DNA from: Candidatus Nitrospira nitrosa | GTDB lineage: Bacteria; Nitrospirota; Nitrospiria; Nitrospirales; Nitrospiraceae | Assembly (NCBI RefSeq): GCF_001458735.1 | Contig: NZ_CZQA01000001.1 | Location: 310,001-374,000 of the forward strand | DNA: 64,000 bases | Direction of reading: 5' to 3' | Part shown: piece after piece, positions 1 through 64,000 of the stretch | How positions within the stretch are numbered: position 1 is the stretch's first letter | Layout of the letters: each line of letters starts with the position of its first letter | The notes under the pieces: model-generated | Databases searched by the model: none | Seen by the model: the letters and a program-made list of their open reading frames with translations, nothing else | What the model was told of the DNA's origin: nothing | Made by a program: the position numbers and the translations under genes

Positions 1-939
1 GGGTTTGCGCTCGACCTTTCCGAATATGAGACGTATGAAGGAATCCTCCCGGACCGCGACGACGGGGTCAATGCCTGGATCACCGTCATGCGAGGCTGCG
101 ATAATTTTTGCTCCTTCTGTGTCGTTCCCTATACTCGGGGACGTGAACGATCGCGTGATCCGGAATCCATTCTACTCGAAGCTCGTGATGCCGCAACCCG
201 TGGGTTCAAACAGATCACCTTGCTCGGCCAAAATGTAAATTCCTACCGCCATGAGGAATGGGACTTTGCCAAGCTCATCGGCGCCGTCGCAGACCAGCCT
301 GGCATTGAGCGAGTCCGGTTTACTTCGCCACACCCCAAAGACTTTCCTCAGACCTTGATCGAAGCCATCGCCACACATCCTAAAATCTGCAAGCATGTTC
401 ACCTCCCGCTTCAGTCGGGGAGCGATCGGATCCTCGACATGATGGGGCGCACCTATACCGGTGCTGAATATCTATCCTTGGCAGAACACATCCGAGCCAT
501 CATCCCCGATGTCGTCCTGACCACGGATATCATCTGCGGGTTCTGTTCTGAAACTGATGAAGACTTCCAGGCCACCGTTCGCCTGGTGGAACAAGCCCAA
601 CTCGACTCTGCCTATATCTTCAAGTACTCGGAGCGGAAGAATACGATCGCAGCACGAAAGTATATCGACGATGTGCCGGATCAGCTGAAGGGGCAGCGGG
701 TAGCCAAGTTAATGGAGATTCAACGGGCCATTACTGCGGAGCGCAACCGTCGCTACATCGGGAAAACCGTAAAGATCTTGATCGAAGGCGACGCAACCAA
801 GTCCTCAACACAGGGCATGGGGAAAACCGACGGAAACATCACGGTCGTTTGGGACAAACACACCGGCCACTCCAAGCCAGGAACACTGCTGACTAAACAC
901 ATCTTTGACGCCTCAGCTGCAACCCTATACGGGAAATAA
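1..939 (+). CDS. miaB: tRNA-2-methylthio-N6-dimethylallyladenosine synthase MiaB, 5' truncated by window edge
   Basis: The reading frame is open from base 1, so the N-terminal MTTase domain (roughly 130-140 residues) lies outside the window. Residues 33-40 hold the radical-SAM cluster motif CxxxCxxC (CDNFCSFC), followed by VVPYTRG, typical of methylthiotransferases. The last ~65 residues form a TRAM RNA-binding domain. Known role of the family: radical-SAM insertion of a methylthio group at C2 of i6A37 in tRNAs reading UNN codons, using two 4Fe-4S clusters. RimO or MtaB paralogues are the alternatives, but the sequence around the cluster and the TRAM tail look like MiaB. A hairpin follows the stop codon. 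Confidence 0.93.
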   Translation, partial: GFALDLSEYETYEGILPDRDDGVNAWITVMRGCDNFCSFCVVPYTRGRERSRDPESILLEARDAATRGFKQITLLGQNVNSYRHEEWDFAKLIGAVADQPGIERVRFTSPHPKDFPQTLIEAIATHPKICKHVHLPLQSGSDRILDMMGRTYTGAEYLSLAEHIRAIIPDVVLTTDIICGFCSETDEDFQATVRLVEQAQLDSAYIFKYSERKNTIAARKYIDDVPDQLKGQRVAKLMEIQRAITAERNRRYIGKTVKILIEGDATKSSTQGMGKTDGNITVVWDKHTGHSKPGTLLTKHIFDASAATLYGK

Positions 940-949
940 GAATTCCGTC

Positions 950-984
950 TCTACCGTCTGGTAGAGGGCTGCCGACGGCAGCCC
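950..984. terminator. Two tandem hairpins after miaB
   Basis: Hairpin one is TCTACC-GTCT-GGTAGA (950-965). Hairpin two is GGGCTGCC-GAC-GGCAGCCC (966-984), an 8-bp perfect stem. There is no clear T tract on either strand. It lies between the convergent miaB and SBBP pseudogene, so it could stop transcription from both sides. Confidence 0.5.
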
Positions 985-1007
985 CCCAGATGTGATGCTC
1001 CAGGCAC

Positions 1008-2492
1008 TCACTTCACTTCTGCGGTAATGGACTTGCTCCCGCTGTCGTTTCCAATGGTCAGGCTCACCGTCACCGAATTCGTGACGCCGGTCACATCCAC
1101 TCCGTGTCCCTCTAGCGTGAGTCCGTAGTCGTTGCCGAGAATCAACGACCGCAGCACCGCTTCGAGGTGCACGCCATTAATCGTCCCCTCGAAGACGAAG
1201 CGTCCCTTGTACTGTTTGAAGGAGCCGGCCGGAATCGTGGTGGAGAACGTGCCCACATGAACCACCACCGGCTCCATGAGCGGAGCGATCCCGTTATTAC
1301 CGGAACCGAGGGTGAAGGTCGCCTGCAGCTCGAATGCCTGATCGAGCACATGGATCTCAGCTTTCGGCCCAATCGCGGCGAACGAGATGATCGAGCTGCC
1401 CTCGGTAATCTTCGCCACAAACACATCGGTATTGCCGCCGTACGTACTCTGGGCACTACCCGTGGTCCCCGGAAAGTTCGACGATTTGTTAAACCCATTC
1501 ACAGAGGCGTTGCCCGTCGCATCCACCGCAATCCCAGTGCCTGCTTCAAAACCACTGCCGCCCAGATAGGTGGCCCAAGACAACACGGGGTCGATGATGA
1601 GCGGTCGGCTCTGGTCATAAGCCGCTACCTGAAAAGCCACTTGCGCTGTGGTGCGTGACAGGGGCACCACCGACGCCGAGTGGGTGGTCGCGGACTCCAC
1701 AGCCAGCAGCATATAACTCCCGGCCAGGAGGTGCTTCTCCCCCTGGACATCTCGCTGATAGACCACCGGCTTTTGCACACGCAGCGTGGGAGCCATGCCC
1801 GTGCCTGTCTACATCGAGGTTGGCGGCAGGGTCAGGACGAGATCGCCCGCCTGGTCCACCGCCCGCTGGTCCGCGCCCTCGAACGCCACCCTGATCTGGG
1901 TGGGATCAGCCCCAGAGGCCAGGATGAGGTCATACTCGAGCCGGCCCTCCGTTCCGTAATAGACCAGGTCAATCCCAGGATAAAGGTCTTTGAAGACTAT
2001 CCTCTGGTACGTCGGAATGTTCGTGCGCTACCGAGAGGGATCATCGCCGATGAAATAATTGACGATACCCGGCAGCGGCTCGAGCCTCGCCACTTTGGCT
2101 GCTGAATCGGCCCCGGCGAATGTCATCCGCACGACCGACTGTGGGATATTCGACGGGCTGCGTAACGGCTTGTGCTGAACGGCGTGCTCCGCGCCTCCGT
2201 CGGTCTTCGTCTCACCGGTTCGCACGGTCAACACCGCTTGGCTTGGCGTGAGATACAGCGCCTGGCCTCGCCCACGCGCAAGAAACTGGATCTGTGCATC
2301 GACCTGCCCCTGATTGGCTTCGAAGCTGAGCGGCAGTTTGCCATAGGCCGACTGCACGGTGGCGGTCGAGGGTGTGGATAACGTCGGTTTCTCCGGCGAG
2401 TCCTCCGCCAGAATGGGCATGGGGGTAAGACTCACGGCGAGGAGCACGAGCAGAGGCCTGAGACATCGGGACGTATACCCAACATTAGTCAT
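1008..2492 (-). pseudogene. SBBP (beta-propeller) repeat exported protein, broken by two in-frame stops
   Basis: One continuous minus-strand frame runs from an ATG at 2492, preceded by AAGGAGGG, to 1008. It starts with a signal peptide ending near ILAEDSP, then the N-terminal domain of SBBP-repeat proteins (LSFEANQGQ, GIVNYFIGDDPSR, YPGIDLVYYG), then one SBBP repeat (WATYLGGSG...AVDATGNA) and a beta-rich C-terminal domain. Two TAG codons interrupt it, at 2028-2030 (right after DDPSR, where relatives usually have Trp) and at 1809-1811. The translation between and after the stops stays in frame and family-like, so the lesions are point changes. Only one propeller repeat remains where relatives have many. 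Either a recent pseudogene or, less likely, base errors. Confidence 0.8.
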
Positions 2493-3277
2493 ACGAGCCC
2501 TCCTTATTAAATTATGGTCTTGAAGAGAATGCTCAGGTGCGAGGGGGACGAGTACCAGATGCGCCCTAGCAGCAATGAAACGGCTGAGCCACCGGTGGCC
2601 GTCGTACACAAGTTGGCCGTACGAGCGATGACCGTGGACTACTCTACGTTAAAACGCTTGAGTAATTATACTTAAAATACTCCTTCATGATCGTGTTTCT
2701 AAGTAGCTCTACCGCACTCGAGGTTCTGTCAGGCGGCCACTGAAGGATTCAGCCTGCCACGGCTCTCCTCTTGTGCACTGCCTCGGTGCGACTGTATACG
2801 GGACAGAACGAGCGAACCCCAGCCATGTCCGTCGGTCTCATCATGGTTGTCTCGATCCATGCGTCTCGCTGTCTCAAACAGCTGTCTCATTCCATTGTCC
2901 TAGGACAATTCTGTACGGCCAACGGTAGAAATGGACATTTTCTGGCGATTCCCTTGCGTATCGGCCAAGGGCTGATTGAACCGTGTTTCCCCTTTCTTAT
3001 TTTGTATCACCTCGCCACAGCCGACCGTGCCACCACATGCTTCCCTGTCCTGCGCAACCACCGCTCAAGGCTAACTACATGATTCCCAAAGCACATTATC
3101 TGTCTGCCGCTATGAGTCCTACCCACTCCTCTTCATGCCCATGAAGGGATCGTCAAAAAGAACTCGTTCTGTGCCCGACATCAGCACCGCCCCTCTAATC
3201 GAAAGACTAGAAGGCATGGACCTTGCTGAATCTTCCACGTCCGCCCCAATAAATGATCAGAGGGAGTTTCGCACGTC
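2493..3277. other. Intergenic stretch, no supported gene
   Basis: About 785 bases between the divergent SBBP pseudogene and the small membrane protein. The longest open frame (2771-3082, plus) has no ribosome binding site and no recognisable domain. I see no RNA gene or clear repeat here. Confidence 0.5.
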
Positions 3278-3415
3278 ATGAAACCCACAGACGCTGAATC
3301 AAAACCCAATCCCAACCAATCCGATTCCCGCATCACGCTCGAGGCAATCATTTCTGTCGGTGTAGTCGGTTGGTTGGCCATCGGTATAGTGCTCATGGGT
3401 CTCGGCATTTGGTAG
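3278..3415 (+). CDS. Small single-pass membrane protein, 45 aa
   Basis: ATG at 3278 with a purine-rich AGAGGGAG about 11 bases upstream. Residues 1-22 are polar and Pro/Asn/Ser-rich, and residues 23-45 form one hydrophobic helix (AIISVGVVGWLAIGIVLMGL) ending in a terminal Trp. Type II or N-in topology is likely. I do not recognise a family. It lies 85 bases upstream of the lipoprotein gene in the same direction and may share its transcript. Too short for most gene callers, so support rests on the ribosome binding site, helix and clean stop. Confidence 0.55.
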   Translation: MKPTDAESKPNPNQSDSRITLEAIISVGVVGWLAIGIVLMGLGIW

Positions 3416-3499
3416 CAGGGCATTCAGAAAAACGAAAACTCCTGGGCCTCATCCCAGAGTCATGATACTTCTTGCGAGTAGTACAAAAGGAGACCTCTT

Positions 3500-4474
3500 A
3501 TGGATACATGGTTGAGCCTCCGCGGTGCCCAGTATGCCGGCGCCTTTTTGGCCATCAACTTGATCATGACCGGATGCTCAACCCTCTCGGGAGAATCAAA
3601 AGTTGCGAAAACCACGAAGGGATCCGTCTATCTCAAGGACATCGCCGATTGGTCGTTTGAGGCGAGCCATCCTGCGACGATCGACCAGACGACCATCCGC
3701 ACAGTCGTCAAAGGAGTGATAACCGAGGACACCATCAAACCGTTATCCAACATGCCCGCCAGTGGCAGCAAGCCGATGAGAGTATTCAGCGATGAAGACG
3801 CCGAGTTTCTCGCTCCCCTGCTAGCCCAAGGTCTATCAGAAGCGAAACCGGAGCAGATTGTCGGTTTCAAGGTGTTTTCATCGGCAGGGTCAGGCGCTGA
3901 ACCCACAGCGGGCACCCTCTATGTGCACAAGGGGTCCCTCTATCTGACGATTGCTTCTGCTCAAGCGAACAAGCGGCAAAGATACGCTCTTCCAACTGCC
4001 GCTCGTATCGAAAAGGCCCCTTCCTTTGTGGCGATGGGAAAGGGAGCCATGACCCTGGTGATCGACTACCAGGCGGTTGCTAAGGCTTCGACGCCGGGAT
4101 CGGTTGTCGTAGCCGATGCCCCAAAAGACGCTGCCTCATCGGTGCCGAGTACCCAAGTCACAGACGCCGCTTTGTCACGGGACGATGAGGCCCTTCTTGA
4201 TCCTTCAGGAACCTCAGCCCCTATTAGGACCGAAACAGACGCACTCCAATTGAGCACCGATGAATTGCTCAATAGAAAACTGGACGAGCTCCGAGCAGCG
4301 CGAGAGGCGAACAAACTGAAAGATTCTGAAATCGCGACGCTCAAGAAAGAAGCCTCGCTGGTAAAGAAGGAACTCCGGCAGCGGACAGACGAAGTCAAAG
4401 CCTTGAAGGCCAGTAAGGCCTCAGCCCCGTCAGCTCCGAAGAAGAAAACGGCGGAAGCGCGCCGGACGCGCTGA
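3500..4474 (+). CDS. Exported lipoprotein with C-terminal coiled coil, 324 aa
   Basis: The ATG at 3500 follows AAAGGAG at good spacing. The N-terminus is a lipoprotein signal with lipobox IMTGC (Cys26), so it should be lipidated and face the periplasm. Residues ~30-190 form a globular domain I do not recognise. Residues ~215-270 are low-complexity, and ~255-310 form a charged heptad-like coiled coil (ELRAAREANKLKDSE...LKKEASLVKKELRQ) ending in a Lys/Arg tail. An outer-membrane or peptidoglycan-associated structural role is possible but not shown. Confidence 0.8.
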   Translation: MDTWLSLRGAQYAGAFLAINLIMTGCSTLSGESKVAKTTKGSVYLKDIADWSFEASHPATIDQTTIRTVVKGVITEDTIKPLSNMPASGSKPMRVFSDEDAEFLAPLLAQGLSEAKPEQIVGFKVFSSAGSGAEPTAGTLYVHKGSLYLTIASAQANKRQRYALPTAARIEKAPSFVAMGKGAMTLVIDYQAVAKASTPGSVVVADAPKDAASSVPSTQVTDAALSRDDEALLDPSGTSAPIRTETDALQLSTDELLNRKLDELRAAREANKLKDSEIATLKKEASLVKKELRQRTDEVKALKASKASAPSAPKKKTAEARRTR

Positions 4475-4486
4475 AGACCAATTGAT

Positions 4487-5203
4487 TCAGCCGATGTCGC
4501 ACAATTCCGGTTGCATCAGAATGACTTCTCTGGAGAGCGGCTGGCGAAAATTCATGCGGCTGTAACAGGCATACGTCACATAGGTATCTTGTAAGCAGTA
4601 TTGAGCCAGCTCGCGCCCCTGCCGCTTCTCCCACATTTCGGCGACCTGCTCCCCACTCCCTGACTTCGTATCGACTTGTAATGCTCGGGCCAATACATCG
4701 AGCTTGACCCAGCCTCTCGTATCCCAATTGCTCCAAATGGCCATCGTGTCATACACCGGCTCCGTCCGAAATTTGGCCAGATTGATTTCGACACTGGGCT
4801 TCACCTGATTGATGATTGATCGCTTCTTGATAAAGGGAAGGTCAAACCCCAGCCCGTTGTGCGTGATGTATAACGTCGGCCTGTCTTGAGCCAACCTGGC
4901 CCAAAATTGCCGCAGTAACTCGCGTTCATTCACCCCATACCAGGCAATGGCGCTGCGCGCCTCCATCTGATCAGAAAATTCCAGCAGCCCGATGCAAACG
5001 ATGCGACTGAACGTCCCATCGAACGCTGATTTTGCGTAAGCCTCGTCGTCCGCACGACGCGCTTCCTCCACCGCACTCACCGTAAAGAGATCGTAGCCAG
5101 GTTCCTCAGAAACAGGGCCCTGACATTCTGTCGGCTTCCCCACGAGACGAGCCCACTCCTCACGAGGCGCTTGGACCGTTTCGATATCGAGGACAACCTT
5201 CAT
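4487..5203 (-). CDS. Predicted 3'-5' exonuclease, PolB-like DnaQ fold (238 aa)
   Basis: This has the three exonuclease motifs of the DEDDy family: Exo I LDIET at residues 5-9, Exo II around THNGLGFDLPF, and Exo III YCLQDTYVTY near residue 205. The arrangement matches the stand-alone PolB-type exonuclease family (Pfam DNA_pol_B_exo2). Expected activity is metal-dependent 3'-5' degradation of DNA or RNA. Its start overlaps the upstream mutT stop by 4 bases (ATGA), so it is translationally coupled to mutT and belongs to a mutY-mutT-exo operon. That context suggests a role in handling oxidised DNA; this last step is inference. Confidence 0.85.
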   Translation of the reverse strand: MKVVLDIETVQAPREEWARLVGKPTECQGPVSEEPGYDLFTVSAVEEARRADDEAYAKSAFDGTFSRIVCIGLLEFSDQMEARSAIAWYGVNERELLRQFWARLAQDRPTLYITHNGLGFDLPFIKKRSIINQVKPSVEINLAKFRTEPVYDTMAIWSNWDTRGWVKLDVLARALQVDTKSGSGEQVAEMWEKRQGRELAQYCLQDTYVTYACYSRMNFRQPLSREVILMQPELCDIG

Positions 5204-5604
5204 CGCGACACTCCAGAGGTTTCACGCTGCAACGACTGAATCACGGCGTAATCAGCAGGGGGGAACGTAAACTTCGTCAGCTCCTCAGGAAATACCCATC
5301 GAATCTCTTCACATCCCAGAGGGACCGGCTCTCCCTGTTCGATCGCGCAGTGAAAGAAGTGAAGCTCCACAACCTTGTCGGAATACTCATGCCGAACGAT
5401 TTGATATGCAATGGGAGAATCGATCCGAATGTTGAGCTCCTCCCATAGCTCTCGCTGCAAACAGTCCGCAAATGATTCACCTGCTTCCCGTTTACCGCCG
5501 GGGAATTCCCAGAATCCGGCGAGATGAACACCAGCCTTCCGACGGGCGATCAAATAGCGATTATTCCGTTTGATCAGGCCGGCTGCCACCTCTATGACCT
5601 GCAT
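5200..5604 (-). CDS. mutT: MutT-type Nudix hydrolase (8-oxo-dGTP diphosphatase like)
   Basis: A complete Nudix box, Gx5Ex7REUxEExxU, reads GGKREAGESFADCLQRELWE followed by ELNI, with MutT-like flanks (GLIKRNNRYLIARRK, WEFPGGK). About 134 aa, the usual MutT size. The ATG at 5604 is preferred; an in-frame GTG at 5610 is possible. It begins within 10 bases of the mutY stop and overlaps the exonuclease start. Known function: sanitises the nucleotide pool by hydrolysing 8-oxo-dGTP. The MutY here lacks its usual C-terminal MutT-like domain, which makes the adjacency notable. Confidence 0.88.
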   Translation of the reverse strand: MQVIEVAAGLIKRNNRYLIARRKAGVHLAGFWEFPGGKREAGESFADCLQRELWEELNIRIDSPIAYQIVRHEYSDKVVELHFFHCAIEQGEPVPLGCEEIRWVFPEELTKFTFPPADYAVIQSLQRETSGVSR

Positions 5605-5611
5605 AGACACT

Positions 5612-6328
5612 CTACGACCGTCTCCGTTCCATTGGGCTGAATGGATAGGTCTTGCAAAATGCCTTCATCGGACAGAGCAGGCAGTACGGATCGCGCGCCG
5701 TGCAGACCATCGCGCCAAAATCCATGATCGCCTGATTGAAGTCGTACCCTTTCCTCGGAGGGATCAGGACTTCCGACAATTCCCATAGCATCGTCTTCTG
5801 CGCTTTCGGGTCCCCTTCGGCGACAAACACCCTGTGTAGGACCCGTATCACATTTGTGTCCAGAATAGGGGCATCTTCATTGAACGCAAACGAGCGAATC
5901 GCTCCGGCGGTATACCGTCCGATCCCTTTGAACGAAAGCAACTCCTCCGCATCACTGGGAAGTTTCCCCCCATACCGTTCCACCGTTTCACAAGCAATCC
6001 CATGCAACCGTTCCGGGCGAACGTTGTATCCCAGCGGATACCACGTCTTCTTCACATCAGCCACCGGCGCCTCCGCCAAATCTTCAAAGCTCGGATAGCG
6101 CTTGAGAAACTCCTGGTATTTGGGGATGACTCGATCAACTTGCGTCTGCTGCAACATCACTTCGGATACAAGAATGTGATAGGGATCCGATGTTTTTCGC
6201 CAAGGCAAATCCCGACCATGCTCTCCATACCACTTCAAGAGTCGCTGCTGAAACCGCCGCTTTGCAGAAAGATCGGGAAGCGTTGCCTTGCGTGGTTTTT
6301 TCTTATTGGAAGGGCGTCGACCTGGCAT
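5612..6328 (-). CDS. mutY: A/G-specific adenine glycosylase, short form without C-terminal domain
   Basis: The catalytic core of the HhH-GPD superfamily is clear: LPWR, SEVMLQQTQVDRV (catalytic Glu), the helix-hairpin-helix region (LLSFKGIGRYTAGAI), LDTNVIRVLHR (catalytic Asp) and the 4Fe-4S ligand pattern C-x6-C-x2-C-x5-C (CTARDPYCLLCPMKAFC). It removes adenine mispaired with 8-oxoG. At 238 aa it ends just after the cluster, while typical MutY (~350 aa) carries a C-terminal NUDIX-like domain that reads 8-oxoG. The N-terminal ~25 residues are Lys/Arg-rich. A GAGG precedes the ATG at 6328. First gene of the mutY-mutT-exo operon. Confidence 0.87.
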   Translation of the reverse strand: MPGRRPSNKKKPRKATLPDLSAKRRFQQRLLKWYGEHGRDLPWRKTSDPYHILVSEVMLQQTQVDRVIPKYQEFLKRYPSFEDLAEAPVADVKKTWYPLGYNVRPERLHGIACETVERYGGKLPSDAEELLSFKGIGRYTAGAIRSFAFNEDAPILDTNVIRVLHRVFVAEGDPKAQKTMLWELSEVLIPPRKGYDFNQAIMDFGAMVCTARDPYCLLCPMKAFCKTYPFSPMERRRS

Positions 6329-6517
6329 GTACCGAACCTCTACTCACGCTTGCTCACACTCACATAACCGGTGGCATTGTAGGAGTCCCGTTCCACAAAA
6401 ATCAAACAGGCCATTTGATCACGGCCGTATCGATCGGCACCTCACAGTCAACGGAGACCGTCTGTTCAAAGTGAATTTCGCATGGTACGCTCTAACCAAA
6501 AGCATAGGAGGGCGGCC

Positions 6518-7000
6518 ATGAGCTGGAAGACCTTCCGAAATCAATGGATACGAGCTTCGGTCTTCGCTGGAAGTTTGACTTGTGTCCTCACCCCCTTTCC
6601 ATCCGGAGCAGAAACCCTCCAAGTACCGTGGGAATGTTCAAACTATACGACAGACGCACAGACTCGCTGTGTAAATGCCTTCATGGAAGCGCAACAAAAG
6701 AAAATCTCCGAGCTGGAAGGGAAACTCCAGGCCCAGCAAAGTACCGTCGGCCAACTCAAGGAACAGCTGGACCGGCAATCTGCAGCAACGACTAATTTGC
6801 AACGACAGCTTGCTGAGCGCCCCACGACCAGCGTCGTTCCATTTTCATATGGCAATCCTTATAGCTACGCCCTAGCACCGGCTCTTGGGCTTGGACTCGG
6901 CTTAGGCCTCCATTTCGGAGACGCTGGGTTCTACGCCCCGCCGTACTACCGCCCCTATTGGGGACACCGGCACTTCGGCTATTGGGGCTATCGATGGTAA
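6518..7000 (+). CDS. Exported coiled-coil protein with Tyr/Trp/Gly-rich tail, 160 aa
   Basis: The start at 6518 is chosen because AGGAGG precedes it; an in-frame ATG at 6482 has no such site. A signal peptide (cut near PSGAE) is followed by a short segment with two Cys, a coiled coil (~residues 55-105, EAQQKKISELEGKLQAQQ...) and a hydrophobic Gly/Leu stretch. The C-terminus is rich in Tyr, Trp, Pro, His and Gly (YYRPYWGHRHFGYWGYRW). No family recognised. The tail resembles small surface-associated proteins of Gram-negatives. Function unknown. Confidence 0.75.
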   Translation: MSWKTFRNQWIRASVFAGSLTCVLTPFPSGAETLQVPWECSNYTTDAQTRCVNAFMEAQQKKISELEGKLQAQQSTVGQLKEQLDRQSAATTNLQRQLAERPTTSVVPFSYGNPYSYALAPALGLGLGLGLHFGDAGFYAPPYYRPYWGHRHFGYWGYRW

Positions 7001-7215
7001 TGGCAGCAGACGACAGCGACGGAGAGACCTTTACAGCTCCCGCTTGCTTCACTACTGTTCAGATCGGGCTTTTCATTGACAACGACGCCCTCACCACATA
7101 GCCTGCTCTGTAGGGTGTGATCGAGACCGATTCATATCCACCCGATCATGGGACTCATATACTTCTCGAGCCCACTCATTGGCAGACGGCAAGACCTAAA
7201 TCAAAGGGATACGAG

Positions 7216-7575
7216 ATGGTTGTTCGGAAGTTTCCGCGATTTCCGGTTTCAGCTCCCAGCACGCTAGTGCAACGGGATAAATTGCGATACAACGCCGTGG
7301 TGAAAGACCTTTCCCTCAAAGGATGCCGGTTGGAAAGTACCCTTCGTCCCTTCACCGGCATGCAAGTAGAACTGTTCATCCAGATGGAAGCAGATGCCAC
7401 CCCAATCCACATCAGCAAGGGAACGGTTCGATGGTCCGGGTCTCAAGGTATTGGCGTCGAATTTGTAACCATTGACGCCTCAGACCAAGGACGCCTCAAA
7501 CAAATGGTGGAACAGCTCTCCTTCACAGCAGGACAGGCCCTGATCGTACCGAAAGGCGAGCTACCAAAGAAGTGA
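7216..7575 (+). CDS. PilZ-domain protein (c-di-GMP receptor candidate), 119 aa
   Basis: It contains both PilZ signature parts: the arginine motif near the N-terminus (RKFPRFPV) and D-x-S-x-x-G (DLSLKG) ~30 residues later, then a beta-barrel ending in RWSGSQGIGVEF. The ATG at 7216 follows AAGGGATACGAG. PilZ domains bind c-di-GMP and adjust motility, exopolysaccharide or transcription. The protein is a bare PilZ domain with no output domain, so it would act through a partner. A second PilZ gene follows 230 bases downstream. Confidence 0.85.
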   Translation: MVVRKFPRFPVSAPSTLVQRDKLRYNAVVKDLSLKGCRLESTLRPFTGMQVELFIQMEADATPIHISKGTVRWSGSQGIGVEFVTIDASDQGRLKQMVEQLSFTAGQALIVPKGELPKK

Positions 7576-7804
7576 CTGTTTCCCTCAGACACGCTCCTCT
7601 CGGACATCGTCTCCGCACTGATGTTCCTGCGAGATTCTTATCAACGAAGACCTACTGGCGAAGGAGTTTGGTTTTGCCTTAGACACAATGAAGTTGGCCT
7701 ACCCCATTCCTGATGAAGAAGTGTGAATCAATTCCTCCTCATTTCTCTCAAGTTGCGTCGGCAGATTGCCGAATCATTATTGTAACTTAGGCTGGGAGAG
7801 AGCT

Positions 7805-8167
7805 GTGAAGTGGTGGAAGTCCTCAGCAAAAGCCAAGCAAGAAGCCGTTCGTCTCGACTCCGACCGCCGACGAGAGCCTCGCATAGGAGGAACGTTTAAA
7901 GTACGATACTCCGGTTCCGAAGGAGCTGACATCATCATCGGCCACGGCACCATCACCGACCTGAGCCGATATGGATTCCGGATCCAAGGAAATCAACACG
8001 TAAAGGTCGGCATGGAGCTTGGCCTGTTCCTCGAACTGCCTGATCAGGAGAGTCCGCTCTGCATTCCCCAGGCCACCGTCTCTTGGGTAAACGGGCGATG
8101 GTTCGGTGTGGAGTTACGGGCCGACCGAAAAAAAGAGCCGGAATGGTTGGAGTACCTACTGGAATAG
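7805..8167 (+). CDS. Second PilZ-domain protein, 120 aa
   Basis: PilZ hallmarks: RRREPR followed by TDLSRYGFRI and a barrel ending in VSWVNGRWFGVEL. A GTG at 7805 with GGGAGAG just upstream is preferred; an in-frame TTG at 7766 would add 13 residues. It begins with a Lys-rich helix (VKWWKSSAKAKQEAV). It is a divergent paralogue of the neighbouring PilZ protein, in the same orientation but with a gap that could hold its own promoter. Likely binds c-di-GMP through the Arg motif. Confidence 0.83.
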   Translation: MKWWKSSAKAKQEAVRLDSDRRREPRIGGTFKVRYSGSEGADIIIGHGTITDLSRYGFRIQGNQHVKVGMELGLFLELPDQESPLCIPQATVSWVNGRWFGVELRADRKKEPEWLEYLLE

Positions 8168-8239
8168 GGATACCGCGAAATAGGCATACGACCACGCCAC
8201 ACCAGGGAACAGAACATCCAAGAGATTTTTCGCGGCTTA

Positions 8240-8782
8240 CTAAAACGCAGGTTGATCCGGCAGGCTGGCGAGGTAGACTGGGAACTCCCCGTTCTTCGCA
8301 TCGGCAACATAGCGCCTCAGAGCTTCGCCGACCACCGGGAAAGCCATGGTCTCCCAAGGAATGGTGGAGTGTGAGAAGAGCCTGACATCCAAGCTTTCAG
8401 GTCCCGCCATGAAAGTTGGTGCCTTCATCCGTCCCCGAAACACGAGATAGACCTGTCCGATATGAGGTAGACTGAGCACGGCGTAGAGTCCGGTAATCGT
8501 GACATCAGCCTGCGCCTCCTCCATCGTCTCACGCACTGCCGCCTGTTCAGTACTTTCGCCCAACTCCATAAATCCCGCAGGGAACGTCCAGAGTCCAAGA
8601 CGTGGCTCAATCGCACGACGGCAGAGGAGGACTTGGCCGTCCCATTCTGGAATACAGCCCGCGACAATCTTGGGGTTATGATAATGAATGCGCTCACACT
8701 GGCCACACACATGCCTCGGAAGATTGTCACCCACTGGAACTTTGTGTGTGACGGTCGCGCCACAATGACTACAATAGTTCAT
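8240..8782 (-). CDS. Nudix hydrolase with N-terminal zinc ribbon (180 aa)
   Basis: From the ATG at 8782 the protein opens with a zinc ribbon (YCSHCG ... CGQCER; four Cys), then a Nudix fold with box GFMELGESTEQAAVRETMEE. Zinc-ribbon Nudix proteins of this size are related to NudC-type NADH/NAD-cap pyrophosphatases, but the short form without the N-terminal NudC domain is usually annotated as ADP-ribose or generic Nudix hydrolase. Substrate not assigned. It ends convergent to the PilZ gene with a 70-base gap. Confidence 0.85.
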   Translation of the reverse strand: MNYCSHCGATVTHKVPVGDNLPRHVCGQCERIHYHNPKIVAGCIPEWDGQVLLCRRAIEPRLGLWTFPAGFMELGESTEQAAVRETMEEAQADVTITGLYAVLSLPHIGQVYLVFRGRMKAPTFMAGPESLDVRLFSHSTIPWETMAFPVVGEALRRYVADAKNGEFPVYLASLPDQPAF

Positions 8783-9051
8783 AGCCGATGGGTTCCCAGG
8801 CTGACCTACCAAGAACGAAATGTCGGCAACACAACTGCACTGGTAGGCATGGATAACACAATCGCTCAGGCTTTGCACGTCGGTACCGCACCTCCGTCAC
8901 ACCGACGGCTGCCCATTGTTCTAAAGGACAAACACCCCGCCTGGCGTAGATCTGAACCGATGCCATTCAGGCTCCTACTTAAGAAATACGGCAAAGAGAT
9001 TAGCTTTCAACAAGTTATCGACGTGCAGTACTGCCATCCCCTTGACTTCTA

Positions 9052-9080
9052 TACAGAGCAACCTATTAGGTTGTTATAAT
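9052..9080 (+). promoter_or_regulatory. Possible lon promoter (-10 TATAAT)
   Basis: A perfect TATAAT lies at 9075-9080, about 30 bases before the preferred lon ATG. The best -35 at 17-bp spacing is weak (TACAGA, 9052-9057); a good TTGACT at 9042-9047 is too far (27 bp). No sigma-32-type sequence was recognised. Transcription from about 9087 would exclude the in-frame ATG at 9084 and support the start at 9111. Confidence 0.35.
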
Positions 9081-9110
9081 GCCATGAACGTTCAGCAAGG
9101 ATGGTTACCT

Positions 9111-11507
9111 ATGGATGAGAGTGTCTTATCGGTACTGCCGATACTCCCCGTCAAGCGCACGGTTTTGTTTCCAGGAATCATGATGCCGCTGACGATTGGT
9201 CGTGAACGATCCGTCGCCGCTGTCAATGCCGCGATGAAGACGGAGGAAAAGACGATCGTCGTCGTGGCGCAACGAGATCCCCAGACCGAAGAGCCCGGGT
9301 TGGCTGATCTGTACTCCATCGGGACAAAAGCCACCATCAAACAAATCGGTCAAGCCTCAGAGGGAACGATCCACGCCCTCGTTCAAGGCCTGGATCGCGT
9401 CGTCCTCTTAAAAGAGGAATCATCAGCTTCTTACTCCACCGTACGCGTTCGGACTCTTGAGCGTCCGTCGGACGAGGGAGCGGAGGTGCAAGCCCTTCAC
9501 CGAGCCATTCAAGAACTTGTGTCCGAGTTGCCCAGACTGATCCAAGCTCCTGCCATTCAAGAAGTCGGGACGATATTGAGCAATGAAAATGACTCTGTCG
9601 CGCTGGCCTATCGTATCGCCTCTCTGGTGAATCTCAATGTAGTGGAGGAACAGCGTTTGCTTGAGTCTGCATCGACTCTCGACCTCCTACGCACTCTCTA
9701 TGCCGCTCTGTCGAAAGAAATCCAAATCTTGCAACTTCGGGAAAAAATCACCCGAGATGCACAGACAAAAATCGGGAAAACCCAGCGCGAGTACGTCTTA
9801 CGGGAACAATTGAAGGCCATCCAGGAGGAACTCGGTGAAGGCGAGAGTGATGAGAATGAAGTGGCTCGCCTCAAGCGCCAAATCGCGGAAGCGGATCTCC
9901 CTGACCATATCCGCAAAGAAGTCGAGCGAGAAGTCACCCGATTAGGCAAAGTACCACCAACCTCACCGGATCATCAGGTCCTTCGGACTTACCTTGAGCT
10001 GGTCCTCGAACTCCCCTGGAGAAAAGCTTCTGAGGAGCACCTCGATCTCGCTACGGTCCGTGAGGTGTTGGAGGAAGATCACTACGGCATCAAGGAAGTT
10101 AAGGAACGGATCGTCGAACATTTGGCGGTTTTGAAGCTCAACCCAAAGGCCAAGGCCCCGATTCTCTGTCTCGTCGGACCACCTGGTGTCGGCAAGACCA
10201 GCCTCGGTCAATCGATTGCCAGGGCCATGAGCCGAACCTTCGAGCGATTCAGTCTGGGCGGCGTCCATGACGAGGCTGAATTGCGAGGCCACCGCCGCAC
10301 CTATGTCGGCTCGCTCCCCGGCCGTATCATTCAGGCTATCCGTCGGGCAGGGGTCAACAACCCTGTCTTGATGCTCGATGAGGTCGACAAGATGGGACGC
10401 GATTTCCGAGGCGACCCCGCAGCTGCGCTGCTCGAGGTTCTGGACCCAGCACAAAATCATACGTTCCGCGATCACTATTTGGATCTTCCCTTCGATCTCT
10501 CGAAGGTATTTTTCATCACCACGGCGAACACGCTCGATACCATCAGCCAACCCCTATTGGATCGGATGGAAGTGATTCGCCTTCAGGGGTATAGCGAGCG
10601 TGAGAAAGCCGAAATCGCTCGTCGTTATCTCTGGCCCAGGCGACTAACGGAAGCCGGCATTCAGGAAAGCCAGACGGTACTCACAGATGACGTGCTGAAT
10701 CTTGTGATCTCGCGCTACACACGGGAAGCCGGCGTACGACAACTCGAACAGATGCTGGGACGGTTGACCAGAAAAGTCGCCTTAACCTTCGCTGATCTGC
10801 CGGACGGCCAGCATCGCCAACCCGTCGCTATACAGGCCGACATGCTTAGCGAGTGGTTGGGATCCGAGCGGTTTATGCCGGAAGAAGCAAGGAAACATTT
10901 GCCTCCCGGCGTCGCGACAGGTCTCGCCTGGACGCCGACCGGCGGCGATGTACTCTATATTGAAACCACCTTACTCCCTGGTGGCCACGAGTTGACCTTG
11001 ACTGGGCAACTAGGCGACGTGATGCAGGAGTCGGCACGTGCGGCAAGAAGTTATCTCTGGTCGCACGCTGAAAGTATGGGATTGGATATCTCACGCTTCA
11101 AGCGAAACGGAGTCCACATCCATGTCCCATCTGGGGCTATTCCAAAAGACGGTCCGTCGGCTGGCATCACCATGGCCACCGCCTTGGCTTCCGCTTATGA
11201 GAACAGAGCCGTGCGAAGCGACACGGCGATGACAGGAGAAATTAGCCTGAGTGGACTCGTCTTACCCGTGGGTGGCATCAAGGAAAAAGTACTGGCGGCC
11301 CATCGCGCCGGAATCAAGCGGATCATTCTGCCGAAGGCCAATGAGAAAGATCTGAAAGATGTTCCGCAGGAAGTACGCGACGAACTGACCTTCATCCTGG
11401 CGGAACGGATTGAGGAAGTCTTGCCGGCAGCCTTCAATCTCGATTCCCACAATGCGCCGGCTGGCAGCGAACCCGTAGGCGCTGTCAGCACCACGGAAGA
11501 CCGTTAA
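9111..11507 (+). CDS. lon: ATP-dependent Lon protease
   Basis: A full-length LonA (798 aa from ATG 9111): N-terminal substrate-binding domain (LPILPVKRTVLFPG), central coiled coil, AAA+ module with Walker A GPPGVGKTS (~residue 355) and Walker B LMLDEVDKMG, sensor residues, and C-terminal protease domain with the Ser-Lys dyad in DGPSAG (Ser683) and GGIKEK (Lys726). It degrades misfolded and regulatory proteins in the cytoplasm. An ATG at 9084 is in frame but falls next to the predicted transcription start. The stop codon TAA shares the palindrome TTAA with the convergent gene at 11504. Confidence 0.96.
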   Translation: MDESVLSVLPILPVKRTVLFPGIMMPLTIGRERSVAAVNAAMKTEEKTIVVVAQRDPQTEEPGLADLYSIGTKATIKQIGQASEGTIHALVQGLDRVVLLKEESSASYSTVRVRTLERPSDEGAEVQALHRAIQELVSELPRLIQAPAIQEVGTILSNENDSVALAYRIASLVNLNVVEEQRLLESASTLDLLRTLYAALSKEIQILQLREKITRDAQTKIGKTQREYVLREQLKAIQEELGEGESDENEVARLKRQIAEADLPDHIRKEVEREVTRLGKVPPTSPDHQVLRTYLELVLELPWRKASEEHLDLATVREVLEEDHYGIKEVKERIVEHLAVLKLNPKAKAPILCLVGPPGVGKTSLGQSIARAMSRTFERFSLGGVHDEAELRGHRRTYVGSLPGRIIQAIRRAGVNNPVLMLDEVDKMGRDFRGDPAAALLEVLDPAQNHTFRDHYLDLPFDLSKVFFITTANTLDTISQPLLDRMEVIRLQGYSEREKAEIARRYLWPRRLTEAGIQESQTVLTDDVLNLVISRYTREAGVRQLEQMLGRLTRKVALTFADLPDGQHRQPVAIQADMLSEWLGSERFMPEEARKHLPPGVATGLAWTPTGGDVLYIETTLLPGGHELTLTGQLGDVMQESARAARSYLWSHAESMGLDISRFKRNGVHIHVPSGAIPKDGPSAGITMATALASAYENRAVRSDTAMTGEISLSGLVLPVGGIKEKVLAAHRAGIKRIILPKANEKDLKDVPQEVRDELTFILAERIEEVLPAAFNLDSHNAPAGSEPVGAVSTTEDR

Positions 11508-12772
11508 GAGTGGTAGAGAGTCTGATCAATCTGTGCGGTGTTGAAGAGCAACGCGTGCCGACGCGTATACACCGCGTGACCAAAGTAATGGTCACGCGGA
11601 TTCGTTGAGCCGGTGCTGTCTTTGTAATCGACGAGCAGACAGCGGCCTTCGCTGGGAAACCGCACGGCCCGCCTCGCACATTCCAGCCACCGTTCAAATC
11701 CATCATAAGGCTCCACTATCTCCCATACCATTTTGTTCGCAGCCTTAGCTGGTTCCGTTATTGGCACAGCATCACTGCCGGCCACTGCTAACTCCTGAAC
11801 ATAATCCCCACCCCAGGCAATAGGCATCTCCATGGTAATTTGAGGCAGTTCCATCTTGGCCAACCAGCTTTTTCCGTCCGTCCGCAAATTTCGATGATTG
11901 ACGATATGCAGGAGCTTCCCGATGCCGAACGGATCCCACCCATAGCGAACTGGTGTACCAAGAGTCACGATGTCGAGCACAACACCATTCAGGGGTGTCA
12001 TTGTTGACGACAGAGATTCGATACACTGCACAGTGTCAGCGAGTCCAGACTGGTTCGTCTGTTCAGCATAACTGCTCAGGGTCTTGAACAGCTTAGGTCG
12101 CCCAGTGATGGGACTCGGGCAGAGCATATTTGAAGCCAGCGCCAGAACCAGTCCCGCTTGTCCATGCGCTTGGACAAGAATTCGATGCCCTTTTCCCAAC
12201 CGTTGCTGTTTACAGAGATTATGGAGTTCTGCGAGCAGGGACACAGCGCCGAGAGCCCGCCCCAGATGGTGGTGTTCGCATGACCAGAGCAACCTGCGGC
12301 ATGAGATGGGCTGAGACAGATTCTTGTTGATGGCGTTCTTGAATGATTGAACGTAGGCCTCCGTGAAGTTCCCCGCGTCACCGATCTGCTCATCCAGAAG
12401 GGTTTTCGTAGCATCATCGTTGACCAACGGTGGCTTGAGTCCTCTCGGCAGGAGGGGAATCCCGTTGCTTTCCTCGCGCATCGCCGCGAGTACGGCATCG
12501 ACCCCCGACACACCTCGTGAATAGCCCCGTTTCAATCCACCCGCCTCATCCAACCGCTGCATGCCAAAAAGATCGGTCCCATGGATCGAGCCATGGAGAA
12601 AAACCACGCTTGCGACACCGGCTTGAGACAGGTTCGTCCCATGCTGAGCCATCGCCTCGCCCCATCGGGGAGAATCCGAAGGAACGACGTCCGTCAGATC
12701 GGCGATATGCAAACGCTGACCAGGGTTCTTCCGTGACAGCTCATCGTGTTGGAAATTATTTTCGATCGGCAT
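11504..12772 (-). CDS. Alpha/beta-hydrolase (lipase-like) protein lacking the nucleophile serine, 422 aa
   Basis: Lipase-fold landmarks are visible: VVFLHGSIHGTDLFG (residues 56-70, oxyanion-type loop), ILVQAHGQAGLVLAL (198-212, the nucleophile elbow), DIVTLGTPVRYGWDP (268-281), and a C-terminal DHYFGHAVYT that could carry the His. In active relatives the elbow reads G-x-S-x-G; here it is H-G-Q-A-G with Gly204 at the serine position, so hydrolysis by the usual mechanism is not expected. No signal peptide, so probably cytoplasmic. The start has no good ribosome binding site. Non-catalytic binding or structural role is inferred. Confidence 0.6.
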   Translation of the reverse strand: MPIENNFQHDELSRKNPGQRLHIADLTDVVPSDSPRWGEAMAQHGTNLSQAGVASVVFLHGSIHGTDLFGMQRLDEAGGLKRGYSRGVSGVDAVLAAMREESNGIPLLPRGLKPPLVNDDATKTLLDEQIGDAGNFTEAYVQSFKNAINKNLSQPISCRRLLWSCEHHHLGRALGAVSLLAELHNLCKQQRLGKGHRILVQAHGQAGLVLALASNMLCPSPITGRPKLFKTLSSYAEQTNQSGLADTVQCIESLSSTMTPLNGVVLDIVTLGTPVRYGWDPFGIGKLLHIVNHRNLRTDGKSWLAKMELPQITMEMPIAWGGDYVQELAVAGSDAVPITEPAKAANKMVWEIVEPYDGFERWLECARRAVRFPSEGRCLLVDYKDSTGSTNPRDHYFGHAVYTRRHALLFNTAQIDQTLYHS

Positions 12773-12833
12773 GACAGATTACATATCCGATCTGGATTCA
12801 GGACTGCAACTCAACCTGCCGGATAGCGATACG

Positions 12834-13286
12834 TTACTGATGGGTATCAGAGGGGCTTGGGGTTGGATCAGGAAGCTTCGGCAGTACTTGACGTTTCGAC
12901 ATCACAGCAGTGGCCGTACAAATCTTATTCTCCTCATCAATTCGTCGGTCGACAATCTTCACATCCTGTAAATACTCTTGAACGATTTCTTCGCGGGTCA
13001 GTTCGATGTCCTGCTCGGTCTCACGCCCAGACCGTTCACGAACACGGTCGATAAGATGCTCTTTGACCAACACACGAATCTGCTTGGCCAGATCCGTCCG
13101 AGCCGACAGCTCCGACACGCGCAGACAGATCGCTCTCCCTTTGGCCAGATCGCCCTGTCCTTTACCGATCCAGTACTGATCCGCAGAGTAGCCAACTTCA
13201 GAGGCGGGCGCCGTATCAGAAACAAGTCCCCAACCTAGCCAGAGACTCACCGTGACTACAATAATTCCCAAGCTTTTCTTCAACAT
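12834..13286 (-). CDS. Small exported protein, LPP20-like, 150 aa
   Basis: The ATG at 13286 lies 8 bases after the stop of the upstream gene and gives a clean signal peptide (MLKKSLGIIVVTVSLWLGWG, cut near APASE). The mature part (YWIGKGQGDLAKGRAICLRVSE..., ARTDLAKQIRV) resembles the LPP20/FlgP-type periplasmic fold: an 'A-x-x-x-A-R-x-x-L' helix followed by beta strands. It ends in a Pro/Ser-rich tail. Likely co-transcribed and partnered with the larger upstream protein of related type. Function unknown. Confidence 0.65.
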   Translation of the reverse strand: MLKKSLGIIVVTVSLWLGWGLVSDTAPASEVGYSADQYWIGKGQGDLAKGRAICLRVSELSARTDLAKQIRVLVKEHLIDRVRERSGRETEQDIELTREEIVQEYLQDVKIVDRRIDEENKICTATAVMSKRQVLPKLPDPTPSPSDTHQ

Positions 13287-13293
13287 TTTAACC

Positions 13294-14325
13294 CTAGCGA
13301 CCTCCACCCGGCAGTCCGAAAGACGGAGCTCCCCGATGAGGCGAGCCTGGTTGTTGTAACCCAGACTGTCCCTGAGGCATTCGCCTCGCTCCGCCAAACC
13401 CCTGTCCCGATTGACCCATTGGTTGACGATCCCCCTGAGGCACCCCACGAGGTGTCCGATGAATAGACTCATTGAGCGGGCGAGCCCCTACAGATCCGCC
13501 TGGAGGTGGGACAAGCTCATGGCTCGGCATCCGACCTGGGTAACTCCCTGGTCGCGGGGGAGCCGGTGCTGTATGGGGTTGCCGGTAGGCGATGATCTGT
13601 TGGGCAATAGCGATATGTGGATTGGCCGGGAAGAGGCCGCTCGCACTGTTCAAGAAACCTTGCGGGATTCCCATCGGCGAGACGAGCACCCAATTGGTCC
13701 AAGCCTGCGACACCATCGCATTCGATTGCACACGGTTCAGAATTTCTTTCCGCCTGAGCGCGGCCTGCTGCACTTGATCCGGTGTGGACGCAGTCCCCAG
13801 CGCCTGATTGGCTGCCTGGAGTTCCTCTTGCAGCTGTTCATTTTCTTGCTTCAGCTCGGCCAACTGCACGCGGGCATCTTCGTTTTCTCGGAGCGCCGTA
13901 ATCGCGCGTGCGACTTCCTCCGTATCCATCTGCGTCAGAAGGTCTGCCTTGATGACCACAACATCGCCGTCGAGAGTCGTGGAGATCTGTTGATTGAGCA
14001 CCAGCACCAAACCGGCGGTATACGTGCGAATCTCGTCTTTGGTCACGTCCATGCCATTCACGATTGTCACACTTTCCAGATACGTGGCAACCTGTTCCAA
14101 GGCATTCCGCTTCGCCGCCTCCGTCGCGAGCCGGATCGCATCCTCACGAGTATCGCGGTTGCCCATGCGATGCTCGCCTTGGGCATTCACGACTCGAGGT
14201 TCTGCAAATGCAGGAGGTAGGAGAAAGAAATCGGCAGCGATGATGTGCAGGAACGAAACCAGAAGACACGTCTTGTACAGAGCCACATAGCGGGGCAATG
14301 ACGGTTGCTGGAATCGACCGGACAT
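13294..14325 (-). CDS. Exported protein with FlgT/LPP20-like domain, coiled coil and Pro/Gly-rich tail, 343 aa
   Basis: The N-terminal signal sequence ends near PPAFAEP. Residues ~45-145 (GEHRMGNRDTREDAIRLATE...KRNALEQVATYLES) look like the FlgT N-terminal/LPP20 type domain, in which an Ala-rich helix precedes a beta-sheet. Residues ~150-180 form a short coiled coil (LAELKQENEQLQEELQ), followed by a helix and a ~100-residue disordered Pro/Gly/Gln/Arg tail. Divergent from the phosphatase-fold gene at 14471. Periplasmic; function unknown. No flagellar genes are nearby. Confidence 0.68.
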   Translation of the reverse strand: MSGRFQQPSLPRYVALYKTCLLVSFLHIIAADFFLLPPAFAEPRVVNAQGEHRMGNRDTREDAIRLATEAAKRNALEQVATYLESVTIVNGMDVTKDEIRTYTAGLVLVLNQQISTTLDGDVVVIKADLLTQMDTEEVARAITALRENEDARVQLAELKQENEQLQEELQAANQALGTASTPDQVQQAALRRKEILNRVQSNAMVSQAWTNWVLVSPMGIPQGFLNSASGLFPANPHIAIAQQIIAYRQPHTAPAPPRPGSYPGRMPSHELVPPPGGSVGARPLNESIHRTPRGVPQGDRQPMGQSGQGFGGARRMPQGQSGLQQPGSPHRGAPSFGLPGGGR

Positions 14326-14470
14326 CGCATACCCTCTCGCCTGTACGCGGCAGATGGAACGACTGGTGGAATCAGCTTAACACCGAGACAACGGTTCTGC
14401 CAGCATTCGGCGGGTGCCGTCTCCACCTTGCCTTCCGGAAAATTTGCATGTTAGGGTACTCCTTTCGCCT

Positions 14471-15517
14471 ATGAAACAAGCGGATCATCGTCACGTCATG
14501 ACACATCGTTCTTCGCGCATATGCACAAGGTTGGGAGCTCTTCTCGCCTGCTGGCTTGCTATCGGAGCCTCCACACCCGTTTATGCGACGCCTCCCGTCG
14601 GCGAAGCAGCCGCTCCGCTCAACTCCGTAACAGAGCATGTCATCCTGTTCGTCCTTGAAGGATTCAGCCAGGACTCGCTCAAGAGCGGCGCCATGCCGGT
14701 TCTCAGCAAGCTCGTCAAAGAAGGGTCTGTGACATGGTCGGCCAACGCGGTTCAGCCGGCCTTACGGCTTCCCATGATGGCGTCGCTCGTCACCGGCCTA
14801 CCGGTTGAGAAACATGGGATTACCTGGAATTCGTTTGAGTTCAGCCGGGGCTATCCACGCGCCCCTAGCCTCTTCGACTATTTGGATGTCGCCGGAGGCC
14901 GAGACAGTGCCGTCTTTTTTATGGACGAGGCACTCTATCAACTCGCGAAACCGGCACCCTACACCGACTATCAACTCTGTGGGGCATTGCGGCCGGAGTG
15001 CGGCGCACAGAAGCTCGTCGCTTACATTCAACAGTATTTCCAGAAGGCCTCAAGCGGTCATGGGTACGGCCATGCAGTCCATGCCCTCCCACATCTGTTA
15101 GTAGTACATCTTCCAGAAGCGGGGCGGGCCGGGGTGCTTCACGGTTGGAACTCAAAAGAGTACCAGGAGGCGCTCAAGACGGTTGATACCGCGATGAAAT
15201 CCGTCTTGGACCTCTTCAATCACTACAATCTCTTAGACCGAACAGCCGTCCTCGTGACAACGCTCAGCACCAAGGGGAATGACGCCGGTGGGGAAACGAC
15301 ACAAGCTGAGGCGCCGGCTGTTCCTTGGATCGTTTCCGGAGCAGGTATCGCGCGTGGCCAGGTCATCCGTCAACCAGTGTCCATCATCGATACCGGAGCG
15401 ACGGTCATGCGAATGCTCAAGATGGAGACCCATACGGAATGGGACAGCAAGGTGATCGAAGAGATTTTCCAGAACGACACAGCCGCCCGTGCTGTACCCC
15501 GTGCTAAGAAACGCTAA
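14471..15517 (+). CDS. Exported alkaline-phosphatase-superfamily protein with degenerate active site
   Basis: Fold signature of type I phosphodiesterase/nucleotide pyrophosphatases: VILFVLEGFSQDSL..., MPVLSKLVKEGSVTWSANAV, SLVTGLPVEKHGITWNS. The metal and nucleophile positions have changed: first-metal Asp is Glu (LEGFSQD), the nucleophile Thr region reads QPALRLPMM, the D-x-x-G-H segment reads EAGRAG, and the S-D-H-G segment reads TTLSTKG. Catalysis is therefore unlikely. A signal peptide follows Met29 (14498); 14471 is an alternative start, and neither has a strong ribosome binding site. It heads the operon that continues into the HEAT-repeat genes. Confidence 0.7.
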   Translation: MKQADHRHVMTHRSSRICTRLGALLACWLAIGASTPVYATPPVGEAAAPLNSVTEHVILFVLEGFSQDSLKSGAMPVLSKLVKEGSVTWSANAVQPALRLPMMASLVTGLPVEKHGITWNSFEFSRGYPRAPSLFDYLDVAGGRDSAVFFMDEALYQLAKPAPYTDYQLCGALRPECGAQKLVAYIQQYFQKASSGHGYGHAVHALPHLLVVHLPEAGRAGVLHGWNSKEYQEALKTVDTAMKSVLDLFNHYNLLDRTAVLVTTLSTKGNDAGGETTQAEAPAVPWIVSGAGIARGQVIRQPVSIIDTGATVMRMLKMETHTEWDSKVIEEIFQNDTAARAVPRAKKR

Positions 15518-15522
15518 CCACC

Positions 15523-15990
15523 ATGCGCTCCAAGACCGAAATACCATACCGGCTCTTCCTCCCCTGCATCGCCGCCATTGGCCTGCTGACTGTCGTGCTT
15601 TTTCAAGAGAGCCTCGCCGGAGACCGTCCGGCTGCCCATCTTCATGAACACCAGATCACCATTGATGCGACCAAGTTAGTCCCCATGTCATGGTGGCAGA
15701 TACCCGGCGTGACGCCCTCGATCTGGAATTCCGATCCGGAGTCCCTTGATGCCCCTAAGACATCTGAGCGTCGTGACCTCTCGCTCCGACCCGGCAAGTA
15801 CAAATTCATCAGTTTCACCTTCGATTTTCCATTTACCGTCGGCCTGAACGGCACCATCGATTTTTCACCGGCCTTGGACCAATGCGTGCAAGGTCGTGGA
15901 ACCCAAACCTTGGTTGTGCTGTGCAAACGCACCTACCCCCATGGTGGACAGCCTGACCCTTACTACAACCAGAAACCAAACAATGGCTAA
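15523..15990 (+). CDS. Exported hypothetical protein, 155 aa
   Basis: It starts 5 bases after the preceding stop. An N-terminal hydrophobic segment (FLPCIAAIGLLTVVLF) acts as signal or anchor, and the remainder is beta-rich with two Cys (QCVQGRG, VLCKRTYP) ~18 residues apart that could form a disulfide. No family recognised. The last 8 bases overlap the start of the first HEAT-repeat gene (ATGGCTAA), which implies translational coupling and a joint job with the HEAT proteins. Confidence 0.7.
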   Translation: MRSKTEIPYRLFLPCIAAIGLLTVVLFQESLAGDRPAAHLHEHQITIDATKLVPMSWWQIPGVTPSIWNSDPESLDAPKTSERRDLSLRPGKYKFISFTFDFPFTVGLNGTIDFSPALDQCVQGRGTQTLVVLCKRTYPHGGQPDPYYNQKPNNG

Positions 15991-17338
15991 CGCACTCGAC
16001 AACCTATTAGACGCACTTGAGGACGTGGACGACGCTACTCGTGAGGAGGCGGCGAAAGCCCTCGCCGATCTGGGTGATCCGTCAACCCTCGAGGCGTTAC
16101 TCGTTGCCTGCAGCGACGACTATTGGTCGGTTCGGGCCTATGCGGGCTGTGGCGTCTCAAAAATCGGCGGCCCCAAGGCAATTGAAGCCCTGATCGGTTT
16201 GTTCAATGACCCGATCATGGAGGTTCGAGACCAGGCAGTCGAGGCCATGGCCAAGGTAGGCTCACCTGCCGTCGACCGCGTAATAACAGCGTTGAAGGAC
16301 GAGCGTTGGCGCGTCCGAGAACATGCCGCCAAAGTTGCCGGCAAGATAAAAGATCCTCGTGCCGTCGAAGCGCTGATGGTTTCTTGTCGTGACCGAGACG
16401 GAGCCGTCAAGAGTGCCGTGGCAGAGGCCCTTGGCCGAATCGCCGATCCGACGGCCGTTCCAGTATTGATCAAACTGTTCCGGGACTCTTCAAAAATCGT
16501 CAGAGAAACCGCAGGAACCGCGCTGATGTACATCGGACAACCATCGGTCGATCCGCTGATTGAGAGCCTCAGCGACAAGGATTTCGTGGTCCGCTGTCAC
16601 GCAGCCCGGGCGTTGGGTGGGATGACGACGGACTATCAAATCGGCCGAACCTGGGTCCGTGATGCCAAGGTGGTAGAAGCCCTCATCACCGCATTGAAAG
16701 ACCAGGATCGGGCCGTTCGTGAAGATGCGACGATCGCGCTCGGCATGATCAGCGACCCACGAGCAATCGATGCGCTGATCGAGGCCATGAAAGACGGTGC
16801 CGTGAAGCGCCATGCTATCGCCTCACTCGGCATGATCGGCGACCCGCGTGCACTCCCCGCCGTACTGGACGCTTTGAAGGGTAAAGGGATCAAGCAGGAG
16901 GGTTCGCCGACACCGGGATGTATCGTCAGCGAGGATGCGTTCATCAAAGAAGCGGCGGCGACCGCGCTGGGCCAGTTTCGCGATCCACGCGTGATTCCTG
17001 ATCTGATCATGCTGTTGAAAGACGGAGTCTTACGTGAAAAAGCCGCGGCAGCCCTGACCGTCATCGGCGATGCGGCGATCGAACCCCTTATTGCCTTTCT
17101 CTACGACCCCAAAGCCTCGGAAGTTGAAGCGGAAAAGGAACGGGTGCTCTCGTACGCCTCGGTTCGCCTGACGGCCAAAGATGCTCTCAAGCAGATTACG
17201 CTCGAAACGTTGGAAACGCTTGGATGGACCCCTTCCGATGAGGAGGTCGAGATCAGTTCCAGCCAAGCCGACAACCTGCGAATCGATCGGCCGTTGGGAC
17301 AGACCGGACGGTTTGGGCCATCCGGTGACATTGTCTGA
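15983..17338 (+). CDS. HEAT-repeat protein 1 (451 aa)
   Basis: The start at 15983 (MANALDNLL) overlaps the upstream stop. The whole protein is a run of ~30-residue HEAT/PBS-lyase-like repeats, recognisable by D-x-x-VRE-x-A/A-x-ALG-x-IxDP-x-AVxxLI. About eleven or more repeats form an alpha-solenoid. There is no signal peptide or membrane helix. The repeats resemble those of phycobilin lyases CpcE/F, but no bilin system is nearby, so a protein-protein scaffold is more likely. First of five consecutive HEAT-type genes. Confidence 0.88.
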   Translation: MANALDNLLDALEDVDDATREEAAKALADLGDPSTLEALLVACSDDYWSVRAYAGCGVSKIGGPKAIEALIGLFNDPIMEVRDQAVEAMAKVGSPAVDRVITALKDERWRVREHAAKVAGKIKDPRAVEALMVSCRDRDGAVKSAVAEALGRIADPTAVPVLIKLFRDSSKIVRETAGTALMYIGQPSVDPLIESLSDKDFVVRCHAARALGGMTTDYQIGRTWVRDAKVVEALITALKDQDRAVREDATIALGMISDPRAIDALIEAMKDGAVKRHAIASLGMIGDPRALPAVLDALKGKGIKQEGSPTPGCIVSEDAFIKEAAATALGQFRDPRVIPDLIMLLKDGVLREKAAAALTVIGDAAIEPLIAFLYDPKASEVEAEKERVLSYASVRLTAKDALKQITLETLETLGWTPSDEEVEISSSQADNLRIDRPLGQTGRFGPSGDIV

Positions 17339-17560
17339 TTCAATCCGGCGGATGCCGCATTCCTTCGCAACACAGTCACTGAGCAGGTTGCTGTACCATC
17401 GCACGTAGCATGTCACTATCCCACAGGATGTTCAAACGACCGGCCAGCAAGACCGCGACCAGTGACGAGGCGCCGCATACTTAAGTCCGTATGTTGAGGC
17501 TTCCGAGCGACGCGACAAAGGAATCTGGCGGACGGCTTCAACATCCTGGTAGAGAGCAAC

Positions 17561-18658
17561 ATGGTCGATAGGGTTGCAGAACAGATCGCAGCACTCAAGG
17601 ATGAGGATTGGGCGATCCGTGAGGAGGCGGCACGTCTGCTCGGTCAGCTCAAAGATCCGCGCGCGGTGGCTCCCCTCGTGCCCCTTCTTGGGGACGAGGA
17701 CCGTTCCGTGCGTGAAGCGGCAGTAGAAGCGTTGCGTGCTATCGGAACTCCGGCAGTAGAAGCGCTCGGATCCTGTCTGGCTGAAAGCAGTTTGGCAGTT
17801 CAAGAGGCAGCCTCGTCTATCCTGGCGACCATCGCGGATGAACGAGTGCTCACTCAACTCATGTTGGCACTGAAGAGCAGCGACTGGATCGTCAGGATGC
17901 ACGCGGCTCAAGCCTTGGGCCGTGTGAAAAGCGCAGATACCGTCGACGCCCTGATTCCGCTGCTGCAGGATAAGGTCAAGGCGGTTCGCGAGGAAGCAGC
18001 CACAGCTCTGGCAGCCATCGGTGACACCGCCATCCCATGTTTAGTGCAGGCGTTGAAGCATGAAGACTGGCTGGTTCGCCTGCATGCAGTGGAATCGCTC
18101 GGAAAGACGCGATCCCCTCGTGCAGTGGAACCGCTGCTTTCGGCCTTGTTCAACGATGCTGATTCCGCCGTTCGCGAAGATGCCGTGCGGGCGTTGGGCG
18201 AAATCGGTGATGCTGAAGCCGTCGATCATTTATGCGTAGCTATGCGTGAACCGGGGTTACGGACCGTAGCGGTCGAGGCACTCGGACGTATCGGCAATCC
18301 CACCGCCGTGCCCGTCCTAATCGATGTCGTCACAGGCGGCGCCCCTCCGGAAGCGACCAGGACAGCAGTCGGCTGTGGGGATCAGTGGAATGAGGAGCTC
18401 ATCACGCAAGGGGCCGCCGTACGAGCATTGGGGCTGATCGGTGACGACCGGGCGATTCCTTCGCTCGTCGCGGCGCTGAGTCCGACCCATACCCGCGCAG
18501 AGGCAGCCGCCTCATTGGCCAAATTCGGATCGAAGGTCGTTCCCGTTCTCATTCCACTGCTAACTGATTCGCTGGACGACAACCTCCGGTTCCATGTTCG
18601 CGAGACCTTGACCCTCGTGGGATGGAGACCACGGCAGATCTCCATCAGCCGCCTCTGA
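17561..18658 (+). CDS. HEAT-repeat protein 2 (365 aa)
   Basis: ATG 17561 with GGTAGAGAG upstream. It is built of about ten HEAT repeats from the first residues (QIAALKDEDWAIREEAARLL) to a capping C-terminus ending VGWRPRQISISRL. The WTP/WRP-type end after the last repeat is shared with HEAT proteins 1 and 4, indicating common ancestry by duplication. The 222-base gap before it is the only sizeable break in the array and might hold a promoter, but I see no clear one. Cytoplasmic scaffold by inference. Confidence 0.88.
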   Translation: MVDRVAEQIAALKDEDWAIREEAARLLGQLKDPRAVAPLVPLLGDEDRSVREAAVEALRAIGTPAVEALGSCLAESSLAVQEAASSILATIADERVLTQLMLALKSSDWIVRMHAAQALGRVKSADTVDALIPLLQDKVKAVREEAATALAAIGDTAIPCLVQALKHEDWLVRLHAVESLGKTRSPRAVEPLLSALFNDADSAVREDAVRALGEIGDAEAVDHLCVAMREPGLRTVAVEALGRIGNPTAVPVLIDVVTGGAPPEATRTAVGCGDQWNEELITQGAAVRALGLIGDDRAIPSLVAALSPTHTRAEAAASLAKFGSKVVPVLIPLLTDSLDDNLRFHVRETLTLVGWRPRQISISRL

Positions 18659-18663
18659 ACACC

Positions 18664-19764
18664 ATGTCAAAAGAAACCATTGAGACTCTGGTCTCCGAAC
18701 TCACGCACGAAGAAGATTGGCGCCGCATGCGGGCGACGGCAGCCTGTGTGGCCGGTGGACCACGATCAGTCCAGGCGCTGATGGATGCCCTACGAACCGG
18801 TTCTACCGAGCTGAAGAAGGAAGCGGCGGCAATGTTGGCTCGTATCAAGGACCCACGGGCCGGAGTCGCCCTTGTCGAACTGCTCGAACTCGATGAGGAC
18901 GGTGTCCGCAAGGCTGCGGCGACGGCCCTTGAACAGATGGCAGGTGTGCTTGATGTGGACACTGCAGGAGCGTTGGTCTCTTTGTTACCCCACACACCGG
19001 AAGGGCCGACAAGGCAGGTGCTCACGCACCTGATCGGCGCCATTCCCACCGCTGTGCTTCCCTTGTGCGACCTACTCAAACACCCCAATACTGAGGCGCA
19101 AATTGCATCGGCACTGATGCTTGATCAATTGCTAGACCCCCGTTCCATCGACGCCTTCATCGATGCGATGGGACAGCCGGCTGTTCGAGAAATCGCCGTC
19201 GGCACATTAAAAAAACTGAGTGCCATTCGAGAACGCATTGATATGACATTCAATGCACTGCGCGACGTTGAAGGGGCCAGTGAGCGGGAAGAGGCGCGGA
19301 TGGCGACCGTCATCGACCTCCTGGGGATTGGACGACCGAGTGTGGAAATCCTTCTCGAATATCTCGAAGATGAGGATTGGCTCGTGCGCGAAGCGGCAGC
19401 CGACCTTCTTGGAAAAATCGGAGATGTACGGGCCGTCATCCCACTGATGAAGCGACTTGAACAGGACAAGGATACCGGAGTGAAGGAGCTGGCGATCAAA
19501 GCGTTGGGGTTGATCGGCGATTCACGTCCGACCCAGCTCTACCTCAATGCCATTCCCATCCGACCGCTCCGGGTCTATGCGATGGAAGCCTTGGCCAAGA
19601 TCAAGGATGTGGGAGTTTTGCGTCCGTACAAGGATACCTTTGACCAACTTCGGACAGATCGTGACGGCCTGGTCTCGTATAATGCCGGCCTGATCGCTGA
19701 TAAGCTTGAGGCCATCATGGCTATGGAAAGCCAGACCCGAGAAGAGGACCACGAGCATGACTGA
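18664..19764 (+). CDS. HEAT-repeat protein 3 (366 aa)
   Basis: ATG 18664 lies 5 bases after the stop of HEAT protein 2. Repeats are more divergent than in its neighbours, especially residues ~95-200 (a Leu-rich solenoid with fewer canonical motifs), and regular again from EDEDWLVREAAADLL onward. The C-terminus is acidic (EEDHEHD). A remnant reading frame starts inside its last 8 bases (ATGACTGA at 19757), evidence of a former downstream copy. Confidence 0.86.
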   Translation: MSKETIETLVSELTHEEDWRRMRATAACVAGGPRSVQALMDALRTGSTELKKEAAAMLARIKDPRAGVALVELLELDEDGVRKAAATALEQMAGVLDVDTAGALVSLLPHTPEGPTRQVLTHLIGAIPTAVLPLCDLLKHPNTEAQIASALMLDQLLDPRSIDAFIDAMGQPAVREIAVGTLKKLSAIRERIDMTFNALRDVEGASEREEARMATVIDLLGIGRPSVEILLEYLEDEDWLVREAAADLLGKIGDVRAVIPLMKRLEQDKDTGVKELAIKALGLIGDSRPTQLYLNAIPIRPLRVYAMEALAKIKDVGVLRPYKDTFDQLRTDRDGLVSYNAGLIADKLEAIMAMESQTREEDHEHD

Positions 19765-19880
19765 GCAACCTACATTCGATCGCATCGAGCAATTGATATC
19801 TATCGGAGCACCAGATCCGAGAAGAGGGTAATGAGCATGTCTGAGCATTCTGAGTCTAATCGTATCGAGCAATTGATTCA
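19741..19880 (+). repeat. Imperfect direct repeat around two HEAT gene starts
   Basis: Bases 19741-19800 and 19821-19880 align without gaps at roughly 70 per cent identity (GAAGAGG..., GAGCATG-CTGAGCA, TCGAGCAATTGAT). Both copies include an ATG followed by a similar N-terminal coding sequence (MTEQ... and MSEH...). Reads as a duplicated gene start separated by 80 bases. Confidence 0.75.
19757..19831 (+). pseudogene. 24-codon remnant of a HEAT-repeat gene start
   Basis: The frame ATGACTGAGCAA... encodes a 24-aa peptide whose N-terminus (MTEQ...DRIEQLI) parallels that of the next gene (MSEH...NRIEQLI). It then runs out of homology and stops at TAA 19829-19831. The stop overlaps the next start as TAATG. 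It looks like what is left after most of a HEAT gene was lost between its start and the next copy's start. It may still serve to couple translation. Confidence 0.6.
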
Positions 19881-20601
19881 TGCGCTCTACGACGAAAACG
19901 AAGCCCTACGTGATCACGCGATCGCGAGCCTCGGCCAAACCGGCCAGGACGCACTGCCCCGGCTGATCGACCTGATGGCCGATGAGGACGTGGTCATTCG
20001 AGAGGCTGCGACCAGCGCCGTCGTGCGAATGGGTCTCTCGGTTGTTGAACCGATGATCGAGGCGCTTCAAGACAGCTCCTGGGCGATCCGCGAACAGGCG
20101 GCATCCGCACTCGGAAAATTGCGAGACCGGCGTGCAGTTGAACCGTTGGTGAAGGCCATCAAGGACCGTGACGGAGCGGTACGGACAGCCGCAGTATGGG
20201 CACTTGAGCGGATCGGCGATTCAGGAGCCGTCCCTGGATTGATTGAAGCCCTCATGGACAGCACGCTCCGAGAGGATGCAGCCCGCGTGCTCAAGAAGGT
20301 CGGCGACGTGCGAGCGGTTGAAGCCCTGATCGACGGACTGCTTGGGCCTAATTGGATGGTTCGCCGTCATGCGGCAGAGGCGCTGGGCAAGATCGGTGAT
20401 CGCCGAGGCATCGGGCCCTTGATTGAATCGCTGGGCGACGAAGATTGGCTCGTCCGGCGTAATGCAGCCGAGTCACTGGCTCGTCTCGGCGCACAGGAAG
20501 CCATTCAACCCTTGTTGCCGTTACGTGAGGACGAAAATACCATGGTCCAGGAAACCGTCGAGGCGGTATTGGCAAGCCTCGGGTGGACTCCTGAACAGTA
20601 A
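19831..20601 (+). CDS. HEAT-repeat protein 4 (about 256 aa)
   Basis: It starts at ATG 19831 (overlapping the remnant's TAA) or ATG 19837. Seven to eight very regular HEAT repeats (ALQDSSWAIREQAASALGKL, DRRAVEPLVKAIKDRDGAV...) end in LASLGWTPEQ, the same cap as HEAT protein 1. It is the most canonical member of the array. No signal peptide. Probably co-translated with its neighbours. Confidence 0.88.
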   Translation: MSMSEHSESNRIEQLIHALYDENEALRDHAIASLGQTGQDALPRLIDLMADEDVVIREAATSAVVRMGLSVVEPMIEALQDSSWAIREQAASALGKLRDRRAVEPLVKAIKDRDGAVRTAAVWALERIGDSGAVPGLIEALMDSTLREDAARVLKKVGDVRAVEALIDGLLGPNWMVRRHAAEALGKIGDRRGIGPLIESLGDEDWLVRRNAAESLARLGAQEAIQPLLPLREDENTMVQETVEAVLASLGWTPEQ

Positions 20602-20636
20602 ACCCTTTTACTTCATACTCAAGAGGATAAATTTCC

Positions 20637-21344
20637 ATGGCAGATGACGCACCAAAGTTGATTCAGATTGCGCCGAAGGGCGGCGAGAAAAAAGACGGCT
20701 TTAACCTCGTCACAGAACGGGTTGTCGCAGTTAATCCAGAGAGCCGGCAGCTGGAGGTCGAACTCCTGGCCTACGACGGCAAGACGGTCTTGTTGGAGGT
20801 GGCGGAAGAGGCACTAGAGGATCTTAAAAAAATCAAGGCTGGGGACGGCGCCACCATCCGTGTCGTGGAGGAAGGCGGGAAGCGAGTCGCAAAGAGCTTC
20901 AAGATCCGTCCCAAAGATCCGAATACCGCGCGAGCCGATGCCATGTTGCTCGACCTGAAGGATTCGCACTGGCTGAATCGGAAGTACGCGGCAGAAGTGC
21001 TGGGTGAACTAAAAGATCCACGCGCGGTTGAGCCGCTCGTTGCGGCATTGACCGACGAAGTCGGTGATGTCCGCCAACGCGCCTACGATTCACTCATCAA
21101 GCTCGGAGGGCCTTCCGTTTCCTCACTGATTCCACTCCTCGTATCGGAAGAAGACGAGATCCGCCAATCGGCGACGGAAATTCTCCGAAAAATCGGCAAG
21201 CCCGCCGTTGAACCGCTCGCTACGGCCTTAGGTGATGCCGACGATCGGCTCAAGACGAGGATTATGAAGGTGCTGGACCGAATGGGGTATAAACCCAAAA
21301 CAAAGGATGCGGCTCCCAAAGCTGAATTGCCGCGGCTGACGTAG
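20637..21344 (+). CDS. HEAT-repeat protein 5 with N-terminal beta domain (235 aa)
   Basis: ATG 20637 with AGAGGATAA upstream. Residues ~15-100 form a beta-rich domain unlike the other members (ERVVAVNPESRQLEVELL..., ATIRVVEEGGKRVAKSF), which looks like a small barrel of OB or S1 type. Residues ~105-215 carry three to four HEAT repeats, then a Lys/Pro-rich tail. The added domain suggests a binding module joined to the shared scaffold. Last gene of the array, followed by a hairpin. Confidence 0.85.
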   Translation: MADDAPKLIQIAPKGGEKKDGFNLVTERVVAVNPESRQLEVELLAYDGKTVLLEVAEEALEDLKKIKAGDGATIRVVEEGGKRVAKSFKIRPKDPNTARADAMLLDLKDSHWLNRKYAAEVLGELKDPRAVEPLVAALTDEVGDVRQRAYDSLIKLGGPSVSSLIPLLVSEEDEIRQSATEILRKIGKPAVEPLATALGDADDRLKTRIMKVLDRMGYKPKTKDAAPKAELPRLT

Positions 21345-21369
21345 CGCAGGTATCACTGATAAACCGATC

Positions 21370-21405
21370 GCTCAGAGCAGGCGGGTCAAAGGGCCCGCCC
21401 TGAGC
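21370..21405. terminator. Hairpin between HEAT array and ugd
   Basis: GCTCAG(AGCA)GGCGGG-loop-CCCGCC-CTGAGC: a 6-bp GC stem extended by a second 6-bp stem across a small bulge. No T tract on either side. Lies between convergent genes, so a bidirectional terminator is likely. Confidence 0.55.
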
Positions 21406-21441
21406 CGGTCCAGAAATGAAACACTTAAATCTGTTCAGCTC

Positions 21442-22761
21442 CTACCCCTTGGGGCTGTAAGCCGACCGTCCCACTGATACGTGCTTAAAGCCCGCCGCAG
21501 TGACTCGTTCAGGATCATAGACATTCCTAAGATCGATCAGGAGCGGCGCGCGCATGGTAGACTTCAGCTTCTCAAAGTCGAGATTTCTGAAGATGTTCCA
21601 TTCAGTCATGATCACCAAGGCGTCCGCACCTTCAGCCGCATGGTAGGCATCTTGGCAAGGCTGAAGCTTAGGCATCAACTGACAGGCTTCCGTCAGCGCC
21701 TCTGGATCATACGCGCGAATGGTCGCGCCCTCTGCCAACAGTTCTTGCCCGATCGCCAGCGCCGGAGCTTCCCTGAGATCATTCGTGTTGGGCTTAAACG
21801 ACAGGCCAAGGAATGCCACGGTTTTTCCTTTGAGTCCACCGACAGCGTCCCGGATCTTATCAATCATTTTCCCACGTTGGACATCGTTGACACGCGACGC
21901 CGCTGAAGCAATCTGCATGGGATAGCCGTTGCGCTCCCCCGTCTGAATGAGCGCCGCGAGATCCTTGGGGAAGCACGACCCGCCGAATCCTGGGCCCGCA
22001 TGAAGGAACTTGGACCCGATTCGATGGTCCAATCCCATCCCCTTCGATACCAGTTGCACATTGGCCCCGACTCGCTCGCACAGATTGGCGATCTCGTTGA
22101 TGAACGAAATCTTCGTCGCCAGGAACGCATTGGACGCATACTTGATCAGTTCGGCCGTCGGCACATCGGTCACGACGATCGGGGTTTCAATCAGGTAGAG
22201 CGGACGATAGAGATCCTTCATGATGGCGACCGCTTGATCACTGTCTGCACCGATCACCACGCGATTCGGCCGCATGAAATCCTCAATGGCCGATCCCTCT
22301 CGAAGAAATTCAGGATTCGAGACCATATCGAACCGGATCGGCGTTTTCTGGGTTTTTTTAACCACTTCACGAATCGCTTCACCGGTTCCGACCGGCACCG
22401 TTGACTTGGTGACGATCACTTTGTAACTGTTCATATGGAGAGCAATGCCTCTCCCCACTTCTTTGACAAACGACAAATCGGCACTGCCATCCGGGCTTGG
22501 TGGAGTACCGACGGCGATGAAAATCGCCAGCGCCTTGTCCACTGCCTGAGCAATATCCGTCGTGAAACTTAACCGGCCTTCCTTGCTCCCCTTCGCCACA
22601 AGTTCCGCCACCCCTGGCTCAAAAAACGGGATCTCTCCATTTTTGAGCTTCTCGATCCTTCGGCTGTCGTTATCCATACAGGTGACATTCACTCCAAACT
22701 CAGCAAAACAGGCCCCTGTCACCAGTCCAACGTAGCCGGTTCCGATCACACTGATATGCAT
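21442..22761 (-). CDS. ugd: UDP-glucose 6-dehydrogenase
   Basis: 439 aa, the normal length. N-terminal Rossmann motif GTGYVGLVTGACFAEFG, central dimerisation helix, and the catalytic cysteine in PGFGGSCFPKD. KSTVPVGT and SFKPNTNDLREAPAL are also family-typical. It oxidises UDP-glucose to UDP-glucuronate with two NAD+, feeding exopolysaccharide or lipopolysaccharide synthesis. GGAGGATC lies just before ATG 22761. No other polysaccharide genes are adjacent. Alternatives (UDP-ManNAc or GDP-mannose dehydrogenase) fit the active-site segment less well. Confidence 0.95.
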   Translation of the reverse strand: MHISVIGTGYVGLVTGACFAEFGVNVTCMDNDSRRIEKLKNGEIPFFEPGVAELVAKGSKEGRLSFTTDIAQAVDKALAIFIAVGTPPSPDGSADLSFVKEVGRGIALHMNSYKVIVTKSTVPVGTGEAIREVVKKTQKTPIRFDMVSNPEFLREGSAIEDFMRPNRVVIGADSDQAVAIMKDLYRPLYLIETPIVVTDVPTAELIKYASNAFLATKISFINEIANLCERVGANVQLVSKGMGLDHRIGSKFLHAGPGFGGSCFPKDLAALIQTGERNGYPMQIASAASRVNDVQRGKMIDKIRDAVGGLKGKTVAFLGLSFKPNTNDLREAPALAIGQELLAEGATIRAYDPEALTEACQLMPKLQPCQDAYHAAEGADALVIMTEWNIFRNLDFEKLKSTMRAPLLIDLRNVYDPERVTAAGFKHVSVGRSAYSPKG

Positions 22762-22958
22762 GCCCGATCCTCCTTCACCTTAAGGAATTTGTTCAAAAGT
22801 ATAACAACCTGAACCGCCTCGGGCAATGAATTCCATCATCGGCCCGCAACTAATTGCCCATCGACCTTCGTTGACTCTCACAAAATGCGTTGAGTACAAT
22901 CCGACGCCGCCCTGGACTTAATGCAGGAGAAAGGTTCCCAGACTCCCATCCAATTCCG

Positions 22959-24506
22959 ATGACGCTTCACCCACCTCGAATTCCACGCTGGTTCTTACTT
23001 GGCACGGCCCTCGTGACCGGGGCAGTCGTTATGGCCTTGGAAATTTTGGGAAGTCGGCTGTTGGCCCCTGTGTTCGGCAGTTCATTGTTCGTGTGGGGCG
23101 CATTGATCGGCGTGATTCTCGCCGCGATGAGCAGCGGATATGCATTCGGTGGATGGGTTTCCGATCGATATCCCAGCGGACGAGTTCTGGCGGCCCTATT
23201 GCTGTTTTCCGGAGGGTGGACGTTTCTCGTCGCATGGGCGAACCAGCCTATTCTATTTGAGATCGAGAAACTCGTGCAGGACCCCCGTTGGGGCCCCTGT
23301 CTCGCCGCTACCGTCCTTCTTGCTCCACCCGCATTCGGCCTCAGCGGTGTCTTACCCGCCATGTTACGACTAGCCGTGGCCGACATGGATCACCTCGGTC
23401 GACAGACAGGCCGTATGATCGCCCTCTCGACCGTGGGCAGTCTGGCCGGCACCTGGGGAACCGCCTTCTTCCTGTTATCATGGCTTGGGAGCCAATCGCT
23501 CCTTACCTGCCTGGGTGGCATCCAGGTCGGACTTGGGGCTCTGTGGCTGATGAGAGCAACACCCGCTCGCCCCTTCGTCCCGCTGATCGCGGTTGGATGC
23601 ATCGGGCTACTGGGGATGTTGGCCCTCAACCCTATTCAACGACTCAGAGCTCCCGTCCATCAAGAGGAAAGTCCCTACCAGCAGGTCCGTATTCGTGAGG
23701 ATGATCTGTTTCGGTATCTAGTCTTGGACAGGACATTCCACGCCACCATGTGGAAAGTCGAACCGACGTCTCTCTTTCTCCCCTACAGCCAAATGATGGT
23801 CGCGTCATTGGCCTTGGTGTCCGAACCAAAGCGTGGTCTCATCATCGGCCATGGCGGTGGGTCATTGGCCAAGTGGTTGGCACAACAGTGGCCGACATTG
23901 GAGCTGGATATCGTGGAGTTCGACCCGGTCGTCGTCCGTATGGCAGAAGCGTATTTTGCCTATCAGGCGCCGACCAATCACCATGTGTTTGTGAAAGACG
24001 GTCGAGCCTTTCTCAACGCGACAGAACAAACATACGATCTTATATGGATCGACGCCTTCGCACGAGACATGATCCCGTTTCATCTGACCACGACGGAGTT
24101 CTATTCGCTGGTACGGACACACCTCAACCAAAACGGCATTGTTGCGGTCAACCTGGCCTCGTCCGGAAAAGAAGGTGACCTCGCCCGCGCATCCGCGGTC
24201 GTGCAGACGATGAAGCAGGCCTTCCCAGCCCTGGAGAGTTTCGCCGTGGAAGGGCCTTGGAAGACCGGCATGTCCCCGGCGAAGAACTTGGTATTCTTTG
24301 GAGGCCGTTTCATTGAACAAACCTCAGCAGACTCTGTTCTGGCGAAGATTACCGAGACAGCGATGAATCAGCGATTGCCGATGGAAACGATCGCGTTATT
24401 GAGTACGCGACGAACCGACCCCTGGCCACAGGGTGTGGTGTTGACCGACGATTTCGCCCCGTACGACCTGCTGCTTGGTCGAGAGCGATCGCAATTGGTG
24501 GAGTAA
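22959..24506 (+). CDS. Membrane protein with C-terminal spermidine-synthase-like domain, 515 aa
   Basis: Residues ~10-215 contain six to seven transmembrane helices (LLGTALVTGAVVMALEILGSRLLAP opening, typical of the fused SpeE-like transporter family). Residues ~270-480 form a Rossmann methyltransferase/aminopropyltransferase fold with LIIGHGGGSLAKWL, IVEFDPVVVRMAEAYF and YDLIWIDAFA. Known relatives are annotated as 'fused MFS/spermidine synthase'; the true reaction is not established. ATG 22959 is used as the first ATG in frame; a TTG at 22890 could add 23 residues. No polyamine genes flank it. Confidence 0.82.
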   Translation: MTLHPPRIPRWFLLGTALVTGAVVMALEILGSRLLAPVFGSSLFVWGALIGVILAAMSSGYAFGGWVSDRYPSGRVLAALLLFSGGWTFLVAWANQPILFEIEKLVQDPRWGPCLAATVLLAPPAFGLSGVLPAMLRLAVADMDHLGRQTGRMIALSTVGSLAGTWGTAFFLLSWLGSQSLLTCLGGIQVGLGALWLMRATPARPFVPLIAVGCIGLLGMLALNPIQRLRAPVHQEESPYQQVRIREDDLFRYLVLDRTFHATMWKVEPTSLFLPYSQMMVASLALVSEPKRGLIIGHGGGSLAKWLAQQWPTLELDIVEFDPVVVRMAEAYFAYQAPTNHHVFVKDGRAFLNATEQTYDLIWIDAFARDMIPFHLTTTEFYSLVRTHLNQNGIVAVNLASSGKEGDLARASAVVQTMKQAFPALESFAVEGPWKTGMSPAKNLVFFGGRFIEQTSADSVLAKITETAMNQRLPMETIALLSTRRTDPWPQGVVLTDDFAPYDLLLGRERSQLVE

Positions 24507-24641
24507 AACCGATTGTTCCTCCCTCGTTATTCACACCTTGTATCTCGAAACCGAACGGCGCTTCACGAGATAGCGTTCACACACGTAGAACCGATCCAAG
24601 CACGACAACATAGAACTCTTTCAACATCCAGCCAACGCGTT

Positions 24642-25466
24642 TCATGAGAGTGGGGGGATGGGACTGGGAACTCCCTGTTCATGGCACCCGCTCCAGCTCT
24701 GAAGACCACGATCACAGCCCTCGACCAGGAACTGGAGTACGGCGGTAATTTCTGCCTGTCTTTTCAGAAAATAGCGGGCTGACGAACCCTTCTTCTTACC
24801 GACCCTCACCGTCAGGATGCGATGGTCATGCAGCGCAAAGACATCTTCATCGGTTTCATCATCCCCCACGTAAAGCGCCAGGGAACAGTCAAGCCGACGC
24901 ATGTACTCCAACAATGCCGTCCCTTTGTGTGAAGCCGTTGGCGGCATCACATTGACGACGGATTTCCCAAGAACAATGCGAGGAGGCGGAGACAACTCGC
25001 CGATCACCCGAGAGATCAGCAGCCGTGCCGCATCTCGGTGACCGACGGTTCGATAATGAAAGGAGAGTGAATAGGACTTATGCTCAATGGACACTCCACA
25101 TTGTGACAACTCATCGTGAAACCGCTCGGTGATCGACTGCAACCACGCCCGACAGGTCTCGCGGACCTGTTGCTGATCCTCTTGGCGCGTATGAGGGCCT
25201 TCTGAACCATGGTTGCCGATCAAGTGGGGCACGATCGCCCCGACCCGTGAGTGCAGATCTTCGACGGAGCGTCCCGAGATAATTGCGGTGGGGACTCCCT
25301 GTGCAAGTTTTTCGAGCCAGACGCGGATGGGGCGCGACAGTTTGGCCGCATGGTGCTCCCGGACGATCTTCGCCAAGGTGCCGTCAAAATCAAACGCGTA
25401 CAGCGACCTCCCTTTTACGAGTTTCGCTAACTCCAGCTTGCCTGCTTCCGTCAAGAGGTAATCCAT
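24642..25466 (-). CDS. otsB: Trehalose-6-phosphate phosphatase
   Basis: HAD phosphatase: motif I DFDGTLA (residues ~26-32), motif II IISGRSVED, the GNHGSEG segment that contacts trehalose-phosphate, and motif IV VGDDETDEDVF. 274 aa, as expected. It dephosphorylates trehalose-6-phosphate to trehalose in the cytoplasm. It starts 21 bases after the otsA stop, in the same operon. Trehalose is a compatible solute and desiccation protectant. Confidence 0.93.
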   Translation of the reverse strand: MDYLLTEAGKLELAKLVKGRSLYAFDFDGTLAKIVREHHAAKLSRPIRVWLEKLAQGVPTAIISGRSVEDLHSRVGAIVPHLIGNHGSEGPHTRQEDQQQVRETCRAWLQSITERFHDELSQCGVSIEHKSYSLSFHYRTVGHRDAARLLISRVIGELSPPPRIVLGKSVVNVMPPTASHKGTALLEYMRRLDCSLALYVGDDETDEDVFALHDHRILTVRVGKKKGSSARYFLKRQAEITAVLQFLVEGCDRGLQSWSGCHEQGVPSPIPPLS

Positions 25467-25487
25467 AATGCCTGTGATACCTTTCCC

Positions 25488-27728
25488 TCAACCCAGTAAA
25501 CTTGGCCGTCGTACCTGTTTCATCACTCGTTCCTTTTGTCGCATGCGAGCCGCATCGATGAGCATCCGGCCCGCCCACCGATACACATTGAACTCTTGGA
25601 TCAGCCCACGCATGCTCTGCATCCTGGCCCGTTGCTCCACCTTCGGCATCGTCAGACCAAGATGAAGCGCTGCGGCGAACTGATCGATGTCATAGGGATT
25701 GATCACCAGCGCCTCCGTCAGTTCCCGAGCAGCCCCCGTGAATTGGCTCAGAATCAACACCCCCTGCTCATCGTCCCGGGCACCGACAAACTCCTTCGCG
25801 ACGAGATTCATCCCATCATGAAGACTGCTCACCACGCACAGATCCACTCCACGGTAGCACTCACAGACCTGAGCCGGCTCGTGATGTTGAATGCGGAGAC
25901 AGATCGGCTCATAGCCGGCATGCCCGAAGCGTTTATTGATCTGCTCGGCCAACGCAGCGACCTGACTGGTAAAATGATGGTACTGTTCGATGACGGAGCG
26001 GCTCGGAGCCGCGATCTGAATAAAGGTAAACTTTCCGATCCATTCCGGTTGGAGTTCCAACAGCCGTTCCACCGCCATGAACCGCTCGAGTATGCCCTTC
26101 GTATAATCCAACCGCTCGACCCCCAAGCCGATGAAGCGATCCTCCGGCATGCCGTATGCCGCCCGCAGCTTGGCTCGGCATTCTTGGATCGATTGCTGGC
26201 TAGGGAGCCACTGTAACGGCCATTCGATGGAGATCGGATAGGGGTTGACCGCCGTCAGTTTCCCCCCGTAGGACACCGTGGAGCTGTTCCGATCGATCCG
26301 TGCCTCGAGGGTACGATCGACACTATCGATGAAATTATTGCAATGCACTCTGGTATGAAACCCGAGAATGCTGCTCCCCAGGAGCCCCTCCAAAATTTCC
26401 TCGCGCCAGGGACAAATTCCGAAGCTTTCCGCGTTCGGCCATGGAATGTGCCAAAACATGATGATCGTGGCGGTCGGCAAACGGTCTCGGATGAGCTTCG
26501 GGAGGAGGGCAAAATGGTAGTCCTGAACGAGCACGACTGGATTGTCGGTCGTCGCTTCCTCATACACGGCCTGGGCAAACCGTTCATTGACGGCCACATA
26601 CTGTTTCCAGTCTGATGACCGGAAGGTCGGCCGAACATGTGCGATATGGCAGAGCGGCCACAATCCCTCATTGGAAAATCCATAGTAATACCCAGCCTCT
26701 TCCTCCGCAGTAAGCCACACCCGACGAATTTGATACGAGGGATTCGAAGGTGGGACACTGACATGGTGGCGCTCATCCACAACGTCCCTGTCCGCGGATC
26801 CGTTTCCATGCGCAACCCAGATGCCTGAACAGGCGCGCATCACCGGCTCGAGCGCCGACACCAGCCCGCTGGCCGGCACCTGTACCGCAATGCTTTGTCC
26901 TTGCCAATAATGGGCGTAGGGTTGCCGATTTGAGACAATCAGTACCTGGTCTCCGGCAAGTTGCTCATGAAGAATCGACTTGAGACTGGCCGGGGTCCAT
27001 GAAATCTGACTCTCATCGCGCATGCGACGATCGGCTTCAAGCGCCTCTACCAACGAGCGTAAATCTTTCGCCAGTGGCTGAAGCTCCGGGGCATGTTGCT
27101 CCTGCGCCAATGGAGTCAAGAGCCGCTCGCCCTTGACCATCGCCCGCACTCCGGCCACCCACTCCTTCCAGCTGAAATGCGCAATGAGCAAGGTCACCAG
27201 TGAGATAATCGCCGTGAGCGCGGCAAACAGATAGAAGGCATATTGTTTGGTATCGCTACTCCGCTGCTGGATAAAGCTCATGTCGTGGAGAAGGAGAAGA
27301 CGTCCTAGCCGACGTCCGCTGGATTCGATCGTTGCCGACGTGATATGCAGCGGTCCGCTACCGAACGTGCGTACGGTGGAAAAGTTTGGCGCGAGACTCG
27401 TCATTTCTTGACAGGTGACATCCTCCGGGAAAGCCTGCGTTTCATACAGAAGTCGGTTCTCCAGGTCGCAAAAACCTAAGGCGTATAACCGCTCATCCTG
27501 AATGATACGGGTAAAATAGGCGGAGATCTTGCCCTTTGAGTTAGAAACCAGTAGATCGGCCAGCGGCCCCCCCATTGTGCTGACCATGAGCTTGGACCGC
27601 ATATCGAGATCGCGGACAAACCATTTCAGTTGGAATGAATCGACCAGCGGAATAACCCCGTAGGCGATCACGGCTAATACGATCACCAAGGGGAGGACAA
27701 ACCTTAGCGAAAGCGCGAAGAGCCTCAT
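25488..27728 (-). CDS. otsA: Trehalose-6-phosphate synthase fused to an N-terminal membrane sensor-like module, 746 aa
   Basis: Residues ~260-740 are a GT20 synthase: VLIVSNRQPYAHYW, VLVQDYHFALLP, FWHIPWPNAE, GFHTRVHCNNF, VERLDYTKGILERF, and the NLVAKEFVGAR end that binds the UDP-sugar. In front is an extra module: transmembrane helix ~6-28, a ~130-residue extracytoplasmic loop, a second helix ~163-184, then a HAMP-like cytoplasmic linker (ELQPLAKDLRSLVEALEAD). This layout is that of a membrane receptor, so synthesis may be membrane-bound and tuned by an external signal; that is inference. Typical OtsA is ~470 aa. The start (27728) faces the divergent GH15 gene, 48 bases away. Confidence 0.9.
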   Translation of the reverse strand: MRLFALSLRFVLPLVIVLAVIAYGVIPLVDSFQLKWFVRDLDMRSKLMVSTMGGPLADLLVSNSKGKISAYFTRIIQDERLYALGFCDLENRLLYETQAFPEDVTCQEMTSLAPNFSTVRTFGSGPLHITSATIESSGRRLGRLLLLHDMSFIQQRSSDTKQYAFYLFAALTAIISLVTLLIAHFSWKEWVAGVRAMVKGERLLTPLAQEQHAPELQPLAKDLRSLVEALEADRRMRDESQISWTPASLKSILHEQLAGDQVLIVSNRQPYAHYWQGQSIAVQVPASGLVSALEPVMRACSGIWVAHGNGSADRDVVDERHHVSVPPSNPSYQIRRVWLTAEEEAGYYYGFSNEGLWPLCHIAHVRPTFRSSDWKQYVAVNERFAQAVYEEATTDNPVVLVQDYHFALLPKLIRDRLPTATIIMFWHIPWPNAESFGICPWREEILEGLLGSSILGFHTRVHCNNFIDSVDRTLEARIDRNSSTVSYGGKLTAVNPYPISIEWPLQWLPSQQSIQECRAKLRAAYGMPEDRFIGLGVERLDYTKGILERFMAVERLLELQPEWIGKFTFIQIAAPSRSVIEQYHHFTSQVAALAEQINKRFGHAGYEPICLRIQHHEPAQVCECYRGVDLCVVSSLHDGMNLVAKEFVGARDDEQGVLILSQFTGAARELTEALVINPYDIDQFAAALHLGLTMPKVEQRARMQSMRGLIQEFNVYRWAGRMLIDAARMRQKERVMKQVRRPSLLG

Positions 27729-27776
27729 GGAAACAAGTTAGTTTACTTTCATCCAGAAATCAAATATGGTCATGCT

Positions 27777-29561
27777 GTGTACCAGTTCGGCCTCATCGGA
27801 AACTGCCAAATTTCGGCGTTGATCAGCACCCATGGGTCGATCGACTGGCTCTGCTTGCCGAGACCGGATAGTCCCCCTGTTTTTGGGAGGATCCTAGACC
27901 AAGAAGGGGGCCATTTTTCGATCGACCCGTCGGTCCCTCTGTCAGAAACGACCTCCAAGCAACACTATCTCCCGAACACCAATATCCTGGTGACCACCGT
28001 CTCCCTCCCGAACGGAGACGCGTATCAAATCACCGACTTCTGTCCGCGTTTTCTGCAGTATGGACGCGTCTATCGGCCGACCGCCCTCTTTCGAATTGTG
28101 GAGCCGCTCAGCGGCACTCCTTCCATTCGCGTCTGTTGCAAGCCGGTGTCCGGATGGGACAAAACGCCGGTGCGATTCGTTCGTGGCAATAGTCACTTCC
28201 GGTACGACATACGCGGTGAATACTTGCGGCTCCTGACCGATATGCCACTCACCTACCTCTGCGAGGAAACGCCGGTCGCGCTGACCTCAAAGATGTACTT
28301 CGCCTTGACCTGGGGGATCGGAATTGAAGACGACCTTGTCAAGGTCAGCCACGAATTTCTGGACCAGACCACGAAATATTGGCGCATCTGGGTGAAACAT
28401 TGCTCAATCCCTGTACTCTATCAAGAAGAAGTCATTCGCTCCGCCCTTGCACTCAAACTCCACTGCTACGAAGACACGGGGGCAATCCTTGCGGCATTGA
28501 CGACGAGCCTCCCTGAAGAACCCGGCGGCACTCGGAATTGGGACTATCGCTACTGTTGGCTGCGCGACGCGCATTTTTCACTTTCTGCCTTCTATAACCT
28601 GGGACATTTTGAGGAAATGGAAGGGTTCCTGAAGTTTTTGCTGAACGTCTGTTATGCCCGTGAACAATCACATGATCGGCTGGCGCCGGTCTACACACTC
28701 AGCCAAGACCTCCCTCTCCCCGAAACCGAACATTCCAACTGGCAAGGCTTTCTGGGAAGCGGACCAGTACGCAGCCAAAATCAGGCCGCCGAGCATGTGC
28801 AAAATGATGTCTACGGTGAGATGCTTCTTACGCTGGCACCGATCTTTTTTGACAACCGTTTTTATGACCTTCGGACAAGGGATCATGAAGCGCTGGTCGC
28901 AAACTTAATCCGACTATGCGAACGAAGCATCTCCCAACCGGATGCCGGGCTCTGGGAAATTCGGAACGGTTGGCAGGAACACTCCTTCACGAACCTCATG
29001 TGCTGGGCTGGCCTCGATCGCGCCTACCGAATCCAGCGAGCGGGGTTTCTCCGCGACCTCACGATCGATCTCGACGCGGCACGAGCGAAGGCAGCCAACG
29101 CCCTGCTTCGAGCCATGAAGGACAAGGCCTTACGGAACGGCCCCAAGGACGACAGTTACGATGCTTCCTTAGCGCAATTGGCCATTGTCGGGTTTCCGGA
29201 TCGAGAGGTCTGCGATACAACGGTCTCTCAGATCAAGCACTCTCTCGCCCTCAAGCACGAGGGGAAGGAGACCGGGTTTTTCTACCGGTACCTGCGGCAA
29301 GATGACTTCGGCAAACCCCAGGCAAGCTTTGTGATTTGCTCATTCTGGGTCGTTCAGGCCTTGGCGAAACTCGGTCGCTTGCCGGAAGCCAAGCAGATCA
29401 TGAATCAGTGCCTCACCGGCGCCAACAGCGTTGGACTCATTGCCGAACACTTTGTGCCGAACACCCATATGCAACTCGGGAACTTTCCCCAAGCCTATTC
29501 CCACGTCGGCCTGATCAACGCCGCCTTCGCCCTCAGCCCTCCCTGGAGTGACGTGCTGTAG
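27777..29561 (+). CDS. Glycoside hydrolase family 15 protein (glucoamylase/trehalase type), 594 aa
   Basis: It starts at GTG 27777 (MYQFGLIGNCQISALIS, the usual GH15 bacterial N-terminus with IDWLCLPRPDSPPVF). The (alpha/alpha)6 barrel holds NWDYRYCWLRDA, the general acid in GLWEIR, and the base region GLIAEHF...GNFPQAYSH. No signal peptide, so cytoplasmic. Relatives include glucan 1,4-alpha-glucosidase and the mycobacterial GH15 trehalase. The divergent otsA-otsB pair makes trehalose hydrolysis the likelier role, but substrate cannot be read from sequence alone. Confidence 0.9.
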   Translation: MYQFGLIGNCQISALISTHGSIDWLCLPRPDSPPVFGRILDQEGGHFSIDPSVPLSETTSKQHYLPNTNILVTTVSLPNGDAYQITDFCPRFLQYGRVYRPTALFRIVEPLSGTPSIRVCCKPVSGWDKTPVRFVRGNSHFRYDIRGEYLRLLTDMPLTYLCEETPVALTSKMYFALTWGIGIEDDLVKVSHEFLDQTTKYWRIWVKHCSIPVLYQEEVIRSALALKLHCYEDTGAILAALTTSLPEEPGGTRNWDYRYCWLRDAHFSLSAFYNLGHFEEMEGFLKFLLNVCYAREQSHDRLAPVYTLSQDLPLPETEHSNWQGFLGSGPVRSQNQAAEHVQNDVYGEMLLTLAPIFFDNRFYDLRTRDHEALVANLIRLCERSISQPDAGLWEIRNGWQEHSFTNLMCWAGLDRAYRIQRAGFLRDLTIDLDAARAKAANALLRAMKDKALRNGPKDDSYDASLAQLAIVGFPDREVCDTTVSQIKHSLALKHEGKETGFFYRYLRQDDFGKPQASFVICSFWVVQALAKLGRLPEAKQIMNQCLTGANSVGLIAEHFVPNTHMQLGNFPQAYSHVGLINAAFALSPPWSDVL

Positions 29562-29696
29562 CAACAGGCGAAGACTTCTCGCTCTTATTCTCTATCGATA
29601 ACACCTGTTCGATCCCAAGACGAAATCGGTGCCTATCCAACCACTCCACCACTGGTGAGTTGAGGACTGTTTCCAACACCGTCAATCGAGGGATAA

Positions 29697-29947
29697 GCCG
29701 CCGGCACACGCAAGCGAGGCATTACCAAGAAATTAGGAAGCACTGGTGGAGTGTCCCCCGTCGACCGGAATCATTATATAGACTCAGGGTCGAGCAAGTG
29801 GGGGTACCTATGGGTTGAAGACTCTATCCAGCGGCATCAGTCAGGGAGTGAGCCGCCGGTACGCACGAAGTGTGGAATTAGAAGAAAGACACTGGAGGTG
29901 TTTATCCCGTCGCCCGGAGCCATCATAAGGGCTCCGGGTCGAGCGAG
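29697..29947. repeat. Degenerate direct repeat (two ~100-base copies) next to tmRNA
   Basis: Copy A (29697-29798) and copy B (29852-29947) share GCCGCCGG-ACACGCA/ACGCACG..., AATTAG, CACTGG-GG-GT, CCCGTCG-CCGGA, and end GGGTCGAGC-AG. Copy B contains the hairpin that follows tmRNA; copy A keeps the layout but its stem is eroded. The two occupy most of the gap between the GH15 gene and tmRNA, which otherwise has no gene. Confidence 0.6.
29913..29938 (-). terminator. Hairpin downstream of tmRNA
   Basis: Perfect 9-bp stem CCCGGAGCC-(8 nt)-GGCTCCGGG, 17 bases beyond the tmRNA 3' end on the minus strand. It lacks a T tract, so it may act as a processing or stalling hairpin instead of a classic terminator. 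Confidence 0.5.
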
Positions 29948-29954
29948 CTTTGTT

Positions 29955-30304
29955 TGGTGGAGGCGAGGGGAGTTGAACCCCTGTCCGAAGATCGTCAGTG
30001 CACTGTGTCTACATGTGTAGCCGACAATTTAAGCTTCGCAGCCATCCACGCCCGTCGGCAGGCTTAGAACAGCCACTAGCCCAGAAAGTTCTCGTCCTCG
30101 GCCGCTGAGCACCGGCCTGGGACCAGCCCGCTGCATCGCGCCATTCCACCCCCGCGGGCCTCAGATGGAACGACGTCTCAGCCTAAATTAGGCTGCGAGT
30201 GCCAGTTCTTGATTGGCAGTTGCGTTTTCTCGGACTTTTACGAGTTCCCGAGAGCTCGACATGCGACAGTGACCTCAGTACCCCCGTCGAAACCGGTCGC
30301 CCCC
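29955..30304 (-). ncRNA. ssrA: Transfer-messenger RNA (tmRNA)
   Basis: The minus strand begins GGGGGCGACCGGTTTCGACG and ends with a T-arm (GGGGTTCAACTCCCC) and encoded CCA at 29955-29957. The acceptor stem GGGGGCG/CGCCUCC contains the G3-U70 pair required for alanine charging. The tag frame reads GCA ACT GCC AAT CAA GAA CTG GCA CTC GCA GCC TAA, i.e. ATANQELALAA, with the standard LAA-type degron. About 350 nt, one-piece form. It rescues stalled ribosomes together with SmpB, and the tag sends products to ClpXP and related proteases. Confidence 0.96.
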
Positions 30305-30492
30305 TTTCTTCAAAATCTCGAAAAGTAAAATGTACAAAGTGAGAGACGTGCAGCGTAAAAAAGATTCACTCTACACTCAAGCAACGTTCACCTTTCACAC
30401 CTCACATTTTACGTCTTTACCATACCGCACCGGTCAAGGGAATACCAGGACCTCGTAAAACCGCCCTCCCTGATCGAAATCACGAAATCCTT

Positions 30493-30520
30493 AGTCCCAT
30501 TTTCGACATGGGACTATAGT
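30493..30520 (+). promoter_or_regulatory. Inverted repeat overlapping a -10 element
   Basis: AGTCCCAT-TTTCGAC-ATGGGACT (30493-30515) is a perfect 8-bp inverted repeat. Its right arm runs into TATAGT (30515-30520), a good -10 hexamer ten bases before the GTG start of the methyltransferase gene. Such overlap is usual for a repressor operator, but an RNA hairpin or attenuator is an alternative. Confidence 0.4.
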
Positions 30521-30529
30521 GGATCCTAC

Positions 30530-31207
30530 GTGGATGTGACTACACAAGGGTACGAGGTCGAGACGACCCGCTATCAGATCGGGACGGTGTCCTATGAGAT
30601 TCGAGCCCTCCGCGATCGACGTCAGTTCTCCGACCCTGACGGTTGCGCCGAACGAATCGGAATCTCCTCCGCCTCTTGGCCTCTCTTTGGTGTCGTGTGG
30701 CCGGCCGGACTCGCGCTCGCTGAGGAGATGAGTCGGTTTCCCATCGCAGGCAAACAGATTCTCGAGGTCGGGTGTGGGATCGGCCTCCCCAGCCTCGTCT
30801 TGCAACGGCGTGGTGCCAATATCACCGCCTGTGACTACCACCCTCTGGCAGAGGAATTCCTCCGCCGAAACACAGATCTCAACGGGCTCGCACCCATTCC
30901 CTTCTTCAACGCCCCATGGCTAAATCCTGTTGTTGAGCTGGGCCGCTTCGATCTCATCATCGGCAGCGACCTATTGTACGAGCGAAATCATCCTGCCCTA
31001 CTGGCAAGCTTTCTGGCCGGACATGCGAGACCAACCTGCCAAATACTGCTCGCCGATCCCGGCCGACACCGGTGCGGCGAGATGAGTGCCAAGCTCACCT
31101 CACAAGGCTATGGCTATACGGAGACGCATCTTGAATTCAGCGAACCGCTCAAGCCATCTTATCGAGGACACCTGCTGAACTTCGTACGCTGCCACGTGAC
31201 ATCGTAG
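30530..31207 (+). CDS. Class I SAM methyltransferase, lysine-methyltransferase-like (225 aa)
   Basis: SAM-binding motif ILEVGCGIGLPSLVL (~residue 82), acidic loop ITACDYHP, and motif IV-like DLIIGSDLLYER. The arrangement matches the METTL21/ETFB-lysine methyltransferase-like family (PF10294) seen in bacteria. Start GTG 30530, or GTG 30536. Monocistronic, with its own putative promoter and operator upstream. Substrate unknown. Confidence 0.8.
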   Translation: MDVTTQGYEVETTRYQIGTVSYEIRALRDRRQFSDPDGCAERIGISSASWPLFGVVWPAGLALAEEMSRFPIAGKQILEVGCGIGLPSLVLQRRGANITACDYHPLAEEFLRRNTDLNGLAPIPFFNAPWLNPVVELGRFDLIIGSDLLYERNHPALLASFLAGHARPTCQILLADPGRHRCGEMSAKLTSQGYGYTETHLEFSEPLKPSYRGHLLNFVRCHVTS

Positions 31208-31323
31208 GTTGGTTCTCGAATCTTCACCTGCCCCCCTTCAAGAAGCCGAGGCGCCGCAGAGGTCCGGATTCCAATATCGACTCCCTCTCCCCAAGAACCA
31301 GCAATCACTTTCTCATGCAGGCG

Positions 31324-32565
31324 CTAGTCATCAAGACTGGGATGGACCAGGTACGGCCCATAGTGGAAGACAAACAGAAGATAGGCCCCGCTCCAGCCAA
31401 GCGCAGACATCCCGAGCATGGCATGAGTCAGCGCAGTGGGTGTCTCGGGGTGCGGAGCAAAGATTCGAAACAACGCCGCAGCGTTGACCAACAGATAGAT
31501 CGCCACGGTGAGCCGATCCGCGTGTCGCGGTCGTCCCGTGTGGCCAAGGCTTGCACGGCTCATGACCGCCAACGTCATGGCTCCCATCGCACCAGTCGTC
31601 AGCAGATGAACTGCGTTGGCAGGCTCAAACCCAACCCCCAGAATCGCAGCACCAAGGGCTATCAAATACAGTCCAACCCATCCATAACCGACATTCAAGA
31701 TAAACACCAACGGTTCACGCCACGTCTTCCACCCTCGCCATCGGAGGAGACGCACCAGATTCGCCAGTCCTGCCACGATCAACGCGATCCCTGTCCAGTT
31801 ACTTTCCGGCTGAACCACCCAGACAACAACAGCTAGAAGAACCAACAGCATCACGACGGCATCGAAACGGGTAAACACAGCAGGCAGTTTTGCTTCATTC
31901 CGTCCTTCCAAGTACTCAATCGTAAAGGTTGGCGTCAGCCGACCTCCGATCACCGTGAGCATCATCGTCATAATCGACAAGGCTAGCCGTTCAGGAAGGT
32001 CTGTGGAGAGATGCTGGACTGCCGACAGATGAAACAACACATTCGTAGCCGCATAGAGACTTACGAGGACACCTATCGGGGTCCGGTCCCAGGCATGTGC
32101 GGCACTGATCTCCCGCCAGACATAGGCAGCCAAAAACACCAAAAACGCTCCATCGATGACCGCAGCAGCCGGACCGCTCGTAAACGGTATGGCCATGAGC
32201 AGCCGCCCTGCAAGCCAGAGTAGAAACATTGCCAGCAACGGCACGCCTCTCAACGGCATGCGGTCCGTCCAGTTGGGCATGGCTGTCAGCAGAAATCCCG
32301 CAATCAAGGCAGGAATATACCCAAACAACATTTCATGGACGTGCCATTCGCGTGGAGGATAGAGAAAGTCGGCCTGTCCATACCCTGCATAGATCGCCAC
32401 CCAAGCCAAGACTGATGCCGCGCTAAACACGGCAGCGCCAAGGAAGAATGGTCTGAAGCCATAAGAGAGGAATGCCGGCCCGGCATAACGAGGAAATGTG
32501 GGTTCATCTGCTTGCTGCACGGCTGCAGCTGGCTGACCAACCACTGGTATCTCTTTCGATGGCAT
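31324..32565 (-). CDS. nnrS: NnrS family membrane protein
   Basis: 413 aa with about twelve transmembrane helices and NnrS hallmarks: the FLSYGFRPFFLGAAVF opening, WHVHEMLFGY, GFLLTAMPNW and GGRLTPTFT. NnrS proteins contain haem and copper and protect against nitric-oxide stress by limiting iron-dinitrosyl complexes; they usually sit in the cytoplasmic membrane. Here it is not next to nitrite or NO reductase genes. In a nitrifier-like genome, NO defence would fit. Confidence 0.92.
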   Translation of the reverse strand: MPSKEIPVVGQPAAAVQQADEPTFPRYAGPAFLSYGFRPFFLGAAVFSAASVLAWVAIYAGYGQADFLYPPREWHVHEMLFGYIPALIAGFLLTAMPNWTDRMPLRGVPLLAMFLLWLAGRLLMAIPFTSGPAAAVIDGAFLVFLAAYVWREISAAHAWDRTPIGVLVSLYAATNVLFHLSAVQHLSTDLPERLALSIMTMMLTVIGGRLTPTFTIEYLEGRNEAKLPAVFTRFDAVVMLLVLLAVVVWVVQPESNWTGIALIVAGLANLVRLLRWRGWKTWREPLVFILNVGYGWVGLYLIALGAAILGVGFEPANAVHLLTTGAMGAMTLAVMSRASLGHTGRPRHADRLTVAIYLLVNAAALFRIFAPHPETPTALTHAMLGMSALGWSGAYLLFVFHYGPYLVHPSLDD

Positions 32566-32713
32566 AGGCCCCTGATTCTCGTGTGCGGATCAGATTCCTG
32601 TCAACCGAGTGCATGCATCACATAGATACGTCTGTGTCAGAAAGGTGGGAAACCAGCAGAGCGCATGAAGCGGTGATGTACTGAAAGCAGGTCGGTCAAC
32701 TGACGCACAACCT

Positions 32714-34183
32714 TCACATGCGATCCAGAAACCGTTTGGAGGCAGGGTAGACGCTCCAGAGCAGTTCGAGCGTCATGGATGTCAGCAGCGCAGTGAGTGG
32801 TGTCGGATTCTTATCCGTTCGAGGTTTGGAGTCTTGCGCCCGCAGAACAGTCCATTGTTCGTGCAAGGTCGCCTGTTGCCTCGCTACCAAGGTTTTTACT
32901 TTCTCGACCCAGAACCTGGGATTTTCCGGATCCGACACATACTGCCCCTGGCCTCGGCCGAAGTGCGCGATGGCGAGGTACCGTACAATGACGTCTTGGA
33001 CCAGCAAATCCAAATACTCATCCGACCACGTGACTGGGGTCGGTGTATTACCGACACGTCGTTCCGCCCAGGCCTCTCCTCCAAAAAATCCGAGGACACC
33101 CCCAACCACTGCCCCGGCGACCGTAAACAGCCCCATGCTGACTCCGCCAGCCGCCGCGTCCAGATGGAGCCCGGCATAGGCCCCGCTGGTCAAGGCTCCA
33201 CCGATCCCGCCAATCGCAGTACCGCCGAGGGTCGTCTCATCAAGGCCACGCGAGCCCCGTTGAACTTCCACATGCTCCATTCTGGCCTGGATGATCCCAA
33301 CTGCATCTCCCTCCAGGCCATGCAGAGCAATGACGGCTTTCGTCGTCGCCCCCACCTCGTTCACCAACCCCCTCAACAGACCATCGACAGCCTGCTGTTT
33401 TTGCCGCTCCATCGGCGAGCCGTCACCTTTGGTCATCACCCGAGCTCTTGCGGCAGTCGACACCAGCATCGCCCACTGCTGCATCGCCGCGTGGAACACC
33501 GTGAGATTCGTGTGCTTCCAGGCAACAAACAGGCGTGTCATCAGCTGACGGTCGTCCGGAGGAAGCAACGATTGAATGGTCTCAAAGAGGATGCCTTCCT
33601 GGACCCAACAGCGGCTGAACGCATCAAGACTGTGCACCGCCCTGACGAAGCCATACCGAGCAAAGTAGTCCTTCCAAGGTTGTTCAAGACGCTGCTGTTC
33701 GTCGCGGGCTTTGGGTGGGCCGATTTGATTCAAGAGGATGATGACCGGCTTCCCAATCCATTCGAGCAGTTGCAGTTCTGATGCAATGTAGCCGGCCATG
33801 TTCGGCTCTTCGGTCGCATTCACAAGATAGAGCACGACATCTGCCTCGTGCTGAACGTTCAAGACCGCCTGCTGGGCACACCAGGATGGCCGATCGCGAA
33901 ATCGGTCCCATACTTCCGTCAGAATCCGAAGGATCGGGTTCTTAGCCCCTTGTAGTCGCGCCAGGATCTTCTGACAGTTGGGAAAGCCTGGCGTATCCCA
34001 CAGTTGCAGCGACTCCCCTGCTTCCGTTTCGAGCACCGTATACTTTTGATTGTCGAGTGTGACATGGGCTCGATCGGCGACGAGTCCGATCTCCTTCCGG
34101 AGCAACGTTCTTGCTAAGGTGGTCTTCCCGATGTTGGTATGGGAAATCAAAGAGAGCGCGATCTGGGATTTCTGCACGCTCAT
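32714..34183 (-). CDS. GTPase with DUF3482 domain (489 aa)
   Basis: N-terminal Era/TrmE-like small GTPase: G1 SHTNIGKTTLART, G3 WDTPGF, G4 NQIG (a variant of NKxD). Then the DUF3482 region with Gly-rich hydrophobic hairpins (GTAIGGIGGALTSG..., AGAVVGGVLGFFGGEA) that may insert into the membrane. Its start overlaps the stop of the DUF2868 gene by 4 bases. DUF2868-DUF3482 pairs recur in bacteria as a predicted membrane GTPase system of unknown role. The G4 change (Lys to Gln) may affect nucleotide specificity. Confidence 0.85.
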   Translation of the reverse strand: MSVQKSQIALSLISHTNIGKTTLARTLLRKEIGLVADRAHVTLDNQKYTVLETEAGESLQLWDTPGFPNCQKILARLQGAKNPILRILTEVWDRFRDRPSWCAQQAVLNVQHEADVVLYLVNATEEPNMAGYIASELQLLEWIGKPVIILLNQIGPPKARDEQQRLEQPWKDYFARYGFVRAVHSLDAFSRCWVQEGILFETIQSLLPPDDRQLMTRLFVAWKHTNLTVFHAAMQQWAMLVSTAARARVMTKGDGSPMERQKQQAVDGLLRGLVNEVGATTKAVIALHGLEGDAVGIIQARMEHVEVQRGSRGLDETTLGGTAIGGIGGALTSGAYAGLHLDAAAGGVSMGLFTVAGAVVGGVLGFFGGEAWAERRVGNTPTPVTWSDEYLDLLVQDVIVRYLAIAHFGRGQGQYVSDPENPRFWVEKVKTLVARQQATLHEQWTVLRAQDSKPRTDKNPTPLTALLTSMTLELLWSVYPASKRFLDRM

Positions 34184-35676
34184 TTTGTGCCTCGAAAATC
34201 ACCGGGCCACAAACAATCGGGTAAAGCCTGCAGTTCTCCATCCGGCGATCCAGAAGGGTCTCGGTATCGCACAGCCCGAAGCCCGCACTCGGTTGCCAGA
34301 GCCACCCAGGCTTGGCACCGTTCTTTGAGCCGTTTCTCGTGGTCAAGTTGCGCGTACGCCTCGCAATCCAACACAATCAACAGCATGTTCGGTCGGCCTC
34401 TGCTTTGGATTGTCGCTTTCAGCTCCTCCAAAAATTCACTGTGGGTCTCCTCGGGCGCCTGGGCCACATTGAACAAGACCACCGCGCACAGACCGCGATC
34501 GGAGTCGGCCTGAAACTGGGGATGCCGGTCGCCGTATTGGACTGAGTTCCCGACTTGGATGTGAGCCAGAAGACCAAAGGCCTCGCTGAGGAATGTGAGG
34601 AGACGATCGTCAGCATCTTTTACCCGATGGCTGTACGCCAGCACCTCCACAAGCAGCCCTTTCCCTTGATATGGATTCAGCAGGCGTCGAAAGTAGGGCT
34701 CGTTGACTGGGAGCTGCATGTCAGCAGCCAGGCGAGTCTTTCTCCTCCAGGCAGCCACCGCCAGCAAGGTTCGTGGGAGGATAATAAATAGCACTGTCGT
34801 CATCGCCCAGAAGTGAATCCAAATCGCCGCATGAGCCTTCGCCGGGCCGCGCAAGCCGGCGATGGCATCCACGCCGGGAATCGGAATGCTCAAGAGCCAA
34901 CTGGCTGGAGCAAAGAGGATTGAGAGAAATCGATGGACCCCCTCAGCCTCCACAAAGGTGCTGTCCCAACCTGCCTGATACAACAAACTGATGCCACGTA
35001 TATAGAGCCCCGCGATCACACCGATCGCCAGCGCTGCCGCAGCCATGTGCAACAGGCTGCGGGCATGGGTCACCACCAAGCCTCGACTACTGTGGAGCAG
35101 ATGCACGGCGTAAGACGCAAGGGATGCGGTGATCCACTGCACTTCACCAGGACTCTGGACCCGATCGGACCGCAGGCGACTCAGCCGTCCCTTCACCGTC
35201 AGTCCCACAAACCATTCCACCAGCCCCGGCAGGCCGGGCTGTTCCAGATCTGATTCTGATCGAGACACGACGAAGTTGTAGAGCAACCCAATGTACGCAA
35301 CGGCATTCCAGAGCAGGAGTGTCAGAAGGGGAAAATTTAGAAGGTTAATGTGCCCGGTAGGCCCGATAGGGTCGGCGAGAAAGCCACCTATCAATGCACA
35401 GCCAATGAGGGGGGTGATCGGAGTCTTGATTTGAGCGACGGCTACCGCTGAACTGAACAGAGAATGTTTTTGCGACAATCGATCGGAGATCTGCTCAGCT
35501 CGTTCAATGACCCACGCTTCCTCGCTATGCGGAGCCTCCCCTGCAGCTGATTGGGCTTGAGGCTCGTTCCCATGACTGGACAGCTCCCGTTCGTACCGTA
35601 GGAGAAACTTATGGTCTGGGTCGTGTTCCTCGCAGGCCTGAACCAGGAGCACCTTAGCAAGTTGGACAAGCGTCAT
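34180..35676 (-). CDS. DUF2868 membrane protein, partner of the DUF3482 GTPase (498 aa)
   Basis: Long protein with four to five transmembrane helices (LLNFPLLTLLLWNAVAYIGLLY, AAAALAIGVIAGLYI, LLSIPIPG, WAMTTVLFIILPRTLLAV). A cytoplasmic C-terminal half reads as an alpha/beta domain with VVLFNVAQAPEETHSEFL. Layout and the 4-base ATGA overlap with the GTPase gene match DUF2868/DUF3482 operons. Probably docks the GTPase at the membrane. Function not established in the family. Confidence 0.82.
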   Translation of the reverse strand: MTLVQLAKVLLVQACEEHDPDHKFLLRYERELSSHGNEPQAQSAAGEAPHSEEAWVIERAEQISDRLSQKHSLFSSAVAVAQIKTPITPLIGCALIGGFLADPIGPTGHINLLNFPLLTLLLWNAVAYIGLLYNFVVSRSESDLEQPGLPGLVEWFVGLTVKGRLSRLRSDRVQSPGEVQWITASLASYAVHLLHSSRGLVVTHARSLLHMAAAALAIGVIAGLYIRGISLLYQAGWDSTFVEAEGVHRFLSILFAPASWLLSIPIPGVDAIAGLRGPAKAHAAIWIHFWAMTTVLFIILPRTLLAVAAWRRKTRLAADMQLPVNEPYFRRLLNPYQGKGLLVEVLAYSHRVKDADDRLLTFLSEAFGLLAHIQVGNSVQYGDRHPQFQADSDRGLCAVVLFNVAQAPEETHSEFLEELKATIQSRGRPNMLLIVLDCEAYAQLDHEKRLKERCQAWVALATECGLRAVRYRDPSGSPDGELQALPDCLWPGDFRGTK

Positions 35677-36244
35677 CGATGGTCAGGCTAGGTTCTCGTT
35701 TGCGCACTCGGTGCCGAGGAATTACCTACTCTGCTCACAGCTACACCGCTACCCTCACCACCCCTTTGCCATGAATCGTTGCATTATCGGAGCCCGAAAC
35801 TATTCCGTCAATGACATGTTCTTGATTTTTCTCTCCCTATCATGCCGATACCACAACATCCCGGCAGGGGGTCTCAGAGACACAGCACGCTTCACAGCAC
35901 ATTTACCAGCCATAACCAATAGCGGCTACCCGCCAGACGGTTTCAGCAAGAGATGGAATCACCAGGCAACCGTTTCCTTCGTCAGCCCCCCATCCCAACC
36001 TTCTACGTAGGTAGGATGTATCGTTTTGTCACACCAGCTGTATCGAGAAAGATACGAGGCGGAGCCACAAGGCCGAAGGGCATCTCGAACTGCACACAAG
36101 GATTGTGGCGCTGGTTCAGGACTAGCGAGCCTTTGCGTCTACACAGCCACACACAATTCATTCTGGCATCATCATTGCGTAGAGGACTCACTACATACTG
36201 AGCAAGATCATCCGCGCTCATTCATTCACGAAGGAGGGATTCCC
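35677..36244. other. Intergenic stretch, no supported gene
   Basis: About 570 bases between the divergent DUF2868 gene and the zinc-ribbon gene. Open frames here lack ribosome sites and family features. A short palindrome CTACGTAG occurs near 36003. Nothing else recognised. Confidence 0.45.
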
Positions 36245-36466
36245 ATGAGGTGCACGAAATGTAGTGGTCTGATGGTGGTGGATCATTTACTGGACATGAA
36301 GGAAAGTTATCTGCCGATGTGGATGCAGGCCCTTCGGTGCCTGACCTGCGGCAACATCGTGGACCCGCTGATCCATTTTCATCGTGCAACCCAGCAGGCA
36401 CAGAGAGCCGGTCGGCTCGCAACTGGGTTTGCAAGAAAGATGAGTCGACCAGCCGTGGCGGCGTAA
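36245..36466 (+). CDS. Small zinc-ribbon protein, 73 aa
   Basis: ATG 36245 follows a strong AAGGAGGG. Two CxxC pairs (MRCTKCSG at the N-terminus, LRCLTCGN ~30 residues later) would bind one zinc. The C-terminus is basic (RRATQQAQRAGRLATGFARK-like, positively charged). Such small ribbons often bind nucleic acid or act as adaptors. No specific family assigned. Confidence 0.78.
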   Translation: MRCTKCSGLMVVDHLLDMKESYLPMWMQALRCLTCGNIVDPLIHFHRATQQAQRAGRLATGFARKMSRPAVAA

Positions 36467-36814
36467 TCGTTTGGCAGTGCTTCAGGACTCATGAACGATA
36501 GGCCATGGCCTGTGCCGCACCTCTTCTTGGGCCTGTGCCATCTCATTCACGTCTTGCAGCACTGCCCACCTTACGAATTCGCGACGGGTAGGTTTTATTC
36601 GCAGGGCATAACCTTCGCCTGCGCAACATTTTTACTCCAAACTCCCTTGCACCTCTCAAAGGCTGAATGAGGACTGCGGGACTCCCCTCCATGTACTCAC
36701 CTTACACCGCATGGTCCGCAGACATATCCGCCTTAGAAGTGTGGCGAAATACTCTCACCCAACCTCACACGATTTTTCCCCAGGATATGAGAACAATCTT
36801 GGTATTGGCCAAGG
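36467..36814. other. Intergenic stretch, no supported gene
   Basis: About 350 bases between the convergent zinc-ribbon gene and recQ. An 88-aa open frame (36667-36933) enters the 3' end of recQ on the opposite strand and has no coding signs. No clear terminator seen. Confidence 0.4.
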
Positions 36815-38674
36815 TTACTGAAGGCCATTCACCACAGCCAACACCCGTCGCCCGTACCGTTCGGCCTTCAGCTCGCCGATGCCAGGAATTTCCAACAGCG
36901 CCGCTCGCGTGTCTGGCTTTGAACCGGCAATAGCCTTCAGGGTCTTATCATGAAAAATCAGGAACGGCGCCACGCCCTCTTCCGCGGCCAGTTCGGAGCG
37001 GAGCTGCTTGAGCCGTTCAACCAGCAGTCGATCCGGCGGCAATGGCATCGGAACACCCGTGAGCGCAGCATCCGAGCGACGCGGTTTTTGTACTGGCCCA
37101 CGGGCTGAAACGGCTTCCCCCTGTTCCAACTCAACCGTACGAAGCCCTTGCAGAACTTCTCGCCCTGTGGGAGTCACCTCGAGCGTGGGGTACTCCGCCC
37201 CTTCAACACGCAGGTAATCGGAGCCGACAAGAGCTTTCACCTGGCTTGTGACGGACAGCTTCGTCTCCGTTCGACAGACGCCGTAGGTTGGGCAATCTGC
37301 GACACCATAAGCCGCCAGCACCTTCGACCGACTTCCGCGAAGAATATCGACGATCCGCCCCATCCCGAACCGTCCTCCGCACCAGGCCACCGTGTCCAGA
37401 ATTGCCTGTGCGATCGCATGGTCCTGAGGAACCGTTCGGCTTAACTGCCGCACCGGCATCACACAGCGGTCACACAGACCGCAAGGGCCCAAGGCAACCT
37501 CAGTCTGATCGCTAAAGTAGTCCAAAATCGCCAGCTGTCGGCAGGTCGAGGTCGACACATACCCCAGGAGCTCTTGCAAGAGCGTCGTCATGCGTCCCGC
37601 ACGTTCTGCGCCGTCAGAATCCTTGGATGCCTGCGAAATGAAATAGTCCTGCGTGGCCACATCCCGTTCATGAAACAGCAACACACAGCGGGCAGGCTGG
37701 CCATCACGTCCGGCTCGACCAGCCTCCTGGTAGTAGGCCTCGATGCTTCCTGGAATATCGAAATGGACGACCAGTCGGACATCTGGCTTATCAATGCCCA
37801 TACCGAAGGCATTCGTCGCCACCAAGATTCGCAAGGTCCCTCGACGGAAATCACCATGCACAAGTCGCCGTTCTTCATCGGACAAACCGGCATGGTAGAA
37901 GCCAACCGACCGATGAGATTGTCCCAACCAACTCGCGACCTCCTCCACCGTTCGGCGCGTCGCGCCATACACCAGAATCGTGCCTCTCTCCGTTCCCTGA
38001 ACCAGCTGCTCCACGATCTCGAGTTTCTCACGGAGAGACTGACAATGTTGGACAGAGAGAGCCAGATTCTTCCGTCGAAATCCGGCGACCAATCGGAACG
38101 GATCCTGAAGCGACAGCCGTCGACACACATCCGTCTGCACACGAGCGGTGGCCGTCGCCGTCAAGGCCAAGCAGGGAGGATTCGTGAGCTCCTGGCGCAG
38201 CCGACCAATCTTCATATAGTCGGGCCTGAAGTCATGGCCCCACTGGGAAATGCAGTGCGCTTCATCGACCACCAGCAATGATACCCAGAGCGAACGCAAC
38301 AGTCGGAGAAACCCTTCATGCTGCATCCGTTCCGGTGCGAGATAGAGCAGCTGCACTCGCTTCCGTTGGAGATCCTCCAGCACAAGATTCTTTTCCAGCC
38401 CAGTGAGTCCGGAGTGAAACGCCGCAACCGCAATCTTGCGCTGCTTCATGGCCGTCACCTGATCCTGCATGAGCGCAATGAGCGGCGAAATGACCAGCGT
38501 CAGTCCCGGCAGCATGGTCGCCGGCAACTGATAACAGAGCGACTTGCCTTGGCCCGTCGGCATCACCGCCATGACATCGCGCCCAGCCAACACGGCACGG
38601 ATCACGTCTTCCTGGCCGGGTCGGAATGCCGAAAACCCGAATCGGTCCTTGAGCTGTTGAGTCAGATCAGTCAC
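36815..38674 (-). CDS. recQ: ATP-dependent DNA helicase RecQ
   Basis: 619 aa with all RecQ parts: SF2 motifs FRPGQEDVI (motif 0), MPTGQGKSLCYQ (Walker A), DEAHCISQWGHDFRPDY (DEAH plus the aromatic loop), ATNAFGMGIDKPDVR and QEAGRAGRDG; the RecQ-Ct zinc site (CRQLAILDYF...CGLCDRC) and winged helix; and a C-terminal HRDC domain. It starts at GTG 38674 without a strong ribosome site. It unwinds recombination and replication intermediates 3'-5'. Confidence 0.95.
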   Translation of the reverse strand: MTDLTQQLKDRFGFSAFRPGQEDVIRAVLAGRDVMAVMPTGQGKSLCYQLPATMLPGLTLVISPLIALMQDQVTAMKQRKIAVAAFHSGLTGLEKNLVLEDLQRKRVQLLYLAPERMQHEGFLRLLRSLWVSLLVVDEAHCISQWGHDFRPDYMKIGRLRQELTNPPCLALTATATARVQTDVCRRLSLQDPFRLVAGFRRKNLALSVQHCQSLREKLEIVEQLVQGTERGTILVYGATRRTVEEVASWLGQSHRSVGFYHAGLSDEERRLVHGDFRRGTLRILVATNAFGMGIDKPDVRLVVHFDIPGSIEAYYQEAGRAGRDGQPARCVLLFHERDVATQDYFISQASKDSDGAERAGRMTTLLQELLGYVSTSTCRQLAILDYFSDQTEVALGPCGLCDRCVMPVRQLSRTVPQDHAIAQAILDTVAWCGGRFGMGRIVDILRGSRSKVLAAYGVADCPTYGVCRTETKLSVTSQVKALVGSDYLRVEGAEYPTLEVTPTGREVLQGLRTVELEQGEAVSARGPVQKPRRSDAALTGVPMPLPPDRLLVERLKQLRSELAAEEGVAPFLIFHDKTLKAIAGSKPDTRAALLEIPGIGELKAERYGRRVLAVVNGLQ

Positions 38675-38879
38675 GGAATGAGGCGACGCCGCATGAGGAG
38701 AACAGAGATAAACACCGCCAAGGAGTATAGATGACCCAGCACGGGCAAGTCGAGGTGGCTGAGACAGAACAAGCCGTACCTGCCTCCCTATCGGCGGTCA
38801 TACCACGCCTTCAGAGAACGCCGTCTGTGGGAATAGAGCAAGGAACCGATTGAGTGGATGGATGTCCTCGCAGAAATGG

Positions 38880-39404
38880 TCACGCTGCGAGGGAATCGTC
38901 TTCCGTGGCCCGGTCTCCGTCCAGATTTATTCCATCAAGTCGCTGGATCCTCGGCTGATACGCAATCACCTTCCTGAGAATCATGGCTCTCAAGTCTTCA
39001 TCCTCGATGTGGGATAGCGCATCGTGAGCCCCATCCATATCTCCGTCTTGTGCCATGTGCGCGGCGATGCCGATGAGCGGGAGGACCCCCGCGTTGCCCA
39101 TCGCCTTCGCAATTTCGACGGCCCCTGCCCGATCACCGGCCTTAATGAAGAGTTGCGGAAGCTCAAGATAAAAGTGGCTCGCCAAGAGCGCTGGATCGGG
39201 ACAGGAAAGAATCGTGTGTTTCAGAGCCTGCACATTCCCTCGTTCCGACTCGACAAAGAGCATCATCTGCCAGGCATCTCGCAACTGCCGTGTATCCGCA
39301 ATCTCGTTCGCCGTCTGTTGTGCTCCCGCCGTATCCCCCGCCAGCACTTGCCTGATCACCTGATTCTTCAGCTCTTCATCGGTAGGTGTGTGAGTTGGCA
39401 TCAT
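38880..39404 (-). CDS. TPR/solenoid-like hypothetical protein, 174 aa
   Basis: ATG 39404 follows GAGGAG at 7 bases. The sequence is all helical, with paired helices suggestive of TPR-like repeats (VLAGDTAGAQQTANEIADT, FIKAGDRAGAVEIAKAMG, MAQDGDMDGAHDALSHI). No signal peptide or membrane helix. The repeats of 'G-D-x-x-G-A' type resemble those in small Nitrospira-type hypothetical proteins. Function unknown. Confidence 0.7.
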   Translation of the reverse strand: MMPTHTPTDEELKNQVIRQVLAGDTAGAQQTANEIADTRQLRDAWQMMLFVESERGNVQALKHTILSCPDPALLASHFYLELPQLFIKAGDRAGAVEIAKAMGNAGVLPLIGIAAHMAQDGDMDGAHDALSHIEDEDLRAMILRKVIAYQPRIQRLDGINLDGDRATEDDSLAA

Positions 39405-40103
39405 TGTTTAGCTCCTCTTTTGGCGTGACCAGCGTACTCAAAGTGAAATTCTAACCACCTGTTTCGAAATGTAACCGTGAACGCCGTGCTTGTCGATGGT
39501 TTCTGAAAAATCGACAGGGCCATAGACCACACTCTCGGCTGACCCAACTCTATTGGGAACAATTCGCCTCTCAGCTTTTCCATTACCGGAGACGCACACG
39601 CGCTGCCTACCACGAAGAGATTGAGAGGAAGCTCACACACAAGCACAGATGTATGTACTCGTGAAGGAGCGCAGGATTATTCATTCATGTAAAAGAATCT
39701 GACAGGTAAAGTTTCGTGCAACCTAATGATTCACAAGAGACTTATCCGGTTAGCACAAAACGGGCTATCAACGACCTGTTAGAACAATTTACACTCTGGC
39801 TCCTCCAGTAAAGTACCTGAAAGTGTAACGGACTGATATGTAATGATTCTTATGCTTGGTATTTATTATGCATCCCTTAACAACTCAAAAACCGCCAGTT
39901 CCGGCATTGTCCCATTGTTGAACACATCGTGAAATGAATTCAGAGTCCGGGAATGGGTGGTTTTGATTATGGAAGATGTGGGCCTGATCATGAATCCCGC
40001 ACGAGCCTCACCGGTCCTCGTATCCATGAATCCGGGCCGTGCAGCAGATCGTTGACACTGTGAAGGACTACACCATTCTTCAACCCAGAGAGGAGCTTCC
40101 CTT
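39405..40103. other. Long intergenic region upstream of PEP-CTERM gene; weak sigma-54-like site
   Basis: About 700 bases, locally AT-richer than its surroundings. An 81-aa minus frame (39401-39646) has no ribosome site or family features. At 39857-39872 the sequence TGGT-N8-TGCA keeps the -24 GG / -12 GC spacing of a sigma-54 promoter, but several consensus bases are missing and it lies ~230 bases upstream of the next start. No RNA gene recognised. Confidence 0.35.
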
Positions 40104-40976
40104 ATGATGAAACGTTCAAATCAATTGAAATATGCAACTCTCGCAATCGTTGCTCTTACCACTGGATTCACAGACACCGCGGTTGCCACGCCGATCACGT
40201 TCTCCGTCGGAGGGAACAATACAGCCGCGTCAATCCAATCAACCGTCGATGCCTTTCGCAATGCGGCTGGTAATCCGGTGAATCCAAACGTAGCAGGGAG
40301 CTTTCCGAGCGGGCGTCGTGAGATCAATTGGGACGGTGTCCCGAATGGGTTCGCCGCTCCCAATAACCTTCCGAACAATTTCTTCAATGCCAACTCCCCG
40401 CGTGGTGCCGAATTTTCCACCCCAGGGACGGCAGTTCAAGTGAGCGCAAATGCAGGGATCGACGCGGTCGAGTTCGGCACGATCAACCCGACCTATCCTG
40501 ACCTCTTCGCCACCTTCAGCCCGCAACGGCTCTTCACCGCGATCGGCAGTAATGTTGTCGATATCAACTTTTTTGTTTCTGGTAGCAGTACACCGGCAGC
40601 TGTGAGTGCATTTGGTTCTGTATTTACCGATGTCGATCTCGCCAACACAACCAGGATTGAGTACTTTGATCCAAGCGGCAGTCTCCTTACGAGCATATTC
40701 GCACCGGTTGGAACAACAGGGAATGAGAGCCTCTCGTTTGCCGGAGTCGCATTCAACGCAGGAGAACAGATCGCACGCGTTCGCATTACCAATGGAAATA
40801 CGGCTCTCGGCGCCGGAGTGAATGAGATAGGGTCGCTTGATCTCGTCGTCATGGATGATTTTATCTATGCTGAGCCACAGGCACGGGTTTCGGCCGTCCC
40901 CGAACCCACAACCCTTATCCTGATGATGACCGGACTAGCCGCGTTGGCACTATCGAGACAGCTTCGTCGGCAATAG
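40104..40976 (+). CDS. PEP-CTERM sorting-signal exported protein, 290 aa
   Basis: GAGAGGAG precedes ATG 40104 (second ATG at 40107). Signal peptide cut near AVATP; beta-rich secreted domain; at the C-terminus VPEPTT, a hydrophobic helix (LILMMTGLAALAL) and a basic end (RQLRRQ): the complete PEP-CTERM tripartite signal. Such proteins are processed by exosortase and placed on the surface or in the exopolysaccharide matrix. No exosortase or polysaccharide genes are in the window. A strong terminator follows, so the gene is likely a single-gene unit. Confidence 0.9.
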   Translation: MMKRSNQLKYATLAIVALTTGFTDTAVATPITFSVGGNNTAASIQSTVDAFRNAAGNPVNPNVAGSFPSGRREINWDGVPNGFAAPNNLPNNFFNANSPRGAEFSTPGTAVQVSANAGIDAVEFGTINPTYPDLFATFSPQRLFTAIGSNVVDINFFVSGSSTPAAVSAFGSVFTDVDLANTTRIEYFDPSGSLLTSIFAPVGTTGNESLSFAGVAFNAGEQIARVRITNGNTALGAGVNEIGSLDLVVMDDFIYAEPQARVSAVPEPTTLILMMTGLAALALSRQLRRQ

Positions 40977-40994
40977 CCGCTATCGCTTCATGAC

Positions 40995-41026
40995 GGAAGC
41001 CCCAGCATGACACGGCTGGGGCTTCC
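40995..41026 (+). terminator. Strong intrinsic terminator after PEP-CTERM gene
   Basis: GGAAGCCCCAGC-(8 nt)-GCTGGGGCTTCC: a perfect 12-bp stem, then GGTATTT. Ends transcription of the PEP-CTERM gene 19 bases after its stop. Confidence 0.8.
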
Positions 41027-41040
41027 GGTATTTCCAGTAC

Positions 41041-41516
41041 AGATCGCTGCGCGCAAGGCGAAGCATGTCATCGTTCTTACTTACCCACATTAAGCCGCCG
41101 ATCTTCAGTTTGATTCGTTCTCATGCTTGCAGATACGCCCCTCCTCTTCCAAAACAGAGTACCGGGGCCTACTGACTTCGTGCATCCATGGAGAGGGGTT
41201 CCAGGTGAGGGTTGGATACTTCTCCACATCAATGCGGCTCAAACTGAGTGCTTCACTGTTCATAAAACGATCCGATTCCAGGACGGAGCGAGAATCATCA
41301 ACGTGCTTTCAGTGCCACAGCACATTCCCCGATTCACTCAGCCATTTCGTCCAACTCCTGGAGGCGTTGAAGGAACGCCGCATGATACAAGGACGCATAT
41401 ACATAGGATTGGGATCGCAAGAAGGTTCCAGATCTTAAGTCATTGGTCGTCCAGCGAAAAGTATCGCTTCGGCCCGTCCCATCGGTTGTTTCCCCCTCTT
41501 CACTTGCGCATATAAA
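41041..41516. other. Intergenic stretch with unrecognised open frames
   Basis: About 475 bases. Overlapping open frames of 130, 103 and 67 codons occur on both strands, but none has a convincing ribosome site or family features. Possibly decayed coding sequence next to the HicB-like gene. Bases 41504-41531 (TTGCGC-16-TATACT) resemble a promoter for the next gene. Confidence 0.35.
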
Positions 41517-41858
41517 ATGTCCGGCTATACTTTCCAAATGCGTTCTTCAAAATACATCCTCTGGCAAGACGACAACGGCTGGCGCGGCTACCTAGAAGGC
41601 TACCCTGAGTACGAGGTACAAGGGGAGTCGTTCGAAGAGCTACAGGTGAAACTCTGGCAACTGCACCAAGAGCTCACCGGCCAGCATCAAGAACCAGAAC
41701 TCGTCAAGGATCTAGAGCACTATCAGCCGTCTGATCCGAAAGAGCACGCTCGGTTTCATAGTCAGACACCGACCCTACCTCGCCCCATGTCGCGCGCACA
41801 GAGCAAGCGCCGCGCACGAGTTGAAGAGCTCATGTTTGCGATGATCAGCAACCGCTGA
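41517..41858 (+). CDS. HicB-like protein, 113 aa, no HicA partner seen
   Basis: Residues ~10-55 (YILWQDDNGWRGYLEGYPEYEVQGESFEELQVKLWQL) show the partial-RNase-H fold pattern of HicB antitoxins: strand, W-x-G-Y-L, 'Q/HGES-EEL' turn and helix. The C-terminus is basic (SRAQSKRRARVEELMF) and could bind DNA. HicB normally pairs with a short dsRBD toxin HicA; none lies within several hundred bases. ATG 41517, or ATG 41538 just before the conserved part. An orphan antitoxin or unrelated adaptor of the same fold. Confidence 0.6.
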   Translation: MSGYTFQMRSSKYILWQDDNGWRGYLEGYPEYEVQGESFEELQVKLWQLHQELTGQHQEPELVKDLEHYQPSDPKEHARFHSQTPTLPRPMSRAQSKRRARVEELMFAMISNR

Positions 41859-42062
41859 AGACCATTGACTTCGACTCTCCATGATCCTGTCATCGTGTCC
41901 CCTGCTGAACGTGACACAAGCCTGTGCCACCTAGAACGCGGCCATGGAGATGCTCTCAGAAAAACTCGTTGACCGATCCTGGATCGCATATTGGAAGGTG
42001 CCTGTAGCCTTTTGATCTGTTCATTCTTCGACTCATGTCCGTCGTCACGAATGGGGTAAGTC

Positions 42063-42251
42063 ATGCAAGGCATCAAATGCTACTATTTGGATGAGGAGAA
42101 GCAATGGCTAGGCTATCTCCCGAACTTTCCGGACCACTGGGCCCACGGAGAAACACTTGAAGCGCTCCAAGCCAACCTGTATCGTTTGAACTTCGATCTC
42201 ACACTCATGGAAGCGTTGCGAAAGGTGTCCGAACTCAGCCTTCTACTATAA
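42063..42251 (+). CDS. Short HicB-like protein, 62 aa, no HicA partner seen
   Basis: The whole protein is one HicB-type domain: MQGIKCYYLDEEKQWLGYLPNFPDHWAHGET-type opening with W-L-G-Y-L, then HGETLEALQANLYRL helix. It is related to the HicB-like gene 200 bases upstream but shorter, without the basic tail. GGGGTAAG precedes ATG 42063. No toxin gene in between. Function unknown. Confidence 0.6.
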   Translation: MQGIKCYYLDEEKQWLGYLPNFPDHWAHGETLEALQANLYRLNFDLTLMEALRKVSELSLLL

Positions 42252-42360
42252 GAGCTACAGAGCACCCTTCTGCCAATGTGAGAGCAGCAGTATCTGAATC
42301 CGAAAATTCGCCATTCGCTCAGCTCCTCCTTGCTCATTCCTGATCTCTTGATCCCGCTCC

Positions 42361-42376
42361 TGTAACCCAGCTTACA
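42361..42376 (+). promoter_or_regulatory. CRP-type operator (TGTAA-N6-TTACA)
   Basis: A perfect palindrome TGTAA-CCCAGC-TTACA. A -10-like TATGCT at 42399-42404 places the transcription start at ~42410, with the site centre near -41.5, the class II activator position. The following gene starts at 42411, so its message would be almost leaderless. Confidence 0.6.
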
Positions 42377-42410
42377 GATTCCATTACCTGGGCCGCCCTA
42401 TGCTGTGCCC

Positions 42411-42656
42411 ATGCGGCGAGTGGACTTATATTTCCATAACGGATGCCTGTCACAGCCCTCGATTCTCTCACTCGCGAAAGATATCGAGGCGGCGTATCCG
42501 ACATGGACCGTGACGCTTCATCCGCTCTCTGCGGATGAAGCGAACGCAATTGGCTTTAAGGCTCTGCCGGCTATCGTGATCAATGGGGTAACGACCCTGT
42601 TCGGCACACCGAGCAGAGAATGGCTATCGGAGATCATTCGGATGTGCGACCAGTGA
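42411..42656 (+). CDS. Small thioredoxin-fold protein, 81 aa
   Basis: ATG 42411 (VDLYFHNGCLSQPS...). The pattern beta1 - single Cys in NGC-LSQPS - helix - beta2 - FKALPAIVING (cis-Pro loop) - beta - final helix is that of a minimal thioredoxin/glutaredoxin-like domain. The active site has only one Cys, so any redox role would be monothiol. Preceded by a CRP-type operator. The 3' end overlaps the next gene. Confidence 0.65.
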   Translation: MRRVDLYFHNGCLSQPSILSLAKDIEAAYPTWTVTLHPLSADEANAIGFKALPAIVINGVTTLFGTPSREWLSEIIRMCDQ

Positions 42657-43138
42657 ACCCGACGGCAGGAAACAACAAAGTGGAGCACGTCAAGTCGACT
42701 TTTCCCCGGACAACAATCGAGCCGTTGGAATTGTTCCAACATGAGGCTGAAGGCTCACGCCGTTTGGCCGCACAGACGGTCTTTCTGAACATCACCGAGA
42801 CATTCAGGACTACGTTCGTGCCCGACTTGTTCGCCTCGCTGGAGAGAATGCCCGCCTATCTCGACGCAGCTTGGGAACTCTTTAAGGATGCTATCGATCT
42901 TGAAGCTCTTGATACTCGAACCAGACAAATGGTCGCGTTGGCCATCACTACGAATAGGAATGGCACATACCTGATCAGCGCATTCCCCAATGCGTTTCGT
43001 ATGAGTCCGATGGGCCATCAGCGATGCGACATAATTCTGTCCTTGCTTGAGATATTTCAGGCGTTCAGCCGATATCTCTCAGACGTTGAGGCTCTTCATA
43101 CTGAGACAGACGAAATAGGTCACGGAAACGCCCGATAA
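42653..43138 (+). CDS. AhpD/carboxymuconolactone-decarboxylase-like protein lacking active cysteines
   Basis: The core LDTRTRQMVALAITT is the AhpD-like helix that normally precedes C-x-x-C. Here the position reads NGTYLIS, so both cysteines and the usual proton-relay residues are missing. Starts considered: GTG 42653 (overlaps the previous stop as GTGA) or ATG 42620 (37-base overlap). All-helical, ~161 aa. Peroxidase activity of the AhpD kind is not expected; could be structural or a regulatory relative. Confidence 0.55.
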   Translation: MNPTAGNNKVEHVKSTFPRTTIEPLELFQHEAEGSRRLAAQTVFLNITETFRTTFVPDLFASLERMPAYLDAAWELFKDAIDLEALDTRTRQMVALAITTNRNGTYLISAFPNAFRMSPMGHQRCDIILSLLEIFQAFSRYLSDVEALHTETDEIGHGNAR

Positions 43139-43153
43139 CCCGAATGACCACCG

Positions 43154-44146
43154 ATGACATTCGCTTCGCCGATGAATAGGACCTGGTGGCACCGTCTCAC
43201 TTCCCCACAGTGGCGCTGGGCCTTAATCCTCACGGGTGGCGCCGTAGTAATCTTGATCGCCTGGTTGGGACTCAGAAAGATCCCAACCACCACTTTCGAT
43301 CTGACACACCACAGCGTCCCCTTGGATCAACTCGTCGACGGCGGTCCTGGGAAAGACGGTATTCCGGCCATTCTGACTCCCACATTCATATCCGCCCAGG
43401 AAGCCACGTTCCTCCACAATGAGGATCGAGTACTTGGGCTCGCCGCAGGCCAGGAGGCTAAGGCCTATCCGGTAAAGATTCTCAATTGGCATGAAATCGT
43501 CAACGACGGGATCGGTGGGAAGGCCGTCGTCGTCACCTATTGCCCCCTCTGCGGCACCGGCATGGCCTTCGAGGCTGAGGCACAGGGACGGAGACATACC
43601 TTTGGCGTCTCCGGCCTGCTCTATCAAAGCGACCTACTCATGTATGACCACCAGACGGAGAGCCTCTGGTCACAAGTCGGGATGCATGCGGTTGCTGGCC
43701 CACTGACTGGAAAGAAGCTCTCGCCGATTGTCCTGGCACATACGATCTGGGGGGAATGGCGCACCGCACACCCGTCCACCGTCGTCCTCTCGATGAGAGC
43801 TGCGTCATTTCGCAACTACGGTCGCGATCCGTATGCAGGATATGGCGAAAGCTCCGAGCTGTTTTTTGACACCACCCATGTCGACTCACGCTACCACCCC
43901 AAGGAGTGGGTCGTAGGCATCGAGATCGACGGGACGGCCAAAGCCTATCCATTTGTCGAGTTGAAACAAGTGTCGTCGCCAATAGTCGACCAGGTGAACG
44001 GGCAGCGAGTGACTGTGCGTTTCAACACCGCGTCCCGCAGCGCCTCGATACTCGACGAACAGGGGAAATCGATCCCCTCCGTAACGGCCTTCTGGTTCGC
44101 CTGGTATGCATTCCATCCGGACACGTTGGTGTTCAATCCACCTTGA
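43154..44146 (+). CDS. DUF3179 domain protein, membrane-anchored (330 aa)
   Basis: N-terminal membrane anchor (WALILTGGAVVILIAWLGL), then the DUF3179 domain: GLAAGQEAKAYPVKILNWHEIVND, VVTYCPLCGTGMAFE, LLYQSDLLMYDHQTESLWSQ, and the second lobe with AKAYPFVEL. The CPLC pair is a plausible metal site. Extracytoplasmic. Family function is unknown. Start at ATG 43154, with ATG 43172 as alternative. Confidence 0.88.
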   Translation: MTFASPMNRTWWHRLTSPQWRWALILTGGAVVILIAWLGLRKIPTTTFDLTHHSVPLDQLVDGGPGKDGIPAILTPTFISAQEATFLHNEDRVLGLAAGQEAKAYPVKILNWHEIVNDGIGGKAVVVTYCPLCGTGMAFEAEAQGRRHTFGVSGLLYQSDLLMYDHQTESLWSQVGMHAVAGPLTGKKLSPIVLAHTIWGEWRTAHPSTVVLSMRAASFRNYGRDPYAGYGESSELFFDTTHVDSRYHPKEWVVGIEIDGTAKAYPFVELKQVSSPIVDQVNGQRVTVRFNTASRSASILDEQGKSIPSVTAFWFAWYAFHPDTLVFNPP

Positions 44147-44225
44147 GGAGTGGAGACGGTAGTGAACCGACATCCGAGACAGACGCCGAGTTGCACTCCA
44201 GTGACGTATCAAAAGGAGGCATCCG

Positions 44226-45212
44226 ATGCCACCTCTCCGCATAGTCATCATCCTTTTTCTGATTGGCTCATCGGTCTCCGGTTGCGCCGATACGAGTCTC
44301 TACACCGACCAGCCATCGTACGTGGCACTGGCTGAGCGGTTTATTGAAACGGAGGGCTTGAGCCACCTGCCTCATCAAAGGCTCGCGATCACCTCGTTCG
44401 GGATGGAATTCGACACGAAACTGCTGATCCCCCTCACCACAGGTCAACGTCATCGATTGCCCGGAGAGAGCCACATCGCTCCCAACGTGCATAAAGCACT
44501 CGTCTTGGATCTCGCCGAAGATCGGATGCAATCGCTGGCTGATCAAGCCTATACACAACTCGTGGAAGATCTACAGGCTGCCGGCTATGACATTGTTCCC
44601 TACGACACATTCAAAAACCTTCCAGCCTATCGATTACTGAGTGACCTTGTCGGGAATGAGTCGCCGACCCCCATGACGTTCAAGTTGGGCTACCCTGATC
44701 ATGTGATCCAAGGTGAAGCGTTGGTGTTTGCTCCAACCGGATCGAGGTGGTATTCCCCACCCGTGGGAGAAGTCGGGTCGCGCCTTGGCGAGACCCTTGC
44801 GAGTCTAGGCTCGGACATCCGTCTTGTGCGACGTGGACTCCTGGGTGGAGAAGCTGTCAGCCAGGCCGAAATAAACCTGGCCAACCAGCTGAACGCCACG
44901 CTGGTGAAGGCCTACTACGTAGTGAGGCCTCTGCAGAGCAACCTAGAGGCTGAATGGCTTGAAGGGACGCTTCCGATCAAAGGCTACACGATTGTCGGGA
45001 GCGGAGAGACTCATCTGGCCTTCCGAACACCAGGCGCCCCGACGAGCCATCACCTTCTCGGAAGACAGACACCGCCTCAGGGCGGGAATGCCTTCGTGCG
45101 CCTTCTCAGAGATGTGCGGGTACGAAATAGTCCCACATCCAGTCAGGATCTGAAGACCTATCTGGATATCATCGGCAAGTTGTTCATTTTGGCACTGTTG
45201 GTTGAGAGGTAA
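44226..45212 (+). CDS. Exported lipoprotein, 328 aa
   Basis: AAAAGGAGG before ATG 44226. Lipoprotein signal with SVSGC (Cys20). Mature protein is alpha/beta (VHKALVLDLAEDRMQSLADQAYTQLVEDLQAAGYDIVPYD), reminiscent of proteins annotated as 'TolB-like N-terminal or curli-assembly-like' periplasmic lipoproteins, though I do not assign a family. The C-terminal hydrophobic stretch (IIGKLFILALLVE) is amphipathic. Function unknown. Confidence 0.75.
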   Translation: MPPLRIVIILFLIGSSVSGCADTSLYTDQPSYVALAERFIETEGLSHLPHQRLAITSFGMEFDTKLLIPLTTGQRHRLPGESHIAPNVHKALVLDLAEDRMQSLADQAYTQLVEDLQAAGYDIVPYDTFKNLPAYRLLSDLVGNESPTPMTFKLGYPDHVIQGEALVFAPTGSRWYSPPVGEVGSRLGETLASLGSDIRLVRRGLLGGEAVSQAEINLANQLNATLVKAYYVVRPLQSNLEAEWLEGTLPIKGYTIVGSGETHLAFRTPGAPTSHHLLGRQTPPQGGNAFVRLLRDVRVRNSPTSSQDLKTYLDIIGKLFILALLVER

Positions 45213-45328
45213 GCCTTACATGACGTGTCTTCTTGCGAGAGTCGAAAAAAGGAAGTGAGAATTACTGAAGTTGATCTTCGTGTGATCCAGTTGGATTCGA
45301 CCAATAGAAGTGTCGGGCTTCATGCTGA

Positions 45329-45691
45329 TCCAGAAGGCCATTTAGTTTCCTGTCGAACAATGCAGTAGCCAGGAGCAATCTCGGCTTCGCCTTGTTCGAA
45401 TACGGTGAATTGGAATCCGCCATCGAGCAGTGGCAGACCGCAGTGAGTCAGGATGCTTCCATCGCCGCTGCCTGGGCTGGCCTGGGGCTAGGATGCTTCT
45501 CCTCTGGCTCCGTCGAGAAAGGGCTCCAAAAATACCGCCAGGCCATTCGCTTGGATCCTAGCTATGGGGATACGAATTATCTTCGGCTCGTTCGCCGCTG
45601 GAACGCAGGGTTACTGACGGGTGCGGTTGCCATTATGCATCTCCTGGAGACAGGACAGACGGTCTCTGCTGAAACGGCGGCATTTGAATGA
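45329..45691 (+). CDS. TPR-repeat protein, probably 5' truncated or non-ATG start
   Basis: The frame opens after a TGA at 45326. Clear TPR helices (SNLGFALFEYGELESAIEQW, AAWAGLGLGCFSSGSVEKG...YRQAIRLDP) begin before any ATG or GTG; candidates are CTG 45350 and TTG 45392. Relatives would have more repeats upstream, so the 5' part may be lost. It still ends in a tight ATGA overlap with a mini-gene, which suggests that it is or was translated. Confidence 0.5.
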   Translation, partial: SRRPFSFLSNNAVARSNLGFALFEYGELESAIEQWQTAVSQDASIAAAWAGLGLGCFSSGSVEKGLQKYRQAIRLDPSYGDTNYLRLVRRWNAGLLTGAVAIMHLLETGQTVSAETAAFE

Positions 45692-45753
45692 ACCGAGCCT
45701 GGGGACTCCTGGTCGTAATTATCGGCATGCAGTTGCTGGTATACGCTGAATGA
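45688..45753 (+). CDS. 21-aa hydrophobic mini-protein, coupled on both sides
   Basis: ATG 45688 overlaps the TPR stop (ATGA), and its own TGA overlaps the NnrE start (ATGA at 45750). The peptide is a single hydrophobic helix (WGLLVVIIGMQLLVY) with an Arg near the N-terminus. The exact double overlap argues that it is translated, at least as a coupling device for nnrE, which lacks its own ribosome site. Below the size limit of gene callers. Confidence 0.5.
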   Translation: MNRAWGLLVVIIGMQLLVYAE

Positions 45754-46493
45754 TACCCACTCCCCAGCCCTTGCGCTTTTTCACGGACAGCGGGATTGAA
45801 GTTCCCGCAGTAACGGCTGAGCAGATGCGTGATGTGGACCACATCGCCGGTGAAGAGACTGGGCCCAACCTGTTCCAAATGATGGAGAACGCCGGGCGCA
45901 ATCTGGCACTGCTCGCCATTGCAGTGCTCGGCGACGTGTGGAGCAAGGCAACCATCGTCGTGCTGACCGATAGCGGAGGCAATGGCGGCGGAGGAATCTG
46001 TGCCGCCCGTCATCTGGCCAATCATGGAATCAATGTCCGGCTCTGTATTGCGGAACCGGACTGTCTTGAGGAGGTTCCGGCGTTTCAGCGGAAGATCTTC
46101 CAGTCGACGAACGGAGAAGAGATCGCGAGGGACTCCTTGGGTGGTGAGCGGGCCGATCTCATTATCGATGCTCTCATCGGGTACGGACTCCGCTCTGCGC
46201 CTCGAAATCCGGTCGCGAAGCTGATTCACTGGGCGAACGGCACAGGAACGCCGATTTTGGCGCTGGATGTTCCCTCCGGATTGGACGCCACGACCGGCCA
46301 AACGCCTGGTGAGTGCATCAGGCCCCACTGGACCATGACCTTGGCTCTGCCAAAAACAGGCCTACTGCCTCAGCGAACAGGACAGCTCTTCCTGGCCGAC
46401 ATCGGCATTCCCGAGCAGACGTATCGTCGTCTGGGATTGTCGTACGTCAATCCGTTCGCAAAGAGTTTCTGGATCCCGTTGATCTGCCGATAG
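45750..46493 (+). CDS. nnrE: NAD(P)H-hydrate epimerase, stand-alone YjeF_N domain
   Basis: YjeF N-terminal domain: VTAEQMRDVDHIAGEE, LFQMMENAGRNLA, VLTDSGGNGGGGICAARHLA (nucleotide loop), DALIGYGL, LALDVPSGLDATTG. 247 aa; it lacks the ADP-dependent dehydratase domain (NnrD) that many bacterial versions carry in the same chain. Repairs the R epimer of NADHX/NADPHX. Translation is probably coupled to the 21-aa peptide. Confidence 0.88.
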   Translation: MIPTPQPLRFFTDSGIEVPAVTAEQMRDVDHIAGEETGPNLFQMMENAGRNLALLAIAVLGDVWSKATIVVLTDSGGNGGGGICAARHLANHGINVRLCIAEPDCLEEVPAFQRKIFQSTNGEEIARDSLGGERADLIIDALIGYGLRSAPRNPVAKLIHWANGTGTPILALDVPSGLDATTGQTPGECIRPHWTMTLALPKTGLLPQRTGQLFLADIGIPEQTYRRLGLSYVNPFAKSFWIPLICR

Positions 46494-46539
46494 TGATTCA
46501 CCCTCGCCGGACACGGCTCAATCCTGACAACGCCTGTTC

Positions 46540-46555
46540 TGTAAGACACGTAACA
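46540..46555 (+). promoter_or_regulatory. Weak CRP-type palindrome upstream of pagL
   Basis: CTGTAA-GACACG-TAACAG fits the TGTRA-N6-TYACA pattern with one mismatch. A TAACAT (46578-46583) lies at the spacing expected for a -10 in a class II promoter. The site is ~110 bases before pagL. Confidence 0.35.
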
Positions 46556-46666
46556 GACCAGCAGTATGCCTGTGCCGTAACATGCCATCTCCAATGGAGG
46601 ATGATACACACGCTCGAATGGGTATACGTCAGGAGTACCACATTGAATGGCGCAAGGAGCTGAATA

Positions 46667-47320
46667 ATGCTAAGTACTGAGCGAGCTCGACCGATCGGCT
46701 ATTTTGTATCGTTCTTGGCCTTCGTACTCGTCATACTCTGGGTCGAGGTCAGTGGAGCGAGAGCGCAATCCTCCTTCGAGGCTGGCGATCGGCTGTCGAA
46801 AGGCACGGTCGAACTCGGCGGGACGCTGGGATATGCGCAGGGCACGACCGTAGTTGGAAACGGCCCCTCCGCGAATCGCAGCGCCGTTTTTGTGATGCCG
46901 CGTCTTGGTGTGGTCTTGACCGATCCCTTGGGGAACAGTTGGTGGAAAGGCAACGTCGAACTCCTCGTTCAACCGGTGTTTGCACGCTTTATCGAACCGT
47001 TTGCGGCAGAAGCGGCAGGAGGGTCGTTCCTCCTGAAATATAATTTTCTGTCGTTCGGGCGATGGGTGCCGTTCTGGGACGCCGGCGCGGGTATGATCTG
47101 GACCAATCTCGCTCCGCGAATCCCTGAGCAAAGCACGCAGTTCGAATTTGTGTTGGAAACCGGACCCGGTGTGCATTATTTTGCGACCGATCGTATGATC
47201 TGGACTATGGGCGTACGGTTGCACCACATTTCGAACTCCAATCTCGGCGACCGAAATACCGGGGTCAACGGAATACTGCCCTATATTGGGCTTTCATTCT
47301 TCACACCCGGGTTCTTTTGA
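46667..47320 (+). CDS. pagL: Lipid A 3-O-deacylase family protein (PagL/acyloxyacyl hydrolase)
   Basis: 217 aa with signal peptide (cut near GARAQ) and an outer-membrane beta-barrel pattern. The C-terminal motif RLHHISNSNLGDRNTGVN carries the catalytic His-x-Ser pair typical of PagL, and the chain ends in a Phe. It removes the 3-position acyl chain of lipid A, remodelling the outer membrane under stress. No strong ribosome site at ATG 46667. A TVP38 gene follows 16 bases later. Confidence 0.85.
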   Translation: MLSTERARPIGYFVSFLAFVLVILWVEVSGARAQSSFEAGDRLSKGTVELGGTLGYAQGTTVVGNGPSANRSAVFVMPRLGVVLTDPLGNSWWKGNVELLVQPVFARFIEPFAAEAAGGSFLLKYNFLSFGRWVPFWDAGAGMIWTNLAPRIPEQSTQFEFVLETGPGVHYFATDRMIWTMGVRLHHISNSNLGDRNTGVNGILPYIGLSFFTPGFF

Positions 47321-47336
47321 TAGATCGAAAGACGGT

Positions 47337-48113
47337 ATGGCGGCCACAGGAACCGGCTGGATCAAACTTGGCGTACTGCTCGCCGTTCTGATCGGCGCGT
47401 ACGCAGCGGCATCCAGGTTTGATCTTGGAGAACTGCGGAAACCTGAACAGATAACCGACCATCTGCGCGCAGCCGGCCCCTTCGGCCCGATCCTGTTTAT
47501 GACGCTGATGGCGACCGCCGTCGTCATCAGCCCCATCCCTAGTCTACCCTTGGATTTGGCCGCAGGAGCGACATTCGGCGTGACCCTTGGAACGATCTAT
47601 GCCGTCACCGGTGCGGAGATTGGAGCCATCCTCAGTTTTCTTATCGGTCGAGCTCTGGGACGGGAGGCCATGACTCGGATCTTTCGAACCGAAATCAGTT
47701 TTTGCGAGCGCTGTTCGGATCGGCACTTGGCCATCTTCGTATTCTTGTCTCGATTGATCCCACTGTTTTCTTTTGACCTCATCAGTTACGGCGCGGGGTT
47801 GACGAACATGTCACTGAAGGCCTTTGCCCTGGCGACGCTGCTGGGAATGATTGTTCCCACCTACGCGCTGACGTACGCGGGTAGCACCGTAATCTCCGGG
47901 GAGTGGCTGTTGATCGTACTGGGGCTGACCATGGTGGCCATGCTCCTGCTCGTCCCAAAGTTGGTCACCCGGTATCCTACCGCTCGTTGGGTTCGTCTTC
48001 TGCGAGGTGATATGCCGGTCGCAACGCCGCTCCATATTTCTCCTACACAGCCGGTAACTTCCGGTCCCGACAGTTCCTCTCGATGCGACTCCTGCGGGCG
48101 ACCATTGAGCTAA
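47337..48113 (+). CDS. TVP38/TMEM64 family membrane protein (258 aa)
   Basis: Six or so helices with the DedA/VTT-type core: ISPIPSLPLDLAAGATFGVTLGTIYAVTGAEIGA, FLIGRALGRE, FLSRLIPLFSFDLISYGAGL. ATG 47337, 16 bases after pagL. The C-terminus (SRCDSCGRPLS) is a short CxxC tail unusual for the family, possibly metal-binding. The family is linked to lipid scrambling. Neighbouring pagL suggests envelope remodelling (inference). Confidence 0.85.
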   Translation: MAATGTGWIKLGVLLAVLIGAYAAASRFDLGELRKPEQITDHLRAAGPFGPILFMTLMATAVVISPIPSLPLDLAAGATFGVTLGTIYAVTGAEIGAILSFLIGRALGREAMTRIFRTEISFCERCSDRHLAIFVFLSRLIPLFSFDLISYGAGLTNMSLKAFALATLLGMIVPTYALTYAGSTVISGEWLLIVLGLTMVAMLLLVPKLVTRYPTARWVRLLRGDMPVATPLHISPTQPVTSGPDSSSRCDSCGRPLS

Positions 48114-48290
48114 AGTGATCAACGGTCATTGTTCCTGCTCCATCCGATAGTCCCGACTGTGCTCGTCCCCGTCGGCACTCCCCGCTCCGCCAGCCGGGCA
48201 GTCCTCATAGTCATCTGCTTAGCGAGCATGGGCACCATCCACCTCGACTCGGACACCGGGCCTTACCCTTGGTGAAATCTCTTGCTGGTT

Positions 48291-48306
48291 GTGAGGTGGC
48301 TTACAG
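48291..48306 (+). promoter_or_regulatory. CRP-type operator (TGTGA-N6-TTACA)
   Basis: TGTGA-GGTGGC-TTACA, flanked by G. Located 77 bases before the DUF2934 start. A TATCTT at 48311 follows directly, so the site would overlap the -35 of a promoter using it; repression is as likely as activation here. Confidence 0.6.
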
Positions 48307-48382
48307 TCGTATCTTGAAAAAGCTGGCAAAAGGACGGACAAGCGGGAACAACCTGGCCATCTCACAGAAAGAGGGAGGGGTT

Positions 48383-48583
48383 ATGGGCAAAGAGAAACAA
48401 GCAGTCAAGAAAGAGAACCCGTCCGTGACGGACCCCGAGATCGTACAAGATGAAATCCGTGCGCTAGCTTACCAGCTCTTCTGTGAGGGCGGGTGCGGAC
48501 ACGGGCGTGATGTTGAGCATTGGGTGGAAGCCGAGCGACGAGTGCTTGAACGGTACGAGAGCAAGACACCGCCTCGTGGCTAG
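48383..48583 (+). CDS. DUF2934 small protein, 66 aa
   Basis: ATG 48383 after GAGGGAGGGG. Core IRALAYQLFCEGGCGHGRDVEHWVEAERRVL is the DUF2934 helical motif (A-Y-x-L-x-E...G...H-x-x-D/E-x-W-x-A-E). Lys/Glu-rich N-terminus. Small cytoplasmic protein of unknown role. Has a CRP-type site upstream and converges on the Crp/Fnr gene. Confidence 0.8.
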   Translation: MGKEKQAVKKENPSVTDPEIVQDEIRALAYQLFCEGGCGHGRDVEHWVEAERRVLERYESKTPPRG

Positions 48584-48638
48584 CCCGTTGTCCGCCGCTG
48601 ACACGTTTGTCCGTAGGAGATAGAAGTGGGGCTTAGGG

Positions 48639-49340
48639 TTACGCGAAGACCCGTGATAACCCTTTTTCATCGACGATGGTAATGGTACGACCATCGAGCC
48701 GAACCAGACCGTCGTCACGGAATTGTCCCAGGGTACTACTCACCGTTTCGCGACTGCAGCCGATCAGGTTTGCCATCTCCTGGTGGGTCAACTTGGCCTT
48801 CAGGCGTATGCCGGTGGCCTCTTTCACGCCGTCGCTCTTGCTGAGTTCGACAAGCAGATGAGCCAAACGCGCCGGCACGTCACGAAAAACGAGATCTTCG
48901 ACGCGGCTCTGGATTTTCCTCAGCCGTAGGCCGATGAGCTTGGTGAGCTTCACTGTCACGTTCGGATGCATCGCGAGATACTGATCGAAGTCTTTTCGAG
49001 GGATCACACAGATCAGTGTGTCATCGAGCGTCTCCGCAGATGTCGAGCGAGGAGCGTCTTCCAACACCTCCAGCTCACCGAACACTTCGCCCGGCTCCAG
49101 GATGTCGAATGTGACCTCTTTGCCGCTGGGCGCGCTATTGGCAATTTTGACACGCCCTTTTTTCAGAAGGTATACGTTGCTGCTTGGATCACCGGGAAGG
49201 TAGAGAGGCTGGCGCTTTTTGACCTCTTCCATGCGTGTAATCTTCTCCATTTCCTGCATTTCAGATGGAGAGATCCCGTCGAACAAGCGAATATGCTTGA
49301 GGTACCACAGCTTATTCGTGGAGGAAGAAGGCTGTTCCAT
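48639..49340 (-). CDS. Crp/Fnr family transcription regulator (CRP-like recognition helix)
   Basis: 233 aa. Cyclic-nucleotide-binding domain with FGELEVLEDAPRSTSAETL (Gly-Glu-Leu and Arg-Ser/Thr positions of the CRP phosphate-binding cassette retained), a dimer helix (VKLTKLIGLRLRKIQSR), and an HTH THQEMANLIGCSRETVSSTLGQF. The recognition helix has the Arg-Glu pair that E. coli CRP uses to read TGTGA. No N-terminal Cys cluster, so not an oxygen-sensing Fnr. AGGAG precedes ATG 49340 (GTG 49343 is alternative). Four matching operators lie within 8 kb. Confidence 0.9.
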   Translation of the reverse strand: MEQPSSSTNKLWYLKHIRLFDGISPSEMQEMEKITRMEEVKKRQPLYLPGDPSSNVYLLKKGRVKIANSAPSGKEVTFDILEPGEVFGELEVLEDAPRSTSAETLDDTLICVIPRKDFDQYLAMHPNVTVKLTKLIGLRLRKIQSRVEDLVFRDVPARLAHLLVELSKSDGVKEATGIRLKAKLTHQEMANLIGCSRETVSSTLGQFRDDGLVRLDGRTITIVDEKGLSRVFA

Positions 49341-49529
49341 CACATCTCCTGTCGGTTCAGAACGTCAATCTAGAGATTTCTCCCTTATAAGGCAATAGAT
49401 CGCCTGATGGGAGGTTCTTGCAGTTGGACGGTCTTTCCCAAGCGGGCGCTGTCATCTCACCGACATATCCGTGAAATAACTCCAAAATCACGGTTGGTTA
49501 TAGGTTTTTCCTCCTGGCTGGCTTCTAAC

Positions 49530-49545
49530 TGTGAACTGGCTCACA
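49530..49545 (+). promoter_or_regulatory. CRP-type operator (perfect TGTGA-N6-TCACA)
   Basis: CTGTGA-ACTGGC-TCACAG is an exact consensus CRP palindrome in the divergent region between the Crp/Fnr gene and the TVP38 gene. TATCGT at 49567-49572 is placed as the -10 of a class II promoter (site centre near -41.5), giving a start at ~49579. The site could also autoregulate the Crp/Fnr gene. Confidence 0.7.
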
Positions 49546-49665
49546 GAACTTCAGCGGTGAGTGGGTTATCGTGACATCATGTTGAGAGAAGATGATTCCA
49601 GAACACCTGCGCCGCAACCGAATCTCTACCTGGTTTCACCCAGCTACACGAAGGGAGCCCAACCG

Positions 49666-50448
49666 ATGGAAACACCGTGCGCGGACGGACCTCAGCCTCA
49701 GATTGAGACACACGATCCGATCCCTCCTTTGGACCAGGATACGCCATCCTCCACGTCCACGAAGGCGCATCTGTCTGGCAAGGTGATCCTCGCGCTGGTA
49801 ATCGGACTGGCGATCGGCGCCTTCTTTTATTTCGATCTTGGGCGGTTCTTATCGTTGGACGCCCTCAAGGACAATCGCGATCATCTCCTGGCGTTTACGG
49901 AGGCCAACTATGTCGCGGCGGTTGGTGTCTTCATTGCCGCTTATGCGATCGTCACCGGCTTGTCCTTACCGGGTGCGGTCATTCTCACGCTCGCCGGAGG
50001 TTTCACGTTCGGTGCCGTCCTGGGAACAGTATTCGTGAATCTCGGGGCAACGACCGGCGCAACCCTCGCGTTTTTCACCGCACGGTATGTGTTGCGGGAC
50101 ACCGTGGAGCGAAAGTTTGGGACATCGCTGAAACCGTTCCAAGAAGGCTTCACCAAGAACGCCTTCAGTTACCTGCTGACGTTGCGACTGATTCCGCTCT
50201 TTCCGTTCTTCGTGGTCAATCTGGTCTCCGGCCTGACCCGCGTGCGCGCGGGAACGTACATTGGAGCTACGGCGCTCGGCATCATTCCTGGATCCTTCGT
50301 GTACGCCTATGCGGGACGCCAACTCGGCACCATCAACTCCCTCAAAGAAATCGCATCGCCGAATGTGATCGGGGCCTTTGTCCTTTTAGGACTGCTCGCG
50401 CTCATCCCGGTCGTCTACAAGCGGTTTGCAGCCAAACCAGCGTCATGA
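49666..50448 (+). CDS. TVP38/TMEM64 family membrane protein (260 aa)
   Basis: Cytoplasmic Pro/Thr-rich N-terminus, then helices with SLPGAVILTLAGGFTFGAVLGTVFVNLGATTGA, LTLRLIPLFPFFVVNLVSGL and GIIPGSFVYAYAGRQLG, the family core. ATG 49666 with AAGGGAG upstream is chosen because the predicted promoter start (~49579) excludes the in-frame GTG at 49561. It is followed by a disulfide reductase gene, a combination seen in several bacteria. Second TVP38 gene in 2.5 kb, only distantly similar to the first. Confidence 0.87.
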   Translation: METPCADGPQPQIETHDPIPPLDQDTPSSTSTKAHLSGKVILALVIGLAIGAFFYFDLGRFLSLDALKDNRDHLLAFTEANYVAAVGVFIAAYAIVTGLSLPGAVILTLAGGFTFGAVLGTVFVNLGATTGATLAFFTARYVLRDTVERKFGTSLKPFQEGFTKNAFSYLLTLRLIPLFPFFVVNLVSGLTRVRAGTYIGATALGIIPGSFVYAYAGRQLGTINSLKEIASPNVIGAFVLLGLLALIPVVYKRFAAKPAS

Positions 50449-50493
50449 ATGCGTCTTCGAGTAACGATTGACAAGAAAGGATGCTACGCAATA

Positions 50494-52074
50494 ATGAAGC
50501 CTCTACCAGGGATCGTCGAAATGAGTACGCACGAGCAGTCGTTGGTTCTTCCCAATGACGAGTACAACCAGCAACTCATCGCCAACGTGCATCCTCCCGA
50601 TTGGGTCAACCCGGAGCCGACCGGTCGCTACAACATCGTGGTCATCGGAGCCGGCACGGCGGGACTGATCACGGCGGTCGTGGCCGCAAGCCTGGGCGCC
50701 AAAGTGGCCCTGATTGAAAAGCATTTGATGGGTGGGGACTGTCTCAATGTCGGCTGTGTTCCCTCGAAAGGCATGATCCGCGCGGCCAGAGCCTGGGCCG
50801 ATCTGCGACGCGCCAAGGAGTTCGGGCTCGAGATTCCGGCCGGCGTGACGTACGATTTCGGCGCCGTCATGGCGCGCATGAGGAAGTTACGTGCGCGGAT
50901 CAGTCAGAACGATTCCGCGCATCGATATGCCAAATTGGGCGTAGACATCTATATCGGCAACGGCCATTTCGTCGGAAACGATCGTATCCACGTCGCGGGA
51001 CCATCTGGTGATCGGACCTTGACCTTTGCGAAAGCGGCGATCTGCACCGGCGCACGAGCTTCGGCTCCTCCAACACCCGGGTTGCAGAAAGCCGGGTACC
51101 TCACGAACGAAACGGTCTTTTCATTGACGGAGTTGCCACAGCGCATCGGAGTGATCGGAGCCGGTCCCATCGGATGCGAGTTGGCTCAATCGTTTGCCCG
51201 CTTTGGAAGTCAGGTCTATTTAGTCGAGGCTGCACATGGCATCATGCCGAACGAGGACCGCGATGCGGCGGAGATCGTCGAGCAACAGATTGCGCGTGAT
51301 GGGGTGAAGCTACTGTGCTGTGGGAAACACCTGCAAGTCGAGAAGACCGAAGGTGGCAAGCGCCTGACGGTCGGGTCGCACGGCGGTCAGTACGATGTGA
51401 CGGTGGATGAACTCCTCGTCGCAATCGGGCGAACCCCGAATGTGGAGGGAATCGGATTGGAGACGGCGGGAGTCGCCTATGACAAGAACGGGATCACGGT
51501 GACTACCCGATTGCAGACGACGAATCCCAAGATCTTCGCGGCAGGCGATGTGTGTTCGCGGTACAAATTTACGCACGCCGCCGATGCCATGGCGCAGATC
51601 GTCATTCAGAATGCGTTGTTTCCACATCCCTTCGGCTTGGGCTATGCGAATGTCGATTCATTGATCATGCCCTGGTGCACGTTCACGGAGCCGGAAGTCG
51701 CCCATGTCGGGATGTACGAGCGGGATGCCAAGGGAAAAGGGATCGAAGTCGAGACCTATACCTACAAACTGGACGAGGTCGATCGAGCGATCCTGGACGG
51801 AGAAGACGAAGGCTTTGCCCGAGTTCACATCGAAAAGGGGACCGATACGATCCTCGGCGCCACGATCGTGGCACATCATGCCGGCGAGATGATCGGCGAA
51901 TTTGCCGTCGCCATGAAGGCGGGAGCCGGGGCGAAGACAATCGCGGCCACCATCCATCCCTATCCCACCCAAGCTGAAGTGAACAAAAAGGTGGTAAACC
52001 TCTGGCGCAAGGCGCATTTCACGCAGAGAACCAAAGATCTCTTACTCAAATTGTTTGCCTGGATGCGGCGATAG
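50494..52074 (+). CDS. FAD/NAD(P)-linked disulfide oxidoreductase (Lpd/MerA-like), about 526 aa
   Basis: FAD motif VVIGAGTAGLITAVVAA, redox pair GGDCLNVGCVPSKG, NAD motif IGVIGAGPIGCELAQSFARFG, FAD end IFAAGDVC, and the C-terminal HPYPTQAE with the His-Glu dyad of dihydrolipoamide dehydrogenase-type enzymes. It has no NMerA domain and no C-terminal Cys pair, so it is not a true mercuric reductase. A ~40-residue N-terminal extension precedes the fold. Start at ATG 50494, or 50521. Co-directional with TVP38, suggesting a membrane-linked redox function. Confidence 0.88.
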   Translation: MKPLPGIVEMSTHEQSLVLPNDEYNQQLIANVHPPDWVNPEPTGRYNIVVIGAGTAGLITAVVAASLGAKVALIEKHLMGGDCLNVGCVPSKGMIRAARAWADLRRAKEFGLEIPAGVTYDFGAVMARMRKLRARISQNDSAHRYAKLGVDIYIGNGHFVGNDRIHVAGPSGDRTLTFAKAAICTGARASAPPTPGLQKAGYLTNETVFSLTELPQRIGVIGAGPIGCELAQSFARFGSQVYLVEAAHGIMPNEDRDAAEIVEQQIARDGVKLLCCGKHLQVEKTEGGKRLTVGSHGGQYDVTVDELLVAIGRTPNVEGIGLETAGVAYDKNGITVTTRLQTTNPKIFAAGDVCSRYKFTHAADAMAQIVIQNALFPHPFGLGYANVDSLIMPWCTFTEPEVAHVGMYERDAKGKGIEVETYTYKLDEVDRAILDGEDEGFARVHIEKGTDTILGATIVAHHAGEMIGEFAVAMKAGAGAKTIAATIHPYPTQAEVNKKVVNLWRKAHFTQRTKDLLLKLFAWMRR

Positions 52075-52130
52075 CGCGGCGCATCATGAACAACAATGTT
52101 TCACCTCTTCACTTGAAAAGGATCCAACCC

Positions 52131-52901
52131 ATGACAGCGTCTCATTCTTCCATGATCGTCGGTCTCGCATCGTGCCTGTTGGTCGGAATCATCCTCGGAG
52201 ATCCGGCCCGGCTCCAAGCCGGATCTCCTCCCACCATCGAAGTCGGCGCCTTTTCGACCGCTGCGCCGGATGGACCATGGCCGGACGGCTGGAAGCCGCT
52301 CACGTTCCAAAAAATTGCTCAGCATACGACGTACCAGCTCGTGAAAGACGGTGATCGCGTGGTCGTCAAGGCCGCCAGTCAGGCCTCCTCGTCCGGATAT
52401 ACAAAAGAAATCCTGATCGATCCGAAGGAATACCCCATCATCCAATGGCAGTGGAAAGTTTCCAATATCCTAAAAGCCGGCAACGTGGCAAAAAAAGACG
52501 GCGATGATTACCCGGCCCGCATCTACGTCACCTTCCAATACGACAGTGCGAAAGTCGGCCTCTTCGGCAAGGCGAAGTACGAAGCGGCCAAGCTGATCTA
52601 TGGGCGCTATCCACCGCTCGGCGCGCTCAATTATATCTGGGAAAGTCGGGCCCCGGTGGGAACGGCGGTGCCCAACCCCTACACTGAACAGGTACACATG
52701 ATTGTCGTGGAAAGCGGACCAGCCAAGCTGAACACCTGGATGACGGAAGAGCGCAACGTCTATGAAGACTACAAGCTCGCGTTTGGGGAAGAGCCGCCCA
52801 TGATCTCCGGGATCGCCATCATGACGGATACCGACAACACCGGCGAGTCGGCCACCGCTTATTACGGGGATATCATACTCAAGAAGCAAACCAGACCCTG
52901 A
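52131..52901 (+). CDS. DUF3047 exported protein (256 aa)
   Basis: AAAAGGATCC before ATG 52131; signal peptide ending near LQAGS. The body follows DUF3047: WPDGWKPLTFQKI, VVKAASQASSSGY, PIIQWQWKVSNI, DDYPARIYVTF, NYIWES, TDTDNTGESATAYYGDI. A periplasmic jelly-roll-like beta-sandwich of unknown role. Ends convergent to the bufferin cluster. Confidence 0.88.
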   Translation: MTASHSSMIVGLASCLLVGIILGDPARLQAGSPPTIEVGAFSTAAPDGPWPDGWKPLTFQKIAQHTTYQLVKDGDRVVVKAASQASSSGYTKEILIDPKEYPIIQWQWKVSNILKAGNVAKKDGDDYPARIYVTFQYDSAKVGLFGKAKYEAAKLIYGRYPPLGALNYIWESRAPVGTAVPNPYTEQVHMIVVESGPAKLNTWMTEERNVYEDYKLAFGEEPPMISGIAIMTDTDNTGESATAYYGDIILKKQTRP

Positions 52902-52993
52902 CTCGAATCTGCGTTTTATCGTTCCTCCTGCGGTGAGCCCTCGCCAGAGTCATGATCGGAACTCCTTCGCCCACCGTATGTACCTGCTCTCCC

Positions 52994-53527
52994 CTACCTT
53001 CCGCCAAGGACAGGATGTGAGGCCCCATCTCCCTCGGCAATGCGTGTCGAGTGCCTTCGTCGAATCAGATACTCCGCAAGGGAATCGGCCGATAAGCGGC
53101 CAGACCCGTGCAGGACGAAATACAGGAACAACACCCCCACATAGAACGCTTCTTGGAGCGCGGCTTCGGATACCTGTCCATACGAGATCGAGGCGACGAT
53201 GTTGAGGCCGAACAGCGCCAGGGCCGCCCACCGGCCCGCCAGGCCGACTGCCAACAGGCACGATCCGCCTAATTCAACCGCCGTCGTTACGTAAGCGGCC
53301 ATCTCCGGCGGCAGCAGCGGCACATCGTAGACCATGGTGAAGAGCATCACTGTCGACATCCAACTGGAGAGTTTGACCATCCCGCCTTTCCAAAAGATAT
53401 GCGCCAGATACAGACGCACGGATAGGTCGAACAGCGGAATCAAGGCCTCCAGCCCCCAGACCAATCGGTGGTATATGGGAATGACCCGATCGAGGGCGCG
53501 AGTCAACAAGCCGGTGCCGCGTGTCAT
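52994..53527 (-). CDS. DoxX family membrane protein of bufferin cluster (BufD/GigT-like)
   Basis: 177 aa, four helices, DoxX signature (DLSVRLYLAHIFWKGGMVKL..., ELGGSCLLAVGLAGRWAALAL). Its start overlaps the DUF2063 stop (ATGA). In gig/bufferin operons DoxX is the last gene, as here. Cytoplasmic membrane; thought to support maturation or redox steps of the peptide, role not proven. Confidence 0.87.
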   Translation of the reverse strand: MTRGTGLLTRALDRVIPIYHRLVWGLEALIPLFDLSVRLYLAHIFWKGGMVKLSSWMSTVMLFTMVYDVPLLPPEMAAYVTTAVELGGSCLLAVGLAGRWAALALFGLNIVASISYGQVSEAALQEAFYVGVLFLYFVLHGSGRLSADSLAEYLIRRRHSTRIAEGDGASHPVLGGR

Positions 53528-54297
53528 GTGCGCCCCTCCGTGGAGACCCCCCTGAGCAGGTTCAACTCTAGAATGGAGGCCAAAAACCTGGAGAAATCGA
53601 ACTCGGAATCGTATTCCATGGCGATCTGCTCCACTTCAGCGACCGACTTCCGGTCGGCCATGGCGTCCAGCAATCGGAAGTCGAGCGCCGCGAGAGCGGT
53701 CACGTGAATATTCCCTCTGGCTCTTGTGACGACCACGTCGGTCTCCTCATCTGGGAGTGGCCGATCAGCGACCATCGTGGTGGGATCGTCCGATTGCAGT
53801 GCATGCCATAGGTGATGGACCGGCATGGACAAGCGTACCAGTCGCACGGCCGTGTTGAGATGAAACGTTACGCGTGACGGATCGGCCGATGCCACCGCGC
53901 TGAGTTGGTCGGGGACGAGCGGCGGCGAGTCGGAAGCCTGATACACCTCGTGGCAGGCCCACTCCAATCGGGCGAGTTCAATGAGCAGACGTGGACTTCC
54001 GAGTTGAAAGAGGAACAGCGGAAGATGCCGCCCATACGCGAACAGATCGCCGCTCGTCGAGGGAAACCGCTTCAGATAGCCGCGTGCGAACACTTTGAAA
54101 TAGCGATCACCGACCAACCGATGGAGGACTGGATACGTAATCGTCAGTGCCTGCACGTAGTTGTTTCGAATCAATCGACGGTAGAGGGCTAAACTTCGCC
54201 ACGAGGACCCAGCCTGTATCGACGTGATGGTCGGCAAGCTTTTCCCTTCAACAATGGCTGCGGCGAACGCACTCTGTAACTCATGCAGTCGTGGCAT
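53524..54297 (-). CDS. DUF2063 MNIO-partner protein (BufC/GigB-like), 257 aa
   Basis: Opens with MPRLHELQSAFAAAI and contains YRRLIRNNYVQALTITYPVLHRLVGDRYF, the typical DUF2063 'putative DNA-binding' N-terminal domain, followed by a C-terminal alpha/beta domain with a winged-helix-like end (EVEQIAMEYDSEFDFSRFLASILELNLLRG). Known work on MNIO RiPPs treats this protein as the partner that presents precursor to the MNIO enzyme; the DNA-binding label is historical. Overlaps DUF692 by 17 bases and DoxX by 4. Confidence 0.88.
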   Translation of the reverse strand: MPRLHELQSAFAAAIVEGKSLPTITSIQAGSSWRSLALYRRLIRNNYVQALTITYPVLHRLVGDRYFKVFARGYLKRFPSTSGDLFAYGRHLPLFLFQLGSPRLLIELARLEWACHEVYQASDSPPLVPDQLSAVASADPSRVTFHLNTAVRLVRLSMPVHHLWHALQSDDPTTMVADRPLPDEETDVVVTRARGNIHVTALAALDFRLLDAMADRKSVAEVEQIAMEYDSEFDFSRFLASILELNLLRGVSTEGRT

Positions 54298-55126
54298 AAC
54301 AGGCTCCAAGAAGGACATCGGCCTGCGAGGCTTGTTCGAGCAGCACAGGCAACGGCGGCAAGTTCGTATCCCATTCGATGAGTGTCGGCCTCGGGCCGAA
54401 GTGGTGGAGCACCCACTGATACAGACTCCACACTTCCGGATAGACCGCTTGCCCATGGGTATCGACCAGCCATCTTCCGACATGATCGAAACCCGCCAGA
54501 TGGATCTCCCAAACGGCATCGGGTGGAATAGCCTCGAGAAACTTCACGGGGTCCAGGTGGAAATTCACGGCATTGACGTAGAGATTATTGAGATCCAGCA
54601 GAATCCCGCAGCCGGTTCGCCGGATGACTGCGGCCATGAAGTCACCCTCCGGAATGCTGGAGTCTCGCCAAGTCAGGTACCGGGTGATATTTTCGATCAG
54701 TATCGGCCGTTGTAAGACAGTCTGGACTTCATCGATTCTGGCGCAGATGTGACTCAAGCTTTCTTCCGTATACGGAAGCGGCAAGAGATCATTGAAGAAG
54801 CGCCCATCGACGGAACTCCAAGATAGGTGCTCCGATACGAACGACGGCTCGAAGCGGTCGATCACGCCTTTGAGTTTAGCGAGATGAGCCCGATTCAGCG
54901 GATCGATGGCGCCTAACGAGAGCCCGACTCCATGAAAGCTCAAGGGATAACCGGCTCTGATCCGCTCCAGGATGCGGAGCGGCGCGCCCCCTTCTCCGAA
55001 GTAGTTCTCCGGATGAGCTTCCATCCAGGCGACGGGAGGCGGCTCCTCCAGAATCTCACGATAATGTTGTGACCGCAGTCCGATCCCGGCCTGAGCCGGG
55101 ATCGGAGTTGAACTATACACAGACAT
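54281..55126 (-). CDS. DUF692 multinuclear non-haem iron oxidase (MNIO; BufB/GigA-like), 281 aa
   Basis: TIM-barrel MNIO with the metal residues in place: E36/HPENYF, H65 (SFHGVGLS), H100 (SEHLSW), E145 (IENITRY), N180/N181 (LDLNNLYVNA), H209 (EIHLAGF), D222-x-H224 (VDTHG), E251 (IEWD). MNIO enzymes oxidise Cys or other residues of RiPP precursors; with DUF2282 precursors they make thiooxazole-type bufferins that bind copper. Precursor genes lie just upstream on the same strand, 28 bases away. Confidence 0.92.
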   Translation of the reverse strand: MSVYSSTPIPAQAGIGLRSQHYREILEEPPPVAWMEAHPENYFGEGGAPLRILERIRAGYPLSFHGVGLSLGAIDPLNRAHLAKLKGVIDRFEPSFVSEHLSWSSVDGRFFNDLLPLPYTEESLSHICARIDEVQTVLQRPILIENITRYLTWRDSSIPEGDFMAAVIRRTGCGILLDLNNLYVNAVNFHLDPVKFLEAIPPDAVWEIHLAGFDHVGRWLVDTHGQAVYPEVWSLYQWVLHHFGPRPTLIEWDTNLPPLPVLLEQASQADVLLGACYATTA

Positions 55127-55154
55127 CGATAGGTGACCTACATCCTCTTCAGGC

Positions 55155-55475
55155 TCATTTCTTTTCCTTTATCTTCGCCAGGTCCTCTTTCGTAGCGGCC
55201 AGGACGACACCATTCGCGATTTTTTCGCACAGCCCTTTTGGCAAGAAAACATAGGAATCGGCCGCTCCGTCGGTCTTGGACATACCCGCACAAGCATGCG
55301 GACTGGCTTTAGTGGCACAGTCATTCATCCCGGCCTTGGCGACGCCGCCACAGGCCTCCCAGCCTACAGGTAGTTCCGGAACCTTAGCGGCCGATGCCGA
55401 TTGGGCTCCTGCCAAGCTCAATGCGACGAGTAGCGTGGAATGGACGATGGCGCTTTTCTTGATCTTGACGTTCAT
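55155..55475 (-). CDS. Bufferin-type precursor peptide 2 (DUF2282; BufA1/GigP-like), 106 aa
   Basis: AAGGGAG before ATG 55475. Sec signal peptide (IVHSTLLVALSLAGAQSASA), then the DUF2282 core with four Cys at 42, 53, 62 and 83: EACGGVAKAGMNDC, HACAG, LPKGLC. In this family the Cys are substrates of the DUF692 enzyme, and the mature exported peptide binds copper or other soft metals. After the last Cys it has a 23-residue Lys-rich tail (ATKEDLAKIKEKK) that typical bufferins lack. Paralogue of the next gene. Confidence 0.9.
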   Translation of the reverse strand: MNVKIKKSAIVHSTLLVALSLAGAQSASAAKVPELPVGWEACGGVAKAGMNDCATKASPHACAGMSKTDGAADSYVFLPKGLCEKIANGVVLAATKEDLAKIKEKK

Positions 55476-55667
55476 TGAAAATCTCCCTTTCGGACATATC
55501 GTTGCTGAGATTCGCTCTGATGGCACACCGCTCGCCGGCGAGTGCTGGTTCCCTGCGTGACTCCATGCTAGACACCTCTCTCGGCTCCCAGGAAACCACG
55601 CCCCGGTCAAGAAACATACCGGGTTCGCGGTGAAATGCGTAACGGCGAACAGAGATCGATCGCCGTC

Positions 55668-56003
55668 CTACATTTTTTTCATCTGCATCTGTTTCATCTT
55701 TTCGAGATCGTCTTTCGTGATGGACAGCACCGTGCCTTTGGCGATCTTGGTGCACAACCCATTCGGCAAGAAGACATACGAATCGGGCTCGTTGTCACCT
55801 TTTGCCATGCCCGCACAAGCATGAAGACTGGTTCTGACAGCACAGTCGTTCATCCCAGCCTTGGCCACCCCTCCGCAGGCTTCCCAGCCGTTGGGAAGTG
55901 TCGGGGCTTTTGGTTCGGCCCCTACGGTCTGTGCCCCTACCACACTCAGGGCAACGAGTAGTGCGGATTGGATCATGGCTGTTTTCTTCTTGTTCATGTT
56001 CAT
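55668..56003 (-). CDS. Bufferin-type precursor peptide 1 (DUF2282; BufA1/GigP-like), 111 aa
   Basis: AAAAGGAG before ATG 56003. Signal peptide (MIQSALLVALSVVGAQTVGA), four Cys at 43, 54, 63 and 84 in EACGGVAKAGMNDC, HACAG and LPNGLC. C-terminal tail DDLEKMKQMQMKKM is rich in Met and Lys; Met could add copper ligands (inference). Strong similarity to precursor 2 shows tandem duplication. A 192-base spacer separates the two, so their dosage may differ. First gene of the minus-strand cluster. Confidence 0.9.
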   Translation of the reverse strand: MNMNKKKTAMIQSALLVALSVVGAQTVGAEPKAPTLPNGWEACGGVAKAGMNDCAVRTSLHACAGMAKGDNEPDSYVFLPNGLCTKIAKGTVLSITKDDLEKMKQMQMKKM

Positions 56004-56187
56004 GCGTCGCTCCTTTTATAAGCTATGAAGTATGTACTATCTCTCTGGTTGCGGGACCGGGATCACGACAGGTGTCTCAGCAGGCCTCCTTTCTTTCAGA
56101 TCATGGGAACTCGACGCTCCCATGTGGACAGGTCCGTGCGGGTCCCAGCACGACCAGCTCAGTCTACTCACAGGAACAAACCCGTAC

Positions 56188-56203
56188 TGTGAAGCAGCTT
56201 ACA
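56188..56203 (+). promoter_or_regulatory. CRP-type operator (TGTGA-N6-TTACA)
   Basis: CTGTGA-AGCAGC-TTACA lies between the first bufferin precursor (starting at 56003, minus) and the hydroxylase pseudogene (plus). TATGGT at 56226-56231 fits as a class II -10 for the plus strand. It may now serve mainly a dead gene, or act on the bufferin side. Confidence 0.6.
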
Positions 56204-56229
56204 ATTCCTGAAAAGAATCGAGGGATATG

Positions 56230-56770
56230 GTTCCGGTTGCCAGAATCCATTCTACGTTTCGTGCCTCTGACGCTCGGGAACAGGAGTATGATCGCGTTGT
56301 CTACGGTCTATGATGGGAAAGAGGTCGGTCGTTGGATCGTATTTGTCCATTCTCGGGGTGATGGACCAGAACCGTGGCTGGGGACTCTTGAACTGGGTCG
56401 AAGGGCCAGCCTAGCTCGAAATCGCCTTGGCAGTTATCACCCTCGATTTCATCACCTATTGGCAGCATTCGGGGTGCGTTTTCACCCGGTGGAGATCGTC
56501 ATTTCAACCGCGGTGAAGGCCCTGTCGATCCTTGTGCTGGGCATGGCTCCGCTGGCGGTCGTGATCTTCGAGATCGTCCTCAACCGTACGGCCCTCTTCA
56601 ACCACGGCAATGTTCGGATACCTGCCTCCTTTGATCGGGTGCTCCGGTGGGTCATCGTCACGACGGACATGCATCGGATTCACCATTCGACGGATGTGCA
56701 GGAAACCAACAGCAACTACGGATTCAACGGGCCCTGGTGGGATCGCCCGTTCGGCACCTATTGCCCCTAA
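56230..56770 (+). pseudogene. Sterol desaturase/fatty-acid hydroxylase family pseudogene
   Basis: Family segments appear in two frames. The N-terminal half reads in frame from ~56333: GWGLLNWVEGPA, then TAG (56409-56411, where relatives have Trp), then LEIALAVITLDFITYWQH. After 56465 homology jumps to another frame (FHPVEIVIS...FNHGNVRIP...HRIHHSTDVQETNSNYG). The piece that should carry the first two His boxes is missing. So there is a nonsense codon, an internal deletion of roughly 90 bases and a frameshift. The final His motif HRIHHS is intact. Confidence 0.75.
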
Positions 56771-56912
56771 CCTGCCTTGGGGCAGACCGGCATGAAGATC
56801 GGCCTTGAACACCTCGGTCCGCCGGTCTGCCTGAACCTCTTCATGAGGCTCCGCTTCCCTTTCGTGATGCAGCTGGGACGGTACACAAGCCGCACACAAT
56901 CGTGAACGCGGT

Positions 56913-57221
56913 TCAGACCCCCTTCAAGGCGTGTGTGCCGTGTGTAATGGCTGCACCCGCGCGTAATGCTGCAGCGACCATCACGACTTCGGAGATTTCT
57001 TGCTCAGAAGCACCCACTTCTCGTGCTTTGTTCGAGTGAATGTCAATGCAGTACGGACATTGAGTCGTCAACGCGACAGCAATAGCCATCAGTTCCTTAT
57101 ACTTGTGTGGAATCACGCCGCCGGACAACGCAGCCTTGTCGAAAGCTGCAAAGGCTTTCATGGCTTCGGGGGTATTGGCTTCTAGTTCCTTGAGCTTGCT
57201 CAAATTCTTCCTCTCGTACAT
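56913..57221 (-). CDS. AhpD-like carboxymuconolactone decarboxylase family protein, 102 aa
   Basis: AAGGAGGT before ATG 57221. Family core HKYKELMAIAVALTTQCPYCIDIHSNKAREVGAS with the CxxC (CPYC) and the following His of AhpD-type proteins, then EISEVVMVAAALRAGAAITHG. Probably a homotrimeric thiol peroxidase/disulfide reductase. Next to an SDR gene, 102 bases apart, in the same direction. Confidence 0.9.
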   Translation of the reverse strand: MYERKNLSKLKELEANTPEAMKAFAAFDKAALSGGVIPHKYKELMAIAVALTTQCPYCIDIHSNKAREVGASEQEISEVVMVAAALRAGAAITHGTHALKGV

Positions 57222-57323
57222 ATGAACCTCCTTATCTTGGTCTATTGTTGAGTCACCGTTGCTATGCCTCCAGATAAGTAACAGGTTTGCACTCTAAAAA
57301 GGAGCTTCTTTCCCGGCAGCTGA

Positions 57324-58091
57324 TTAGTTCCGGCCCGCCATCACACCCCCATCGACATCCCAAATCGCACCGGTTACCCAACTGGCCTCGTCGCTGAGCA
57401 GAAATGTAATGGCTCGCGCCACATCGTCAGCCGTCCCGATCCGGCCGATCGGATGAAACCCGTTGAAAGAAGCTAACGTCTCGTCAACTTGACTGGGCTC
57501 GATGAATGCTTGGTAAATCGGAGTGTGTACCACGGCCGGGGAGACGGCATTCACACGAATCTTGTGGTCGGCCAACTCCATGGCCATATGCTGCGTAAGC
57601 GCATGCAGGCCTGCTTTCGCCATCGAATAGGCAGAGGACGGCGTCGCTTTAATGGCTTGTCGTGCCCACATAGATCCGATGTTCACAATCGAGCCCCCAC
57701 CATTTGATGCCATGTTCTTGGCGACGGCTTGCGAAATAAAGAAGAGCGCCCGATTCAGACTCAGATACGCATCGTAGTCTTCGCCGGTATGGTCGAGAAA
57801 CGGTGTCGGCTTGAAATAGCCTGCAGCATTTACCAAATATTTGATATAGCGGTCGTGATGGCCAATGAATGCGATCAGACGCTGCACATCCTGTGGCTCA
57901 TACAAGTTGGCTTGAAAGGATTCTACCGGACCGGACGAGGCGAGGTCGCTCTTCGCTTGGTTGAGCTTGTCCGACCGATGGCCCACAATCACTGTTGAAA
58001 TCGCTCGCTCAAGCAAGAGCTTCGCGGTGGCAAAACCAATTCCGCTGGATCCTCCCACAATAAGGGCGATGGGGTGATTCGACTGTTCCAT
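57324..58091 (-). CDS. Short-chain dehydrogenase/reductase, 255 aa
   Basis: GGGAGG before ATG 58091. Classical SDR: cofactor loop [15 protein letters not shown], catalytic Ser (IVNIGSM), Y-x-x-x-K in YSMAK, and the C-terminal [15 protein letters not shown]. An Arg after strand 2 (GHRSDKL) suggests NADP(H). Substrate unknown. Upstream there are 299 bases without a supported gene before the ABM-like gene. Confidence 0.92.
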
Positions 58092-58390
58092 TGATAACCT
58101 CCCATGGATAAGACCTCTGTCATGAGGTGACGCGAGTTTCCGACAACATATTGTGCACCAGAACCCAGGCTGAGCTGGCCCCCAACTCCCTGAAGAACGA
58201 ACGAATGGACCTCACGACCTTTTCTCATCACACCAAATTCCGTTTCATCTCGTCACACCTAGACCCTTCGCATACAGGCTCCCATGTTTTAATGTATGTA
58301 TTCCATCCTCCTAAGGCTATTGCGTCCCTCCAGAGGAGGCGTATCAGCGCCGCCGCAATCAGTTGACCGGCTAGACTCGAAAAGAAACCT

Positions 58391-58678
58391 CTATCGTCGT
58401 TCGTAAATCCGGATTTCCGGATCCGCCGCAAGGTAGGGCTTCAACTCTCTCACGACGTCGTTGCCGAATAGGGCACTCTTGAGGTAGCCCTCTGCCGAAG
58501 CTAATGAATGAAACCCGTGAAGCACTTGCACATCCTCTTCACGGACAAGGAGTTCCTTGGATTCCGCGCCGCAAATCGTTGTGAGAAACGGATCTTTGTA
58601 TTTCGAGTAGACTGCGGCCGCCTTCACGCGATCCTTCGCGGGCACCTTCGCCGTGATCTCCAAATAGACTTTGCTCAT
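58391..58678 (-). CDS. Small ABM-like ferredoxin-fold protein, 95 aa
   Basis: CAGGAGGT before ATG 58678. Pattern KVYLEITAKVPAKDRVKAAAVYSKYKDPF...LLVREEDVQVLHGFHSLASAEGYL matches dimeric alpha/beta-barrel proteins of the antibiotic-biosynthesis-monooxygenase type. Could be cofactor-free oxygenase-like or a binding protein. Lies 121 bases downstream of a Crp/Fnr gene. Confidence 0.65.
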   Translation of the reverse strand: MSKVYLEITAKVPAKDRVKAAAVYSKYKDPFLTTICGAESKELLVREEDVQVLHGFHSLASAEGYLKSALFGNDVVRELKPYLAADPEIRIYERR

Positions 58679-58799
58679 CGTGACCTCCTGTCGGTTTGCG
58701 CAGAATCGCCGCGCCGCCGCTCTCGCAATGGGAGCGTACGGTCACACTACCAGGTGGGACAGGATGGCGCTGTTCTCTAGATAACAGTGCTGCATCGAT

Positions 58800-59480
58800 T
58801 TAAGAATCGATCAGTTTCGCAATCTCTTCGAACCCGCGCACGCACACATAGTCACGGGTGTATGCCAGCACTCCCTTGTCACGGAGCCGGTTGAGAATCG
58901 TGCTGACCACCGGCCTGGTTGCGCCGACAAGGTCGGCCAACTCCTGTTGGGTGAGGCGGAGGTGTTCTCCGAAGCCATGATCGCAGCGAGCGGCGAACCC
59001 GCCTGACAACTCGCGAAAGGTTTCGGCGAGCCGTGCCTCGATTCGTTTGAACGCGAAACTTTCGAGCCGGCGTTCCATCCGGCGCTGGCGCTGGGCAAGC
59101 AGCGATACACATTCCAAGGCAACGGCGGGATGGTGCAGCAACAGGCGCCGAAACTCATCGTTCGGGGTTTGCCATATCGAAACAGCTCCGATCGCGCTCG
59201 CCGTGTCTTCGGTTTCAGCGGCACCACTCAGCGCTGGGCCGAAGAATTCCCCCGTTCTCAACATCGCCGTGGTGAGCGCTGTTCCGTCCGAGTTGACCCT
59301 CGCGAGAGCGACTTGACCGTTGAGCACGCAAAAGATCGCACGCGTGGGATCGCCCAGCCGATAGATTGTGCCACGGTGCCGGATCGCCACAATCCGAGCC
59401 GTCGGGCAGTCACGGCGAAGATCCTCAGGTGGAATCCCTGCTAAAAGCGGGCACCCCTTCAATTCATTTGGCTTGCTCAT
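58800..59480 (-). CDS. Second Crp/Fnr family regulator, divergent recognition helix
   Basis: 226 aa (ATG 59480; GTG 59492 alternative). Cyclic-nucleotide-type sensor domain without the CRP phosphate-cassette residues, and a C-terminal HTH TQQELADLVGATRPVVSTILNRL. The recognition helix has Arg-Pro where CRP has Arg-Glu, so it should read a different DNA motif from the regulator at 48639. Two N-terminal Cys (KGCPLL, RDCPTA) do not make an Fnr cluster set. Lies within the run of genes below the sigma-54 promoter. Confidence 0.88.
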   Translation of the reverse strand: MSKPNELKGCPLLAGIPPEDLRRDCPTARIVAIRHRGTIYRLGDPTRAIFCVLNGQVALARVNSDGTALTTAMLRTGEFFGPALSGAAETEDTASAIGAVSIWQTPNDEFRRLLLHHPAVALECVSLLAQRQRRMERRLESFAFKRIEARLAETFRELSGGFAARCDHGFGEHLRLTQQELADLVGATRPVVSTILNRLRDKGVLAYTRDYVCVRGFEEIAKLIDS

Positions 59481-59617
59481 CTGTCTTGTCACCTGTCCCT
59501 CATGCTTTCCGTTGCCGTTCGCGAGTTTCGTTAATGAGTGAACAGCTTAATCCCTACCTCAAAATTGCTTCAAGAGCATGCTGATGCAAGCGAGTTGATC
59601 GCTGCCATGGAGTGATT

Positions 59618-60862
59618 TCAGGGCATCCGGCACACCGGCTGATCGGGCGCGCTCACAACCGAGTCGCCCGGAACCCTGTCCAGCAGTTGGTAGTGCCCCA
59701 ATCCCAGTTCCTTGCCGTAGGCCTTCCCCACCAACACATCTTGCACGTGCTGGTGATCCGAACGGCGGAAGTAGGAGCGTCCCTCTTTCAACCCGTCGAA
59801 TTCATGTCCCGCGAGCGCTTCGATGACCGCCTGCGTGTCGGTGGTCCCGGCCCGTTGGACTGCCTCCAGCATCTGCGTCATGGCCGCATAGCCGTGGTAG
59901 CAGCGAGAGGTGGGAGTGTGGTGATACTTGTCGATCACACCTTGGATAAATCGTCGAGAGCTTTCGCTCCGGACTTTTGGATCCCAGATCAGCCCCCAGA
60001 TGCCGGCATGGTCGGCGTAGCCAAGCGGGCGCCCAATCTGTTCGCCGCTGATCATTCCACCGACACCGATCTGTTCTTTGGCCAGCTCAAGCCTGCTGTA
60101 GGCTTTCAGCGCATGAACGAGATCCCAGCCATACAGATTCAGGATCACGGCGCCGGGCTTTGCAGCCTTGGCTTGAGTCAATGCTGCCGTGAAGTCGGTT
60201 GCCCCGAAGGGTGTGTTGAGCGAACCGAGCACGGCGCCGCCCTCGGCCATGAGAGCGTCGGTCATGGCCTGTTCTGCCGCTTGCCCATCCATCGTCTCGG
60301 CGGTGATCATGAACCAATGATTCCCGTAAGCCTTTACGAGATGAGGCGTGACGGATCCGGACAACATCCGAGCGCTCGGCATGAACACGAAGGTGTGTGA
60401 GTTGCAGCCGATTCCCGTCAACTCCGGAACATGTGCCCCGGTCACCATGAAGAGGGTGTGTTCCGCTATCGCAAGATCGGCCACTGCAAGGGCGACCTCT
60501 CCGTTCAAGGCTCCCATCAGGAAGTCTACGCGGTCTTCTTTGATGAGTTTGGTCGCAGCTTTGAGTCCGGTCTGGACATTCGAGGCATCGTCGGCCTCCA
60601 CAAGTCTCACCGGCCGCCCCAACACTCCGCCGCTCTTATTGAAATGCTCCACCGCCGCGTTGGCGCCGTGCACGTCGTGGATGGAAGACGTGCTGTATGG
60701 ACCGGAGAGCGGATCGATGATCCCAACCTTGATCGGTTCCGAGGCGTAGGCTATAGGTCCTGCCCGATGACGCCGGAGTAAATCTGGCCAATCTCCGAAC
60801 GCGAGCGCGCCACCCGCTGCAGCTGTGAGCGTCAAAAACCTTCGACGCGAGATATTATGCAT
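59618..60862 (-). CDS. Tat-exported ABC-type substrate-binding protein (urea/amide type), 414 aa
   Basis: Twin-arginine signal SRRRFLTLTAAAGG, then a type I periplasmic-binding fold: KVGIIDPLSGPYS, HGANAAVEHFN, VGRPVRLVEADDAS-like segment, GALNGEVALAV, WGLIWDPKV. Looks like the urea/short-chain-amide/branched amino acid family. No permease or ATPase gene is in the window, so it is an orphan receptor or uses a distant transporter. AGGAGACAGG precedes ATG 60862. Confidence 0.87.
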   Translation of the reverse strand: MHNISRRRFLTLTAAAGGALAFGDWPDLLRRHRAGPIAYASEPIKVGIIDPLSGPYSTSSIHDVHGANAAVEHFNKSGGVLGRPVRLVEADDASNVQTGLKAATKLIKEDRVDFLMGALNGEVALAVADLAIAEHTLFMVTGAHVPELTGIGCNSHTFVFMPSARMLSGSVTPHLVKAYGNHWFMITAETMDGQAAEQAMTDALMAEGGAVLGSLNTPFGATDFTAALTQAKAAKPGAVILNLYGWDLVHALKAYSRLELAKEQIGVGGMISGEQIGRPLGYADHAGIWGLIWDPKVRSESSRRFIQGVIDKYHHTPTSRCYHGYAAMTQMLEAVQRAGTTDTQAVIEALAGHEFDGLKEGRSYFRRSDHQHVQDVLVGKAYGKELGLGHYQLLDRVPGDSVVSAPDQPVCRMP

Positions 60863-60918
60863 GGGTCCTGTCTCCTCGGCGTTGGCAACGGCGGAAGCCC
60901 GATCGCACCACCGCGCCT

Positions 60919-61518
60919 CTACGCTCGAACTGACCCGAGCTGTGCTTCCAACTCGGCGATGCGAGATTTCAACGGCGCAACGGCCTCCTCCACCTCGTCG
61001 AGGGAATAGCGCGGGGTGATGTACTTCGGGCAGTTCCAGTCGTAGGACACCACCTCAATAGTGACGACCCGCTCCACCTTGTTCCGCGTGTCTCCCTGCG
61101 TGAGGCGCTCAACGAGTGCCGCATTCCCCTGAGCATCTTCCACCCGCGCATAACCAAGAATTTTCAACCGTTCCCGGTTCTTATAGTCCATGAGAAACAG
61201 CGCCACCCGGTTGTTCACATGGAGGTTTCCCGTGCTGAGGAGCTGTCGGTTTCCCCGATAATCAGCGAACGCGAGCGTGGCGGGATCAAGGATTTTTAAG
61301 AAGCCTTTCGGCCCGCCCCGGTGCTGGACATAGGGCCAACCCTGTTCGCCGACTGAACCCAGATAGAAACTGTCGCGATCCGCGATGAAGCGAGCCTCGG
61401 CTTCGCCGAGTGGATCGCGGTCAGGAACATCGGTGATCGTCGATGCATGTCCGTAGTACCGTCGCTGCGCTGAGCGGACCGACTCGGTCATCGTCATCTG
61501 TAGATATTTTCCCGCCAT
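60919..61518 (-). CDS. Pyridoxamine-5'-phosphate-oxidase-like flavin protein, 199 aa
   Basis: GGAGGG before ATG 61518. Split beta-barrel FMN-binding pattern: ADRDSFYLGSVGEQGWPYVQHRGG, LAFADYRGNRQLLSTGNL, VALFLMDYKNRERLKILG, VEVVSYDWNCPKYI. Such proteins reduce or bind small electrophiles or cofactors. The C-terminal helix (PLKSRIAELEAQL) may form a coiled coil. Part of the run 62607-59618. Confidence 0.85.
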   Translation of the reverse strand: MAGKYLQMTMTESVRSAQRRYYGHASTITDVPDRDPLGEAEARFIADRDSFYLGSVGEQGWPYVQHRGGPKGFLKILDPATLAFADYRGNRQLLSTGNLHVNNRVALFLMDYKNRERLKILGYARVEDAQGNAALVERLTQGDTRNKVERVVTIEVVSYDWNCPKYITPRYSLDEVEEAVAPLKSRIAELEAQLGSVRA

Positions 61519-61588
61519 CGTCTTGCCCTCCGTCGGGCGGGTGGGAAGGCGGGCTGAGGCCGTCTTCCCACCACCCCTGCTCGACCGG

Positions 61589-61963
61589 TCAAAACACCAG
61601 CACGCTCCATCCGTCCGCCAGGTAGCGCCTAAGACTCAAGAGGCCCGAAGTTCCCGGCAACGCATTGTCGTTCACGCTCGCCACTCCACAGGACTTCACG
61701 CTCTCCGTCGCCCCGAATACCTCGGCACAGGCGCACGATGCGCCCTGGACCACATCGCGTACGGATTGATAGAGCGCATGAGCCGGATGCGTCAGCTTGG
61801 TCAACTCCGCCGGCCACCTGGTGCCTGGCCCGTTGAACAACACGGCGACTTCGTCGCCTTTCTGCTTCGATTCAGCAGCCAGGGCAAGCGCATTGAATAC
61901 GCGTCCCAGCGCCTCCTCCGCGCCGCTCTTGGGATCGGACAATATGACGATTGCTGTTTTCAT
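61589..61963 (-). CDS. DsrE-like protein, 124 aa
   Basis: CAGGAGGAAC before ATG 61963. Rossmann-like DsrE/DsrF core: KTAIVILSDPKSG, EALGRVFNALALAAESKQKGDEVAVLFNGPGTRW, GASCACAEVFGA, and SVNDN. Cys pair CAC plus a later CGV may carry sulfur. Likely a cytoplasmic sulfur relay or regulatory protein. Lies between two redox-type genes. Confidence 0.78.
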   Translation of the reverse strand: MKTAIVILSDPKSGAEEALGRVFNALALAAESKQKGDEVAVLFNGPGTRWPAELTKLTHPAHALYQSVRDVVQGASCACAEVFGATESVKSCGVASVNDNALPGTSGLLSLRRYLADGWSVLVF

Positions 61964-62037
61964 TGTTCCTCCTGCTTCAACTGATCATGAGTGAATAAAA
62001 GAACGTACTTCCTGAATCTCCTCAAACCCTCTGTCCC

Positions 62038-62607
62038 TTAGTCGCAGGCGCAGGACGAAGAGGCGCACTCGTTTGAGAGAGAGACCTCCGGAAAGTCGAT
62101 AACGGTCCCGGCGACATGATTGATGTAATTACTGAAAATATTCAGCGCGACATGGGCAATCGCCTCCACGATCTCGCCGTCTGTTAATCCGGCCTGACGC
62201 GCTTGTTTGAGCTCGGTCGATTCCAGCACCCCTCGCCGGGCAACGATACCTTGCGCCAATTTGAGGATGGCCTCGGTCCGCTGATCGACCGCAGTGGCCT
62301 TCCGAGCATCGGCCAGCTCCTGCTGGGTCAACCCGAGCTTGCCCCCAAGAAACGAGTGTGCACTGAGGCAGTAGGCACATTGATTGGTTTCAGCAACCGT
62401 CAGGGCAAGCTGTTCACGGACTTTAGGACTGAAACCTCCGTCTGCGAGGGCCGCACTAAAGCTGAGATATCCCTTCAGTGCGGCAGGCGCATTACCCAGC
62501 ACTCGAATGAGGTTAGGCACGGCGCCGAGTTTTCCCTGCACGCCGTCGAAGAGATGTTTGGCCTGGCCGCTTGTGGTCTGAGGATCGAGCGGTGCGATGC
62601 GAGTCAT
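62038..62607 (-). CDS. Carboxymuconolactone decarboxylase/peroxidase-related protein with Cys-rich tail, 189 aa
   Basis: AAGGAGG before ATG 62607. AhpD-like core REQLALTVAETNQCAYCLSAHSFLGGKLGL with CxxC and His, and a second helical half. The C-terminus ends CASSSCACD: three more Cys in the last nine residues, an unusual addition that could bind metal or exchange disulfides. First gene behind a sigma-54-type promoter and next to the divergent activator gene. Confidence 0.88.
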   Translation of the reverse strand: MTRIAPLDPQTTSGQAKHLFDGVQGKLGAVPNLIRVLGNAPAALKGYLSFSAALADGGFSPKVREQLALTVAETNQCAYCLSAHSFLGGKLGLTQQELADARKATAVDQRTEAILKLAQGIVARRGVLESTELKQARQAGLTDGEIVEAIAHVALNIFSNYINHVAGTVIDFPEVSLSNECASSSCACD

Positions 62608-62670
62608 GAGAACCTCCTTGAACAGTGAGAGTTGCCCGCGCTTCAATTCGCGCGATTGATTCTCCTGTTC

Positions 62671-62686
62671 AGCAGAAGCTGTGCCA
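62671..62686 (-). promoter_or_regulatory. Sigma-54 promoter for the 62607 operon
   Basis: On the minus strand TGGCACAGCTTCTGCT matches TGGCAC-N5-TTGCW with the GG and GC at exact -24/-12 spacing and one mismatch in the -12 part. It predicts transcription from about 62659, 50 bases before the ATG at 62607. Confidence 0.7.
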
Positions 62687-62761
62687 TGGAGCATGAATGC
62701 CTAAGCCATTGATAACTAACTACCTACTGAGCAAATCATGAAAACAAAGCCCTACAACTAT

Positions 62762-62807
62762 TCGTAATCTACGATTATTCGTTGAATCCTACAACGTAAT
62801 GTCGTAG
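62762..62807. promoter_or_regulatory. Candidate enhancer (activator) sites
   Basis: Two related palindromes: TCGTA-ATC-TACGA (62762-62774) and CTACAAC-GTAAT-GTCGTAG (62789-62807), plus a further CTACAAC half site at 62752. They lie ~90-135 bases upstream of the sigma-54 promoter, the normal place for activator binding, and just before the activator's own start. Confidence 0.5.
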
Positions 62808-62817
62808 CTTGAATGTC

Positions 62818-64000
62818 ATGAATCCCCACCAGCTGCCTCAAGTCATGGTCGCCACCGCTCGTCAGGGAACACTCCAAGAAGTATTGCGCACCATCACCGA
62901 CGGCATTGCTCAATGCCCGAACACCGTGTTGACACGCATCTGGCTTGCGATCCCCGACCGATCCTGTCCCTTGTGTCGGGACGTCGAAGACCAGACCGAC
63001 ATCAAGGCCCTCCACCTTGCCGCGAGCGCCGGCGTGCCCCATGACAAACAGGCCGACTACAGCCGTGTCGAGGGAGGCTTTCACCGGTTTCCGATCGGTG
63101 AACGCAAGATCGGCCGCGTCGCCATAAGCGGTGAACCGCTCTGGCTTGCCGGAGTTCGAGGCGATGAAGACTGGATCGCCGACCCGGCTTGGTTTGCGCG
63201 TGAGGAAGTCAGAACTTTCGCAGTGCAGCCTCTAATCTTCCAGGGAGAGGTGCTGGGAGTGCTGGCACTCTTTGATCGCAGCCTGCTGGATACGGAGGCA
63301 TTCGAGTGGCTGCGCATGTTCGCCGACTATGCGGCAGTGAGTATTGCCAACGCCAGGGCTCGTGAGGAGATCAACCTCCTTCGCGCACGTTTGGAGGAAG
63401 AGAATCACTATCTACGGGAGGAAGTCACCGCCGCTCTCGGGATGGGTGAATTCGTCGGAGACAGCGAGGCACTCCAACACGTGCTGCGCCAAATCCAGCT
63501 CGTGGCGCCGACCGATGCCGCGGTCCTGATTACCGGAGAGAGCGGCACGGGTAAGGAACTGGTGGCCCGGGCCATCCATGACCGGAGTGCGCGCACAGGA
63601 CGAGCCTTGATCAAGGTCAACTGCAGCGCCGTGCCGGACGCGTTGTTCGAAAGCGAATTCTTCGGCCATATCAAAGGAGCCTTCACCGGCGCCCTCGGCG
63701 ACCGCCCTGGGCGCTTCGAACTTGCGGACGGCGGCACGCTCTTCCTCGACGAGATCGGAGAAGTACCGCTGCCGATGCAGGCGAAGCTGCTGCGCGTGCT
63801 CCAGGAAGGAGAGTTCGAGCGCGTGGGCGATACCCGCACACGCCAGGTGAATGTGCGAATCGTCGCCGCGACGAATCGAGATCTGAAACGAGAAGTCGAG
63901 GCCGGCCGGTTCCGTCAGGATCTCTTCTATCGGCTCAGTGTGTTTCCAATCCACATCCCTCCCCTGCGCGAACGTCGTGACGACATTCCAAAACTCGCGC
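62818..64000 (+). CDS. Sigma-54-dependent transcription activator with GAF domain, 3' truncated by window edge
   Basis: Open from ATG 62818 to the window end without a stop. Residues ~15-185 form a GAF sensor domain (CPLC and Asp-rich loop present, [20 protein letters not shown]), then a short coiled linker ([17 protein letters not shown]). The AAA+ domain has Walker [24 protein letters not shown] (sigma-54 contact), Walker [12 protein letters not shown] and the R-finger region. The Fis-type HTH lies outside. NorR/FhlA-like layout. Probably drives the divergent operon at 62607. Confidence 0.92.

Follow-up and report, generated by a model that had tools for sequence, protein, structure and literature searches.

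What do five adjacent genes on the minus strand of a Nitrospira contig make, and why do two of them encode precursors? The genes lie at 52994-56003 of the window, which is the whole 64,000-nucleotide stretch of DNA analysed, and their products are two precursors of the DUF2282 family, an MNIO enzyme with its DUF2063 partner, and a DoxX protein (Table 1). The best explanation is a Buf1 bufferin operon of Nitrospira making copper-buffering thiooxazole peptides, to which we give a probability of about 0.85. Gene content and order, family membership, ligand-type residues, cysteine pattern, kinship and conservation were all observed directly. An earlier sequence-only reading had described a five-gene bufferin cluster with two precursors in a Nitrospirota-like host. 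All five ORFs agree with the strand, order and span it gave, and the closest named relatives are Nitrospira MAGs; its observation was confirmed and its interpretation was partly supported.

Table 1. Coordinates of the putative Buf1 operon and its leader element in the window.
Feature	Position	Strand	Description
GAAAGGAGG leader element	56085..56093	-	90 nt upstream of bufA1 start
bufA1	55668..56003	-	Buf1/DUF2282 precursor, 111 aa; Pfam DUF2282 65.5 bits, cut-off 22.4; signal-like N terminus, Cys 43/54/63/84, Met-rich C-terminal tail
BufA1 Met-rich end	55671..55715	-	last 15 residues, 4 Met
bufA2	55155..55475	-	second Buf1/DUF2282 precursor, 106 aa; four Cys; zero Met past fourth Cys
bufB	54281..55126	-	MNIO (DUF692) maturase; Pfam MbnB_TglH_ChrH 352.1 bits, cut-off 25
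bufC	53524..54297	-	DUF2063 partner (PME-type); Pfam DUF2063 71.3 bits, cut-off 27.2
doxX	52994..53527	-	DoxX-family membrane protein; Pfam DoxX 53.5 bits, cut-off 23.6

The HMM search suggested for the five proteins placed all of them above the Pfam cut-offs, BufA2 (frame 55155-55505) matching DUF2282 with 68.3 bits against a cut-off of 22.4. The bufA2 start at 55475 (MNVKIKK...) is more likely than that at 55505, giving a peptide of 106 rather than 116 aa, because it is aligned with the bufA1 start and placed after AAAGGGAG. With this start, gaps of 192 nt and 28 nt separate bufA1 from bufA2 and bufA2 from bufB, and the bufA-bufB gap in the other Nitrospirota loci is mostly 11 nt. The bufC gene directly follows bufB. 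The two overlaps proposed for the last three genes fared differently: that of DUF2063 and DoxX is exactly 4 bases (53524-53527), but that of DUF692 and DUF2063 is 17 bases (54281-54297) only if the bufC start is the ATG that opens MPRLHELQ. A simple gene caller started the L066 homologue at an MPRLHELQ-type ATG and the window's bufC at an ATG 21 bases further upstream (54318). Both precursors contain the claimed four Cys, downstream of a signal-like N terminus with a Lys-rich start, a hydrophobic stretch and an AxA-like site, read from the sequence rather than from a predictor.

BufB matched the NCBI bufferin-maturase model NF050167 (MNIO_BufB) with 368.9 bits (cut-off 310). The ligand-type residues H65, H100, E145, N181, H209, D222, H224, E251 and D253 were invariant in the alignment (68/68 BufB sequences), which bears out, as far as an alignment allows, the claim that all expected metal ligands of the MNIO are present. 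Beyond N181, D222 and H224, the remaining invariant residues are presumably metal ligands. Matched by motif and offset, N181, D222 and H224 appear to fit N175, D242 and H244 of HvfB, the replacement of which abolishes HvfB activity (PMC13419390). In a tree built by a quick method, with SH-aLRT support in place of bootstrap and with BufB matches under 250 bits (L121, L122) excluded, the BufB proteins of the 34 Nitrospirota Buf1 loci grouped as a single clade (SH-aLRT 100) within the Buf1-type enzymes, and their closest clade was Pseudomonadota Buf1, four rows with DUF2282 precursors (SH-aLRT 88). The phylogeny against proteobacterial bufferins and the Pfam and NCBIfam matches thus upheld a Buf1 cluster with the core order precursor-MNIO-DUF2063-DoxX. 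Relatives of BufB on plasmids (354 records) were all below 60% identity, the best at 57%.

The proposed chemistry is carried over from characterized bufferins and their relatives, including the thiooxazole, the disulphide, the copper, the di-iron centre and the requirement for a partner protein. In the Buf1 bufferin of Caulobacter, the central Cys are modified, the outer Cys form a disulphide and copper is chelated (PMC12452194), and MNIO-PME1 clusters broadly install 5-thiooxazole (PMC13097082). By analogy, BufA1 and BufA2 would be made with Sec-type signal peptides and presented by BufC to BufB in the cytoplasm, where the mixed-valent di-iron centre of BufB would convert the two central Cys of each precursor to 5-thiooxazoles, while the outer two would form a disulphide. 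Most likely, one enzyme pair modifies both precursors. After export to the periplasm, the peptides would bind and buffer excess copper, so that the product is most likely a set of periplasmic thiooxazole copper chelators. BufA1 may bind further Cu(I) via its Met-rich tail, which is missing in BufA2, and DoxX may support copper buffering, or linked redox or thiol stress, at the inner membrane.

The core system has already been described, and what is unusual here is the doubled peptide and the Met-rich tail on most of the compared Nitrospirota precursors. After the fourth Cys, 4-5 Met were found in 33/33 complete Nitrospirota precursors (the window's BufA2 aside) and 0-3 in 24 Pseudomonadota precursors; these counts leave out L099, a weak hit with no DUF2282 core, and L044, whose frame stops before the fourth Cys. 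The Met-rich tail and the GAAAGGAGG leader element appear, from sequence comparison, to be new here. A serious contender, at a little under an even chance, is that the bufferin cluster is an ordinary one and that its extra precursor and Met tail are no more than neutral quirks of the lineage. Tails are longer in Nitrospirota anyway, at 24-27 residues (23 in BufA2) compared with 11-27, mostly shorter, in Pseudomonadota, and Met-rich stretches occur elsewhere too, for example ahead of the core in L088 and L096. The neutral account has to accommodate a tail of 4-5 Met kept in every complete precursor but BufA2, in f1 and, with L067, also in f5, which the group codes mark as two families.

The distribution of the cluster bears on the same question. 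DUF2282 was found in 26/395 sampled Nitrospirota genomes, and in 11/79 of the genus Nitrospira, so the cluster occurs patchily in Nitrospirota, as an accessory. Precursors and BufB are identical between L046 and L051 and between L058 and L059, so the locus counts are not independent; this patchy presence, together with the identical rows, suggests an accessory function and fewer independent cases than the counts imply, in line with the neutral account. The set bufA, bufB, bufC and doxX was complete in 31/34 Nitrospirota Buf1 loci; two of the others (L056, L086) run off their contigs, and in L042 no match to doxX was found. There is decay in places, since besides L042 the bufC of L054 is split over two frames and the bufA of L044 stops early. 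None of the 33 other Nitrospirota loci had a tandem bufA, so the tandem precursor is rare among Nitrospirota loci; elsewhere in Nitrospirota the same cluster occurs with a single precursor. The suggestion that such a cluster would extend the known range survives in part. Tandem precursor genes in bufferin clusters are already known, and bufferins "in various taxonomic groups" have been reported (Antoine et al. 2025, PMC12452194), but "Nitrospir" is absent from the main text of that paper, its taxonomic figures aside. The novelty claims are weaker than the observation itself.

Upstream of bufA, the sequence GAAAGGAGG, which we take to resemble the cry3A leader, was found with at most one mismatch at 90-119 nt in 32/34 Nitrospirota leaders, these being 33 bufA genes (the window's bufA1 included, L038 with its masked upstream region excluded) and the window's bufA2, which is without the element. 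None of 24 Pseudomonadota leaders (L099 left out) had AAAGGAG or AAGGAGG as an exact match beyond 45 nt upstream, in a search with exact 7-mers and starts set by a simple rule that differs from the 9-mer, one-mismatch search of Nitrospirota. The chance control used order-1 Markov resamples of the exact AAAGGAG; it is not phylogenetic and covers the 7-mer rather than the one-mismatch 9-mer. The window contains one exact copy of GAAAGGAGG, which by itself is no evidence because 0.78 is expected by chance.

Several explanations of the leader were rejected or weakened. A structured RNA gave no Rfam match to E 0.1 (52800-57000) and no consensus structure by RNAalifold on 31 aligned leaders. In a STAB-SD, RNase J is stopped by an SD-like sequence lying far upstream (PMC4113751); an SD-like element is present far upstream of bufA1, but this reading was weakened, as the RNase J-type model TIGR00649 was unmatched in the window's own genome at E <= 0.001, compared with matches in 13/14 control genomes, nine of them over the cut-off. 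A conserved upstream ORF, with its start at +7 and its stop after four codons in 13/32 element-bearing leaders (ATG-TAG in 7 more), was absent from the window, and the pattern was not found in its own genome. As an ECF promoter, the leader was judged by eye alone. Consensus promoters and terminators numbered 1 and 4, within one standard deviation of the 1.6 and 2.4 in shuffles. Shortly after doxX there is one weak site resembling a terminator (52911-52892, minus strand). It is a doubtful suggestion that the Nitrospirota Buf1 bufferins are a distinct subfamily with two metal sites, one in the thiooxazole core and one in a Cu(I)-binding tail rich in Met; in this Nitrospira, the tailed BufA1 and the tail-less BufA2 would then divide the task and share one enzyme pair, and a lineage-specific SD-like leader would set expression.

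Whether BufA2 is a substrate at all must also be considered. BufA1 alone may be modified, with BufA2 an unmodified or differently used paralogue such as a disulphide-rich periplasmic peptide, but we regard this as unlikely. BufA2 has lost the Met tail and differs in the loop that joins its two central Cys. Its modification is less certain because its core reads SPHAC in place of the LHxC of others. The upstream region of bufA2 is also without the conserved element, and unmodified extra precursors are left as an open possibility in PMC12452194. In the precursor tree (L099 and L044 left out), BufA2 is the basal branch among the Nitrospirota precursors, a weakly supported position in a tree that carries a long-branch warning elsewhere. 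Against this, BufA2 retains the four Cys and the greater part of the core, and bufA2 directly precedes bufB. It shares 68/106 aligned residues with BufA1 at a dN/dS of about 0.18 (NG86) to 0.30 (YN00), well below 1, and the gene is intact and under purifying selection. A recent duplication was rejected, with dS of about 0.9-1.3 and BufA2 outside the group of BufA1 (weak support). The AlphaFold model of BufA1 was too weak to interpret (pLDDT 51), and the search for its PDB relatives gave a chance-level match only (E 0.63).

The surroundings of the window operon do not point to copper, because a Pfam scan of 20 flanking window proteins matched neither a sigma factor nor NrsF, which are the regulators that Buf1 clusters are reported to have, and two Crp-family regulators flank the region (48639-49343 and 58800-59492). 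A thiooxazole peptide mainly for another soft metal (gold, mercury) or for sulfur or oxidative stress is quite improbable. In its favour, the gig operons, which gold induces, belong to the bufferin clusters (PMC12452194), and in 17/34 Nitrospirota loci doxX is followed on its own strand by a gene for a molybdopterin oxidoreductase. In L066, L052 and L058, the three loci whose gene calls were read, that gene is in turn followed by one for a cytochrome c (Pfam for the L066 pair). Against it, the window operon is without this adjoining pair, its own homologue (60% identical) being about 222 kb away, and the characterized Buf1 binds copper. The copper-buffering reading would place this RiPP type in Nitrospira, a group of nitrite-oxidising bacteria with an important part in nitrification, and the natural precursor pair, with and without the Met tail, offers a handle on a two-substrate MNIO pair and on the role of the tail.

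Among known systems, the captophorins with EGKCG precursors (oxazolin Hvf and fontiphorin Fon) likewise have an MNIO-PME1 pair that installs 5-thiooxazole (PMC13097082), but their precursors carry repeat EGKCG rather than DUF2282. Scores on the NCBIfam equivalogs of the EGKCG/oxazolin Hvf cluster stayed below the cut-offs, at 238.6 bits for BufB on HvfB (cut-off 360), 60.7 on HvfC (142) and 49.6 on HvfX (80); the latter two are the nearest equivalogs for BufC and DoxX and model another cluster type. The clusters of a further family of Nitrospirota (f2; L117-L120), from the same bacterial order, resemble the window in a BufB over the cut-off and in the presence of BufC, although their BufB falls in a separate clade. 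In L117-L119, bufB is preceded by a Cys-rich ORF that is not DUF2282 and whose start resembles a lipobox (none was read in L120); these ORFs, two without a Pfam match, look Buf2-like by eye. The gig operon of Cupriavidus metallidurans, likened here by description rather than by sequence, is a bufferin cluster too (PMC12452194). From the Buf1 bufferins the window differs in its two precursors, the Met-rich tail, the Nitrospira host and the lack of sigma factor or NrsF among those 20 flanking proteins. The context of the first Cys differs as well, with EACGG in 33/35 Nitrospirota precursors (PCAG in 2) and KCYG, KCFG or RCYG in the Pseudomonadota rows, in an alignment from which the Caulobacter precursor is absent. 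With the Caulobacter vibrioides-type Buf1 cluster, the window shares a putative Sec-type N terminus, a four-Cys DUF2282 precursor, MNIO, DUF2063 and DoxX in the same order (PMC12452194).

The locus is a genuine, well-formed Buf1 bufferin operon, transcribed from the minus strand at 52994-56003 in the order bufA1, bufA2 (DUF2282 precursor genes), bufB (MNIO maturase), bufC (DUF2063 partner) and doxX (membrane protein). The families that the sequence-only reading assigned to the five proteins (DUF2282 twice, MNIO, DUF2063 and DoxX) were all matched in the Pfam HMM search, with scores comfortably above the respective cut-offs, and its overlaps of 17 and 4 bases were correct, provided that bufC starts at MPRLHELQ. 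With the NCBI equivalog models, the window BufB passed MNIO_BufB (368.9 bits, cut-off 310), and the window's proteins did not pass HvfB, HvfC or HvfX.

Coordinates of the bufferin operon, its leader element and neighbouring genes (L066, L052 and L058 are compared Nitrospirota loci)
Feature	Position	Strand	Remark
bufA1	55668-56003	minus	DUF2282, 65.5 bits (Pfam)
bufA2	55155-55475 (from likely start)	minus	DUF2282, 68.3 bits (Pfam)
bufB	54281-55126	minus	MbnB_TglH_ChrH, 352.1 bits (Pfam)
bufC	53524-54297	minus	DUF2063, 71.3 bits (Pfam)
doxX	52994-53527	minus	DoxX, 53.5 bits (Pfam)
GAAAGGAGG leader element, Shine-Dalgarno-like	56085-56093	minus	window copy; counterparts in 31 other Nitrospirota leaders
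DUF3047 gene	52086-52901	plus	window; convergent with the bufferin operon
Molybdopterin oxidoreductase and cytochrome c-like genes	L066:1919-3722, L052:155-1991, L058:1876-3682	same as doxX	

The metal-ligand-type residues claimed for the MNIO enzyme are present: H65, H100, E145, N181, H209, D222, H224, E251 and D253 were invariant in 68/68 aligned BufB sequences (38 Nitrospirota, 30 Pseudomonadota), and PDB 3BWW aligned with the window BufB at E 2.9e-45. D222 and H224 belong to the VDTHG motif, N181 to LDLNN; the other invariant residues are presumably metal ligands, going by the MNIO family. By motif and offset, D222, H224 and N181 appear to correspond to D242, H244 and N175 of HvfB, whose replacement abolished activity according to the available text of PMC13419390. 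D253, which we infer to match FonB Asp249, the catalytic base proposed in the accessible part of PMC13097082, is a candidate for the same role.

In the host phylum, 26 of the 395 genomes sampled carried DUF2282, as did 11 of 79 in the host genus; all matches from both samples gave 34 Nitrospirota loci. The complete set of bufA, bufB, bufC and doxX was present in 31 of these; L056 and L086 run into contig ends, and no match to doxX turned up in L042. The host genome contained no DUF2282 beyond bufA1 and bufA2 at E 0.001. Some BufB-model match occurred in 143/395 host-phylum genomes, but only 30 reached the cut-off, compared with 42/200 sampled from the phylum of Aeromonas diversa. Many of the weak matches sit in reading frames around 500 aa long. 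A 506-aa host protein encoded beyond the window (G000:C1, L069:2989-4506, minus) scored 52.1 bits (cut-off 25) for a distant DUF692 domain and is possibly no RiPP enzyme. The nearest named loci belong to the Nitrospira MAGs UBA5698 (BufB identity 86 and 85%) and ACE_NIT9 (83 and 81%). The literature search returned no paper with both Nitrospira and DUF692, and none among the matches listed linked bufferins or thiooxazole to Nitrospira or Nitrospirota.

In a quick-method tree of the 68 BufB sequences, the 34 Nitrospirota Buf1 enzymes formed one clade (SH-aLRT 100; stem 0.58 changes per column), and the closest Pseudomonadota clade (4 rows, SH-aLRT 88) likewise accompanies DUF2282 precursors. 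The simplest reading would be a single entry into the group, followed by loss or transfer. Four enzymes of a different Nitrospirota family (f2) formed a separate clade; at the f2 loci L117, L118 and L119, the BufB/BufC genes are preceded by ORFs that are rich in Cys, resemble Buf2 and have a lipobox-like start.

In 17/34 Nitrospirota loci a molybdopterin oxidoreductase gene, which we take to be SoxC-like, lies downstream of doxX in the same orientation. Gene calls were inspected for L066, L052 and L058, and in all three it was followed by a cytochrome c-like gene, with two other genes intervening in L052 and both domains confirmed by Pfam in L066. The window contains neither gene, and the host's own homologue sits elsewhere on the chromosome. 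The available text of PMC12452194 mentions molybdopterin oxidoreductase genes in a small number of EGKCG clusters. A DUF3047 gene family occurred in 18/34 loci, the window's among them, with the opposite orientation in 19 of 20 ORFs. No sigma factor or NrsF was matched among 20 flanking proteins of the window. A partial fatty-acid hydroxylase gene (56189-56770, plus; profile positions 29-132) adjoins bufA1; the L066 homologue spans positions 2-132, and the window copy looks decayed.

The element GAAAGGAGG, which matches the anti-Shine-Dalgarno sequence, was located (≤1 mismatch) 90-119 nt upstream of the bufA start in 32/34 Nitrospirota leaders, being absent from those of L062 and the window bufA2. 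Exact AAAGGAG was present in 29/34 leaders, against a resampled mean of 0.385 (200 resamples, largest 3); in 24 Pseudomonadota leaders searched within 220 nt, neither it nor exact AAGGAGG was found farther upstream than 45 nt. Exact GAAAGGAGG is single-copy in the 64-kb window (0.78 expected). It heads a 4-codon ORF in 13/32 leaders and a start-stop in 7/32, and neither follows it in the window leader. The element is unlikely to act as an RNase J-type stabiliser, and neither Rfam (52800-57000) nor RNAalifold (31 aligned leaders) revealed a conserved fold.

With the exception of BufA2, every complete Nitrospirota precursor (33/33) contains 4-5 Met in the 24-27 residues past the fourth Cys, many terminating in LAKMKEMMMKKM or a near-variant. 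The corresponding numbers were 0-3 Met in 11-27 residues for 24 Pseudomonadota precursors and 0 in 23 for BufA2. Met-rich stretches commonly bind Cu(I). The AlphaFold model of BufA1 places a helix at 97-110, though with mean pLDDT 51. The terms "methionine" and "Met-rich" are absent from the main text of PMC12452194, and no paper among the matches listed connected bufferins with Met-rich tails.

Two DUF2282 genes together were not found at any of the 33 other Nitrospirota loci (some with little upstream sequence), nor at any of the 24 Pseudomonadota loci that have a DUF2282 core (flank about 1.5 kb in most). Five phylum-sample genomes (G191, G316, G248, G346, G392) and the genus-sample genome G404 carry two at separate sites. 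In a related Nitrospira genome, one of two bufA (L044:826-1215) stops short of the fourth Cys; the L044 bufA match contains one TAG. BufA1 and BufA2 share 68/106 aligned residues, and BufA2 fell, with weak support, outside the BufA1-containing group. Judging from dN and dS (0.24 and 1.35 by NG86; 0.27 and 0.90 by YN00), the pair looks old and constrained. The tandem precursors, the Met-rich tail and the leader element deserve tests, any function being putative. Two precursor genes are present as first read, and the extension of the known range proposed for them is partly supported, bufferin clusters with tandem precursors being already described in the available text of PMC12452194; the operon joins an already known kind of bufferin.
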